From positions 1 to 46,564 of the forward strand of contig JAPDIZ010000007.1 in the NCBI GenBank assembly GCA_029259355.1: a stretch of 46,564 bases of DNA. Reading direction: 5' to 3'. The position numbers and the translations under genes are program-made. Each line of letters opens with the position of its first letter. The first letter of the stretch is position 1. The stretch comes from Candidatus Bathyarchaeota archaeon. GTDB lineage: Archaea; Thermoproteota; Bathyarchaeia; JAPDIZ01. A model generated the notes under the pieces. It did no database searches and had not been told where the DNA came from. It saw nothing but the letters and a program-made list of their open reading frames with translations. Positions 1 to 46,564 of this stretch are shown one piece after another.

Positions 1-768
<768 letters not shown>

Positions 769-833
769 TCGGCCGCAATGGCGGGGGAATATGGTGGGGC
801 CGGAATTGGCTGTGAAGCTGTGAGCCCACATTA

Positions 834-883
834 GACCTGAACGTTCAAGCGGGTCTTTCGTAGCCCGCTTGTTTGTTCAGGTC
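834..883 (-). other. Hairpin in the pre-16S leader
   Basis: In the transcript of the minus strand this stretch folds into a 9-bp stem (GACCTGAAC with GTTCAGGTC), a symmetric 3x3 internal loop (AAA opposite AAC), an 8-bp stem (CAAGCGGG with CCCGCTTG) and a 10-nt loop. It lies about 65 nt upstream of the mature 16S 5' end. Archaeal pre-16S leaders normally pair with the trailer through a bulge-helix-bulge; this is instead a local hairpin and could be a processing or assembly element. Its function is inferred. Confidence 0.6.
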
Positions 884-1014
884 CTCATCCCTGTGCCCGT
901 GAATGGAGGCCAACCCCTCATGCTCGGGCGTGCGCCCTCTGTCGGGGTCGGCGCCGCCGCCAGATACACGGGCGTGTGAGATGCTCGTCCGCGATAATGC
1001 TCATTCTCGCCTGA

Positions 1015-1024
1015 GCTTATAAGC
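1015..1024 (-). promoter_or_regulatory. Probable TATA box of the rRNA promoter
   Basis: The palindromic GCTTATAAGC lies about 250 bp upstream of the 16S 5' end on the minus strand and is the only good TATA-like element in the leader region. Transcription would start near 990, giving a leader of about 225 nt. The rest of 769-1082 holds the leader hairpin and GC-rich sequence that could also fold (for example CCCGTG near 896 with CACGGG near 967). I see no protein gene in it. Confidence 0.5.
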
Positions 1025-1048
1025 ATTATGTCGCCTCACCCCGTAAAT

Positions 1049-1058
1049 CCTTAAATAA
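1049..1058 (+). promoter_or_regulatory. TATA-like element upstream of tRNA-Ile
   Basis: CCTTAAATAA sits 25-34 bp upstream of the first base of tRNA-Ile, the usual distance for an archaeal TATA box. It lies back to back with the rRNA promoter on the other strand. Confidence 0.5.
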
Positions 1059-1082
1059 CCAATTCTCCAGCACTAATATACC

Positions 1083-1216
1083 GGGCCGGTAGCTCAGCTT
1101 GGTTAAGCCCAAGCGCCAAGGAGCGTTCGACCCTCGAGAAGAGGGGGCGAAGCTGATAACCGAAAGGTCGAGAGCCTTAACAGGCCGATAGGGTTCAAGT
1201 CCCTCCCGGCCCACCA
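1083..1216 (+). tRNA. tRNA-Ile(GAU) with three introns
   Basis: Acceptor arms GGGCCGG (1083-1089) and CCGGCCC (1206-1212), discriminator A1213 and an encoded CCA (1214-1216). Removing three short segments gives a perfect 75-nt cloverleaf. The first is 15 nt in the D arm (about 1106-1120), the second 22 nt in the anticodon stem at position 30/31 (about 1129-1150), the third 19 nt in the T stem at about 49/50 (about 1171-1189). What remains has D stem GCTC/GAGC, anticodon stem TTCGG/CCGAA, loop CTGATAA with anticodon GAT, variable AGGTC, and T stem GAGGG/CCCTC. Without removal, none of the three stems closes fully. Introns two and three contain small hairpins (CCCTC/GAGGG, GCCT/AGGC). Exact splice points may shift by a base. 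Confidence 0.9.
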
Positions 1217-1242
1217 CATCTCGCTAGTTCTAAAAAACAAGA

Positions 1243-1360
1243 TGGTGGACCGGGCGGGATTTGAACCCGCGACCTTCCGGTTTCTCGGACTTCTCTGCTT
1301 GCGAACCGGACGCCTGTACCGGCGCTTTTCGCCGTTCATACCAGTCTGAGCTACCGGCCC
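1243..1360 (-). tRNA. tRNA-Ala(CGC) with two introns
   Basis: On the minus strand the acceptor GGGCCGG (1360-1354) pairs with CCGGTCC (1253-1247), giving the G3-U70 wobble that identifies tRNA-Ala. Discriminator A and an encoded CCA follow. A 22-nt intron in the 3' side of the D stem (position 22/23 or 23/24; it contains hairpin CGGCG/CGCCG) and an 18-nt intron at canonical 37/38 must be removed. This restores D stem GCTC/GAGC, anticodon stem TCCGG/CCGGA, loop TTCGCAA with anticodon CGC, variable AGGTC, and T stem GCGGG/CCCGC. It lies convergent to tRNA-Ile. An AT-rich block at about 1385-1400 is a possible promoter, perhaps shared with valS in the other direction. Confidence 0.9.
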
Positions 1361-1480
1361 ACCCAGTAGGAAGACAGCTACGAGATGAATTAAAACTTTT
1401 ATTCGCCAAGGGCAAATCAAAGCTGACCACTACAAGCAGCTTAGCAAGTTCAGAGCAAGGGCTTGGCTGGTGCTGGCGAG

Positions 1481-3934
1481 ATGAGCGATAAGACGATGTT
1501 CGAACTCCCAGCTCGCTATGACCCAAAGCAGGTAGAGCCTAAGTGGCAGGAGTACTGGAAGAAGCCCGAAGTATACGCAGAGGTGTATAGGTTCAGAAAG
1601 GAGGACAAGACTTCTCCTGTATACGTAATCGACACTCCACCGCCCTTTACCTCTGGAGAGCTGCACATGGGGCACGCATACTGGAACATATTGAACGATA
1701 CCATCACGAGGTACAAGCGAATGAGAGGATACAACGTATTGCTGCCGCAGGGGTGGGATTGCCAAGGGCTGCCCACCGAGCTTAAGGTTCAGTACAAGTG
1801 GGGGATCCCCAAGGAGAACAGGGAGCTGTTTAGGGAGAAGTGTAGAGAGTGGACAGAGCTTATGATACAGGCTATGAAGGAGAGCATGACCAAGCTGGGA
1901 TACAGGCCCGATTGGGAGCAGTTCGAGTACCGAACCATGGACCCGGAGTACTGGAGGTACGTTCAGCTTACCCTAATTATGATGCATGAAAAGGGCTTGA
2001 TCTATCGCGCAGAGTTCCCCGTCCACTGGTGCCCCAAGTGCGAAACAGCTCTAGCTCAAGCCGAGCTTGGTTACGTAGAGGAGAAAGCCGAGCTCTACTA
2101 CGTCTCCTTTCCCTGTGGAGAAGAGAGGCTGGTGGTAGCCACCACGAGGCCTGAGCTCTTGCCAGCATGCCAAGCACTCGCCGTACACCCAGAAGATGAC
2201 AGGTACAGAGGGTTTGTGGGCAAAAAAGCTCGAACCCCGCTGTTCGACCGAGAGGTGCCGATTTTCGCAGACGAAGCCGTAGACCCCGAGTTTGGGACAG
2301 GGGTGGTTATGATATGCACTTTTGGCGATGAGCAAGACATCAGGTGGCAGCAGAAGTACGGCTTGCGGATAACGAAGGTCGTCGATGAGAAGGGGCATAT
2401 GATCAACGCTGGCAAGTACAGCGGCATGTCCATCGCTGACGCGAGAAAAGCCATTGTAGAAGACCTTGAGAAAGAGGGCTACCTTAAGAAGAGAGAGGCC
2501 TTTGTCCACAAGGTGCTCTCACACACCGATAGGCCAGACTGCCTCTCACCCATAGAGTTCTTGGTTAGAAAGCAGTGGTTCATCAAGGTAAAGCCATTCC
2601 TAAACGATGTTGTTGAGGCATGCTCCAAGATGCTGTGGACGCCCTCCTACATGTTTCAGAGGTTAGTAGACTGGGCAAACAGCGTTGAGTGGGATTGGGT
2701 GATCTCTCGCCAAAGAGTTCACGGAACACCCATACCCTTCTGGTACTGCGAAGACTGTGACGAGATAATCGCTCCCCCAAAGGACAAACTACCCGTTAAC
2801 CCAGCGGTAGATCCCCCACCCGTTGATAAGTGCCCTAAGTGTGGGTCCACGAGGATCAAGGGCGCTGAGGACGTGTGCGACTGCTGGATAGACTCCAGCA
2901 TAACCCCTCTAGTCATAACGGGGTTTTTCGACGACCCCGAGCTGTTCGAGAGAGCATATCCAGCTACGGTTAGGCAGCAAGGACACGACATCATAAGGAC
3001 TTGGCTCTTCTACACCACCTTAAGGTGTCTGCAGATCACCGGCAAGCCGCCCTTCAAAGAGGTCTTGGTGAACGGGCACATTCTTGGCCCAGACGGTTAC
3101 AAGATGTCCAAGTCCAGAGGAAACGTAGTCATGCCAGAAGACGGTCTAGAGACCTACGGAGCGGATTCGCTGAGGCAGTTCTTGCTCTCCATAACCATCG
3201 GCTCAGACCTGCCGTTCAAGTGGGAGGGTGTGAAGTACGGAAAGAGCTTTCTCCAGAAGCTGTGGTCCGCCGCTAGGCTCGCCTCGCCGTTTCTGAAGGA
3301 CTACGACTACTCTGAGACCGACGTGGTTTACTTAACGCCAATGGACAACTGGATTCTACGAGAGCTGAGGAAGACTATACTGGACGTCGAGAAGACTATG
3401 GATGAGTACCAGGTGCACCTCGCTCTCAGCGCTATCCAAGAGTTCTTCTGGCTAAAGTTCTGCGACCAATACCTCGAAGCCGTGAAGTACAGGATCTATG
3501 GAGAGAGGGGGTCTCCCAGCTGGAGAGCCGCTTGCTTCACGCTGTACACCGTTCTGTGGAACTCCATAGTGCTGTTAGCTCCCTTCTGCCCCCACATCAC
3601 CGAAGAGCTCTATCACAGGATGTTTAAGGAGAGGATTGGGCTAATCAGCATACACGCGGCCAAGTGGCCGAGAGCAAGCAATGTCTACTGCGACGAAAAG
3701 CTCGCTCAAGAGGGTGAAGTCGTCGTAGAAGCCCTAGCCAAGATAAGGTCGGAGAAGTCTAAGAGGAGGATTGCACTAAGCGCAAAGGTTAAGAAGGTAG
3801 TCGTCGCTGCCCCAAGCGAAGCGAGAGAAGCTTTGGCGAAAAACATCGAAGACCTGAAGAATGTTTTGCACATTGAAGAGGTAGAGCTTGTAGACGGCCC
3901 CTCTATCCAAGTTCTGGAGGTGGAGAGGGGTTAG
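1481..3934 (+). CDS. valS: Valyl-tRNA synthetase (archaeal type)
   Basis: Class I aminoacyl-tRNA synthetase that charges tRNA-Val in the cytoplasm; 817 residues, usual for archaeal ValRS. The HIGH-type motif is HMGH at about residues 62-65 after DTPPPFTSGEL. WDCQGLPTE and the second signature KMSKS (about 541-545) follow. The central region is the editing domain, and a C4 zinc site is seen in CEDCD...CPKCG. The C-terminal part is an anticodon-binding helical domain. The ATG at 1481 is chosen; an in-frame TTG at 1463 would add six residues. The gene is monocistronic and its last 4 bp overlap the end of prf1 tail to tail. Confidence 0.95.
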   Translation: MSDKTMFELPARYDPKQVEPKWQEYWKKPEVYAEVYRFRKEDKTSPVYVIDTPPPFTSGELHMGHAYWNILNDTITRYKRMRGYNVLLPQGWDCQGLPTELKVQYKWGIPKENRELFREKCREWTELMIQAMKESMTKLGYRPDWEQFEYRTMDPEYWRYVQLTLIMMHEKGLIYRAEFPVHWCPKCETALAQAELGYVEEKAELYYVSFPCGEERLVVATTRPELLPACQALAVHPEDDRYRGFVGKKARTPLFDREVPIFADEAVDPEFGTGVVMICTFGDEQDIRWQQKYGLRITKVVDEKGHMINAGKYSGMSIADARKAIVEDLEKEGYLKKREAFVHKVLSHTDRPDCLSPIEFLVRKQWFIKVKPFLNDVVEACSKMLWTPSYMFQRLVDWANSVEWDWVISRQRVHGTPIPFWYCEDCDEIIAPPKDKLPVNPAVDPPPVDKCPKCGSTRIKGAEDVCDCWIDSSITPLVITGFFDDPELFERAYPATVRQQGHDIIRTWLFYTTLRCLQITGKPPFKEVLVNGHILGPDGYKMSKSRGNVVMPEDGLETYGADSLRQFLLSITIGSDLPFKWEGVKYGKSFLQKLWSAARLASPFLKDYDYSETDVVYLTPMDNWILRELRKTILDVEKTMDEYQVHLALSAIQEFFWLKFCDQYLEAVKYRIYGERGSPSWRAACFTLYTVLWNSIVLLAPFCPHITEELYHRMFKERIGLISIHAAKWPRASNVYCDEKLAQEGEVVVEALAKIRSEKSKRRIALSAKVKKVVVAAPSEAREALAKNIEDLKNVLHIEEVELVDGPSIQVLEVERG

Positions 3935-5223
3935 GGCTGCTTATACCTCAGGATAGCTGCTATGCCTCCGAAAGCGTTCTTGAGCATGGCCCCCTCCTCG
4001 GTTTCTGCCGAGATTATCTCCACTTCCGCTCCACTAGCTTCAGCTAGCTCAGCGAACTCGTCGATAAGACTCTTGGTATCCGTTACCTGGAGCCCTTGCC
4101 CACCACACTTCGGACAGACTTCTTCCTCAAGCTTCTGACTGATGCCCAAGAGCTCCTTCTGCCGAACAACCCTGCTCTTCACATAGCCGCATGAAGGACA
4201 CTTCACCGAGACGCGGTAGAGGTCTAGGTCTTCTGAGAGGAGGAGAGTCTTCACAGCACCTCGGAGGAGAGCATCTCTAACCTCCTGCTCGCCGTAGATA
4301 GCATACCCAGTGTTCCTACCCAGTTCAGAGAGGAAGCGTTGGACGAGGTTTCTCTCTTCCACATACCTAACGCTTTGGATAACCTCTGGAGCTTTTTCAA
4401 ACACCTCCCTAACGCCCTGCTCATCAGCGTAGGAGGTGTCCACAACAGCCAATATCTTGTCTTTAAGCATGTAGTGCAGGTATCCCCCATCAACGAACTC
4501 GTATTTGGTGGGGCCTGGTCCACCGACGATTATTCCGCGTAGATCGGGTACGTCGAGGAAGAGTTTTTCAGCATGGCTAGCTACTCGCTTGTAGTACTCG
4601 TTCAGCTCCGCCTCGCGCAGTCTCTCAAATCTTCTCGCAGACTGACCGCCTGCCCTCGTTTTGCCCGGAACACCCGACGTTATTTTCTTCAGAATCTCCA
4701 AGCGCCTACCCCTTAGAAGAGCGTAGACAGCTTCGCTGTTGTCCATGACCAGTATTCCGTAGCTATTCTGCTCTCTCAACATCTCCTTGAGAGGCTCAAC
4801 GTAGAACCGATCGTCACAGCGGTAGAGGTACGTGTTGATGGGCTCAGGAGGTATAATCACGTACGTCTCTATCTCCTCAGTTCCGGGACCAGCACGAGGG
4901 ATGGCCCCGCTGTAGATTATGAGCCCAGTTGGCGGAACCTCGTTGAAGAGCTTCAGCCTCTGAATAGCCTTCATAATGGAGTCTTGGACGTTCTTTCGAG
5001 TAGACTTGGACTTTATGTTGGCTGCTGTGCTGTATTCTTGCTTGAGTACGTTTAGCACATCGCTAACCTGCTTGCCTGGAGGGATCAGCAGAGAAACCAG
5101 CTGCGTTCCATGGCCTTGTTTGGACTCAAGCTCCTCAATAGCCTTCTTAAGCCTGTACAGCGCTAACGATGACCGCTTGCCCAACTCAACCACTCTTTCT
5201 ACACGAGCTATTGTATCAGGCAA
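3931..5223 (-). CDS. prf1: Peptide chain release factor aRF1
   Basis: Recognises all three stop codons and triggers hydrolysis of peptidyl-tRNA on the ribosome. Visible motifs: NIKS at residues 69-72 (stop-codon decoding domain), GGQ at 192-194 within GKTRAGGQSARRFERLR (catalytic domain), and a C-terminal domain carrying a zinc ribbon (CPSCGY ... CPKCGG). The length of 430 residues is close to the family norm. The start is TTG at 5221-5223, about 50 bp from the divergent pyrH start. The 3' end overlaps valS by 4 bp. Confidence 0.95.
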   Translation of the reverse strand: MPDTIARVERVVELGKRSSLALYRLKKAIEELESKQGHGTQLVSLLIPPGKQVSDVLNVLKQEYSTAANIKSKSTRKNVQDSIMKAIQRLKLFNEVPPTGLIIYSGAIPRAGPGTEEIETYVIIPPEPINTYLYRCDDRFYVEPLKEMLREQNSYGILVMDNSEAVYALLRGRRLEILKKITSGVPGKTRAGGQSARRFERLREAELNEYYKRVASHAEKLFLDVPDLRGIIVGGPGPTKYEFVDGGYLHYMLKDKILAVVDTSYADEQGVREVFEKAPEVIQSVRYVEERNLVQRFLSELGRNTGYAIYGEQEVRDALLRGAVKTLLLSEDLDLYRVSVKCPSCGYVKSRVVRQKELLGISQKLEEEVCPKCGGQGLQVTDTKSLIDEFAELAEASGAEVEIISAETEEGAMLKNAFGGIAAILRYKQP

Positions 5224-5273
5224 AAGCTAAGGAGGTGTCTAGCGATATAAACGTAGTGTGCGGGGGTTCCTGC

Positions 5274-5969
5274 TTGTCTAAGCCCGTTGTCATCAAAATC
5301 GGTGGCCACCTCATATCCGCGGAAGAGGTTCTGAAGGAAAATGTGAGGAGGTTTTGCGAGGAAATCCTCGACATCGTAAGCGCAGGGTATCAGCCAGTAG
5401 TCGTAGTTGGAGGGGGAGCGCTCTCCCGAAGATACGTAGGGGTAGCTAGAGAGCTGGGGAGAAGCGAAGCTCTTTGCGACCTAGTAGGCATAGAGGCTAG
5501 CAGGCTAAACGCTCGGCTTTTCATAGCGTGTCTCGGGAAATATGCATATCCCTCCGTTCCCCGCAGCTACGAAGAGCTAGTCCAAGCCCATGGCTCGGGG
5601 AAAGTGGTGGTTTCGGGAGGAATGCAACCTGGGCAATCTACAAACGCTGTCGCAGCCGTTGCTGCTGAGCTAATTGGCGCTGAGCTGCTGGTAAACGCCA
5701 CCAACGTAGAAGGCGTGTACACAGCGGATCCCAAAGAGGATCCGACTGCGGTTAAGCTAGACAGAATGACAATTCGCGAACTCCTTGAGCTCGTAGAGAA
5801 GGGCTCTTTCTACGCTGGAAGCTACGAACTCTTCGACCTAGTAGCAGCTAGGGTCGTGGAGAGATCTCGCCTCACCGTTGCTTTCGTAGATGGAAGGGTT
5901 CCGGGAAGCATTAAAAGCGCGATCATAGACAGAATCTGCGGAACTCTCGTGGTGCCGGAGGAAGGCTGA
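5274..5969 (+). CDS. pyrH: Uridylate kinase (UMP kinase)
   Basis: Phosphorylates UMP to UDP in pyrimidine nucleotide synthesis; amino-acid kinase fold. Visible: KIGGHLIS at the N-terminus, VVVGGGALSRRYV, the TNVEGVYTADP region and YAGSYELFDLVAARVVERS near the C-terminus, all typical of archaeal UMP kinase. The open frame reaches back to 5169, but the family begins at MSKPVVIKIGG. I choose TTG at 5274, preceded at about 8 nt by GGGGG; GTG 5256 is an alternative. That gives 231 residues, close to the usual 225. Its stop overlaps the ATG of the next gene (ATGA-type), suggesting a pyrH-DUF2116-wHTH operon. Confidence 0.92.
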   Translation: MSKPVVIKIGGHLISAEEVLKENVRRFCEEILDIVSAGYQPVVVVGGGALSRRYVGVARELGRSEALCDLVGIEASRLNARLFIACLGKYAYPSVPRSYEELVQAHGSGKVVVSGGMQPGQSTNAVAAVAAELIGAELLVNATNVEGVYTADPKEDPTAVKLDRMTIRELLELVEKGSFYAGSYELFDLVAARVVERSRLTVAFVDGRVPGSIKSAIIDRICGTLVVPEEG

Positions 5970-6178
5970 TGTCCAAGCAAAGGAGGGAGAAGTGGGGGCC
6001 TCACTCGCATTGCGAAGTATGCGGCAGGGCCATCCCCGAGGGCGAGAGGTTCTGCTCCCCCCAGTGCCGGGAGGAGTACGAGTCTAGAGTTAGGAAGCAG
6101 AGGCTCATAGTCAGAGTGATCTACCTATCGCTCGCAGCTCTAGTGCTGGTGTTGGTTTTCTGGTACAGCATGGGATGA
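5969..6178 (+). CDS. Small zinc-finger membrane protein (DUF2116-like)
   Basis: 69 residues. The N-terminal half carries a Cys/His cluster, CEVCGRAIPEGERFCSPQC (about 15-33), like the DUF2116 zinc ribbon. The C-terminal half is one transmembrane helix (about 45-66, IVRVIYLSLAALVLVLVFW). The ATG overlaps the pyrH stop, so the two are probably translationally coupled. The family is common next to archaeal housekeeping genes; its molecular role is unknown to me. Confidence 0.8.
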   Translation: MSKQRREKWGPHSHCEVCGRAIPEGERFCSPQCREEYESRVRKQRLIVRVIYLSLAALVLVLVFWYSMG

Positions 6179-6182
6179 GGAG

Positions 6183-6458
6183 ATGAGGCTGATCGACATC
6201 TTCGGCTCAAAGGCTCAGACACGCCTCATAGAGTACCTGCTCGAGCACAGAGAGAGGATTTTCAACCAAGCATGGCTTGCGAGAGTCCTTTCGCTCTCGC
6301 CATCCACCATAGCAAGAGTCGTAGAGCCCCTAACCAAAAACGAGTTGGTGAGGGTGGAGAGAGTTGGCAAGCAGATGAAAGTCATCTCCCTAAACCTCGA
6401 AAACCCCAAAACCGCGCTGCTCTGCGAGTTTTACGACAAGCTAAAGCACATGGACTGA
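6183..6458 (+). CDS. Winged helix-turn-helix DNA-binding protein
   Basis: 91 residues. The pattern is that of a MarR/ArsR-like winged helix: an N-terminal helix (IDIFGSKAQTRLIEYLLEH), then FNQAWLARVLSLSPSTIARVVEPL as helix-turn-helix (about 27-50), then LVRVERVGKQMKVISLN as the beta wing. It starts with ATG 4 bp after the preceding gene, in the same operon as pyrH. Target genes are unknown; a regulator tied to the pyrH operon is an inference. Confidence 0.8.
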   Translation: MRLIDIFGSKAQTRLIEYLLEHRERIFNQAWLARVLSLSPSTIARVVEPLTKNELVRVERVGKQMKVISLNLENPKTALLCEFYDKLKHMD

Positions 6459-6493
6459 TCAGTAGCCGAAGATCCTCCAAACAAGCGTTAAAG

Positions 6494-6502
6494 TTTATTT
6501 AT
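6494..6502 (+). promoter_or_regulatory. TATA box of tRNA-Leu
   Basis: TTTATTTAT, preceded by the BRE-like purines GTTAAAG, lies 26-34 bp upstream of the tRNA-Leu 5' end, the expected archaeal promoter spacing. Confidence 0.6.
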
Positions 6503-6527
6503 CCTCTCATGGTCTATCACCAGTTTG

Positions 6528-6615
6528 GCGGGGGTTCCCGAGCCAGGTTAAAGGGGCGAGACTCAAGATCTCGTGGCGTAGGCCTTCGTGGGTTCAAATC
6601 CCACCCCCCGCACCA
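6528..6615 (+). tRNA. tRNA-Leu(CAA)
   Basis: Class II tRNA without an intron. Acceptor GCGGGGG/CCCCCGC, anticodon stem CGAGA/TCTCG, loop CTCAAGA with anticodon CAA, a long variable arm (TGGCGTAGGCCTTC), T stem GTGGG/CCCAC, discriminator A and an encoded CCA (6613-6615). Confidence 0.95.
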
Positions 6616-6660
6616 ACAAAGCCTTTTGAACCTTTACAAGACATACCGCGTTTTTGAGGG

Positions 6661-7371
6661 ATGAGCTTGGTAGTACAGGGCACTATAGACGAGCTTTTGG
6701 AGCTGGTTAGGGAGATCAAAGACCCACGCCTCAAAGAGCTGGTCGAGGGCTTTGTGAGGAAGGCTGTTGAGCTCTCGGAGCGAGAGGGCATACCCATAGA
6801 CGAAAGCCCAGCAGGGATATCGCGCCACCACGCCTACCCAAAGGGGCTTGTTCAGCACACCATAGCCACAGCCAAGATAGCTAGAGCGCTTTGCGAGGTA
6901 GTTGAGGAGGTGTACGGAGGAGTGGTTGATAGGGATACGGTGCTTGCCGCCGCAATAGCTCACGACTTGATGAAAGCACCCACATACTCAGTTAATGCTC
7001 AAGGAGGGTACACTGGGTCGGAGCTTGGGCTACTCATAGACCACTTGTCCCTAGCCCTAGTGGAGATGGAGAATATGGGGTTTCCAAAGGAAGTAATTCA
7101 CGCCGTTCTCGCTCACCACGGAGAGGCAAGCCCAACGCCTCCGAGAACAGTTGAAGCGATTATTGTGCACGTAGCAGACTTAGCGGATTCTTCGCTGAAC
7201 CGAAGGCTGCTGGAGAACGCTCGCTTCACCATAAGGAACTGCGTAGGAGAGGAGGAGATCTCCTTAGACGCGAAGCACGCTATAGAGCTGATCAAAGCGA
7301 GAGAAGCTGGTGGATGCGAAGAAGTAGCGAAGTTGTTGGGGAGAGAGGGGGCGGAGAACTCTTCCCGGTAG
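6661..7371 (+). CDS. HD-domain metal-dependent phosphohydrolase
   Basis: 236 residues with the HD-domain metal ligands in order: H66 (GLVQHT), H101-D102 (AIAHDLMK), H152-H153 (LAHHGEA) and D173 (HVADLAD). HD proteins cleave phosphate esters such as nucleotides, cyclic nucleotides or RNA ends; the substrate here is not predictable. The ATG start at 6661 follows tRNA-Leu by 45 bp and the stop lies 5 bp before the CCA end of the converging tRNA-Ser. Confidence 0.85.
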   Translation: MSLVVQGTIDELLELVREIKDPRLKELVEGFVRKAVELSEREGIPIDESPAGISRHHAYPKGLVQHTIATAKIARALCEVVEEVYGGVVDRDTVLAAAIAHDLMKAPTYSVNAQGGYTGSELGLLIDHLSLALVEMENMGFPKEVIHAVLAHHGEASPTPPRTVEAIIVHVADLADSSLNRRLLENARFTIRNCVGEEEISLDAKHAIELIKAREAGGCEEVAKLLGREGAENSSR

Positions 7372-7375
7372 GCGT

Positions 7376-7465
7376 TGGCGCCGGGGGTGGGATTTGAACC
7401 CACGCTCTCCCGGAGGAGAAGCGGATCTCGAGTCCGCCGCCTTGGCCTAGCTAGGCTACCCCGGC
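7376..7465 (-). tRNA. tRNA-Ser(CGA)
   Basis: On the minus strand: acceptor GCCGGGG/CCCCGGC, anticodon stem GCGGA/TCCGC, loop CTCGAGA with anticodon CGA, a long variable arm as in all serine tRNAs, T stem GTGGG/CCCAC, discriminator G (the serine type) and an encoded CCA (7376-7378). No intron. A TATA-like CTTTAT lies at about 7506-7511, upstream on this strand. Confidence 0.95.
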
Positions 7466-7554
7466 CCAAGTGGTAGCTACTGACCTACTAGGCGTCTGGT
7501 GTAATGGATAAAGCTCTCCATAAGTCTTTCTTTAACCAAAGCTTCGCCAACTAA

Positions 7555-8529
7555 CTATGGAGTAACCACTAGCTCAGCTAAGTCGACGCCTTGGTCGCAG
7601 AGCCTACCGAGCGCTGCGCTGACCGCTGATAGGTGCGGCACTAGCTCCAAGCTTTGCTTAGCTATCTCAAGGTCTATTTTGGATAGCAGGGGAAGCACAT
7701 CAGACCTCCTCTTCATAATCTCTCCTGCAAGGTCTATGTCTCTGGTGAAGAAAGCGCGCATAGCGTCTTCATACATTGAGAAGATGGTGTTGCTGGCTTC
7801 AGATATCATGCGCTGGAGATCTGGGCAGGGCTTTGCGCCGCCTAAGTTGATCACACTTCTAGCGATCTTTACGGAGTTGTCGCCGATGGTCTCGACCACG
7901 CTGGCTACCAGCCTATAGTCTAAGCAGTCTATTAATGCTATACCCAGCTTTTCGCTAAGCCTTGGGTTGAGGATCAGCGTCCTCAGCACCCTAACCAATA
8001 GGAAGTAAAGGCGATCGACCTCCTCATCTCTGCCTATGACATCTTGAGCGAGCTCGCGATTCCCCTCCAAGAGAGAGGTTATAGCGTCTCGAAACATGCC
8101 GACGGCGATTAGATACTCCCTGCGGAGGATTTTGTCGGGTGGAAAAGCAGAGGGCTCGAGCAAGCACTGCATCACGATCTTGTTAGCATCCTCCTCAACT
8201 ATTTCGAGCCCAACGAGCCACCTAGCCAGCTGCTTAACCCTCTCCCTCTGGTCGATGTCAAGACCCTTAGCCGCTATTTCTATGACATCAGCGCCTGCCA
8301 AATACCTCCCCAAGATCTCTCGCTCCAAATTGGGAGAGGGGGATAGAGAAACCGCCAGCGGAACGTGTTCGTGCCTCCTGGGGTCTATCACCAAACACCC
8401 ATCTGCTCTTTCGATCACCGCAACAAATGACCCCCTCTTAACGTTGTTTCTTCTAGCCCATGCTTTCGGCAGAGATAGTAGGAGCGTGCCCCCACCAGTT
8501 TCCTGCACCCGTCTCAGCTCAGCAGACAC
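7555..8529 (-). CDS. PhoU-like regulator with AbrB-type N-terminus
   Basis: About 324 residues. The N-terminal 45 (RRVQETGGGTLLLSLPKAWARRNNVKRGSFV) match the SpoVT/AbrB swapped-hairpin found in archaeal PhoU-like proteins. The rest is helical with two PhoU-type repeats (ETIGDNSVKIAR, then the MYEDAMRAF and MKRRSDVLPLLSKID regions). Such proteins are thought to regulate phosphate uptake. The open frame goes back to 8577, but GTG 8527-8529 is the better start: GGGGGC lies just upstream and a TATAAG-like element sits about 30 nt further up. No pst genes lie in the window. Confidence 0.8.
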   Translation of the reverse strand: MSAELRRVQETGGGTLLLSLPKAWARRNNVKRGSFVAVIERADGCLVIDPRRHEHVPLAVSLSPSPNLEREILGRYLAGADVIEIAAKGLDIDQRERVKQLARWLVGLEIVEEDANKIVMQCLLEPSAFPPDKILRREYLIAVGMFRDAITSLLEGNRELAQDVIGRDEEVDRLYFLLVRVLRTLILNPRLSEKLGIALIDCLDYRLVASVVETIGDNSVKIARSVINLGGAKPCPDLQRMISEASNTIFSMYEDAMRAFFTRDIDLAGEIMKRRSDVLPLLSKIDLEIAKQSLELVPHLSAVSAALGRLCDQGVDLAELVVTP

Positions 8530-8601
8530 ACAGAAGCCCCCTGCAACTACCCTTATACCTCTTCGACACGTTATCAAAGCAAAGACTGGTGGTTTAAGGA
8601 T

Positions 8602-9171
8602 ATGGGTGGCTTCGTTGGCATCGACTTAGCAGGATCTGAGCGCAGACCATCTGGGTGGGCCTTCATAGACGAAGACCTTGTCGCACACACAATCCTCGTC
8701 TACCGGGATGAAGGAATTCTTAGGAAAACTCTGGAGGTAAGGCCCAGTGTCGTAGCCATCGACGCCCCCCTATCTCACCCAAAGAGTGGACACTTTCGAA
8801 AAGCCGATCTAATGCTCAAGAAGATCGGGTACAGCGTCCTCCCAACAACCTTCAGCGGAATGTCCATGCTTACCGAGAGGGGAATCCGACTAGCTGAGAA
8901 GCTTCGAGAACACGGAGTAGAGGTCATAGAGACTCATCCCAGGTCAGCGAGGAAGGCGATGGGGATAGATGCAGCAAATCCTGAGGAGGTGCAGAAGGCT
9001 TTTCTTAGGCTTGGGATACGCGGTGCGCTCGAAGAGCGCAAGCTAAGCCCACACGAGCTCGACGCCCTAACCGCAGCCTACACCGCGTTGGCATACGTTG
9101 AAGGAAATGTGGTGCTTATTGGGGATAGCGAAGAGGGATACATAGTGCTACCCAGAGGGGTGATATACTGA
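8602..9171 (+). CDS. DUF429 family protein (predicted RNase H-like nuclease)
   Basis: 189 residues. GIDLAGSERRPSGWA at the N-terminus, AIDAPLSHP at about 53-61, ETHPRSARKAMG and HELDALTAAYTA near the C-terminus are the conserved acidic motifs of DUF429, which has an RNase H-like fold. The activity is not known. ATG start at 8602, just downstream of the divergent PhoU-like promoter. Its end overlaps the proposed start of the PolD small-subunit gene. Confidence 0.82.
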   Translation: MGGFVGIDLAGSERRPSGWAFIDEDLVAHTILVYRDEGILRKTLEVRPSVVAIDAPLSHPKSGHFRKADLMLKKIGYSVLPTTFSGMSMLTERGIRLAEKLREHGVEVIETHPRSARKAMGIDAANPEEVQKAFLRLGIRGALEERKLSPHELDALTAAYTALAYVEGNVVLIGDSEEGYIVLPRGVIY

Positions 9172-10649
9172 GGAGCGAACTCAGGGAAGCCGTTCTATAT
9201 GCCGTAAGGAGAGGTTACCAAATCGATAGAGAGGCGTTCGATAGACTCTCCCAGCTAAAGGACCCGATTGCGCTGGTGGAGAGAGCTACTAAGCTCCTCG
9301 AGCAAAGCGGAGGATTCGTCATCACCAAATCCGTGTTGGACGAGGTCCTCAAACTCGAAGAACCTGTGCCTAAGCCAGTTCTGACAGGAAAGAAGGAGTT
9401 TCGACCACTTGCTTCAGAAGTAGAGGCGCAGGTAGAGGTTCTCCTTGACCCAACCAAGAGGATAAGCTCGGGAGGAGATGTGCAGCACTTCCTCCACCTC
9501 TTCAGGGATAGGTTCGAGAAGATTCAGAAGATTTTCAGGAGGCAAATGACCACTAGAGACGCGATAACCATAGACCAAGCTCATAGATCGCCAGACGGCA
9601 CCCGTCTCAAATTCATCTGCATGATAAGGGAGAAGCGAGAGACCAAGAAGGCAGTGGTGTTTGAGGTCGAGGACTTGGAGAGCAGCGCAAGAGTGATCGC
9701 CCTCAAGGAAAGCAAAGAGTTGTACGAAAAAGCCTCTCGAGTAGTTGTTGACGAAGTGGTCTGCGTAGAGTGTGTAAAGCGGGGAGAGGTCTTCGTAGCG
9801 AGAGACTTCATACTACCCGAAATCCCCCACCACACGCCTAGACGTGCAGAGACTTCGGTTTCAGCGCTGCTGATCTCCGACTTCCACATAGGGAGCAGAA
9901 TGTTCATGGAAAAAGAGGTCCGCCACCTCGTCGGCTGGCTGAGGGGAAGGGTGGGCAGCGGGTTTGAGGAGAAGATAGCTGAGAGCGTAAAGTACGTGGT
10001 GGTCGCTGGAGACTTGGTGGATGGCATAGGCGTATACCCTGGTCAAGAGGATGAGCTCGAGGTGATAAGCATCTACGAGCAGTACGAGAAGGCGGCCGAA
10101 ATTCTTAGCGAGATACCCGAATATGTCGAGATAGTGATCATCCCCGGAAACCACGACGCTACGCGCCAAGCCCTTCCACAGCCAGCCATCTCCCAGAGCT
10201 ACGCAAAGAAGCTCTACGAGCTGCACAACGTGAGGATGCTGGGAAACCCCTGCGTAGTAAGGCTTCATGAAGTAGAGATTCTGGTGTTTCACGGTCAATC
10301 CATGGAAGACTTAGCCTTCTCCGTACCGGGAATGGCTGTGGACAAGCCCGAAAAAACCCAAGCATACATGCTTAGAGCCAGGCACCTAGCGCCGGTGTAT
10401 GGTCAAAAAACCCCTATAGCCCCCGAACTCGAGGACATACTCGTAGTCGAGAGCGTACCAGACGTATTCCACGCAGGACACGTACACGTCACCGGGATGG
10501 ATAGGTATAGAGGGGTGCTCATCCTAAACTCAGGAGCTTGGCAGACACAAACCCCATATCAAGTCAGGAAGGGACTGACCCCAACGCCGGGAAGATCGCC
10601 CATAGTCAACCTAGCAACTTTGGAAGTTACTTGGGTGGGCTTTGGCTAA
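9168..10649 (+). CDS. polB: DNA polymerase D small subunit (DP1, 3'-5' exonuclease)
   Basis: Proofreading subunit of the archaeal replicative polymerase PolD. The C-terminal half is a calcineurin-like phosphoesterase with all metal-binding motifs: DFHIGS, AGDLVDG, PGNHD, FHGQS and GHVHVTG. Upstream lies an OB-fold (about residues 140-240). The first in-frame standard start is GTG 9276, but the frame is open back to 9129 and residues 1-36 read like the family N-terminal domain (LRSELREAVLYAVRRGYQID). The best initiation site is CTG 9168 behind GGGGTGAT (9157-9164); ATA 9165 is less likely. This gives 493 residues. The 3' end overlaps the converging DUF99 gene by about 39 bp. Confidence 0.9.
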   Translation: MRSELREAVLYAVRRGYQIDREAFDRLSQLKDPIALVERATKLLEQSGGFVITKSVLDEVLKLEEPVPKPVLTGKKEFRPLASEVEAQVEVLLDPTKRISSGGDVQHFLHLFRDRFEKIQKIFRRQMTTRDAITIDQAHRSPDGTRLKFICMIREKRETKKAVVFEVEDLESSARVIALKESKELYEKASRVVVDEVVCVECVKRGEVFVARDFILPEIPHHTPRRAETSVSALLISDFHIGSRMFMEKEVRHLVGWLRGRVGSGFEEKIAESVKYVVVAGDLVDGIGVYPGQEDELEVISIYEQYEKAAEILSEIPEYVEIVIIPGNHDATRQALPQPAISQSYAKKLYELHNVRMLGNPCVVRLHEVEILVFHGQSMEDLAFSVPGMAVDKPEKTQAYMLRARHLAPVYGQKTPIAPELEDILVVESVPDVFHAGHVHVTGMDRYRGVLILNSGAWQTQTPYQVRKGLTPTPGRSPIVNLATLEVTWVGFG

Positions 10650-11213
10650 AGCAGCAGAGAGCTCCCTAGCCAAAACCCTAGCCGCTCTAAGCGGCTCTGG
10701 GTACTTGCCAAAAGCCGCAAGGGATTCGATAACCGAAGCAACCTCCTCCAAAGAAATGCCGTAAGCGATTACGGGGATTCTAAACCCCCTTGCCCGCACC
10801 TCAACGGGTTCGCCGACCCTACGCAAGATCTCCACCCTATCCCTCCAGTCATCGAAGTGCCTAATCAGCGCAGACTCAGCTGCAAAAGGACGCGGCTTCC
10901 TCGACAAAACAACCAACACAGGCACCCCGGACTCTTCATAAAGCCTTTGAACGTCGACGAGGTTGAAGCCAGCGCAAGTCACCGACCCCAAGACTATGAG
11001 GTCTACATCCCCAAGCCTCGAGAGAACCTCTAGAACCACTTCAGTCGCGTCTAAGCCGTCGACAGCCACCCAGCCCAGCTCAACTGCCTCTATGCGAAAG
11101 CTGCGCATAACCAAACCAAGCAAGAGAGCTTTGGAGCCTCTTGCTCTAGGAGAGAATCCACCCTCCTCAAAGGCAGCTACGCGCAGGCTTCTTGGGTCGC
11201 CTAAACCAGGCAA
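10611..11213 (-). CDS. DUF99 family protein (endonuclease V-like)
   Basis: About 200 residues. LRVAAFEEGGF near the start, a central LIVLGSVTCAGFNLVDVQRLYEESGVPVLVVLSRKP and a C-terminal helical pair match DUF99, a family related in fold to endonuclease V. The enzymatic role is unproven. The frame is open to TTG 11246; TTG 11213 lies just past the cdc6 stop (11221) and leaves a family-like N-terminus. It follows cdc6 on the same strand with almost no gap, probably cotranscribed. Its 3' end overlaps the DP1 gene on the other strand. Confidence 0.8.
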   Translation of the reverse strand: MPGLGDPRSLRVAAFEEGGFSPRARGSKALLLGLVMRSFRIEAVELGWVAVDGLDATEVVLEVLSRLGDVDLIVLGSVTCAGFNLVDVQRLYEESGVPVLVVLSRKPRPFAAESALIRHFDDWRDRVEILRRVGEPVEVRARGFRIPVIAYGISLEEVASVIESLAAFGKYPEPLRAARVLARELSAALAKAHPSNFQSC

Positions 11214-11220
11214 AGCCAGC

Positions 11221-12507
11221 CTATCCCGGAGAGGGCTCCTCCCCAAAGAACCTAGATAGGACTTCGTCCTCCAAGAAAACCCTCCTTATATACAGCTTGG
11301 GAATACCCAGCCCGATGTGCTTAGTACGTCCATAGCGACCCATACTAATCACCCTCGCGTTGAGCACGCCAACAGCATCAAGCTCGTTAATGATGCCGCT
11401 TATCCTCCTCTGAGTAAGGGGATCGACGCCCACCTCGGAGCAAACCCTCTTATAGACCTCGTAGACATTTCCAGTTGCAGTAGGCTTTTCCAAACCCTCG
11501 AGCAAGTAGACGCTGCAAACAACAAGCTTTGCGTGAAATGGAAGAGTTTTCAGAACTTCTACGACACGCTCATACTCAATCTTTTCCTGAGCACGCCTAA
11601 CGTGATCCTCAGTTACGCGGTTAGCTTCTTCTCTTTCAGCAATCTCACCAGCTACCCGAAGCAAGTCAAGAGCTCGTCTCGCATCTCCATGCTCTGAAGC
11701 AGCCAAGGCGGCACAGAGCCTTATCGCAGCGTCGGACACCACCCCATCCAAGAAAGCGGCTGAAGCTCTCTCCGTTAAAATGTCGTAGAGTTCATTTGCG
11801 GTGTAGGGCCTAAAAACAACCTCCTCCTCGCTCAAGCTACTCAACACCTTTGGATCAAGGTATTCCTTGAACCTGAGGTCATTGGATATCCCAACAATCG
11901 CTACGCCACCGCCCGCAACGCCCTCGTTGATCCTAGTGAGCTCGTAGAGCACGTCATCGCCATGCGCCTTAACAAGTGCATCGATCTCATCCAGAACAAC
12001 TATGACAGGACGCTTCGAAGCAAGCACACCCCTCCTAAACCGGTGAAAAACCTCCCCTGTAGCTAACCCAGTGAAGGGAACATAGACGCCTATGGATTCA
12101 CAAAGAGAAGCCAGCACTCGGTAGGCAGTGCCAGCGATTCTGCAATTGACGTAGCATGCATGTATGGGTCGACCAACTTCGTCGCACTTCTGCACCAGCT
12201 TCTTCAAAACAAAGCGAGAAACTGCTGTCTTCCCGGTACCAGTTTTTCCGTAGATAAAGGCGTTAGAACCTCTAGACCCCTTCAACACAGGCGACAGGAT
12301 TACCGCGAGACGAGAGATCTGCTCCTCCCGGTGCGGAAGGTGATCGGGTACATAGTCATGTCTAAGCACATCGCGGTTGCGGAAGATCCGGGAAGCGCCC
12401 AAGAACCGCTCAAATATCTCGTCAACGATAGTTTCCTTGCTACCGGGAATAGGCAACACCTCGTGCAGAGACAACCAACCACAGAAGAGAGCATAAGGGT
12501 TTTTCAA
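11221..12507 (-). CDS. cdc6: Orc1/Cdc6 replication initiator
   Basis: AAA+ ATPase that binds ORB elements and opens the origin. IFRNRDVLRHDYVPDHLPHREEQI precedes Walker A GKTGTGKT (87-94); Walker B VLDEID (about 171-176) and sensor GISNDL follow. The C-terminal winged helix carries SQRRISGIINELD-like residues (QRRISGIINELDAVGVL) and a VISMGRYGR wing. 428 residues from TTG 12507. GTG 12459 or TTG 12456 would fit the family N-terminus better, but neither has a clear ribosome-binding site. The gene reads away from the origin that lies directly upstream, and one CGCTACCGGGAA-type element is only 23 bp upstream of the TTG, which would suit autoregulation. Confidence 0.95.
   Translation of the reverse strand: MKNPYALFCGWLSLHEVLPIPGSKETIVDEIFERFLGASRIFRNRDVLRHDYVPDHLPHREEQISRLAVILSPVLKGSRGSNAFIYGKTGTGKTAVSRFVLKKLVQKCDEVGRPIHACYVNCRIAGTAYRVLASLCESIGVYVPFTGLATGEVFHRFRRGVLASKRPVIVVLDEIDALVKAHGDDVLYELTRINEGVAGGGVAIVGISNDLRFKEYLDPKVLSSLSEEEVVFRPYTANELYDILTERASAAFLDGVVSDAAIRLCAALAASEHGDARRALDLLRVAGEIAEREEANRVTEDHVRRAQEKIEYERVVEVLKTLPFHAKLVVCSVYLLEGLEKPTATGNVYEVYKRVCSEVGVDPLTQRRISGIINELDAVGVLNARVISMGRYGRTKHIGLGIPKLYIRRVFLEDEVLSRFFGEEPSPG
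12439..12449 (-). repeat. Origin element copy 1 (within cdc6 5' coding end)
   Basis: GCTACCGGGAA on the plus strand; on the coding strand it encodes Pro-Gly-Ser near the Cdc6 N-terminus. Same orientation as copies 2 and 3. Confidence 0.45.
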
Positions 12508-12529
12508 AAGAAGTAGTTAAACCACATTC

Positions 12530-12540
12530 GTTACCGGGAA
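12530..12540 (-). repeat. Origin element copy 2
   Basis: GTTACCGGGAA, one base from the consensus, 23 bp upstream of the cdc6 start and left of the left ORB. Confidence 0.55.
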
Positions 12541-12569
12541 CGACTAATTAACACGACGATTGCTACCAA

Positions 12570-12598
12570 ACACCCCCACCCCCTCATTTCCACTGGAA
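12570..12598 (-). promoter_or_regulatory. Left origin recognition box (ORB)
   Basis: On the minus strand: the perfect dyad TTCCAGTGGAA, then ATGAGGGGGTGGGGGTGT. Nearly identical over about 29 nt to the right ORB and in inverted orientation to it. The dyad plus G-string is the known Orc1/Cdc6 binding layout; the G run points away from the AT-rich core. Confidence 0.88.
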
Positions 12599-12796
12599 AA
12601 GTTTAGAAGGCTTTCAATCAAGCAGCTATAATAGAGTGTTGAAATAGCAATGACCTGCTTCGATGTGCTCGCTATACATTTTGCAAAGAAGGCGGAAGTT
12701 TTCTCCATTTTCTGAGATAATCTAAACTATGTAAAAAGAATAATTAATGCGTATTACTCAACAACTTATCAACATACGTAATATTGTCAAGAATTC

Positions 12797-12807
12797 GCTA
12801 CCGGGAA
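12797..12807 (-). repeat. Origin element copy 3
   Basis: GCTACCGGGAA preceded by TC. With copy 4 it forms an inverted pair sharing the 13 nt TCGCTACCGGGAA, separated by about 45 bp, at the right edge of the AT-rich core. Confidence 0.65.
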
Positions 12808-12852
12808 CTGGGAGATGCTTGCTCAAATTCGGGTAATAAGCTCTTCAGTCTC

Positions 12853-12863
12853 TTCCCGGTAGC
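12853..12863 (+). repeat. Origin element copy 4
   Basis: TTCCCGGTAGC, the opposite orientation to copies 1-3. It shares 15 nt (CGCTACCGGGAAGAG on the reverse strand) with copy 5. It lies 30 bp left of the right ORB. Confidence 0.65.
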
Positions 12864-12893
12864 GACATACACCACATATTTGGATCTACCTTG

Positions 12894-12924
12894 TTCCAGT
12901 GGAAATGAGGGGGTGGGGGGGTGT
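12894..12924 (+). promoter_or_regulatory. Right origin recognition box (ORB)
   Basis: TTCCAGTGGAA dyad followed by ATGAGGGGGTGGGGGGGTGT on the plus strand, the inverted partner of the left ORB. It continues into CTTAACAACTAGTTAATG, which holds a small dyad of its own. Predicted Orc1/Cdc6 site. Confidence 0.88.
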
Positions 12925-13103
12925 CCTTAACAACTAGTTAATGTAGTTGTTGACGGCGAAGAACTTTGTTTCGAACTTCTTTTTCTCTTGACTTCTAACC
13001 CTTTCTTCGTTGATGTCTGAGATTTTCTTAGATTTGGTGATTCCAAGCTTTTTCTTCAGAAATCTTCGAAAGCTTTGAAGCATCTTCTGTTTAGTGTTGA
13101 ACC

Positions 13104-13112
13104 CCACTGGAA
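13104..13112 (-). promoter_or_regulatory. Partial ORB (mini-ORB)
   Basis: On the minus strand CTTCCAGTGGGG (plus CCCCACTGGAAG): nine bases of the ORB dyad without the long G-string, like the mini-ORB sites of other archaeal origins. Confidence 0.45.
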
Positions 13113-13168
13113 GCAAAGACAAAAAGCCAAAGATTTCCTTTTTCTTCCAAAAGAAGCGTTTTTTGCTC

Positions 13169-13179
13169 TTCCCGGTAGC
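13169..13179 (+). repeat. Origin element copy 5
   Basis: TTCCCGGTAGC, same orientation as copy 4, 61 bp upstream of the proposed start of the winged-helix gene at 13240. Confidence 0.6.
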
Positions 13180-13239
13180 GCTTTTCTCAACCGATTAGCT
13201 TTTATTTTGTTGACTGTTAATGTTGAGGTGGTGTGTTTG

Positions 13240-13647
13240 GTGCCTGCGCGTCGCTTCCGATTCGAGGTCTTCGACGACGAAGGAAATAGGCTTCAGGTAA
13301 TCTTTGAGGGACGAGTTTCTCGAGAGAAGATTCTTCAGCTCATAGACTTGTTGGAGCTTTTTGGAGGCGTTTCTCCTCACCCCCAATTTGCTTCGTCTGA
13401 GGCTCTTGGCGACAAGATGAAGAGGGTTTTTGCCGTTGTGCGCAGACGTTTCCCGGTAGGCAGTTTCTCCTCAACAGATGTTAAGCTGGCTTATGAGGAG
13501 ATGTTTGGTGAGCCCATAGAGCTTGGTGTGGTGTCGACGTATTTGGCTAGGCTTGCTAAGAGAGGACTTTTGGAGAGATCTGGCCGTCCCTCTCGCTGGA
13601 TGTATAGCCTACGACGCGTGGAGAGAGCTGCTCTCCTGGAGGCGTAG
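13240..13647 (+). CDS. Origin-adjacent protein with winged-helix-like C-terminus
   Basis: 135 residues from GTG 13240, preceded by GAGGTGGTG; the open frame continues back to 13075 through sequence that looks non-coding. The N-terminal half (RRFRFEVFDDEGNRLQVIFEGRVSREKILQLIDLLELFG) looks like a small beta-sheet plus helix. The C-terminal half (about 65-130: FSSTDVKLAYEEMFGEP, VVSTYLARLAKRGLLERSG, RWMYSLRR) reads as a winged helix. I do not recognise the family. Its position beside the origin suggests a role in initiation or its control, as an inference only. A TTCCCGGTAGG variant of the origin element lies in its coding sequence at 13450. Confidence 0.75.
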   Translation: MPARRFRFEVFDDEGNRLQVIFEGRVSREKILQLIDLLELFGGVSPHPQFASSEALGDKMKRVFAVVRRRFPVGSFSSTDVKLAYEEMFGEPIELGVVSTYLARLAKRGLLERSGRPSRWMYSLRRVERAALLEA

Positions 13648-14205
13648 TTACTGACTTTGGGAAAGGCTCTCTAGCAGTTTCTTCCCCTTCTCGGTTATTC
13701 TGTACCTAAACGGTGTTTTTGTCGTATCCCTTTCCACAAAACCTTCTTCGAAAAGTTTTTTCAACAATCTAGCTGTATGTTCTCTTGATCTGTTAATTAT
13801 CCCCCTGATATCTGCTGAAGTTTTTTCTCCCTCTAGGAGTAGGTGTTGAAGTATTTCGACCTCCGTAGGAGTAACCTCTGCCGAAGGCTTAGCGACTGGC
13901 ACTTTTCTTACACTTGGACTTGGTTTGAAGGCCTCTGCTCTAAGCTTTTTTTCGAGTTCTTCGACACGGCTTGCGAGCTGAGCTATTCTCTCCTCCATTT
14001 CTTGTAGAGTTCTTCTAACGTATTGAGCTATTGCTTCGAGGTCTTCCTTTATGGCTTCATACTCCCTGCTTACGCTCGACATCCTTCTGATGTAGAGTAT
14101 TCCGTAGGCGATGGCTGCTGCCAGCAGCAAAGCTGCTGTGGTGAGGGTTGTTGCGTCTATGGACCTCTTCCTCCAATTCTTTGCAAGGTGTTTTGTTGTC
14201 GACAT
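13648..14205 (-). CDS. Membrane-anchored winged-helix protein with coiled coil
   Basis: 185 residues. One transmembrane helix at about 18-38 (ATTLTTAALLLAAAIAYGIL), then a coiled coil at about 45-92 (EAIKEDLEAIAQYVRRTLQEMEERIAQL), a Pro/Lys linker, and a C-terminal winged helix (about 112-182, VEILQHLLLEGEKTSADIRGI...FRYRITEKGKKLL). ATG start at 14203-14205. Its stop abuts that of the winged-helix gene beside the origin. This layout suggests a DNA-binding domain held at the membrane; its target is unknown. Confidence 0.8.
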   Translation of the reverse strand: MSTTKHLAKNWRKRSIDATTLTTAALLLAAAIAYGILYIRRMSSVSREYEAIKEDLEAIAQYVRRTLQEMEERIAQLASRVEELEKKLRAEAFKPSPSVRKVPVAKPSAEVTPTEVEILQHLLLEGEKTSADIRGIINRSREHTARLLKKLFEEGFVERDTTKTPFRYRITEKGKKLLESLSQSQ

Positions 14206-14253
14206 AAATAAGAGTGGGCTTCTGTCTTTTGCTGAGGCGGTAGGTGCTACGGA

Positions 14254-16590
14254 GTGCCTAAGGCATCTGCGACGATTAGGTGCTTTGGCATAGTGCAGGG
14301 CGTTGGGTTTAGGCCCTTTGTGTATAGGCTAGCTACTTCGCTTGGGCTAAGGGGCTATGTAGCAAACGTTGGAGATGCGCATGTTGAGATCGTTGTTGAG
14401 GGGTTGAGGGAGTCGATATCCCGCTTGGTTGAGGAGCTTAGAGGAGGATCCTCCGTAGCGTCTTTTGTGGAGGAAGCCTCGGTAGAGTGGGGCGAATACC
14501 TCGGCCGCTTCTCAAGTTTCGAGATAAGGCCTAGCAGAGTCGGTGTAGAGTTTTTCGGTTCTACGCTCCCTCCGGACATAGCCATCTGCGACGACTGTAT
14601 ATCGGATATCGAACGGGTTGGCAGCAGGTGGTACAACTACCCATTTACCTGCTGTGCTCACTGTGGCCCCAGGTTTACCGCAACGTACGCTCTTCCATAC
14701 GACCGGGAAAACACCAATATGCGGAATTTTCCCATGTGCCAGAGCTGTTTGAAGGAGTATTGTGATCCCAACGACAGGCGTTTTCACGCTCAAGGCATTT
14801 GCTGTACTCGCTGTGGTCCGCGGGTTTTTCTCGTCGACTCCAAAGGAAGGCTCGTAGAGTCTGAGGATCCCATAGCTGAGGCTGCTCGGCTTCTCCAAAA
14901 AGGCTTCATAGTTGGGGTGAAGGGCATAGGTGGGTTTCACATAGCTTGCGATGCTTCGCGCGATGACGTTGTTGAGGAGCTTCGTATGAGGCGTAGACGT
15001 CCTCAGCAGCCTTTCGCCGTTATGTCGCTTTCTCTACGAGATGTTGAGGAATATGCGTTGGTTACTGGCGCGGAGAGGGAGCTGCTGACTTCTTGGCGTA
15101 GACCAATTGTGCTGCTTAGGAAGAGGGAGCCCTTTCCCCTCTCCGAGCTAGTTGCTCCGGGTTTAGATGTCGTCGGGGCTATGCTTCCCTATACCGGGAT
15201 ACACTATCTTTTGCTTCGAAACGCTAGGCTTTTGGCTGTCGTAATGACTAGCGGAAACCTTCCTGGCTTGCCTATGGCAATAAGCAATGATGAGGCTCTC
15301 GAGAAGCTTGGAGAGGTAGTTGATTACTTCTTGATGCACGATCGGGAGATTGTGCGTCGCTGCGACGACTCAGTGATGAGGGTTTTTGACGAGAAGCCTC
15401 TCCCCATTAGGCGCTCCAGGGGCTATGTCCCGGAGTACGTGCGCATAGGGTTTTCGATTGGGGATGCTTGGCTAGCTGCTTTTGGGGCTGAGCTAAGAAA
15501 TACAATATGCATCCTCCATGGGGACAGGTGCTTGATCTCTCAGCACATAGGGGATGTGGAGAACCTTGAGACCCTCGACTTTCTACGCGAGGCACTTACC
15601 CACCTGCTCAACCTCTTCAGAGCTGATGTATCGATAGACTTCGTTGCTTGCGACCTCCACCCCCGATACCTATCGACTCGCTACGCGAAAGAGTTTAGCG
15701 AAAAAATTGGGGCGAAGCTCATCCCGGTGCAGCACCATCACGCCCATGCGGTTTCTCTCATGGTTGACAATGGCTTGGATCCAAGCGATTCCGCTGTGGT
15801 GATCGCTGCCGATGGAGTGGGCTACGGTGTCGACGGAAGCATCTGGGGAGGCGAGGTGCTTGAAGTCTCGTTTAGGCGGTTTGTTCGGCGGGGGTGCTTA
15901 AAGCCTCACGCGATGCCGGGAGGTGATCGGGCAACTCTGTATCCGCTCAGGATGCTGATCTCTTACCTAATGAGCGCTTGGGAGGAGCGTGATGTCATAC
16001 GTGTGATATCACATCACGTTGAGAAGGGCTTGCCCAAAGGCTGGGATGAGTACGAGGCCGTCAAGAAGGACATCCTGTCCCGCAGATCTCCGATGACGAG
16101 CAGCGCAGGCAGGTTGCTTGACGCTGCTGCTGCGTTGCTGGGGGTTTGTTACAGGAGAACCTACGAGGGAGAGCCTGCTATGAAGCTCGAGGCGCTAGCT
16201 AACGAAGCCTCTGGAAAAAGCCCGCCAGCGATCGAGGCGTCGGTGCGTAGAGAAGGAGGTTTGCTCGTTGTCGACTCGTCGGAGATCATCGCAGAAGCTG
16301 CCTCCCTTTATCTAAGGGGAGTGTCAGCTGCTAAGGTAGCGTTGGCTGTGGAGCGTGCTCTAGCCAATGGGCTGGCTGAAGCTGCTGCTTACGTAGCCGA
16401 AGAGAAGGGCATTGAATACGTCGGCTTCTCCGGAGGAGTTGCTGCAAACTTGGAGATATCGAGATGTGTGAAGCGCTTTGTCGAAGAACGAGGTCTTCGA
16501 TTCCTCAGGCACGTACGCATCCCTCCAGGAGATGGGGGAATTTCGCTTGGGCAGGCCGCGGCCGCTGCGGCTGAGGTTTGTGACCTGTGA
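14254..16590 (+). CDS. hypF: Carbamoyltransferase HypF
   Basis: Makes the thiocarbamate precursor of the CN ligands of [NiFe] hydrogenase from carbamoyl phosphate, working with HypE. 778 residues with the full family order: acylphosphatase domain (GIVQGVGFRPFVYRLA, about 12-27), two zinc fingers (CDDC...CAHC, CQSC...CTRC, about 110-190), a YrdC-like domain (about 200-380) and a Kae1-like domain (HHHAHAVSLM at about 494-503, AADGVGYGVDGSIWGGE, GGVAANLE). GTG start at 14254, close to the divergent promoter of the membrane wHTH gene. No other hyp or hydrogenase gene lies in the window. Confidence 0.95.
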   Translation: MPKASATIRCFGIVQGVGFRPFVYRLATSLGLRGYVANVGDAHVEIVVEGLRESISRLVEELRGGSSVASFVEEASVEWGEYLGRFSSFEIRPSRVGVEFFGSTLPPDIAICDDCISDIERVGSRWYNYPFTCCAHCGPRFTATYALPYDRENTNMRNFPMCQSCLKEYCDPNDRRFHAQGICCTRCGPRVFLVDSKGRLVESEDPIAEAARLLQKGFIVGVKGIGGFHIACDASRDDVVEELRMRRRRPQQPFAVMSLSLRDVEEYALVTGAERELLTSWRRPIVLLRKREPFPLSELVAPGLDVVGAMLPYTGIHYLLLRNARLLAVVMTSGNLPGLPMAISNDEALEKLGEVVDYFLMHDREIVRRCDDSVMRVFDEKPLPIRRSRGYVPEYVRIGFSIGDAWLAAFGAELRNTICILHGDRCLISQHIGDVENLETLDFLREALTHLLNLFRADVSIDFVACDLHPRYLSTRYAKEFSEKIGAKLIPVQHHHAHAVSLMVDNGLDPSDSAVVIAADGVGYGVDGSIWGGEVLEVSFRRFVRRGCLKPHAMPGGDRATLYPLRMLISYLMSAWEERDVIRVISHHVEKGLPKGWDEYEAVKKDILSRRSPMTSSAGRLLDAAAALLGVCYRRTYEGEPAMKLEALANEASGKSPPAIEASVRREGGLLVVDSSEIIAEAASLYLRGVSAAKVALAVERALANGLAEAAAYVAEEKGIEYVGFSGGVAANLEISRCVKRFVEERGLRFLRHVRIPPGDGGISLGQAAAAAAEVCDL

Positions 16591-16597
16591 TGTCACA

Positions 16598-17005
16598 TCA
16601 CGACGTTAGCTCCCTGACCGAGCCCTCGATGAGCTTGACGAGAGCTTCGCGAATCTTCTCAGAATCCCTCTCCTCAATCAGCGCCTTCAACCTGTTGCCC
16701 AGCTCTGCGTAGGGAACCAGCTCCGGAGAGTCTAAAACACCTACGTATCCAAGCAGCAATATGGTGAAAAGGGCTCGCGATACGTTGTTTTTGGCCTGCT
16801 TCAGGCTTCGAAAGAACGCGCCCTTAGACGTTTTTCGAAGGATTCTCTTCCTATGTTTTTCTGACAAGACCTCCCCCATTCTCTTGGAATATATGTCTAT
16901 CAACAAAACCTCAAATTGCGTCTTCGTCAAAAAAGACCTCGCCAAGAGGAGCTCAACCAGTGGGTCGCTCAGCGCCCACTGCAGAAAGCTTTCAAGCTCG
17001 CTCAA
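16598..17005 (-). CDS. Uncharacterised helical protein
   Basis: 135 residues from TTG 17005, with a strong ribosome-binding site GGAGGATCA just upstream. The protein is predicted to be almost wholly helical, with a basic stretch (KRMGEVLSEKHRKRILRKTSKGAFFRSLKQAKNN split about 41-75) that could contact nucleic acid, followed by FTILLLGYVGVL. I do not recognise the family. It converges on hypF; the two stop codons lie within 10 bp. Confidence 0.65.
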   Translation of the reverse strand: MSELESFLQWALSDPLVELLLARSFLTKTQFEVLLIDIYSKRMGEVLSEKHRKRILRKTSKGAFFRSLKQAKNNVSRALFTILLLGYVGVLDSPELVPYAELGNRLKALIEERDSEKIREALVKLIEGSVRELTS

Positions 17006-17048
17006 CGCTGATCCTCCGTAGGAATACGAGTTTGTATACCTTGGCTTT

Positions 17049-17060
17049 ATCGTTAAATAC
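17049..17060 (+). promoter_or_regulatory. TATA-like element of the Elf1-PolD operon
   Basis: TATCGTTAAATA lies 20-30 bp upstream of the ATG at 17081, so the transcript may be leaderless. It would drive the Elf1-GGGPS-DP2-MazG-SecG run. Confidence 0.45.
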
Positions 17061-17080
17061 GTTGTGTGTTCCTTGTCTGG

Positions 17081-17326
17081 ATGGTGGGTGGTTTGGGGAG
17101 GAGGCGCAGAAAAGTCATCAAGATTCCAAAGAAGAAGCTTCCAAAAGTGTTTAAATGCGTCTACTGTGGAGCAGTGGCAGTTCGAGTCACTCTGAGCGAG
17201 GGAGGTAACAAAGCTGTTGTTCGGTGTGCTAGCTGCGGAGTTGAGAGCGTTGTAGAGCTACCACAGGGCTTTGGCCCCGTTGACGCTTACTCCATGTGGG
17301 TAGACGAGTTCTACAAGCACCAGTAG
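17081..17326 (+). CDS. Elf1-like transcription elongation factor
   Basis: Small zinc-ribbon protein, archaeal homologue of eukaryotic Elf1. Basic tail GRRRRKVIKIPKKKLPKVF, then CVYCG and CASCG as the four zinc ligands (about 30-56), and a C-terminal VDAYSMWVDEFYK typical of the family. ATG 17081 fits a leaderless start behind a TATA element; TTG 17093 (MGRRRRK) is an alternative. First gene of an operon with GGGPS and the PolD large subunit. Confidence 0.88.
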   Translation: MVGGLGRRRRKVIKIPKKKLPKVFKCVYCGAVAVRVTLSEGGNKAVVRCASCGVESVVELPQGFGPVDAYSMWVDEFYKHQ

Positions 17327-17344
17327 TTTTTTGGGGTGTTTGTG

Positions 17345-18103
17345 TTGAAGATAGGCCCCGTTGAGCAATACCTAAAGAGTAGGATAGAGGAAGAGGGAGC
17401 CATCCACATCACCTTGATCGACCCCGAGGACTCGCCACCAGCGAGAGCTTCAGAGCTCGCCCAAATGGCTGAGGAAGCAGGGTCTTCGGCTATAATGGTC
17501 GGAGGCTCGACTGCTGTAGAGACCTCAGCTATAGACGATGTTGTCAAAGCAATCAAGGAGAGCTCTAAGCTTCCCGTCATCCTCTTTCCCGGAAACGTCT
17601 CCGGGATAAGCAAGTATGCTGATGCAATATGGTTTATGTCGCTGCTAAACTCCACAGACCCCTACTTCTTGATAGGGGCGCAAGCCCTAGGCGCTCCTCT
17701 CGTTAAGAAGTATGGAATAGAGCCCATTCCAATGGGCTACATAGTGGTTGGGGGAGAAAGCGCCGTCGGTTTCATCGGATACGCGAGGCCTATTCCGGAG
17801 AACAAGCCCGAACTCGCAGCCATCTACGCTTTAGCAGGCGAATACCTCGGGATGAGGTTTGTTTATCTAGAGGCAGGATCTAGAGCGCCCAATCCCATCC
17901 CACCCACCATGGTGTACGCTGTTCGCAAGCTTTGCTCGACTTCCATCATCGTTGGAGGAGGGATTAGGTCGCCAGATTCAGCTGAGGAGCTCGTGAGAGC
18001 TGGAGCAAACGTCGTTGTAACTGGTACGCTAGTCGAGGAAAGCGAGGATGCTAAGTCAGCTATAGAGGCGATAGTTTCTAGGATTTCGAGGGGTAGGCGA
18101 TGA
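17345..18103 (+). CDS. Geranylgeranylglyceryl phosphate synthase
   Basis: Joins geranylgeranyl diphosphate to sn-glycerol-1-phosphate, the first committed step of archaeal ether-lipid synthesis. About 252 residues, TIM-barrel. Family motifs: HITLIDPE near the N-terminus, MVGGSTA, FPGNVSGIS, YLEAGSRAP, VGGGIRSP and NVVVTGTLVEE (phosphate binding) at the C-terminus. TTG 17345 follows GGGGTG by 6 nt; GTG 17342 and 17336 are alternatives. Its stop overlaps the ATG of the DP2 gene. Confidence 0.94.
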   Translation: MKIGPVEQYLKSRIEEEGAIHITLIDPEDSPPARASELAQMAEEAGSSAIMVGGSTAVETSAIDDVVKAIKESSKLPVILFPGNVSGISKYADAIWFMSLLNSTDPYFLIGAQALGAPLVKKYGIEPIPMGYIVVGGESAVGFIGYARPIPENKPELAAIYALAGEYLGMRFVYLEAGSRAPNPIPPTMVYAVRKLCSTSIIVGGGIRSPDSAEELVRAGANVVVTGTLVEESEDAKSAIEAIVSRISRGRR

Positions 18104-21100
18104 GCTCTGCAATAGCTCAGGGCTACGAAGAATACTTCCGCTGGATAGAGGAAGAGGTTAATCGCCTCTACTCGGTAGCGCGAAAAGCTCGCTCAAAGGG
18201 CTATGACCCAAGCAACGAGCCTGAGTCAAAGCTCGCTTATACCATAGCAGAAAGAGTTGAGAAGCTCGTAGGACCCTTGGGCGTTGCGAAGAGAATTTCT
18301 GAGCTTAGCCAAAACCTTTCCCGAGAAGAAGTTGCGCTGAAGACAGCAGAAGAGATTGTCGAGGGGAGATTTGGCGAGGGAGATCGACGCCAGCTCATCG
18401 AGCAGGCTATTCGAACAGCTCTAGCCATACTAACAGAGGGCGTCACCGTAGCCCCTCTGCAGGGAATAGTCGATGTAGCTATAAAGAAGAATCCAGATGG
18501 TAGCGACTACTTGGCCATCTACTTTGCTGGACCCATAAGGTCTGCTGGGGGAACTGAGCAGGCGCTGATTCTAGTAATCGCCGACCAGATACGCAAGAAA
18601 GCCGGGCTAGACCGGTATAAGCCCACCATCCACGAGGTCAAGCGGTTTGTGGAAGAAGTTAGGACATACGAGCGCGAAGTAGGCAAGTTCCAGTACCACG
18701 TGGGGGATGAAGAGCTCTCGCTCGCCTACTCTAACCTCCCAATTGAGGTTACCGGGACTGAGACCGACAAGGTCGAGGTGACTGCGTTTCGGGATCTTCC
18801 GAGAATCGAGACCAACCGCGTTCGAGCAGGAGCTCTCAGAGTAGTCAACGATGGAGTCGTTGGCAGAGCGAGGAAGGTGCTCAAAATCGTGGAGTCCTTG
18901 GGTATAGAGGGTTGGGAGTGGCTCTCCGGGCTGAAGCCCGAAGCATCTTCAGGAGATTCGCAGGGCAAGGTAGCTGAGTACATGGAAGATGTTGTTGCCG
19001 GGAGGCCCATCTTTTCGTTTCCATCCAGAGTGGGGGGGTTCAGGCTTAGGTATGGAAGAGCGAGAAACACCGGTTTGGCTGCAGTTGGCGTACACCCCTC
19101 TACAATGGTGGTCTCAAATGGCTTCATAGCCATTGGTACGCAGCTTAAGCTAGAGGGACCTGGTAAAGCTGGCGCTGTCCTTCCCGTTGACAGCATAGAG
19201 CCCCCCGTGGTGAAGCTCGTGGATGGGTCGATCGTTCGCGTAGACTCTCCCAAAGAAGCGGAGAAGCTTCTGAGCAAGATCGAGAAGATACTCTTCTTGG
19301 GAGACCTATTGGTTGCTTTTGGCGAGTTCTTGGAAAACAACGTGTCGCTTCAGAAGCCAGGCTATTGTGAGGAGATGTGGGCTGAGGAGCTTAGACACGC
19401 TCTAGAGAAAAACCCCAATCTGCTTAACGCTCTCAGCGAACGGGGGGTTTTTCCCGACTACGTTGATAGCCTCGTAAAGAACCCCCTCTCCACAATCCCC
19501 TCTGCTGAGCAAGCGATCGCGATATCGGAGGTTTGCGGAGTTCCCATCCACCCCCGCTACACCTACTTCTGGACTAGAATCTCTGTTGAGGAGCTCCTTA
19601 AGCTTAGAGAGGTGTTGAAGCAAAGCAGGCGGAAGCTTGAGGATGGTCGAGCCCTCGTTGCGCGCAGCGAGTTTGTTGAGGAGGTTTTTGAGAAGCTTTG
19701 CGTGCCCTGCGAAGCCTTCAACGGCGGCTACGTCCTAGGCAGCCACGATGCCCTAGTTCTCGAGAGAGTCCTCGGCCTTGAAAAAGAAGGAATAGGCCAA
19801 ATCGATGGAGACGTACTCACCGCTCTGAAGAAGCTGTCTGGCTTGGAGGTGCGTGATAAGGCGGGGGCGTTTATCGGAGCTAGGATGGGGAGACCGGAGA
19901 AGGCTAAGCAGAGAGAGCTCACTGCATCGGTAAACGTCCTCTTCCCCATCGGTCTAGCGGGGGGTAGCCAGAGAAACGTGAGCGAAGCTGCGAAGAAGTC
20001 GGTGGTTCACGTAGAGCTCTGTAGGTTTAGGTGCTTGGGTTGTGGGGAAATAGTTGCTCAGCCAATATGCCCCAAGTGCGGATCTACGGCAAAACCCGAA
20101 GCGCGCTGCACCCAGTGTGGGCGAGTTGGAGAAGTTGATGAGGGCAGGTGTAGCGTGTGCGGAGGGGCGCTTTCTCTCGCTGAGAAGCGACCAATTAACC
20201 TTAGAGAGCTTCTTGACGCAGCTTCCAAGAGGCTCGGCGTTTTTCCTCCGACCAACCTAAAGGGCGTTAAGAAGCTGATGAGTGAGGAGAAAGTCCCCGA
20301 GCTCATCGATAAGGGGATTTTGAGGGCATTGCATGGCCTCCCAGTGTTCAAAGACGGAACTACGAGGTATGACGCAACAAACGCGCCGCTAACCCACTTC
20401 ACGCCTAGGGAGATAGGCGTGAGCGTTGAGAAGCTTCGACAGCTCGGCTACACCCATGATGCCTTCGGCAACGAACTCGTAAACGAGGACCAAATCTGCG
20501 AGCTAAAGGTTCAAGACGTGATAGTTCCAAAGAGCTGCGGAGACTTCTTGGTCAAGGTAGCTTGCTTCATCGACGATCTGCTTGAGCGACTATACGGACT
20601 CGATAGGTACTACAACGCCAAAACTCACGAAGACCTCGTGGGTCACCTGATCGTTGGGCTAGCTCCACACACCTCGGTTGGGGTGGTGGGCAGGATAATC
20701 GGGTACACTGATGCGCAGGTGTGCTATGCTCACCCGTATTGGCACGCTGCGAAGAGAAGAGACTGCGACGGCGATGAAGACGCTGTTATGTTGATGCTGG
20801 ATGTATTGCTCAACTTCTCAGAAAACTACCTTCCATCGCAGATTGGGGGCAAGATGGACGCCCCCCTCCTAATAACTCCGATCATAAACCCTGCTGAGGT
20901 AGACGACGAGGCTCATAACGTTGACGTAGGTTGGAGATACCCGCTGGAGCTATACCTCTCTGCCTGCCAAGGAGAAGATGCTAAACCCCTTAGCCAAATC
21001 ATAGATGTGGTGAGGAATCGATTGGGCTCCTCCGCTCAGTACGCAGGCTTCGGCTACACCCACCACGTTACTGACATAAACAGCGGGGTTTTGGAAAGCG

Positions 21101-21525
21101 CCTACAAGCGCTTTGAGAGCATGGTGGACAAGATGGAGCAGCAGCTGCGGCTGGCGGAGAAGATAGAGGCTGTTGACGAAGCCGAGGTGGCGAAGCTGAT
21201 TCTCCAAAGCCACTTTATGAGAGATATCGCTGGCAACCTGAAGGCGTTCACAACGCAGAGCTTCCGCTGCAAAAAGTGCAACGCAAAGTACAGGAGGATT
21301 CCCCTAAGCGGAAGGTGCTCGCAGTGTGGGGGCGAAATATCCATGACCGTTTTCAGAGGAACTGTTGAGAAGTACCTCAGCGTAGCTGAGCAGCTGGCAA
21401 CCCGGTACGGGGTGGGAGACTACTCCAAGCAGAGGCTGTCGATAATCAAGGAGGAGCTATCTCTTCTCTTTGCAGAGGATTTGGAAGAAGCTAGGAAGCA
21501 GATGAAGCTAAGTAGCTTCATATGA
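18100..21525 (+). CDS. polC: DNA polymerase D large subunit (DP2, catalytic)
   Basis: Catalytic subunit of the replicative polymerase PolD, 1141 residues, usual size and without an intein. Key features: AGPIRSAGGTEQAL near 148-162, a zinc-binding block CLGCG...CPKCG...CTQC...CSVC (about 646-693), the catalytic acidic motif RDCDGDED (about 887-894, with D890 and D892 the likely metal ligands) followed by LPSQIGGKMDAPLL, and a second zinc site CKKC...CSQC near 1056-1080. The protein ends in QMKLSSFI, which resembles a PCNA-interacting (PIP) peptide. Translationally coupled to GGGPS by an ATGA overlap. Confidence 0.97.
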   Translation: MSSAIAQGYEEYFRWIEEEVNRLYSVARKARSKGYDPSNEPESKLAYTIAERVEKLVGPLGVAKRISELSQNLSREEVALKTAEEIVEGRFGEGDRRQLIEQAIRTALAILTEGVTVAPLQGIVDVAIKKNPDGSDYLAIYFAGPIRSAGGTEQALILVIADQIRKKAGLDRYKPTIHEVKRFVEEVRTYEREVGKFQYHVGDEELSLAYSNLPIEVTGTETDKVEVTAFRDLPRIETNRVRAGALRVVNDGVVGRARKVLKIVESLGIEGWEWLSGLKPEASSGDSQGKVAEYMEDVVAGRPIFSFPSRVGGFRLRYGRARNTGLAAVGVHPSTMVVSNGFIAIGTQLKLEGPGKAGAVLPVDSIEPPVVKLVDGSIVRVDSPKEAEKLLSKIEKILFLGDLLVAFGEFLENNVSLQKPGYCEEMWAEELRHALEKNPNLLNALSERGVFPDYVDSLVKNPLSTIPSAEQAIAISEVCGVPIHPRYTYFWTRISVEELLKLREVLKQSRRKLEDGRALVARSEFVEEVFEKLCVPCEAFNGGYVLGSHDALVLERVLGLEKEGIGQIDGDVLTALKKLSGLEVRDKAGAFIGARMGRPEKAKQRELTASVNVLFPIGLAGGSQRNVSEAAKKSVVHVELCRFRCLGCGEIVAQPICPKCGSTAKPEARCTQCGRVGEVDEGRCSVCGGALSLAEKRPINLRELLDAASKRLGVFPPTNLKGVKKLMSEEKVPELIDKGILRALHGLPVFKDGTTRYDATNAPLTHFTPREIGVSVEKLRQLGYTHDAFGNELVNEDQICELKVQDVIVPKSCGDFLVKVACFIDDLLERLYGLDRYYNAKTHEDLVGHLIVGLAPHTSVGVVGRIIGYTDAQVCYAHPYWHAAKRRDCDGDEDAVMLMLDVLLNFSENYLPSQIGGKMDAPLLITPIINPAEVDDEAHNVDVGWRYPLELYLSACQGEDAKPLSQIIDVVRNRLGSSAQYAGFGYTHHVTDINSGVLESAYKRFESMVDKMEQQLRLAEKIEAVDEAEVAKLILQSHFMRDIAGNLKAFTTQSFRCKKCNAKYRRIPLSGRCSQCGGEISMTVFRGTVEKYLSVAEQLATRYGVGDYSKQRLSIIKEELSLLFAEDLEEARKQMKLSSFI

Positions 21526-21535
21526 GGGAGATGCC

Positions 21536-21829
21536 TTGGTCTCGATCAGGGATTTTCAGCAGCTGATGCGCGAGATATATGGCGAGAGAGACTTGAGGAG
21601 AGGAGATTTTGCTACCTATGCTTGGCTTGTACAGGAAGTAGGTGAGCTGGCTCGAGCTATGCTAAATAGGGATCGCCGCGATCTGCAGGAGGAGTTTGCA
21701 GATGTCTTCGCTTGGCTATGCTCCTTAGCAAATGTTCTAAACGTAGACTTGGAGGAAGCCTCTGTGCGGAGGTATGGAAGAGGCTGTCCAAAGTGTGGCA
21801 AGAAGCCGTGTGAGTGTGAGTTTAAATAG
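21536..21829 (+). CDS. MazG-like nucleotide pyrophosphohydrolase
   Basis: 97 residues. LVQEVGELARAML (about 31-43) and EFADVFAWLCSLANVL carry the acidic E-x2-E and E/D-x2-D metal ligands of the MazG fold, which hydrolyses (d)NTPs to monophosphates, often for pool cleaning. The C-terminus has a CPKCGKKPCEC cluster found in archaeal members. TTG start at 21536 behind GGGAGATG, 10 bp after the PolD gene. Confidence 0.85.
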   Translation: MVSIRDFQQLMREIYGERDLRRGDFATYAWLVQEVGELARAMLNRDRRDLQEEFADVFAWLCSLANVLNVDLEEASVRRYGRGCPKCGKKPCECEFK

Positions 21830-21861
21830 TCGCACAGGCTCTGTGAAGGTTAGGTGGTAGA

Positions 21862-22035
21862 ATGAGCAGGCGAGCAAGAAAGAGGGAGCAAGCCCCTATG
21901 CCTGCTGCGAGCGCTGGCTTGTTGAGGTTTTACGAAGAAGAGGCTGGGGGGATAGAGCTCAGACCTGAGGTAATCGTAATCGCTGCTGTCGCTCTAATAG
22001 TAGTATGCATCATGGCAAACGTATTCCTTAGGTAG
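21862..22035 (+). CDS. secG: Preprotein translocase subunit SecG (Sec61-beta)
   Basis: 57 residues. Basic N-terminus (MSRRARKREQ), then MPAASAGLLRFYEEEAGGIEL and one C-terminal transmembrane helix (PEVIVIAAVALIVVCIMANVF), the typical layout of archaeal Sec61-beta. It is the small, non-essential-type partner of the SecYE channel. ATG 21862 follows AGGTGGT by 4 nt. Last gene of the Elf1-GGGPS-DP2-MazG run. Confidence 0.93.
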   Translation: MSRRARKREQAPMPAASAGLLRFYEEEAGGIELRPEVIVIAAVALIVVCIMANVFLR

Positions 22036-22039
22036 GAAC

Positions 22040-22324
22040 TTACGACCTTATCTCTATTCTCTGGACAGAGTTTAGGTGTATGAAAAGTTCGCTGCGCTTC
22101 TCTCGGCTGGCTACTTGTGGGAGGGGGTTTGCTAGCGTTGTTCTCAGAACAACCGCTTCGGCATCTGAAAGCCATATGCCAGGTGGTTCTCGAGAAACCG
22201 AAGCGATCACTCCCTCGAACCCAAACTCCCTATCTAGGATAACTAGGGCTTTCTTGCCCAAGTTTCGCTCTAGGATGTGGAAGATTGTTGAGCCTATCTG
22301 GCTCTGCGAAGCCATGCCTCTCAC
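22040..22324 (-). CDS. Uncharacterised protein, possibly Sm-like
   Basis: 94 residues from GTG 22324 (ATG 22315 is an alternative). The strand pattern GKKALVILDREFGFEGVIASVSREPPGIWLSDAEAVVL ... FIHLNSVQRIEI resembles an Sm-type small barrel (a glycine in strand 2, a terminal hydrophobic strand). I cannot confirm the family. It follows ZPR1 on the same strand with a 45-bp gap and ends close to secG on the other strand. Confidence 0.6.
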   Translation of the reverse strand: MRGMASQSQIGSTIFHILERNLGKKALVILDREFGFEGVIASVSREPPGIWLSDAEAVVLRTTLANPLPQVASREKRSELFIHLNSVQRIEIRS

Positions 22325-22369
22325 GTCGAGAGATAGATGTGTTTTCTCACAAAAATCCCTTTTGCTTCC

Positions 22370-22912
22370 TCAGCCCCTCCTAAGTAGCTTCGATAGTTCT
22401 CGGGAGCTCAGCTTTCTTCGCTTAGCTTTTGGTGAGACGATGGCGCTACACCCATAGGGGTCTTCGAGTATTAGCCTAAACCTCAGCTTCCCCCTCTTCG
22501 CAGCCATGATCTTTTCCAAAAACTGCTGATATCTGCTTAGCTTTTCGTCTCTGAGAGCTGAGCTTGCTCGCTCAATCCTCTCCAAAACGCCCTCAACATT
22601 CGAGATAAAACCTTCTGCTTGAGGACCTGGCTCGACCACAACGCCGAGCTCTGGTATCCTTATCCTCGCGGAGCTCGACCTTATGACGCGAGTATTCAAG
22701 TCTTCAACTCCTTCGACTACTAGCTCATAGCGAAGGGGCTCGCTTGCCTCGAGGGAGACTACGTCGTTGTGTCTGTAGCCGCAGTCGTTGCATAGGAGAG
22801 TTATGAACAACATCTTTCCGAAGTTAGGTACTTCATACACGGTTTCAGTGACCGAAGCATTGGGCGATGAGCAGACTGGGCAGCTAAGCCTTCGCGTCGG
22901 AAAAACCCCCAA
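22370..22912 (-). CDS. ZPR1-type zinc finger protein
   Basis: 180 residues. N-terminal CPVC ... CNDCGYRHNDV zinc finger (about 11-47) followed by the ZPR1 beta-rich domain (RYELVVEGVEDLNTRVIRSSSARIRIPELGVVVEPG) and a helical segment (ISNVEGVLERIERA). Eukaryotic ZPR1 binds eEF1A; archaeal members are single-copy and uncharacterised. TTG start at 22910-22912. Divergent from the Alba gene with 66 bp between starts. Confidence 0.88.
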   Translation of the reverse strand: MGVFPTRRLSCPVCSSPNASVTETVYEVPNFGKMLFITLLCNDCGYRHNDVVSLEASEPLRYELVVEGVEDLNTRVIRSSSARIRIPELGVVVEPGPQAEGFISNVEGVLERIERASSALRDEKLSRYQQFLEKIMAAKRGKLRFRLILEDPYGCSAIVSPKAKRRKLSSRELSKLLRRG

Positions 22913-22978
22913 GCGGAAGATTTTTGATGCCGATACCTGCTTATTTGGATTGCGCGCTCTTTAGGAGGAATAGGGCAA

Positions 22979-23296
22979 TTGTCTTCAGAAAGTGAACCCG
23001 AAAACTTGGTTAGAGTTGGTCAGAAACCAACGCTTAACTACGTAGTCGCTTGCCTTACGCTGTTTAACAGCGGCTACGACGAGGTGGTCGTGAAAGCTAG
23101 GGGGAGATCCATAGCACACGCTGTGGATGTGGTCAACAAGCTGAAGGAGAGCTTCATAAGCAACCTCGAGGTGAGGAACGTCAGCATCGGCAGCGAGGAG
23201 GTGGATGTCGGCGGGAAGAGGCTTAGGCTTTCTACAATAGAGCTCGTAATAGCTAAGCCCTCTTATCAGCCAACACCCACGCAGACTGGTCAGTAA
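22979..23296 (+). CDS. albA: Alba DNA/RNA-binding chromatin protein
   Basis: 105 residues. NLVRVGQKPTLNYVVACLT, then VVVKARGRSIAHAVDVVNKLK is the Alba core with the nucleic-acid-binding loop, and STIELVIAKP the terminal strand. Abundant chromatin and RNA-binding protein. TTG 22979 lies 9 nt after AGGAGGA. The 3' end overlaps the converging RPA gene by 44 bp. Confidence 0.95.
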   Translation: MSSESEPENLVRVGQKPTLNYVVACLTLFNSGYDEVVVKARGRSIAHAVDVVNKLKESFISNLEVRNVSIGSEEVDVGGKRLRLSTIELVIAKPSYQPTPTQTGQ

Positions 23297-24689
23297 AGAC
23301 CAGCTCTACTCCTCCCCCTTCAACTTCTCTCGCCCAAAGGTTTAGCAGCACTACTCGAGATCCAACTTCAAGCTTTCTTAGCTGCTCCACCCTCTCACCC
23401 CACGCGACCACACTTATCAAATCTCCATCTTCCTCTACGGAAACTACGATATCTCCACTAACTTCCTCCTTCACGTCTACGACTCTTCCAGAAACTATAA
23501 CATGCCGCTCCCCCGGCTCGATCTCTCTAGGCTTTTTGGCTAGGCTTTCTAGGGATGGAGGGGGTGGGAGGTAGCTTGGGTTGATGTCGATCAAGCTGTC
23601 TTGGCGAACTTGCAGAACCAACCCCCTTCTCATAGCCTTAGCTACAGCGCCTTCCACCAACAGAGCATCCCCAAGCTCAACGCTGCTTACGAAGCCTGTC
23701 TGCTCTCTCCAAAGTACCAAGTCGATCGCTCCCGTTTCGTCAGCTAGGGTGATAGTGGACATTCTCCCTCCACGAGTCTCCCTAACCCCTGTTATGCTGA
23801 TCACCCTTCCAAAAACAGTGTAGGTGGATGGGGAGAGTCCCTCGCTTTTTACAATCTGGGATATTGGGGCGATCTTGACGGCTTCTCTGACATCTGCTTC
23901 GCCTACAACCTCGACTTCGCTATCTTCGTCTATGTGGTACTCCTCCTCGCCGGATATGCCACGCCTAACCCTGTATCCCCTGAGGCGAAGAACGTACCCT
24001 CTCTGCAGCTGGTCGGCAAAATCGGCTTTCTCGTTCCAGAAAACGACGCGCTTCTCAGACTCTCCGTCAAAGACGTACGCAGATAATACCCGACCTTCTC
24101 CAGATCTTCCAACGAACTGCTTCAGTTTAGCCTTCCTCAGCAGAATAACTTCAATGTGCGCTTGTGAAGCTACTTCCTCGCGAGGTTGGAGAACCTCGAG
24201 AGACTCTGCGCTGTTAACGTGAACTTCCACCTTGCCCGACAAGCCTCGCTTTGTGGACACGCCTCGCAACTTAATCAACGACCCGCTCCCAAGACCTTGG
24301 TTTAGAGCCTTGGACGCTGCCTCATTCCAGAGGATTACGTTAACTTCGCCTGATTCGTCGGAGAGCAATACCCACAGCCTACGGCCTTTGGATCCGTCTC
24401 TTTTCGCAAACTCCGTAAGCGCTCCTACGCGCTTAACAACTCCAGAGGTCGAAATTTTCCGAAGACCAGGGATCAAATCCCCTATCTTGACCGCGTCGAA
24501 GGTGTTGTGTGAGTCAAGGAAAGGTACCCCAAGCTCTGATGCGATGAGGTATAGCGCGCCTTCGCGTGTCAAGACTTTTCCGTACTTGGCCCTCTTGTCC
24601 TCGACTAAGCGCTCGAGCTGCTCACGTGTGAGGTCCTCCCTTTCGCTAAGTATTCTTCTGATGATTTCCTCAGCAACCTCTTCGCTCAT
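23253..24689 (-). CDS. Replication protein A (single-stranded DNA-binding protein)
   Basis: 478 residues from ATG 24689 (TTG 24704 would add five). After an N-terminal helical region come about four OB-folds, each opening with a pattern such as SGVVKRVGALTEF...VLLSDESGEVNVILWNE, VFGRVISITGVRETRGGRMSTITLADETGAIDLVLW or VSGRVVDVKEEVSGDIVVSV. No zinc finger is visible. Coats single-stranded DNA in replication and repair. A C/D box sRNA ends only about 10-25 bp upstream of its start, on the same strand. Confidence 0.92.
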   Translation of the reverse strand: MSEEVAEEIIRRILSEREDLTREQLERLVEDKRAKYGKVLTREGALYLIASELGVPFLDSHNTFDAVKIGDLIPGLRKISTSGVVKRVGALTEFAKRDGSKGRRLWVLLSDESGEVNVILWNEAASKALNQGLGSGSLIKLRGVSTKRGLSGKVEVHVNSAESLEVLQPREEVASQAHIEVILLRKAKLKQFVGRSGEGRVLSAYVFDGESEKRVVFWNEKADFADQLQRGYVLRLRGYRVRRGISGEEEYHIDEDSEVEVVGEADVREAVKIAPISQIVKSEGLSPSTYTVFGRVISITGVRETRGGRMSTITLADETGAIDLVLWREQTGFVSSVELGDALLVEGAVAKAMRRGLVLQVRQDSLIDINPSYLPPPPSLESLAKKPREIEPGERHVIVSGRVVDVKEEVSGDIVVSVEEDGDLISVVAWGERVEQLRKLEVGSRVVLLNLWAREVEGGGVELVFTDQSAWVLADKRA

Positions 24690-24712
24690 CCTCTTCAGAC
24701 CCAATTAGAGCG

Positions 24713-24773
24713 GTTCAGCCAAATGCCTTTCGATCATCGCGTATAAGCTCACCATAACTCTGACTCATCACTC
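24713..24773 (-). ncRNA. C/D box sRNA guiding 23S rRNA methylation
   Basis: On the minus strand: box C GTGATGA (24771-24765), guide 1, box D' GTGA (24752-24749, variant of CTGA), an 8-nt spacer, box C' GCGATGA (24740-24734), guide 2 and box D CTGA (24718-24715); 57 nt from box C to box D, the standard archaeal size. Guide 2 (AAGGCATTTGG plus CT of box D) is perfectly complementary to AGCCAAAUGCCUU, and guide 1 (AGAGTTATGGT) pairs with ACUAUAACUCU with one wobble. I recall both as neighbouring, strongly conserved archaeal 23S stretches. The rule of five would place methylation at residues equivalent to E. coli A1938 and about A1919. Confidence 0.75.
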
Positions 24774-24820
24774 AAGAGAGCATGATAGTAGTGGAGGCTT
24801 AAGAAGTTACCTAGCTGCGA

Positions 24821-25621
24821 TCAACCGTAGAGTGCGGCCACAACAGCCAACGCGATGAGCAGAGCGGTGAGAACTCTGGCTGTTGTTCTCCCATATCGTG
24901 GAAATAGCTTTAGGTATAGCCACAGGATGGCGATTCCGTCTTTGATAGGTCTGAGCTTGGGTTTTCCTATCCTCCTGTCATAGGATATGGGCACCCAAAG
25001 GAGCCTTAGGCCAGCTTTTTTGGCCTTTATCAACATCTCGCTGGCGAACGGCATTCCCTTTTCGCGGAGTTTTATCTTACGTAATGAGGAAAGGGTGAGC
25101 GCTCTATATCCAGATTGGGAGTCAGAGCTTGATACTCCGAACAAGATGTTTACGAGCGTGGTGAGTAGGCGGTTTCCTACTCTGTTAAGGCATCTCATTG
25201 AACCAGGCTTTAACCCAGCAAACCTATTCCCTATCACTATATCCGCCCTTTCCTCAAGAATCGGTTGTATTAAGGTAGGCATTTCCTCGGGGAGGTAGGT
25301 GTTGTCCCCGTCCAACATAACCACAATGCCTTCTTCGCTACGCGAAGCTGCGTAGTCAAAGCCAAGCTTTAGGGCATCTCCGTAGCCCTTCCCTTCTTGA
25401 ACGATGACCGTAGCTCCCCGCTCTTCAGCGATTTCCCTTGTCCTGTCTTTTGACTTTCCGTCAACCACTATCCTCTCGTAGGACATTCTAAGTTCTTCAG
25501 CAGCCTTTCTACACCTGTCTAGAACATCTCCAATCGCTTTTTCTTCGTTAACCGTTGGGATTACGATGAACAGCTTTGTCTTGTGCTCATCCAAGCAACA
25601 ACCCTTCTTCGTTTTTTCCAC
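24821..25621 (-). CDS. Family 2 glycosyltransferase (dolichol-phosphate mannosyltransferase-like)
   Basis: 266 residues. GT-A fold motifs: FIVIPTVNEEKAIGDVL, IVVDGKSKDRTREIAE, and the metal-binding VVMLDGDNTYLPEE (about 95-108). Then IVIGNRF, DSQSGYRAL and the C-terminal ISYDRRIGKPKLRPIKDG, as in DPM1/AglJ-like enzymes that move sugars to a polyprenyl phosphate. One C-terminal transmembrane helix (VLTALLIALAVVAALYG). GTG start at 25621; TTG 25594 is an alternative. It follows Lhr by 44 bp on the same strand. Confidence 0.88.
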   Translation of the reverse strand: MEKTKKGCCLDEHKTKLFIVIPTVNEEKAIGDVLDRCRKAAEELRMSYERIVVDGKSKDRTREIAEERGATVIVQEGKGYGDALKLGFDYAASRSEEGIVVMLDGDNTYLPEEMPTLIQPILEERADIVIGNRFAGLKPGSMRCLNRVGNRLLTTLVNILFGVSSSDSQSGYRALTLSSLRKIKLREKGMPFASEMLIKAKKAGLRLLWVPISYDRRIGKPKLRPIKDGIAILWLYLKLFPRYGRTTARVLTALLIALAVVAALYG

Positions 25622-25665
25622 CCTATTCTCAAAGAATCTCTTTTAAAGATACTTACTCACTCTCG

Positions 25666-28503
25666 CTACCTACCTCTGGAGCTTCTCCAAAACATTCTTG
25701 TGCTCAAATACTTGCGTTCTGCTCTCACGACCTCCCTAAGCAGCTCTTCACACGACTTTGCTTTCCTCAAGATTCTCGTAGCCGCTTCTGGCCCAACTCC
25801 TCTGGCTGCGAGCACTAGCACAGCTCTCTTCCCATAATGCTGCACCAAGCTTGCAGATTTCCACGACCTCAACCACTTGACTTCCTCTTCCCGGCTTAAG
25901 CGACCTCCGCTCACCTTCTTCTTTATCACCCTCTGGGTTGCGTCATCATCGTGGTAGGTTACAGCTATCAGAGTTGAGCCGCACTTCGGACACCTAGGTC
26001 GCTGCGGAACAGCGTTTACGGTGAAGATGCCGCTCCAGTCGCCTTTGAAGAAGCAGACTAGCTTCACCTTCTCTCTCAAAAGCCTCGTCCTCACGACCTC
26101 CAAGAGCTCGGATTCCGAGACCTTGGGCGTCAAAACGTCTTTTGGCAACACTCTCTCAAGCATCGAGGTAGCAAAGGGCGAGGGCTGAGAAGAGCTAACC
26201 GCTACAACTTCCATCTCTCCCTTCTGGATAGCGTCGAGAAGCGACTTCACAGTCTCTAGGTCAAGCCTATCGACGAATACTTCGTTGATCACTTCTCGAA
26301 AAATAGGGGTGTCTCTGTACACTCTGGAAAGGAGCTGCGCTCTGCTAAAGCTATAGCTTAGGTCTTTGGAAACAGCTCCAAATCTCTTCGCAACATGCCA
26401 AAGCCTCCACCTAAGCAGTCGAGTATCCTCCAAGAAGGTGATTAGGAGGGTTTCGACATCCTCCGGCTTGATAGCTTCTAGCTCCTTAACCACTACTTCG
26501 GGGCGCAGAGGGTGTGGTAGCGTAAGAACCACCCTGTACGGATCTTTGCTCACGTAAGACAAGATGCCGTATCTCGAGGCTAATAATCCGCCTACGAGCA
26601 TCCCCAGAGCCTCGTTGGCTCTATCTCCCCAGCAGGAGTGTATGATAATGTAGTTCTCCCAGCTCTCCACAACAACTCTCCTATCATCTGGCAGAGGCGC
26701 TTCTCCACGGAGTAGGTCTTGCTTGAGGTGCTTGAGGACTTCGTATACTTCTGGAGAGACCTCTACTCCAGCGAAAGGTTGTTCTCCACACACCAACATT
26801 CTTCGCAGCTTACCGACGAGCTGTGCAACTTCTGGGTAGACGGGGATCGCTTCTCCCTCCCACGCTGGCACAGCGCCCAACAAGTCCTCATCTGGCTCGA
26901 CGAACACTTTCCGCTGATCATCGTCAACAGAAACCACCCTCCACCCCCTCCCCCTTAGCACAAACTTTTGTCCTTGCATACAAAACTCGCTGACGAAAGA
27001 CTGATCTAAGCTACCCACTTTCTTCCTCGAAGCGCTATCCACCACAGCGTAGCTAGGGGTGTCTGGAATCATCGAGAGGTTTTCATAGTAGCGCCTGAAG
27101 GTTGTTGCTGTTCTCCTAAGAATACGCCTCTCCCAGTCCACCCTCAAAAGACCGATCTTTGACAGCAGCTCTATCGTGTTCTCAAAAGCGATATCCTCTA
27201 GCTCTGTGTAGAAGCCGCATCTCTTCACAATAGCTAACGCTTTCTCAAAGCTTATGTTTCCGTGGTCGAGAACCAGCCCAAGGAGCTGATGAGCTAAGAC
27301 ATCGAGAGCTCCGGTAAAGAGCGTTGGGGGCTCAAGGTAGCCTTCCCTCATCAGCTTTGCGATGGAGACGGCCTCGAGGAGGTCGTCTACGCCGGCGCAG
27401 AGGATGGCTCCCGAGGGCTTTCCCCCCACCTCATGCCTGCTCCTCCCTATTCGCTGAACAAGCTTGGTGGTTTGTCTAGGCGAGGAGTACTGGATGACGT
27501 AGTCGATGAAACCTACGTCGATGCCTAACTCAAGCGAGCTTGTGCATACTACTCCGCGAAGCTCCCCCCTCCTCAACTGTTTCTCAACCTCCGTCCTAAC
27601 TTCCCTAGAGAGGGAGCCGTGATGCACAGCAATTCTTAAGTGCGGGGCAAAGTGTCGAAGTCTAGAAGATAGAGCCTCAGCTTGCTCCCTCGTATTGGTA
27701 AAGATCAGTGTCGTCTTGTGCTCGTTAACAATCTCGACTACTCTCCTTAGCCTCGCGAGAGCTTCTGGGTGGTTTCCCGTTTTTATCGCCTGCTCAAGGT
27801 CTTCTTCACTCGGTTGAGGAGCCTCTATGATCACGTCCACCTCCTTTTCCGGGGCATCTGCTTCGACTACCTTGCAGCCTCGACCGTTGCCAGCGAGCAA
27901 CGACGCAATGGTTTGTGGATCGCCTATGGTGGCAGACAACCCTATTCTCTGAAAGCTCGTCTCAGCTACTTCTTCCAGCCTCTCTAAGCCTAGGAGCAGC
28001 TGAACCCCCCTCTTATCCGATATGAGCTCGTGAATCTCGTCTACGATGACCCACTTGACCTTGTGAAGATGCTTCCTCATCCGCTTCCCGGGGAGGATTG
28101 CTTGAAACGTCTCAGGAGTGGTTATGAGGAGTGTCGGCGGCTTCTCAGCTTGCATTTTCCTTACTTTAGTGAGCGTGTCTCCGTGGCGGATGCCCACCGA
28201 TATTCCCAAGTCCTCCCCAATCTCAGCTAGCCTTCGGAACACATCTCTGTTAAGCGCTCTTAGCGGCGTTATGTATAGTGCATGAACTCCTAGCTCATCG
28301 ATGACGCCTCTTCTAATCATCATTTCGAAAACGGGTAGTACAGCAGCTTCCGTTTTCCCGGTACCGGGTGGAGAAACTATCAAGCAGTTTCTGCCGAGCA
28401 AGAGTAGGGGGATGGCTTTCTCTTGAATGGAGGTAGGGGATACAAGCCCCCTCTTCCTAATGGCTCTTTGCAAGCTTTTACAAAACAAGTCGAAGGAGCT
28501 CAC
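25666..28503 (-). CDS. Lhr family superfamily 2 helicase
   Basis: ATP-dependent 3'-5' DNA/RNA helicase linked to repair. 945 residues. Walker A SPPGTGKT (about 44-51), VDEIH (Walker B, about 154-158), LSATIGD (motif III), TLIFTNTREQAE (motif IV), SSLELGIDVGFIDYVIQY and QRIGRSRH (motifs V-VI). The rest is the Lhr-specific winged-helix and beta-barrel core, with a CPKCGS pair near residue 820 and a C-terminal ARGVGPEAATRIL segment. It is the last of four minus-strand genes (SWIM protein, 30-residue membrane protein, coiled-coil protein, Lhr) spaced by 30 bp or less. Confidence 0.94.
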   Translation of the reverse strand: MSSFDLFCKSLQRAIRKRGLVSPTSIQEKAIPLLLLGRNCLIVSPPGTGKTEAAVLPVFEMMIRRGVIDELGVHALYITPLRALNRDVFRRLAEIGEDLGISVGIRHGDTLTKVRKMQAEKPPTLLITTPETFQAILPGKRMRKHLHKVKWVIVDEIHELISDKRGVQLLLGLERLEEVAETSFQRIGLSATIGDPQTIASLLAGNGRGCKVVEADAPEKEVDVIIEAPQPSEEDLEQAIKTGNHPEALARLRRVVEIVNEHKTTLIFTNTREQAEALSSRLRHFAPHLRIAVHHGSLSREVRTEVEKQLRRGELRGVVCTSSLELGIDVGFIDYVIQYSSPRQTTKLVQRIGRSRHEVGGKPSGAILCAGVDDLLEAVSIAKLMREGYLEPPTLFTGALDVLAHQLLGLVLDHGNISFEKALAIVKRCGFYTELEDIAFENTIELLSKIGLLRVDWERRILRRTATTFRRYYENLSMIPDTPSYAVVDSASRKKVGSLDQSFVSEFCMQGQKFVLRGRGWRVVSVDDDQRKVFVEPDEDLLGAVPAWEGEAIPVYPEVAQLVGKLRRMLVCGEQPFAGVEVSPEVYEVLKHLKQDLLRGEAPLPDDRRVVVESWENYIIIHSCWGDRANEALGMLVGGLLASRYGILSYVSKDPYRVVLTLPHPLRPEVVVKELEAIKPEDVETLLITFLEDTRLLRWRLWHVAKRFGAVSKDLSYSFSRAQLLSRVYRDTPIFREVINEVFVDRLDLETVKSLLDAIQKGEMEVVAVSSSQPSPFATSMLERVLPKDVLTPKVSESELLEVVRTRLLREKVKLVCFFKGDWSGIFTVNAVPQRPRCPKCGSTLIAVTYHDDDATQRVIKKKVSGGRLSREEEVKWLRSWKSASLVQHYGKRAVLVLAARGVGPEAATRILRKAKSCEELLREVVRAERKYLSTRMFWRSSRGR

Positions 28504-28534
28504 TTCAACAACACCAACCGGCTAGGAATGTCTC

Positions 28535-28792
28535 TCAAAAAGGGCTTGGCTTACCCCGTCTCGAAAGGTAATTTAGGAAAATCGAGATGTCTGTTCTCTT
28601 TGTAATGTCGTCTATTTCTTCCCTTACCTGCTCAAGCTTCTTGGATATTGACTCCACGTCTTGAGCCTCCGCCTCGAGCTGAACCAACAGTTTGCGCATC
28701 CACCAGAGGTTGGATATGTGTGGAGCAGCTTCTTCAAAGACCCTCCAGAGAACTTCCAAGCGCTCTTTGGTCATGGGCGACCGCCTCGGCAA
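28535..28792 (-). CDS. Uncharacterised coiled-coil protein in the Lhr operon
   Basis: 85 residues from TTG 28792, with GGAG 5-6 nt upstream inside the end of the preceding gene. Mostly helical; residues about 35-70 (KLLVQLEAEAQDVESISKKLEQVREEIDDI) form a heptad-like coiled coil. A GTG/ATG-based start at 28775 (MTKERLEV) is possible. Not a family I recognise. It is sandwiched between a 30-residue membrane protein and Lhr with 2-bp and 31-bp gaps. Confidence 0.65.
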   Translation of the reverse strand: MPRRSPMTKERLEVLWRVFEEAAPHISNLWWMRKLLVQLEAEAQDVESISKKLEQVREEIDDITKRTDISIFLNYLSRRGKPSPF

Positions 28793-28794
28793 GG

Positions 28795-28887
28795 CTACTC
28801 CAAATATGCTCTCACTACGATGCTGATGATCAGCACCAAGGATAGGGCAGTGGCAACTACCAACAAATCCGAAAAGAAATTGCTCAC
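28795..28887 (-). CDS. 30-residue single-pass membrane protein
   Basis: GTG start 28885-28887 with GGGAGGTT 8 nt upstream; stop TAG 28795-28797. It is almost entirely one hydrophobic helix (LLVVATALSLVLIISIVV) with a short polar N-terminus (MSNFFSD) and RAYLE at the end. It begins 5 bp after the SWIM gene's stop and ends 2 bp before the coiled-coil gene, which supports translation. No homologue known to me. Confidence 0.65.
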   Translation of the reverse strand: MSNFFSDLLVVATALSLVLIISIVVRAYLE

Positions 28888-28892
28888 TTGAG

Positions 28893-29315
28893 TTAACCTC
28901 CCGGCTGCATCCACTCCCTCATCAAGACCGAGTACATCTCGTCGCTTTCCTCAAAGACCTCAAACCTACCTAAAGCTTCCGCTAGCTTCTGAGCAACGAT
29001 GTGGTAGCAAAGCCTCTTCTCACCCTTCATCACTCTGAAGAAAAAATCGTCGCAGGTGCAGAAGTCTGCTGAAGGGAGCACCGTGTAGTCTCGATGCCTT
29101 CCAACCACCACCCACACTACTCTCTCGCTAGGCTTAAACACGTATTTCTTTACGCGCCCCTCCTTCACCGCCTCCCACGCTTTGCGAAAAACCTCCCCCA
29201 GCATGGCCAAGAGCCTTCGGTAGTTTTCCCAGCTAAGCTCCCCCGACTTCCTAGCTTGATCCAAAATGGCTTCGAATTCCCTCATCTCAACGACTTTTCG
29301 CCGCAAAACCGTCAC
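28893..29315 (-). CDS. SWIM zinc finger protein
   Basis: 140 residues. A SWIM zinc finger C86-x-C88-x14-C103-x-H105 (FCTCDD ... LCYHIVAQKLAEAL) after a small beta-sheet (VWVVVGRHRDYTVL). SWIM proteins of this size resemble the archaeal and eukaryotic Sws1 group, which acts with RecA-family paralogues in recombination; that assignment is inferred. GTG 29315 is the longest start, ATG 29285 (MREFEAIL) is equally possible. First gene of the Lhr operon, divergent from the phosphoesterase gene at 29351. Confidence 0.82.
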   Translation of the reverse strand: MTVLRRKVVEMREFEAILDQARKSGELSWENYRRLLAMLGEVFRKAWEAVKEGRVKKYVFKPSERVVWVVVGRHRDYTVLPSADFCTCDDFFFRVMKGEKRLCYHIVAQKLAEALGRFEVFEESDEMYSVLMREWMQPGG

Positions 29316-29350
29316 TGGAAAAGGTATTTGAAAAACCGTAAAAAGGTATT

Positions 29351-30223
29351 ATGCCGCTGGTGTCTATGCCAAAGCAAGCTGTGCAGCCGGCAACCCCTTG
29401 GCCCGCCCTGCTTGTCAGGTCAGATCAGGGGAGCGTGCTCATCGTCGCAGACCTACACATAGGGTTTGAGCACAGCTTGTCCGAGTCTGGTATGAGCATA
29501 CCTTCCCAAATGCCCAAGCTCCTGAAGAGGCTGGAGGAAGTAATCGACAGATACCGCCCTCAAAAGCTCCTGTTTTTGGGAGACGTCAAACACGGTATCC
29601 CATCAATCTCGGACTACGAATGGGAGGAGATACCTATTTTCTTCGAAAAGCTCCTCAAGCGAATTTCCGACATAACGGTAGTCCCGGGAAACCACGACGG
29701 AGATCTGGAACCCCTCCTCCCTAGAGAGGTTAAGCTTGCGGAAGTCACTGGCATTAGGTTGTGTGCCAAAGGTTTTTGCATAGGGCTCTTCCACGGGCAC
29801 GCATGGCCGAGCCCCGAGGTAGTGGCCTCCGACCTTTTGGTAATAGGCCACAACCACCCCACTGCTCAGTTTAGGGATGCTCTTGGGCTACGCATCATTA
29901 GACCAGTCTGGGTTAGGGCCCGGCTTCGCCGAGAGGAGCTTGCAAAAGCTTTCCTCAGGCAGAGAGGCGTGAAGCGAGTAGAGGGGTCTCCAGTAGAGGT
30001 TTTCGAGGAGAAGTATGGCTTGCCTATGCGAGCCGAGAGCTTGGTGGTTATGCCAAGCTTCAACGAGTTTTTGGGGGGGATAAAGGTCAACGCAGGAGGA
30101 AACCGTTTCCTCGGACCCGTTATGAGGTCTGGAGCAGTCGACATCGACTGCGCTGAGGCTTACCTACTCGACGGCACCTTCTTAGGCTCCATAGAATTTC
30201 TACGCAGCCTATACGCGGAGTAG
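29351..30223 (+). CDS. Calcineurin-like metallophosphoesterase (COG1407 / PdeM-like)
   Basis: 290 residues. Two-metal phosphoesterase motifs in order: VADLHIGFEH, LGDVKHG, VVPGNHDGD, LFHGHAWPSP and IGHNHPT. The layout is that of COG1407 phosphoesterases. In many bacteria a COG1407 enzyme is encoded beside an Lhr-type helicase as a DNA-repair nuclease; here it is divergent from an Lhr operon, which points the same way. ATG 29351 is used; ATG 29366 (MPKQAVQP) is possible. Confidence 0.9.
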   Translation: MPLVSMPKQAVQPATPWPALLVRSDQGSVLIVADLHIGFEHSLSESGMSIPSQMPKLLKRLEEVIDRYRPQKLLFLGDVKHGIPSISDYEWEEIPIFFEKLLKRISDITVVPGNHDGDLEPLLPREVKLAEVTGIRLCAKGFCIGLFHGHAWPSPEVVASDLLVIGHNHPTAQFRDALGLRIIRPVWVRARLRREELAKAFLRQRGVKRVEGSPVEVFEEKYGLPMRAESLVVMPSFNEFLGGIKVNAGGNRFLGPVMRSGAVDIDCAEAYLLDGTFLGSIEFLRSLYAE

Positions 30224-30282
30224 CTTATATCTGCGGCAATCCTTAAATGAAGTGACTGGAACAGGCAAGCTTCGCCGACGAT

Positions 30283-31746
30283 TTGGGTGAGGATGTGGAC
30301 TTCGACGTAATAATCGTTGGTGGCGGCCCAGCTGGGCTTTTTGCGGCGAGAGAGCTCGTCATAAACCACCCTAAGCTGAGGGTGTTGCTCATCGAGAAGG
30401 GCAGCGACGTGCTGAACAGGAAGTGCCCAGCCCAGAGCTACAGCGTGTGCATGCAGTGCAATCCCTGCAACGTCATGTGCGGGATAGGGGGTGCGGGAGC
30501 TCTATCCAGCGGATTGCTAAACCTAAACCCCCACATAGGAGGAGACCTCTCTGCGCTCGTCGGAGACGAGGAGCTAGCTTGGAAGCTGGTTCGCTACGTG
30601 GATGAAGTCTTCCTCCTATACGGTGCGCCTAAAAAGGTATACTCTGCAGAACAGGACGTTGCTCTAGAGCTAGAGAGGAAGGCCGCATCAGTTGGTATCA
30701 AGTTCATTCCAATTACGCAAAGGCACATCGGCAGCGACAAAGCCCCTATGGTGATACACAACTTCAAGCAAGACTTGGAGAAAAGGGGTGTGCGCTTTCT
30801 CCTCAGGCAAACAGTGGTAGAGTTTGATAGAGGAGAGGTTGTGTTAGAAGATGGGCGGCGCATAAGATGCAAGTACCTGTTACTCGCGCCAGGGAGGAGT
30901 GGCGCTGGGTGGTTGAGCCAAGAGACCAAGCGCTTGGGCATACCCACGCGATATGAACCGATCGATATTGGGGTGAGGGTCGAAGTCCCTTCGCTGATCA
31001 TGGACGAGATAGTGAAGGTAAGCAGAGACCCCAAGTTCCACATCTACACACCAACTTACGACGACTTCGTCAGAACCTTTTGCGTAAACCACCAAGGCTT
31101 TGTCGTACAAGAGGTGTATGACGGATACATCGGGGTAAACGGTCACTCACTTGCCGAGGTTAAGTCCCCGAATACCAACTTCGCTTTCTTAGTGAGAATA
31201 CAGCTCACCCACCCCCTAGAGGATACCTCGGCTTATGGGAGAAGCATAGCGACTATAGTGACAACGCTGGGCGGAGGCAAGCCTATCCTGCAGAGACTTG
31301 GAGACTTGATGGCAGGGAGACGCTCCACTTGGGAGAGGATAGAGAGAAGCAATGTGAAGCCGACACTGCGCAGAGTCACTCCAGGAGACATATCGATGGC
31401 TTATCCGCACCGCATAGTATCCGACGTAATCGAGGGGCTGGAAAAACTAGATAAAATCATACCAGGAGTCGCCTCCCCCTCAACTCTCCTCTACGCGCCA
31501 GAGATAAAGTACTACGCAAACAGAATAGAGACCAATGAGGACCTGGAGACTCCGCTTGAGAATGTGTTCGTAGCAGGAGATGGTGCTGGCTTGTCTAGGG
31601 GTATAGTGACCGCTGCCGCAACAGGCGTAATAGCTGCTCACGGAATCCTAAAGAAGGAGGGTCTGGAAGCTCCTCTCGAGGAGCTTGATGAACAATCTCC
31701 GCGATGTTCGAAGGATATAAATGGAAAATCGGCTACGGACATCTAG
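30283..31746 (+). CDS. FAD-dependent dehydrogenase (COG2509-like)
   Basis: 487 residues. N-terminal dinucleotide-binding VIIVGGGPAGLFAAREL, the cysteine cluster CPAQSYSVCMQCNPCNVMCGIGGAGALSSG (split about 48-77) and the C-terminal FAD-binding FVAGDGAGLSRGIVTAAATGVIAAHG. The Cys-rich loop marks the COG2509 group of uncharacterised flavoproteins, possibly involved in isoprenoid or redox metabolism. TTG 30283 is the longest start; GTG 30295 (MDFDVIIVGGG) has a better site, GGGTGAGG. The 3' end contains the TATA box of tRNA-Pro. Confidence 0.85.
   Translation: MGEDVDFDVIIVGGGPAGLFAARELVINHPKLRVLLIEKGSDVLNRKCPAQSYSVCMQCNPCNVMCGIGGAGALSSGLLNLNPHIGGDLSALVGDEELAWKLVRYVDEVFLLYGAPKKVYSAEQDVALELERKAASVGIKFIPITQRHIGSDKAPMVIHNFKQDLEKRGVRFLLRQTVVEFDRGEVVLEDGRRIRCKYLLLAPGRSGAGWLSQETKRLGIPTRYEPIDIGVRVEVPSLIMDEIVKVSRDPKFHIYTPTYDDFVRTFCVNHQGFVVQEVYDGYIGVNGHSLAEVKSPNTNFAFLVRIQLTHPLEDTSAYGRSIATIVTTLGGGKPILQRLGDLMAGRRSTWERIERSNVKPTLRRVTPGDISMAYPHRIVSDVIEGLEKLDKIIPGVASPSTLLYAPEIKYYANRIETNEDLETPLENVFVAGDGAGLSRGIVTAAATGVIAAHGILKKEGLEAPLEELDEQSPRCSKDINGKSATDI
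31714..31723 (+). promoter_or_regulatory. TATA box of tRNA-Pro
   Basis: GATATAAATG, 31-40 bp upstream of tRNA-Pro, inside the last codons of the preceding flavoprotein gene. Confidence 0.5.
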
Positions 31747-31753
31747 GTATATA

Positions 31754-31862
31754 GGGGCCGTGGGCTAGCCTGGTCTAGGCTTCGAGACCGTGAGGCGAGA
31801 AGCTCGGGTTCCTGAGACGAGAACCCTCGAGGTCAGGGGTTCAAATCCCCTCGGCCCCACCA
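31754..31862 (+). tRNA. tRNA-Pro(CGG) with two introns
   Basis: Acceptor GGGGCCG/CGGCCCC, discriminator A and an encoded CCA (31860-31862). Removing a 15-nt intron at position 30/31 (about 31787-31801) and a second 15-nt intron at 37/38 or 38/39 (about 31810-31824) leaves a 76-nt cloverleaf. It has anticodon stem CGAGG/CCTCG, anticodon CGG (loop CTCGGG plus T or C), variable AGGTC and T stem AGGGG/CCCCT. The D stem is GGCT/GGCT with two G-U pairs. The 30/31 intron is at the same place as one in tRNA-Ile. Confidence 0.88.
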
Positions 31863-31875
31863 GAGGGTGAGGCTT

Positions 31876-33147
31876 TTGAGAACATCTCGAATGCCGGGGT
31901 TTTACCGTCTTTCCCCAAGTGAGAGGCTGAAAGCCGTAGCCGAGTTCGCTGGCTTGTCTGACGAGGAAGTAGAGGTTATACGCTCTTGCGCTCTTAGCAT
32001 CGAAGACGCTAATCGCATGATCGAGAACGTAATCGGAATATTGCCACTCCCGCTAGGCGTCGCTACTAACTTCCTCATCAACGGAAGAGATTACCTGATT
32101 CCAATGGCCATCGAAGAGCCTTCTGTAGTTGCAGCCGCTAGCAATGCTGCTAGGATGGCGAGAGAATGTGGGGGCTTCAAGGCTTGGGCGACTGATCCCC
32201 TGATGATCGGGCAGATACAGGTTGTGAAGCTCGAAAGCACCGAGCAAGCTAGGCAGATTGTGCTCGAGCATCGGGATGAGATAATTAACCGAGTAAACGA
32301 GGTTCACCCCAGGCTCGTCAAGAGAGGCGGAGGAGCAAAGGATGTTAGAGCGAGGGTGGTTAACACCTCCCATGGGGATATGCTAGTGGTTGAGGTCTTG
32401 ATAGACTGTAGGGATGCTATGGGCGCCAACATAGTGAACACCGCGATGGAGTCTCTTGCTCCCTTCATAGAGAGGATAACTGGCGGGAGAGTTATTCTGA
32501 GGATTTTGAGCAACTTGGCTACGGAGAGACTTGCGGGAGCGAAGGTGGTGCTGACTGAGGAAGCGCTGGGGGGGCGAGAAGTTCTTGAAGGCATAGTGCT
32601 CGCTTACGCGCTAGCGGAGGCGGATCCATATAGATGCGCGACGCACAACAAGGGCATAATGAATGGAATAGTGGCTGTGGCGCTCGCAACTGGCAACGAC
32701 ACAAGAGCTTTGGAAGCAGGGGCTCATGCATACGCTGCGAGAGACGGCAGGTATCGTCCACTCACGCACTGGGAGCTCACCTCAGAGGGGAAGCTTGTCG
32801 GAACCATAGAGCTACCCCTAGCAGTTGGAATAGTCGGTGGAGCTACCCGGGTAAACCCCGTTGCTAGGGTCTCGCTGAAGATACTTGGGGTGGAGACAGC
32901 TAGGGAGCTTAGCCAAATAATGGCTGCTGTCGGGCTTGCGCAAAACCTCGCTGCCCTAAGAGCGTTGGTGACTGAGGGCATACAAAGGGGACATATGTCG
33001 CTTCACGCAAAGAACATCGCAGCGACAGCTGGTGCGAGGGGAGAGCTAATAGACATAATCGCTGAGATCATGGTTTCGGAGAAAAATATCGGCGTTGAAA
33101 GGGCAAAAGAACTCCTTGCGAAGCTTACAGGAAAACAGGCACCTTAG
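31876..33147 (+). CDS. mvaA: HMG-CoA reductase, class II type
   Basis: Reduces HMG-CoA to mevalonate, entry to archaeal isoprenoid lipids. About 423 residues. Class II signatures: PLPLGVATNFLINGRDYLIPMAIEEPSVVAAASNAA near residue 60-95 (catalytic Glu), THNKGIMNG (catalytic Lys, about 259), GNDTRALEAGAHA (catalytic Asp, about 275) and QRGHMSLHAKNIA (catalytic His, about 372). TTG 31876 follows GAGGGTGAGG; GTG 31867 or ATG 31891 are alternatives. The gene begins just after tRNA-Pro. Class II enzymes usually prefer NADH. Confidence 0.94.
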   Translation: MRTSRMPGFYRLSPSERLKAVAEFAGLSDEEVEVIRSCALSIEDANRMIENVIGILPLPLGVATNFLINGRDYLIPMAIEEPSVVAAASNAARMARECGGFKAWATDPLMIGQIQVVKLESTEQARQIVLEHRDEIINRVNEVHPRLVKRGGGAKDVRARVVNTSHGDMLVVEVLIDCRDAMGANIVNTAMESLAPFIERITGGRVILRILSNLATERLAGAKVVLTEEALGGREVLEGIVLAYALAEADPYRCATHNKGIMNGIVAVALATGNDTRALEAGAHAYAARDGRYRPLTHWELTSEGKLVGTIELPLAVGIVGGATRVNPVARVSLKILGVETARELSQIMAAVGLAQNLAALRALVTEGIQRGHMSLHAKNIAATAGARGELIDIIAEIMVSEKNIGVERAKELLAKLTGKQAP

Positions 33148-33150
33148 CCT

Positions 33151-33369
33151 CTATAGCCGGAGGAACTTCTTCACAGCTATCCTGATGTCCTCTCCCTTCA
33201 CCGTTTTTCTTCCCGCATGCTTTGCGTAGTCGAGCGCATCCTTAGCTATCTTCAAGCCGATCTCCTCAAGCACCATAGCTAGCTCAGCAGCTGCTTTGTC
33301 GCTCGCTCTCTCCGCACCAGCCTTTTTTATTATTCTATGGACGCCAGCTATGGGTAACTCCCTTTCCAT
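33151..33369 (-). CDS. Archaeal histone
   Basis: 72 residues from ATG 33369, with AGGGGTG 5 nt upstream; the open frame extends further but the extension looks unlike the family. Full histone fold: [67 protein letters not shown] split across the three helices. Packs DNA into nucleosome-like fibres. It sits with the Alba gene in the same region, so two chromatin proteins are present. Confidence 0.95.
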
Positions 33370-33432
33370 ATACACACCCCTTTCTTGCGAATCCTTACAC
33401 AAACTCATCAATAATAAGATTTCTCTCAATAA

Positions 33433-34356
<924 letters not shown>

Positions 34357-34415
34357 CTACCCCACATGGTAGTGTTTAAGGCAGGGTGTGGATAATTCTT
34401 TTGTTGGGAGAGAAG

Positions 34416-34883
34416 TTGCTTAGCGACTCAGAGCTAAAAGTTAGGAAAATCAAAGATGGAACGGTAATAGACCACATCCCTGCTGGAAATGCGCTGGCTG
34501 TGCTAAAAATCCTCAACATAACTGGTAGAGAAGGGCATACTGTTAGCATAGTCATGAACGTCTCGAGCAAGAGGCTGGGGCTGAAGGACATCGTCAAGAT
34601 TGAGGGAAGAGAGCTCAAGCCAGACGAGGTCAACAAGATAGCGCTCATCGCTCCCAATGCGACCATAAACATCGTCAGAAACTATCAGGTTGTCGAGAAG
34701 AAGTCGGTTACCCTGCCCAGCGAGATATACGACATTCTCTCATGTCCAAACCCCATGTGCGTCACTAACGCAAACGAGCCTGTCACTCCTCGCTTCTACG
34801 TAGATTCAGAGTCTCCGCTTAGGCTGAGGTGCCACTACTGCGGTTGGTTCTTAGAGCGAGAGGATGTGCTTAAGCAAATATAA
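34416..34883 (+). CDS. pyrI: Aspartate carbamoyltransferase regulatory subunit
   Basis: Binds nucleotides and holds the pyrB trimers in the allosteric complex. About 155 residues. KVRKIKDGTVIDHIPAGNAL, the central allosteric domain, then a zinc domain with CPNPMC ... CHYCGW as the four Cys ligands. TTG 34416 (MLSDSELKVRK) follows GGGAGAG; the frame extends to 34386. First gene of a run that continues into the ATP synthase genes, 50 bp away. Confidence 0.93.
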   Translation: MLSDSELKVRKIKDGTVIDHIPAGNALAVLKILNITGREGHTVSIVMNVSSKRLGLKDIVKIEGRELKPDEVNKIALIAPNATINIVRNYQVVEKKSVTLPSEIYDILSCPNPMCVTNANEPVTPRFYVDSESPLRLRCHYCGWFLEREDVLKQI

Positions 34884-34933
34884 TAAGTAACAAACCATCA
34901 GTGTCTCGCAAAAGCGGCTTCGAGGATGGTGCG

Positions 34934-35269
34934 ATGAGCGATCAGCTTTTTAGCGAGCTAGTCGAGGCTGAGCAGCGGGCTGAGGAAATCATAAGCGAAG
35001 CGAGGAAGGTGGCGCGAAACATAGAGCTTGAGGCAGAAGTTGAAGCTGAGAAAGCTTTTGAGCAAGCCTATAGAGCAGAAGTCGATAGAGCGAGGGAGGA
35101 GGCGAAGAGGATACTGGAGCAAGCCGATGCTGAGGGAGAGAGGGAAGCAGAGGAGTTTGTAGAGAAGACTCGGAGAGATGTCGAGAAGCTGAAGCAAAAA
35201 GCTGAAGCAAGGATGAGAGAGGTTGCGGAGAAGATCGTTAAGGAGTACGTGCTGCAGGAGGTGAAGTAG
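34934..35269 (+). CDS. atpH: A-type ATP synthase subunit H (peripheral stalk)
   Basis: About 111 residues from ATG 34934. Nearly all a charged heptad coiled coil (LVEAEQRAEEIISEARKVARN ... KLKQKAEARMREVAEKIVKEYV), as in AhaH/subunit G. It forms the peripheral stalk with subunit E, whose gene follows 4 bp later. TTG 34901 upstream is in frame but less likely. Confidence 0.88.
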   Translation: MSDQLFSELVEAEQRAEEIISEARKVARNIELEAEVEAEKAFEQAYRAEVDRAREEAKRILEQADAEGEREAEEFVEKTRRDVEKLKQKAEARMREVAEKIVKEYVLQEVK

Positions 35270-35273
35270 CGCA

Positions 35274-35912
35274 ATGAGCGCTGTGCTCAAGCCTGCATCG
35301 TCTTTGGCTCAAAAAATCGTGGAGGATGCTAAGGCAGAAGCTGACAGGATAGTGAGAGAAGCTGAGGATTTTAGGAAGAGCCTCACAGCCCGTAGGGAGC
35401 GAGAAGGTAGGGAGAAGGGAGGAGCTGAGGCTAAGCAGATAATCGAGAGCGCGAGAGCAGATGCTCAGAGGATTAGGAGGAGCAAGCTCAGCTCGGCTAA
35501 GGTTAGGTCTAACTGGATGATGCTGATGGCGAAGGAGGAGATAATAAAAAAGACTATGTCGCTCGTAGTCGAGGAGCTGAAGAAGTATGTAGCATCGGAT
35601 GAGTACACAGCCTATTTATCGAAAACTATCGAAGAGCTCTGCGTTGCTCTAGGTGCAGAGGAGGTTGAGGTTTTGCTCAACGAAGACGACCTTAAGAGGG
35701 GGGTGGATGTGAGCAGCATATCTAAGAACGTCTCAGATAGGCTGGGAAAGCCTGTGAGAATTGTGGTGAAGGGGGAGAGGATAAGCAATATAGGCGGCGT
35801 CATCGTGCGAACAGCGGATGGAAGAGTAGCCATCAACAACACCTTTGAGGAGATAATTGCTAGGAGAGAGCGGGAGATAAGGCTGGCGATAGCTCAAGAG
35901 CTGCTTAGGTAG
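35274..35912 (+). CDS. atpE: A-type ATP synthase subunit E
   Basis: 212 residues. N-terminal coiled coil (IVEDAKAEADRIVREAEDFRK) pairs with subunit H; the C-terminal globular domain ends with ISNIGGVIVRTADGRVAINNTFEEIIARRE, the signature of archaeal/V-type subunit E. Stator that holds the A3B3 head. ATG start at 35274. Confidence 0.93.
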   Translation: MSAVLKPASSLAQKIVEDAKAEADRIVREAEDFRKSLTARREREGREKGGAEAKQIIESARADAQRIRRSKLSSAKVRSNWMMLMAKEEIIKKTMSLVVEELKKYVASDEYTAYLSKTIEELCVALGAEEVEVLLNEDDLKRGVDVSSISKNVSDRLGKPVRIVVKGERISNIGGVIVRTADGRVAINNTFEEIIARREREIRLAIAQELLR

Positions 35913-35920
35913 GTGATCTC

Positions 35921-36244
35921 TTGAGCAAAATAGCTGTGGTTGCTGACGAAGATACTTGCAGGTGCTTCATGCTAGCTGGGGTGAAGCAAAGCCGCGCAAC
36001 AACCTCGCCAAGGGAAGCTGAGGCAGCTGTTTCGGAGCTCGCTAGGTCACCGGACGTATCGCTCATAATAGTCACCGAGAGGCTCTACGAAGGTTTCTCT
36101 AAAGATTTCCGCGATAGGCTGCATGCTATGAAGCAGCCTCTTGTAGTGGTGATCCCTAGTAGGGAGGGGCCGCTCCCTAAAAAGGAGGATCCCATCGCTC
36201 AGCTAATTAGGAGAGCGATCGGGATAGAGGTGCGCATCGTTTAG
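35921..36244 (+). CDS. atpF: A-type ATP synthase subunit F
   Basis: 107 residues. IAVVADEDTCRCFMLAGVK, then DVSLIIVTERLYEGF and PLVVVIPSREGP match subunit F of the central stalk. TTG start at 35921 after AGGTGATC. In many archaea a subunit C gene lies between E and F; here none does. Confidence 0.9.
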   Translation: MSKIAVVADEDTCRCFMLAGVKQSRATTSPREAEAAVSELARSPDVSLIIVTERLYEGFSKDFRDRLHAMKQPLVVVIPSREGPLPKKEDPIAQLIRRAIGIEVRIV

Positions 36245-36307
36245 CCACCAAAACGGTTAAGGGTAGTTTGGGCATGAGTTAGTCCCCGCGAAGAGGAGGG
36301 AGGCATC

Positions 36308-38110
36308 TTGGGCGAAGGGCTTGGCAGGATAATACGGGTTGCGGGCCCCGTCGTAGTGGCTGACAACATGCGCGGCATAAAGATGTACGAGCTTGTGCGC
36401 GTAGGCGATGAGCGCTTGCTCGGTGAGGTAATTAGGGTTGAGGGAGATAAAGCTACGATCCAAGTTTATGAGGAGACTGTTGGGCTGACCCCAGGAGAAA
36501 CTGTTGAGCGAACTGGTCGGCCTCTTTCAGTAGAGCTGGGGCCCGGCCTCATCGGTCAGATCTACGATGGGGTTCAGCGCCCCCTTACATCTATTCAGGA
36601 TTTGATTGGGCCCTTTGTCAAGAGAGGGGTTTGGGCGCCTCCACTAGATAGAAAGAAGAAGTGGCACTTCGTCCCCAAAGTCAAGAAGGGTGATGTTGTC
36701 ACTGGTGGGGATGTTTTAGGAGAGGTTAAGGAGACCCCCCTAGTCATACATCGCATTATGGTTCCCCCAAACCTCTCTGGCGAGGTATCTGAGATTGTTT
36801 CTGAAGGAGATTACACCATAGAGGAAACCGTTGCTAGGCTGAAAACTAGCACGGGCGAAGCCGAGATAACCATGGTGCAGGTCTGGCCAGTTAGGCAGCC
36901 AAGGCCTCATAAGGGGAAGGTCCCTCCGGACACTCCTCTACTCACTGGTCAGAGGATAATTGACACCTTTTTCCCTATTGCTAAGGGTGGCGTAGCTGCT
37001 ATACCAGGAGGCTTTGGAACGGGGAAGACTGTGATGCAGCACCAGCTTGCGCAGTGGGCAGACGCAGACATAATAATCTACGTCGGCTGCGGAGAGAGGG
37101 GTAACGAGATGGCAGAGGTTCTTGAGCGCTTCCCCCAGCTCAAAGACCCAAGAAGCGGTCAGCCACTCATGACTAGGACAATTCTAGTTGCCAACACGAG
37201 CAACATGCCTATCGCAGCTAGAGAAGCTAGCATATACACGGGCATAACGATGGCTGAGTACTTCAGGGACATGGGCTATGATGTCGCTCTGATGGCTGAT
37301 TCCACCAGCAGGTGGGCTGAGGCGCTGAGGGAGATCAGCGGTAGGCTCGAGGAGATGCCTGGTGAGGAGGGCTACCCAGCTTATCTAGCCAGCCGTTTGG
37401 CTGAGTTCTACGAAAGAGCTGGTCGCGTCGAGATACTCGGCTCACAGCCCGGAAGGCTCGGATCTGTTTCCGTAGTAGGCGCTGTGTCGCCTCCGGGAGC
37501 AGACTTCTCAGAGCCAGTTACGCAGAACACGCTTAGGGTAGTGAAGGTGTTCTGGGCTCTCGACACGGCGCTAGCGCAGAGGAGGCACTTTCCAAGCATC
37601 AACTGGCTAACCAGCTACTCCCTATACATCGACACCCTCGACCCGTGGTACCTCAAAAACATAGATGTCGAGTGGCCAAGCCTAAGGGTTGAGGCTATGA
37701 CGCTTCTTCAGAGAGAAGCTGAGCTCCAAGAAATCGTCAGGCTGGTCGGGCCCGATGCTCTCTCTGAGTCGCAGAGGGTTATCTTAGAGGCTGCGAGGAT
37801 GATAAGGGAAGACTACCTCATGCAGTCTGCTTTTCACCCCATCGACACCTACTGTGACGTGAGAAAAGCGTTCCTCATGCTAAAGATCATAATAGAGTTC
37901 TACAGGCGCATGAACCAAACTGTTGAGCGAGGCGTTCCTCTAGCTAAAATATTGGAGTTGCCCTTGCGTGAGGATATTGCGAGGATGAAGATACAGCCCA
38001 GCGAGACCTTCGAAGAGGTGGCTAAGCAGATCCTGCAGAAGATAGATGAAGAGTTTAAGCGCCTCGAAGCAGAGGCGCAGGAGCTCGTAGAAGCGGTTTC
38101 TCCTACTTAG
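36308..38110 (+). CDS. atpA: A-type ATP synthase subunit A (catalytic)
   Basis: 600 residues. Walker A in [10 protein letters not shown] (about 233-241), the non-homologous bulge domain before it, [39 protein letters not shown] split around 337-375, and [13 protein letters not shown]. Hydrolyses or makes ATP at the A/B interface. TTG start at 36308, 64 bp after atpF. No intein. Confidence 0.96.
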
Positions 38111-38122
38111 GAGGTGATAGTT

Positions 38123-39541
38123 GTGTCTTCTCGCGGAGAGTTTCACGCAGCAAGAGTTTATGCAACGATTAGAGGGATCTCGGGACCCCTGCTCTTCGTC
38201 GAGAACGTGCAGAACGTATCCTATGGAGAACTCGTGACCATCACCACCCCTACAGGTGAGAAGAGAAGGGGACAAGTGCTCGAAGCCTCGCTAGATAAGG
38301 CAGTGATACAGGTTTTCGAAGGGACCAGAGGGTTAGACATCACCTCAACAACCGTCCAGTTTACTGGAGAAACCATCAAGTTACCCGTTTCGCAGGATAT
38401 GCTCGGCCGAATCTTCGACGGCTCAGGACAGCCCATCGACGGAGGTCCTCCCCTCATCCCCGAAGACGAGTTCGACATACACGGAGCCCCGATAAACCCC
38501 TACAGCAGAGCTTACCCATCAGAGTTCATACAGACAGGACTCAGCGTAATCGACGGGATGAACACGCTCGTTCGAGGGCAGAAGCTACCTCTCTTCAGCG
38601 GAAGCGGTCTCCCCCACAACCAAATCGCTGCACAGATCATTAGACAAGCAAAGGTTCCAGGCAAAGAGGAGGATTTTGCTATAGTCTTCGCAGCCATAGG
38701 CATCACAGCGGATGAAGCCAGATTCTTCAGAACCGAGTTCGAAAAGCACGGAGCCCTTGACCATGTAATCATGTTCATCAACCTTGCCGACGACCCAGCT
38801 ATCGAGAGGCTTCTCACGCCAAGGCTTGCGCTGACAGCAGCAGAATACCTTGCGTTTTCTCTCGACTACCACGTCCTCGTAGTCCTAACTGACATGACCA
38901 ATTACGCAGAAGCTCTTAGAGAGATAAGCGCAGCGCGAGAAGAGGTTCCCGGTAGGAGAGGTTATCCTGGATACCTCTACACAGACCTTGCTACCATCTA
39001 CGAGCGAGCGGGCAGAATACATGGAAAGAAAGGCTCCATCACACAGATGCCGATATTGACCATGCCACACGACGACATAACGCACCCAATTCCAGACCTA
39101 ACTGGCTACATCACCGAGGGGCAGCTTATCGTTGATAGAGCTCTTCACAGAAAGGGGATCTACCCACCCATAGACCCATTGCCCTCGCTGAGCAGGCTGA
39201 TGAACGAGGGCATTGGAGCGGGAAAGACTCGCGAAGACCACCGACAGATAGCTGACCAGCTGTACTATGCGTACGCGGAGGGCAAGAGCCTAAGAGACCT
39301 CGTAGCAGTCGTAGGTGAGGAAGCGCTAACCGCAAGAGATCGCCTCTACCTGCAGTTCGCGGATAGGTATGAGAGAGAGTTCATCAACCAAGGACCTTAT
39401 GAGGACAGAGACATCGAGAAAACCCTCGACTTGGGCTGGTCTCTGGTCAGCATGCTCCCAGAAGCGGAGCTGAAGAGGGTAGATCCTCAGTTCATAAAGA
39501 AGTACCACCCCAAGTACAGAGGGCAGAAACCAGCGGAGTAG
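38123..39541 (+). CDS. atpB: A-type ATP synthase subunit B
   Basis: About 472 residues. [17 protein letters not shown] at the N-terminus, [14 protein letters not shown] in place of a Walker A (as in all non-catalytic B subunits), [29 protein letters not shown] and [22 protein letters not shown] 38123 lies 5 nt after a full GGAGGTGAT Shine-Dalgarno sequence (38110-38118), which settles the start. The converging next gene ends 3 bp away. Confidence 0.95.
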
Positions 39542-39543
39542 AG

Positions 39544-40023
39544 TTACCGCCTCTCTGCTTCTTTCTGAAACCTATGTTCTAAGCTGTACTGAGTGAGCTC
39601 CTCTTCAATCTCTGGGAACCTTTTGCAAAGCTTCTCAACGAGGTGGAGGTATCTCGACACTCTGACTGCCTTAGAGCTCACCTCGTAGACCTGTCCCTCG
39701 TGCACGACGAAGTGCTGAACCTTCACCTCGTACAACCCGGTGATGAAAATGGCTTCGTTGAGGGATGCGTGTAGTGTGTAGCAGTGGGGAGATCCCTCAA
39801 CAGTTAAAACCGCAACAGAGCGTGGTTTGGACGCCCTCAGGATCGAGGCGAGTTTACCCGCTGGGTAACTGCCTTCCGCCTCTGGACATGCCGTAAGCAC
39901 CACTTTGTTCTTCGACAACTGCTCGAGAGCTTTTGGCGCAACCTTCGTAACGCATTCGCCAGCGATCAGCAGGTCAGCTCCTCTGAGCTGAGGCGCCTTA
40001 ACCCATATCTCCATCAGCTTCAA
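39544..40023 (-). CDS. Uncharacterised conserved protein
   Basis: 159 residues. DLLIAGECVTKVAPKALEQLSKNKVVLTACPEAEGS and RSVAVLTVEGSPHCYTLHASL form alternating strands and helices, with Cys/His at loop ends. The pattern recalls the C-terminal domain of some archaeal iron-sulfur proteins, but it lacks their ferredoxin clusters. I cannot assign a function. It overlaps neither neighbour and follows the cobalamin adenosyltransferase gene by 1 bp on the same strand. Confidence 0.65.
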   Translation of the reverse strand: MKLMEIWVKAPQLRGADLLIAGECVTKVAPKALEQLSKNKVVLTACPEAEGSYPAGKLASILRASKPRSVAVLTVEGSPHCYTLHASLNEAIFITGLYEVKVQHFVVHEGQVYEVSSKAVRVSRYLHLVEKLCKRFPEIEEELTQYSLEHRFQKEAERR

Positions 40024-40024
40024 C

Positions 40025-40576
40025 TCATCCCTCAGCCTCCTCTACGCGAGCAAGCGTAAAGAGCAGATCCGCCATTCTGTTCAGGTAAGCTCCCACCAGC
40101 TTATTAGGTATGATGCCCTCGTGAATAAGTCTATGAACCATCCTCTCAGCTCTCCTGACGATCGTCCTACCTAGGTCTATGGCAGCGGATGCTGGGGTTT
40201 TTCCCGGGATGACAAAAGCTGCCTCCAACGGCTTTTTGCTGAGAAACTCGTCGATAAGCTCCTCAAGCCGCGTAAGATGTTTTTCCTCAACCTTGAAGGG
40301 GGCTTTGTCGTAGTCTTCAGCAGCTGTAGCCAACTCTGAGCAGACCAAGTACAGGTCTCGCTGCAGCTCTTCTATCACCTCCTTAACCCTCTCGTTTTTG
40401 CAGAAAGCTCTCGCAAGCCCCAGCGCTGAGGCTGCTTCATCTAGCGTTCCATAAGCCTCAACCCGCCTATCGTATTTCGGAACTCTCTGACCGCTCAGCA
40501 GGCTTGTGTAACCTTGATCCCCAAGCTTTGAGAACTTGCGGAGAAACGCTCCCCTTGACAAGGGAAACCACCCCAA
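40025..40576 (-). CDS. Cob(I)alamin adenosyltransferase (PduO type)
   Basis: Transfers adenosyl from ATP to cob(I)alamin to make coenzyme B12. 183 residues at most. Signatures: SKLGDQGYTSLLSGQRVPK (ATP-binding N-terminus), VEAYGTLDEAASALGLAR, and RTIVRRAERM near the C-terminus. TTG 40576 or TTG 40561 are possible starts; the family usually begins about 10 residues before the TGDxG-like motif. Cotranscribed with the uncharacterised gene at 39544. Confidence 0.9.
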   Translation of the reverse strand: MGWFPLSRGAFLRKFSKLGDQGYTSLLSGQRVPKYDRRVEAYGTLDEAASALGLARAFCKNERVKEVIEELQRDLYLVCSELATAAEDYDKAPFKVEEKHLTRLEELIDEFLSKKPLEAAFVIPGKTPASAAIDLGRTIVRRAERMVHRLIHEGIIPNKLVGAYLNRMADLLFTLARVEEAEG

Positions 40577-40670
40577 ACTCCTCCAAGGACAACGGCTTTA
40601 GAGGTTTCGTTCAGCTCCAAGAAAAGCTAATGAGTTCGGCGGATGAGATAGGTGTTGGCTGGGAAGAGAA

Positions 40671-42188
40671 ATGGCGAAAAGGTTCTTCGTAGGAAGGGTG
40701 AGCAAACCCCCTTCTGACATCGTAAAGCACGCTTTGTCTAGCTTGAGAGACGACCTCCGCCTGTTTGAGTACGACATAGATGGGACGGAGGCTCACAACA
40801 TAATGCTGGCAGAGCAGGGCATCAACACTGTGAGGGACTGCGCAACAATTCTTTATTGGCTAGAGCAAGCTCGCAACCTCTTTCGCGAAGGCCGCTTTCC
40901 GCTAGACGAATCGCTTGAGGATGTGCACACCGCTATCGAGCACTTTGTGGTATCAAAAGCTGGCATAGGGTACGGGGGAAGGCTTCACGCGGGGAGAAGC
41001 AGAAACGACCAAGTAGCCGTGGATATCCGAATGTATGTCCGAGACGAGATCATCGAGGTTTCGCGAACACTACTAGAGCTTGTTGAGTCGCTGTCTGGTC
41101 GGTCAAAAGAGTTCGTGTACGCTGTTATGCCTGGCTATACCCATCTACAACACGCACAAGTAACCACTTTTGCACACTTTCTGACATCCTATTGCTATCC
41201 CCTGCTCAGGAATGTGGAACGGCTCCTTGAGGCATTTAGAAGAGTGAACAGGTGTCCCCTAGGCGCATCCGCACTCGCGGGAACCTCCCTCCCCCTAAAT
41301 AGGGAGAGGGTAGCTGAGCTTCTGGGCTTTGATGGCATCATTACCCACTCCGTTGACGCTTCGAGCAGTCGAGACTTCATGTGTGAGGTGGCTTCGATCC
41401 TATCCCTTATAGCCTTGGACCTGTCCAAGATGTCTGAAGACTTGGTTACCTGGTCCACTCACGAATTTGGATTTATAGAGCTTGCTGACGAACTCTGCTC
41501 AACGAGTAGCGTAATGCCGCAGAAAAGGAACCCAGATGCCTTAGAGCTCGTTAGAGCTATGTGCGCAGAAGTGGTCTCAAGCGCGTACTCTCTCCACCTA
41601 ATGTTGTCGAAGCTCCCCTCTGGGTACATGAGGGATCTCCAGCTCACTAAGCCACCTCTTTGGAGAGCAATCGATTCGGTTAAGCAAGTGCTTCAAGTGA
41701 TGAAAGAAGCTGTTGAAACGCTCACGGTAAACGTGGATAGGATGCGAGAAGCTTCGCTCGCGAACTACGCAAACGCTGTGGACTTGGCTGAAGCCCTTGT
41801 GATGGAATGTGGCCTTGGCTTCAGGGAGGCGCACGCAGCCGTTGGCAAGCTCGTGAAGCAGCTCTCTACCGAGGGAAGAGCTATCCATCAGTTATCAAGC
41901 GAGGAGTTGTCGGGCAGGCTTTCGGAGATTCTTGGCAAGAAGATAAGGGTGGGTAGTGATCTGGCTCAGCTGCTGTCAAATCCCCTCAAGCTAGTGGAGC
42001 GCAGGAGAGTGCTTGGTGGTCCTTCTCCTCAAAGCGTTGAACGCATGCTCGAAGAGATATCTTCGCAAAAGACCACTCTTCTCCAAGAGGTTGAGAAGAG
42101 GGAAAAGAGGATAGGTCAAGCAAAGCAAGCTCTGCAAAGAATTGTGAGGGAATACTTGGAGAGATACGCGGTGGGGGAGGGGTCATAG
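40671..42188 (+). CDS. argH: Argininosuccinate lyase
   Basis: Splits argininosuccinate into arginine and fumarate. 505 residues. EDVHTAIEHFV, AGRSRNDQVAVD, PGYTHLQHAQ and the catalytic loop SSVMPQKRNPDALEL (about 277-291) are all present. The ATG at 40671 follows the divergent adenosyltransferase gene by 94 bp. A small unknown gene follows after 1 bp. Confidence 0.96.
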   Translation: MAKRFFVGRVSKPPSDIVKHALSSLRDDLRLFEYDIDGTEAHNIMLAEQGINTVRDCATILYWLEQARNLFREGRFPLDESLEDVHTAIEHFVVSKAGIGYGGRLHAGRSRNDQVAVDIRMYVRDEIIEVSRTLLELVESLSGRSKEFVYAVMPGYTHLQHAQVTTFAHFLTSYCYPLLRNVERLLEAFRRVNRCPLGASALAGTSLPLNRERVAELLGFDGIITHSVDASSSRDFMCEVASILSLIALDLSKMSEDLVTWSTHEFGFIELADELCSTSSVMPQKRNPDALELVRAMCAEVVSSAYSLHLMLSKLPSGYMRDLQLTKPPLWRAIDSVKQVLQVMKEAVETLTVNVDRMREASLANYANAVDLAEALVMECGLGFREAHAAVGKLVKQLSTEGRAIHQLSSEELSGRLSEILGKKIRVGSDLAQLLSNPLKLVERRRVLGGPSPQSVERMLEEISSQKTTLLQEVEKREKRIGQAKQALQRIVREYLERYAVGEGS

Positions 42189-42189
42189 C

Positions 42190-42543
42190 GTGAGTGGTAA
42201 GAGCCACGAAGTTGAGGTAGAGATTGTAACGACTCAGCGCATCAGGATACTTGGCGTGGATGAGCGCAGCCCCGATAAGCTCGCTTGGTGCGCCTTCACC
42301 TACGGGTGCAACAGGATCTTTTGGAGCAACGGGTACCTACTCTGCCTTGAGGTGCTTGAGAAAGCTTTTGAGTACGAGGTGGAGAAGGGCTTCTTCCCAA
42401 TAGCTCAGCTCTGCTACGCAAAGTTCCCAAACTACACGCACATCTATGAGGTTAGCCGGGGGATGCAAATACCCGTCGTAGACGTTTCTGACATGCTAGT
42501 CTACCGAAAAATCGTCGAGGCTATTCAAGCTTTGAAGCGATGA
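42190..42543 (+). CDS. Uncharacterised protein downstream of argH
   Basis: 117 residues from GTG 42190. Contains WCAFTYGCNRIFWSNGYLLCLEVLEKAF and PIAQLCYAKFPNYTHIYE, four cysteines and many aromatics; no domain I recognise. Almost abuts argH, so probably cotranscribed. It ends 90 bp before atpD. Confidence 0.6.
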   Translation: MSGKSHEVEVEIVTTQRIRILGVDERSPDKLAWCAFTYGCNRIFWSNGYLLCLEVLEKAFEYEVEKGFFPIAQLCYAKFPNYTHIYEVSRGMQIPVVDVSDMLVYRKIVEAIQALKR

Positions 42544-42633
42544 TGTCGAGGCGGATCGTGTTCGGAGACGGGAAATCATAATATTGACGTGCTATTTCTC
42601 CTATGGCTTGCGTGGAAAATGGTGGTGTAATGG

Positions 42634-43296
42634 ATGAGCTCTGAGATAATCCCAGGCGCTAAGCCTACGAGGATGGAGCTTCTCGCGCTTGAGCGGCGGA
42701 AAACCTTGGCAGAGAGAGGCTACGACCTTCTGCGCGAGAAGCAGGAGGCGCTTATAATGACGTTCTTCTCATTTATCCACGAGCTTCAGCCCATTAGGGA
42801 GAGGCTTGAGAGGCTGCTCTCCTCCACCTACAAGGACTTCGCCCTGTCTCAGATCTTCTTAGGCGCTAGAAAAGTCGGTGAAGTAGCGCTCAACATGCCA
42901 GAGAAGTTCGGCGTGGACGTAAAGACTAGAAACGTCATCGGCGTAACAGTACCCCTGCTTCGGTTAGTTGAGCTGAAGTCTGAGGAACATAGGCACCGCT
43001 ACAGCCTACTCGAAACCTCGTCAAAGCTTGACGAGTGTATATCTAAGGTTGAGGAGTCGCTTCGCGTGATTGTTTCGATGGCTGAAGTCGAATCAGCTAT
43101 CAGAAGGCTCGCCGAGGCGATAATGTCCACTAAGAGAAGAGTCAACGCTTTGGAGTACATCATAATCCCAAGGCTAGTCAACACCATCAAGTACATCGAG
43201 ATGCACCTTGAGGAAAGGGAGAGAGAGGATTTCTTCAGGCTCAAAATGATAAAGCGAATACACGAGAGAAGAGCTGCTGAAGCTACTGCCGCCTAG
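42634..43296 (+). CDS. atpD: A-type ATP synthase subunit D
   Basis: 220 residues. PTRMELLALERRKTLAERGYDLLREKQEALIMTFF at the start and VNALEYIIIPRLVNTIKYIEMHLEEREREDFFRLKMIK at the end are the two long helices of the central-stalk subunit D. ATG 42634. It is separated from the A and B subunit genes by about 3 kb holding four unrelated genes. It overlaps the converging NAC gene by 14 bp. Confidence 0.94.
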   Translation: MSSEIIPGAKPTRMELLALERRKTLAERGYDLLREKQEALIMTFFSFIHELQPIRERLERLLSSTYKDFALSQIFLGARKVGEVALNMPEKFGVDVKTRNVIGVTVPLLRLVELKSEEHRHRYSLLETSSKLDECISKVEESLRVIVSMAEVESAIRRLAEAIMSTKRRVNALEYIIIPRLVNTIKYIEMHLEEREREDFFRLKMIKRIHERRAAEATAA

Positions 43297-43648
43297 ATTG
43301 AAGAAGCAGAATAGCCTGAGCGAGGTCTCCCTCTGTTTCCTCAAGCGCTTGCCTCGCTTCCTCAGGCGAAACCCCTGCTTGCTGTGCAACAAGGAGCACG
43401 TCCTCCTCAGGAATCTCAAGAGGCTTAGCCTCAGGTTTTTGCTCCGAAACTTCTCCGCCAATTACTTGAAATACTGTTTGCCCCGGCATCTCTAGAGCAA
43501 CTATGCTGGGCTCAGTAATCACCAAAACCTTGTCGTCAAACTCTATCGTCACAGACTTTGCTTCGCCAAGCTCCTTAACGTTCATACCCATCTGCCTAAA
43601 CAGCCTCTCTTGAAGCCTCCTAGCCTCTCTCGGGCTTAGCCTTCTCAT
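43283..43648 (-). CDS. nac: Nascent polypeptide-associated complex protein
   Basis: Ribosome-bound chaperone. 121 residues: NAC domain (RQMGMNVKELGEAKSVTIEFDDKVLVITEPSIVALEMPGQTVFQVIG split about 18-63) and a C-terminal UBA domain (EEDVLLVAQQAGVSPEEARQALEETEGDLAQAI). It overlaps the preceding PUA gene by 29 bp and the atpD end on the other strand. Confidence 0.94.
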   Translation of the reverse strand: MRRLSPREARRLQERLFRQMGMNVKELGEAKSVTIEFDDKVLVITEPSIVALEMPGQTVFQVIGGEVSEQKPEAKPLEIPEEDVLLVAQQAGVSPEEARQALEETEGDLAQAILLLQSRRQ

Positions 43649-44114
43649 CTTTTCCCACTCCTCTCCGAACTTTCACAGCTACGCCTCTCTTAAACATCAC
43701 CATCTCCTCTCCATTAAGGAGTGCCTTCCCAACCGCAAGCAAGTTTCTCTTTTCATCAACAACCAAAACTTCGTCTCCAGGCCTAATCTCTGGATCAGCA
43801 GAAATCACATGCTTAGCGAAGACGCTTCTCCCAGCTGAGACAAAAGGAGCTGCTTCGTCGCTGACTACAACGAGAAACCCCTTTCCCGCTCTCAACAACC
43901 TTCTCGCACCCTCTAGGCTAAGCGAGAGGAAACCGTCCCTTGGTCTAAGAGTCGCTACCAGCTGGTCGTCAACAAACACCTGCTTTATCTTGCCCGTAGA
44001 CTTGGAGCGGATAACAGACACTTCACCCGAGAAGAGGGCATCTCCCGCGTTTTCGCCGAACTGGTAGTTAGCTATGGACCTGAGCCTCTCGACATCGTGC
44101 ATAGCTCTCGACAA
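43620..44114 (-). CDS. PUA-domain RNA-binding protein
   Basis: 164 residues. The C-terminal PUA domain (AAPFVSAGRSVFAKHVISADPEIRPGDEVLVVDEKRNLLAVGKALLN split about 87-133) follows an N-terminal RSIANYQFGENAGDALF segment. It is the usual partner of nac in archaeal genomes and probably binds tRNA or rRNA. The upstream start and the adjacent divergent MBF1 gene share a short AT-rich gap. Confidence 0.88.
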   Translation of the reverse strand: MSRAMHDVERLRSIANYQFGENAGDALFSGEVSVIRSKSTGKIKQVFVDDQLVATLRPRDGFLSLSLEGARRLLRAGKGFLVVVSDEAAPFVSAGRSVFAKHVISADPEIRPGDEVLVVDEKRNLLAVGKALLNGEEMVMFKRGVAVKVRRGVGKDEKAKPERG

Positions 44115-44176
44115 TCTTTAACTACGTGATAAGTTTAAAACTGCTTGACAAAAGCGGCGAAGGAGCTTTTTCAGAA

Positions 44177-44656
44177 ATGAGGTGCGAGATCTGCGGAAAA
44201 CCTATCAAGGGAGCTCCAGCGAGAGTGATCGTTGACGGAGCAAAGTTAACCGTTTGCGAAAGGTGTCGAATCCACGGCTCGGGGACTTGGTCCCTTGAAG
44301 AGACTCGCTCCACGCCTCAACCTCCCCCAATCTTGAGGAAGAAAGCACCGAGGATAAGCATTCCCGAAAACGTAGACGTTGTTGAAGACTTTGGGAGGCG
44401 TGTGCGCGAAGCGAGAGAATCGCTTGGGCTATCTCTCGAAGAGCTTAGCAGCAAAGTCGGAGAAAAGGTCTCAGTGCTGAGGAAGATCGAGGCTAATAAG
44501 CTAAAGCCCGACATAAAGCTAGCAAAGAAGCTGGAGCATGCCCTCAAGGTAACCCTCTTGAGAGAACCCACCGAAGCGGTTGCTGAGATATCTTCGGGTG
44601 GCGTAGAGCTCACGCTGGGCGACGTAGTTGAGGTTAAGCGAAGGAAGGCGGTATGA
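44177..44656 (+). CDS. MBF1-type transcription factor
   Basis: About 159 residues from ATG 44177. N-terminal zinc ribbon CEICGKPI ... CERC, then a classic XRE helix-turn-helix (VREARESLGLSLEELSSKVGEKVSVLRKIEANKLKPDI) and an acidic-basic tail. Homologue of eukaryotic multiprotein bridging factor 1. An ATGA overlap couples it to hflX. Confidence 0.93.
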   Translation: MRCEICGKPIKGAPARVIVDGAKLTVCERCRIHGSGTWSLEETRSTPQPPPILRKKAPRISIPENVDVVEDFGRRVREARESLGLSLEELSSKVGEKVSVLRKIEANKLKPDIKLAKKLEHALKVTLLREPTEAVAEISSGGVELTLGDVVEVKRRKAV

Positions 44657-45948
44657 GCAACCAAAGCAGGCAGAGAGCTATCCTCGTAAGGCGAAGACTT
44701 CCAAGCGAAGCTGGTGGGCTAGAGGAGCTTAGAGGGCTTGCTCACACAGCTGGCTACGAAGTTGTCGCGGAGTTTGAGCAAGTTAGAGAACCCGACCCTC
44801 GATACAACATCGGGCTAGGCAAAGCTAAGGAAATCGCTGAGGCGATTAAGAAGCTGCGCGCAGACAAGGTGATATTCGATAACGAGCTAAAGGTAGTTCA
44901 GATATACAACCTAGCCAAGCTGTTCGGCGTAGAGGTCATAGACAGGCTTCAGCTCATCCTCGAAATCTTCTCCAAACACGCCTCTACGACGGAAGCAAAG
45001 CTCCAGATCGAGTTGGCGAGGCTGAGGTATGAGCTAGCGCATGCGAGGGAAAAAGTTAGGCTCGCCAAGATGGGCGAACAACCCGGCTTCTACGGGCTGG
45101 GGCGCTACGAAGTAGATGTCTACTACAACGCCATAAAGAGGCGGATAGTAAGCATCAACGCTACTCTGAGGAGAATTCGCAGAAAGAGCATTATTTACAG
45201 GCAGATGAGGCGCGAGATGGGCTACCCCCTAGTTTCGTTGGCGGGATACACCAATGCGGGAAAAACGGAGCTTTTCAACGCATTAGCTCATGAGCAGAAG
45301 CTCGTCAGCGACGCTCTCTTCACCACGCTGAGCACTACAACGAGGCTAGTGGACTTTGCTGGTCGGCGTGCTTTCCTAACAGATACCGTTGGGTTCATCG
45401 AGAGGCTGCCCATACTTCTCGTCGAAGCCTTTAAGACAACGCTTGAAGAAACGGTTTTCTCAGACCTAATAATCCTCGTGGTAGATGCTTCAGACGAGCT
45501 AGAAGACATCCGAAGAAAGGTTTTGTGCTCCTTAGAGGTTCTGGGGGAGATAGGGGCTAGCGACAAGCCTCTGGTCATAGCTCTAAACAAGATAGACCTA
45601 ATCACCCGCAGCAGAGTCGAGGAGGCTATGGAAATCCTCAGCTTTTTGAAGCACCCTGTTGTCCCCATATCGGCTAAGCAAGGGACGAACTTAGATGTTT
45701 TCTGTAGAGTCGTTGCCGAAAACCTTCCGAGGTATGAGATGCTGGAGATAGAGGTGCCCAGCAAAGAGCAAGCGCTGCTTTCGCACATACACTCAGTTAT
45801 GCACGTCTTGTCAAGAGAGGATAGCGGCGCTTTCACGACGCTGGTTGCTGAAGCTCCTAAAGACCTCGCGAGGAAGCTTGCAGCAAAAGTTGTGAGGTGC
45901 GGTGGGTCTGTGAGGTGGGTTAATGCCACCCAAAGTGGTTGTGCTTAA
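44653..45948 (+). CDS. hflX: HflX-type ribosome-associated GTPase
   Basis: 431 residues. N-terminal HflX domain ending in YNIGLGKAKEI, a coiled-coil linker, and a G domain: G1 GYTNAGKTELFNAL (about 197-210), G2 TTLSTTTR, G3 DTVGFIERLP, G4 NKIDL, G5 SAK. Splits or recycles ribosomes under stress. ATG 44653; its last 26 bp overlap trm56. Confidence 0.95.
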   Translation: MSNQSRQRAILVRRRLPSEAGGLEELRGLAHTAGYEVVAEFEQVREPDPRYNIGLGKAKEIAEAIKKLRADKVIFDNELKVVQIYNLAKLFGVEVIDRLQLILEIFSKHASTTEAKLQIELARLRYELAHAREKVRLAKMGEQPGFYGLGRYEVDVYYNAIKRRIVSINATLRRIRRKSIIYRQMRREMGYPLVSLAGYTNAGKTELFNALAHEQKLVSDALFTTLSTTTRLVDFAGRRAFLTDTVGFIERLPILLVEAFKTTLEETVFSDLIILVVDASDELEDIRRKVLCSLEVLGEIGASDKPLVIALNKIDLITRSRVEEAMEILSFLKHPVVPISAKQGTNLDVFCRVVAENLPRYEMLEIEVPSKEQALLSHIHSVMHVLSREDSGAFTTLVAEAPKDLARKLAAKVVRCGGSVRWVNATQSGCA

Positions 45949-46456
45949 GATTGGGCACAGACCTGAGAGGGATAAGCGGATAGACACCCACCTCGCACTA
46001 GTCGCAAGAGCTTTTGGAGCTGCTGGAGTGGTGTTCGATGAAAGAGACCCCTTTCTCGAGAAGAAGATCGAAGACGTTGTAGCGAGGTGGGGTGGGCCCT
46101 TCTGGATAGAGACTGGTGTTGACCCAGAGTTTTTCGTAGATAAGTGGCTAGAATCTGGGGGAGAGGTGATTCACTTAACACAGTACGGTTTGCCTCTTAG
46201 CACGTGTTTGCAAGAGATTAGGTCACCGCCGAAGGATAAGCTTGTGGTGGTAGGGGGGCCCAAGGTTCCTCGCTGGCTTTTCGAGAAGAGCAGCTGGAAC
46301 GTTTCTATAACGACGCAGCCTCACAGCGAAGTAGCTGCGTGCGCCATATTTCTTCACATGCTCCTTGGCGGAGACGAGTTCAACATGGTTTTTGAGAACG
46401 CGGTGCTTAGAGTGATTCCTCAAGCTAGGGGAAAGAAAGTGGTTAAGCTGCGGTAG
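45923..46456 (+). CDS. tRNA (cytidine-56-2'-O)-methyltransferase
   Basis: Archaeal SPOUT enzyme that methylates the T-loop C56. 177 residues. LKIGHRPERDKRIDTHLALVARAFGA, VIHLTQYGLPL and the SPOUT knot segment KLVVVGGPKVP with TQPHSEVAACAIFLHMLL are the family motifs. ATG 45923 lies inside the hflX end; the pair is coupled. Confidence 0.94.
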   Translation: MPPKVVVLKIGHRPERDKRIDTHLALVARAFGAAGVVFDERDPFLEKKIEDVVARWGGPFWIETGVDPEFFVDKWLESGGEVIHLTQYGLPLSTCLQEIRSPPKDKLVVVGGPKVPRWLFEKSSWNVSITTQPHSEVAACAIFLHMLLGGDEFNMVFENAVLRVIPQARGKKVVKLR

Positions 46457-46514
46457 CTCGTCTACATTCATATAATACATTTGTCAAGGATATATTGAGG
46501 AGAAAGGTGCTGAA

Positions 46515-46564
46515 TTGTTGGTTCCGATAAAAGAGGAGTTATTGGTCAAAATAGCTGAGACGAT
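46515..46564 (+). CDS. Start of a further gene, cut by the window end
   Basis: TTG 46515 (or 46518) follows AGGTG by 5-8 nt, downstream of a TATA-like CATATAATAC (46469-46478). The visible residues are MLVPIKEELLVKIAET. The short helical N-terminus could belong to a winged-helix protein such as transcription factor E, but 16 residues do not allow an assignment. Confidence 0.5.
   Translation, partial: MLVPIKEELLVKIAET

Follow-up and report, generated by a model that had tools for sequence, protein, structure and literature searches.

Few archaeal origin elements other than the sites of initiators have been characterised. At a cdc6 locus of the class Bathyarchaeia several copies of a short motif lie among the ORBs, and the question is whether they form a second origin element and, if so, which protein would read it. 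The window analysed here is a whole stretch of 46,564 nt; its parent contig measures 78.5 kb and the genome 1.74 Mb.

A predicted cdc6 origin with inverted ORBs

By gene content and ORBs the locus is a predicted chromosomal cdc6 origin. The cdc6/orc1-1 gene (11221..12507, minus strand; Pfam Cdc6_C 4.6e-28, Cdc6_lid 8.8e-27) and the gene for an origin-linked winged-helix protein, referred to below as WH (13240..13647, plus strand), are divergently oriented across an intergenic region that contains two inverted ORBs (38-nt arms, 87%): TTCCAGTGGAAATGAGGGGGTGGGGGTGT on the left (12570..12598, minus strand) and TTCCAGTGGAAATGAGGGGGTGGGGGGGT on the right (12894..12922, plus strand). A degenerate third ORB-like site with the core TTCCAGTGGGG (13092..13112, minus strand) is assigned by position, as the third ORB of relatives sits here. 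The genes on either side also have counterparts in relatives. The cluster at 9276-12507 comprises a PolD small-subunit-like gene (DNA_pol_E_B), an endonuclease dU family gene and cdc6 itself, and parts of it reappear adjoining cdc6 in relatives; the product of 13648-14205 (minus strand), apparently a membrane-anchored coiled-coil protein with an HTH_27/TrmB-like winged helix, is a conserved origin neighbour even in two genomes that lack WH (G003 and G015).

The genome also encodes an Orc1-2 paralogue (G000 C1:497131, L163), and a weak third Cdc6-lid match is found at C2:283653 (L164). Neither of these loci has clear adjacent ORBs or the motif, and the second Cdc6 locus, that of Orc1-2, was rejected as a second motif-bearing origin on these grounds.

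A cluster of motif copies that is rare elsewhere in the genome

The motif is the 11-mer GCTACCGGGAA with the 9-mer core TACCGGGAA, and can be written as the pseudo-palindrome CTWCC-S-GGWAG. The first-pass annotation had listed five copies, at 12439, 12530, 12797, 12853 and 13169, and every coordinate is right, the copy at 12530 having one mismatch; no other exact 11-mer was found in the window, again as annotated. Copy 1 (12439..12449, plus strand, exact) sits within the cdc6 ORF, at its 5' end, where it encodes residues IPGS and directly precedes the conserved part of the reading frame. Copy 2, GTTACCGGGAA (12530..12540, plus strand), is immediately upstream of cdc6. Copy 3 (12797..12807, plus strand) stands between the two good ORBs and copy 4 (12853..12863, minus strand) about 30 bp from the right one; both are exact, and together they make an inverted pair with 13 nt of perfect identity, separated by 45 bp. 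Copy 5 (13169..13179, minus strand, exact), upstream of the WH gene, has 15 nt in common with copy 4, CTCTTCCCGGTAGCG. Both of these relations had been reported before and were reproduced.

The core occurs at three further positions of note, each of which is probably a coding coincidence: 12230 (minus strand), in the cdc6 codons for GTGKT (Walker A); 13450..13460 (minus strand, CCTACCGGGAA), in the FPVG codons of the WH coding sequence; and 28355, in another Walker A.

Several lines of evidence support the motif cluster as a real second origin element besides the ORBs, which is what the first-pass annotation had proposed. In the 78.5-kb contig, TACCGGGAA and its overlapping words are the only 9-mers with at least four copies in any 1 kb, and such a cluster arose in just one of 45 Markov simulations (orders 1, 3 and 5, 15 each), the single case being of order 5. 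A genome-wide density scan, suggested in the same annotation, shows the motif to be rare elsewhere: seven of the 25 core copies in 1.74 Mb fall at 12230-13458, and four of the nine exact 11-mers lie at this origin. Among the non-origin copies whose surroundings were read (all but some eight remote ones), all are in ORFs with the exception of 7362, which lies in the 3' flank of a tRNA-Ser, and C2:7751, whose setting is ambiguous. It is very improbable that the cluster is a functionless short word spread by drift, chance or local duplication. Two pairs of copies do have 15-16 nt in common when flanks are included, and some further copies are coding coincidences, as one might expect of such a process; however, what is common to all copies is the 9-11 bp core only, no second such cluster exists in the contig, and simulations hardly ever produce one.

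The orientation of the copies is less telling. The five copies do switch direction at about 12830, as had been claimed, but the extra core at 12230 opposes the pattern. Orientation alone is not significant, because for five copies and one switch in this direction the probability is 4/32 (1 in 8), and an orientation switch would also follow from cdc6 and WH being divergent. This last point belongs to an alternative in which the copies are not origin elements but serve cdc6 and WH as operators or upstream activating sites, the switch reflecting divergent transcription. The copies at 12530 and 13169 fit this description: each lies a short way upstream of AT-rich, TATA-like sequence, belonging to cdc6 and WH respectively, and both read TTCCCGGTARCG in the direction of transcription; copy 12439 overlaps the cdc6 start region, and autoregulation by WH would be compatible with binding by WH. 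The central pair at 12797 and 12853, however, is more than 200 bp from either gene start, and no other promoter using the motif was found among the core copies genome-wide whose surroundings were read.

Relatives carry a different second element, the TGTGAA box

The relatives' set comprised 69 cdc6-WH intergenic regions from the class Bathyarchaeia (L002-L114), which represent 37 independent clusters. The first-pass annotation had named the origins of close relatives as the place where its motif could be put to the test, and there the motif fails: it is absent from all 69 regions, and conservation of the motif itself is rejected. A Cdc6-based scan of genome contigs confirmed no relatives. The inverted pair, TACCGGGAA-N30-60-TTCCCGGTA, has one other match among 257 genomes of the class, at a non-origin locus of G216.

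Two repeats encountered in these searches are described here in their own right. The G216 match (C42:35579-35646; L161 5580-5647) separates a PIN-domain (Nob1-like) gene from a Pelota-like one; it is a hairpin-like inverted repeat of 15 nt, TACCGGGAAACCCAA...TTGGGTTTCCCGGTA, which may be a terminator or a structured RNA. The repeats GTTTAGCCAAAAC at the origin of G002 form an inverted pair next to a small ORF that is inserted there, and were taken as unrelated.

An unbiased k-mer scan of the 37 clusters returned, besides the words of the ORBs, a single prominent one, TTCACA/TGTGAA. This TGTGAA box is present at about 4.9 copies per region, or 6.4/kb compared with 0.67/kb in flanking coding DNA, and nearly all copies are WH-proximal (12.1/kb in the WH-proximal half versus 0.4/kb). 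In the WH-proximal halves 170 copies were observed, against 12.5, 31.7 and 92.5 expected under Markov models of orders 1, 2 and 3, respectively. Every one of the 37 clusters has at least one copy and 36 have at least two; their positions are fixed with respect to the third ORB and peak at about -100/-90, -20, +60..+79 and +170..+190. A longer form of the box, ACTTCACAAGT, is pseudo-palindromic.

The box is also found beyond the class. ORBs and at least three TGTGAA boxes lie upstream of cdc6 in nine of nine Aigarchaeota genomes (regions L215, L217, L218, L220, L221 and L223-L226), in which WH is encoded elsewhere, and the Aigarchaeota WH promoters have no TGTGAA box. The box as a mere WH promoter element is thus rejected, and autoregulation by WH would not be general. 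Since it is the ORBs, not the WH promoter, that the second element accompanies when the two are apart, the reading of the window's copies as operators of cdc6 and WH also loses ground, and we regard it as improbable. By its distribution, TGTGAA/TTCACA is a conserved, multi-copy, non-ORB element of predicted origins in Bathyarchaeia and Aigarchaeota. We found no paper on origin elements of these two groups among the open-access titles and abstracts listed; one may exist elsewhere.

The cdc6-WH intergenic region of the window contains zero copies of TGTGAA/TTCACA. Because the relatives carry this different second element, the absence of the motif from their origins becomes evidence for a lineage-specific switch. 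Positions agree in part. Copy 5 (13169) is at +77 from the left end of the degenerate third ORB, and relatives have a TGTGAA box at +60 to +79; the positions of the other window copies do not match those of the boxes, most of them falling between the first two ORBs or towards cdc6, parts of the region in which relatives have hardly any box. This incomplete correspondence weakens the reading of the motif as a replacement of the box.

The TGTGAA box tracks the winged-helix protein

Families f16 and f19, in which 3-4 kb separate WH from cdc6, have the boxes, together with nearly all ORB-like matches, next to WH. Two genomes, G003 (98% complete) and G015 (90%), have no detectable WH and zero TGTGAA boxes while keeping cdc6, ORBs and Orc1-2; in G003 the WH gene is missing from precisely the place where it would stand, with the origin on one side and its usual neighbour on the other. 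In G026 and G009, members of the same family (f4), WH and boxes are both present, and the loss in G003 and G015 is probably a single event. G049 (L240) has ORBs and TGTGAA boxes but no detectable WH near the origin or elsewhere in its 66%-complete genome; to the extent that a genome of this completeness allows, its boxes count against the association. Taken by position and co-occurrence, the box is a component of the predicted origin that tracks WH.

WH of the window has an altered recognition helix

WH is a winged-helix protein of 135 residues. Of 60 relatives, 37 have a homologue, nearly always with 30-49% identity, and in most of the loci fetched WH lies opposite cdc6 across the origin in divergent orientation. 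Homology and the cdc6-origin-WH synteny together place the WH of the window in this origin-linked family. AlphaFold2 predicts a confident wHTH fold with the recognition helix at about residues 95-107 (local pLDDT about 90), and the PDB structures closest to the model, RosR and PadR among them, are wHTH regulators of a generic kind. Other members of the family give weak profile matches only, mainly to Penicillinase_R and CopY; the window's WH matches neither profile, and was not assigned to the BlaI/MecI/CopY family.

The recognition helix of relatives follows the pattern L-S-[TA]-x-S-T-Y-L-x-R, compared with L-G-V-V-S-T-Y-L-A-R in the window. S96 and T/A97 are each conserved in 35 of 35 relatives, all found without selection on the recognition helix; the window has G96 and V97 and additionally carries a lineage-specific E94. 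The 80 WH loci fetched with the pattern LS[TA][VIA]STYL[SA]R, which covers this helix, were excluded from this count. In other respects the protein deviates no further than the most diverged relatives do, with eight class-breaking positions compared with up to nine in relatives (median three).

In Calditenuaceae (L041, L046, L049 and L053) WH is clustered with a ParA/SegA ATPase, and these clusters also encode a small HTH protein related to the product of 16598-17005 (minus strand) in the window and, in L041 and L046, an apparent SegB-like small protein. WH could be a ParA partner there, but the adjacent RHH-like protein is the likelier one.

Which protein would bind the motif?

Three binders had been suggested for the motif in the first-pass annotation: a second initiator, a regulator, or the winged-helix protein encoded alongside. 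We favour the last because of its recognition-helix changes, its co-absence with the box and its synteny with the origin; the other two find less support. Binding by another protein, be it Orc1-2, a nucleoid-associated protein or some other factor, would leave the WH helix changes coincidental or directed at another target. That Sulfolobus origins have distinct initiators (PMC12141716) and that this genome has an Orc1-2 paralogue (C1:497131) lend such a reading some weight, as do the motif copies themselves: they point outward like ORBs, with TTCC in common, and flank the ORBs on both sides, unlike the TGTGAA boxes. Orc1-2, however, is retained in the box-less G003 and G015 and so does not track the TGTGAA element, its own locus lacks both motif and ORBs, and changes at columns conserved in 35 of 35 relatives would go unexplained. 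We consider binding by another protein unlikely, but the most serious of the alternatives.

To return to WH, the repeated element would be a site in the chromosomal cdc6 origin to which a protein binds sequence-specifically, and an altered version of the non-ORB element that is otherwise TGTGAA/TTCACA in Bathyarchaeia and Aigarchaeota. The small winged-helix protein encoded at 13240-13647 is its likeliest ligand. WH may bind the boxes adjoining Orc1/Cdc6 on the ORBs, as an accessory origin factor by analogy with UBP on ucm in Sulfolobus; by the same analogy it could act at MCM loading or release, and it may also regulate its own gene. Both sites are pseudo-palindromic, which would suit a dimeric wHTH protein, dimerisation here being a supposition. 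In the lineage of the window, the specificity of WH and that of its sites would have shifted jointly; the covariation counts as a single event, as no other member of the window's family (f1) was sampled. That WH binds either box, and that the boxes affect initiation and in what manner, is what we infer from these comparisons.

We put the chances at about even that the motif is this lineage's re-specified site of WH, an accessory origin element like ucm/UBP. The fuller account, that of two-element origins in which ORBs are joined by TGTGAA boxes read by a dedicated, as yet unnamed WH factor, and in which factor and sites were jointly switched from TGTGAA to CTTCCCGGTAGC, is offered more tentatively, at somewhat short of even. 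The broader result is the TGTGAA box with WH, a concrete candidate pair across two large archaeal groups, of which the window is apparently a re-specified form. The findings suggest a joint change of an origin protein, not described before, and its site. If true, this would be a natural experiment in replication-origin co-evolution that bears on how an origin protein-DNA code changes, and one lineage with an apparent change on both sides makes direct binding and residue-swap tests possible.

Comparison with known systems

The first-pass annotation knew of no described archaeal origin motif of this sequence and, as far as this can be tested, that holds: the motif differs from ORBs, from ucm and from the SegB site. 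Like the ORBs, the copies are repeated and oriented at the same origin, and both read outward with TTCC towards the centre; the motif was rejected as an ORB as it has no TTCCAGTGGAAA core or G-run, and true ORBs are separately present.

WhiP is the winged-helix initiator of Sulfolobus oriC3 and defines its own origin. WH resembles it in being a winged-helix protein linked to an archaeal origin, but accompanies an Orc1-1/ORB origin; the likeness is one of description.

SegAB offers another case of a repeated motif read by a small DNA-binding chromosome protein, and WH adjoins segA-like genes in Calditenuaceae. The SegB site has the consensus TCTAGA-S-TCTAGA, is scattered over the chromosome and has a ribbon-helix-helix reader (PMC12284271); comparison with this published consensus rejected the motif as a SegB site. 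The winged-helix repressors BlaI/MecI/CopY bind TACA/TGTA operators (PMC7253601), and they and WH have in common the wHTH fold and a weakly similar recognition-helix region, with ACA/TGT in the operator as in the TGTGAA box. The weak resemblance of WH to BlaI/CopY, together with these operators, fits a TGTGAA-type site. Unlike these repressors, the WH family shows only weak profile similarity, with no match for the window's WH, and no metal or protease regulation is evident.

The closest parallel is ucm and its binding protein UBP, found at oriC1-3 of Sulfolobales; the UBP gene is reported from Desulfurococcales and Sulfolobales only, and UBP binds as a monomer through beta-hairpins (PMC12141716). 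From Sulfolobales origins we derived ucm as ATTATACAAAC, and TATACAAA is present in eight of eight oriC1 inter-ORB regions and five of six oriC2 upstream regions. The motif was rejected as ucm: there is no ATTATACAAAC-like match at two or fewer mismatches in the window's origin, and the sequence of ucm is unrelated to GCTACCGGGAA or TGTGAA. The two systems also differ in that ucm is a single central site in oriC1 and the motif has about five copies, and in that UBP is a beta-hairpin monomer and WH a winged helix. What they share is the arrangement, a short non-ORB element among ORBs at a cdc6/orc1 origin with a small DNA-binding protein as the proposed ligand, and the ucm/UBP study raised the question of analogues in more distant lineages (PMC12141716).
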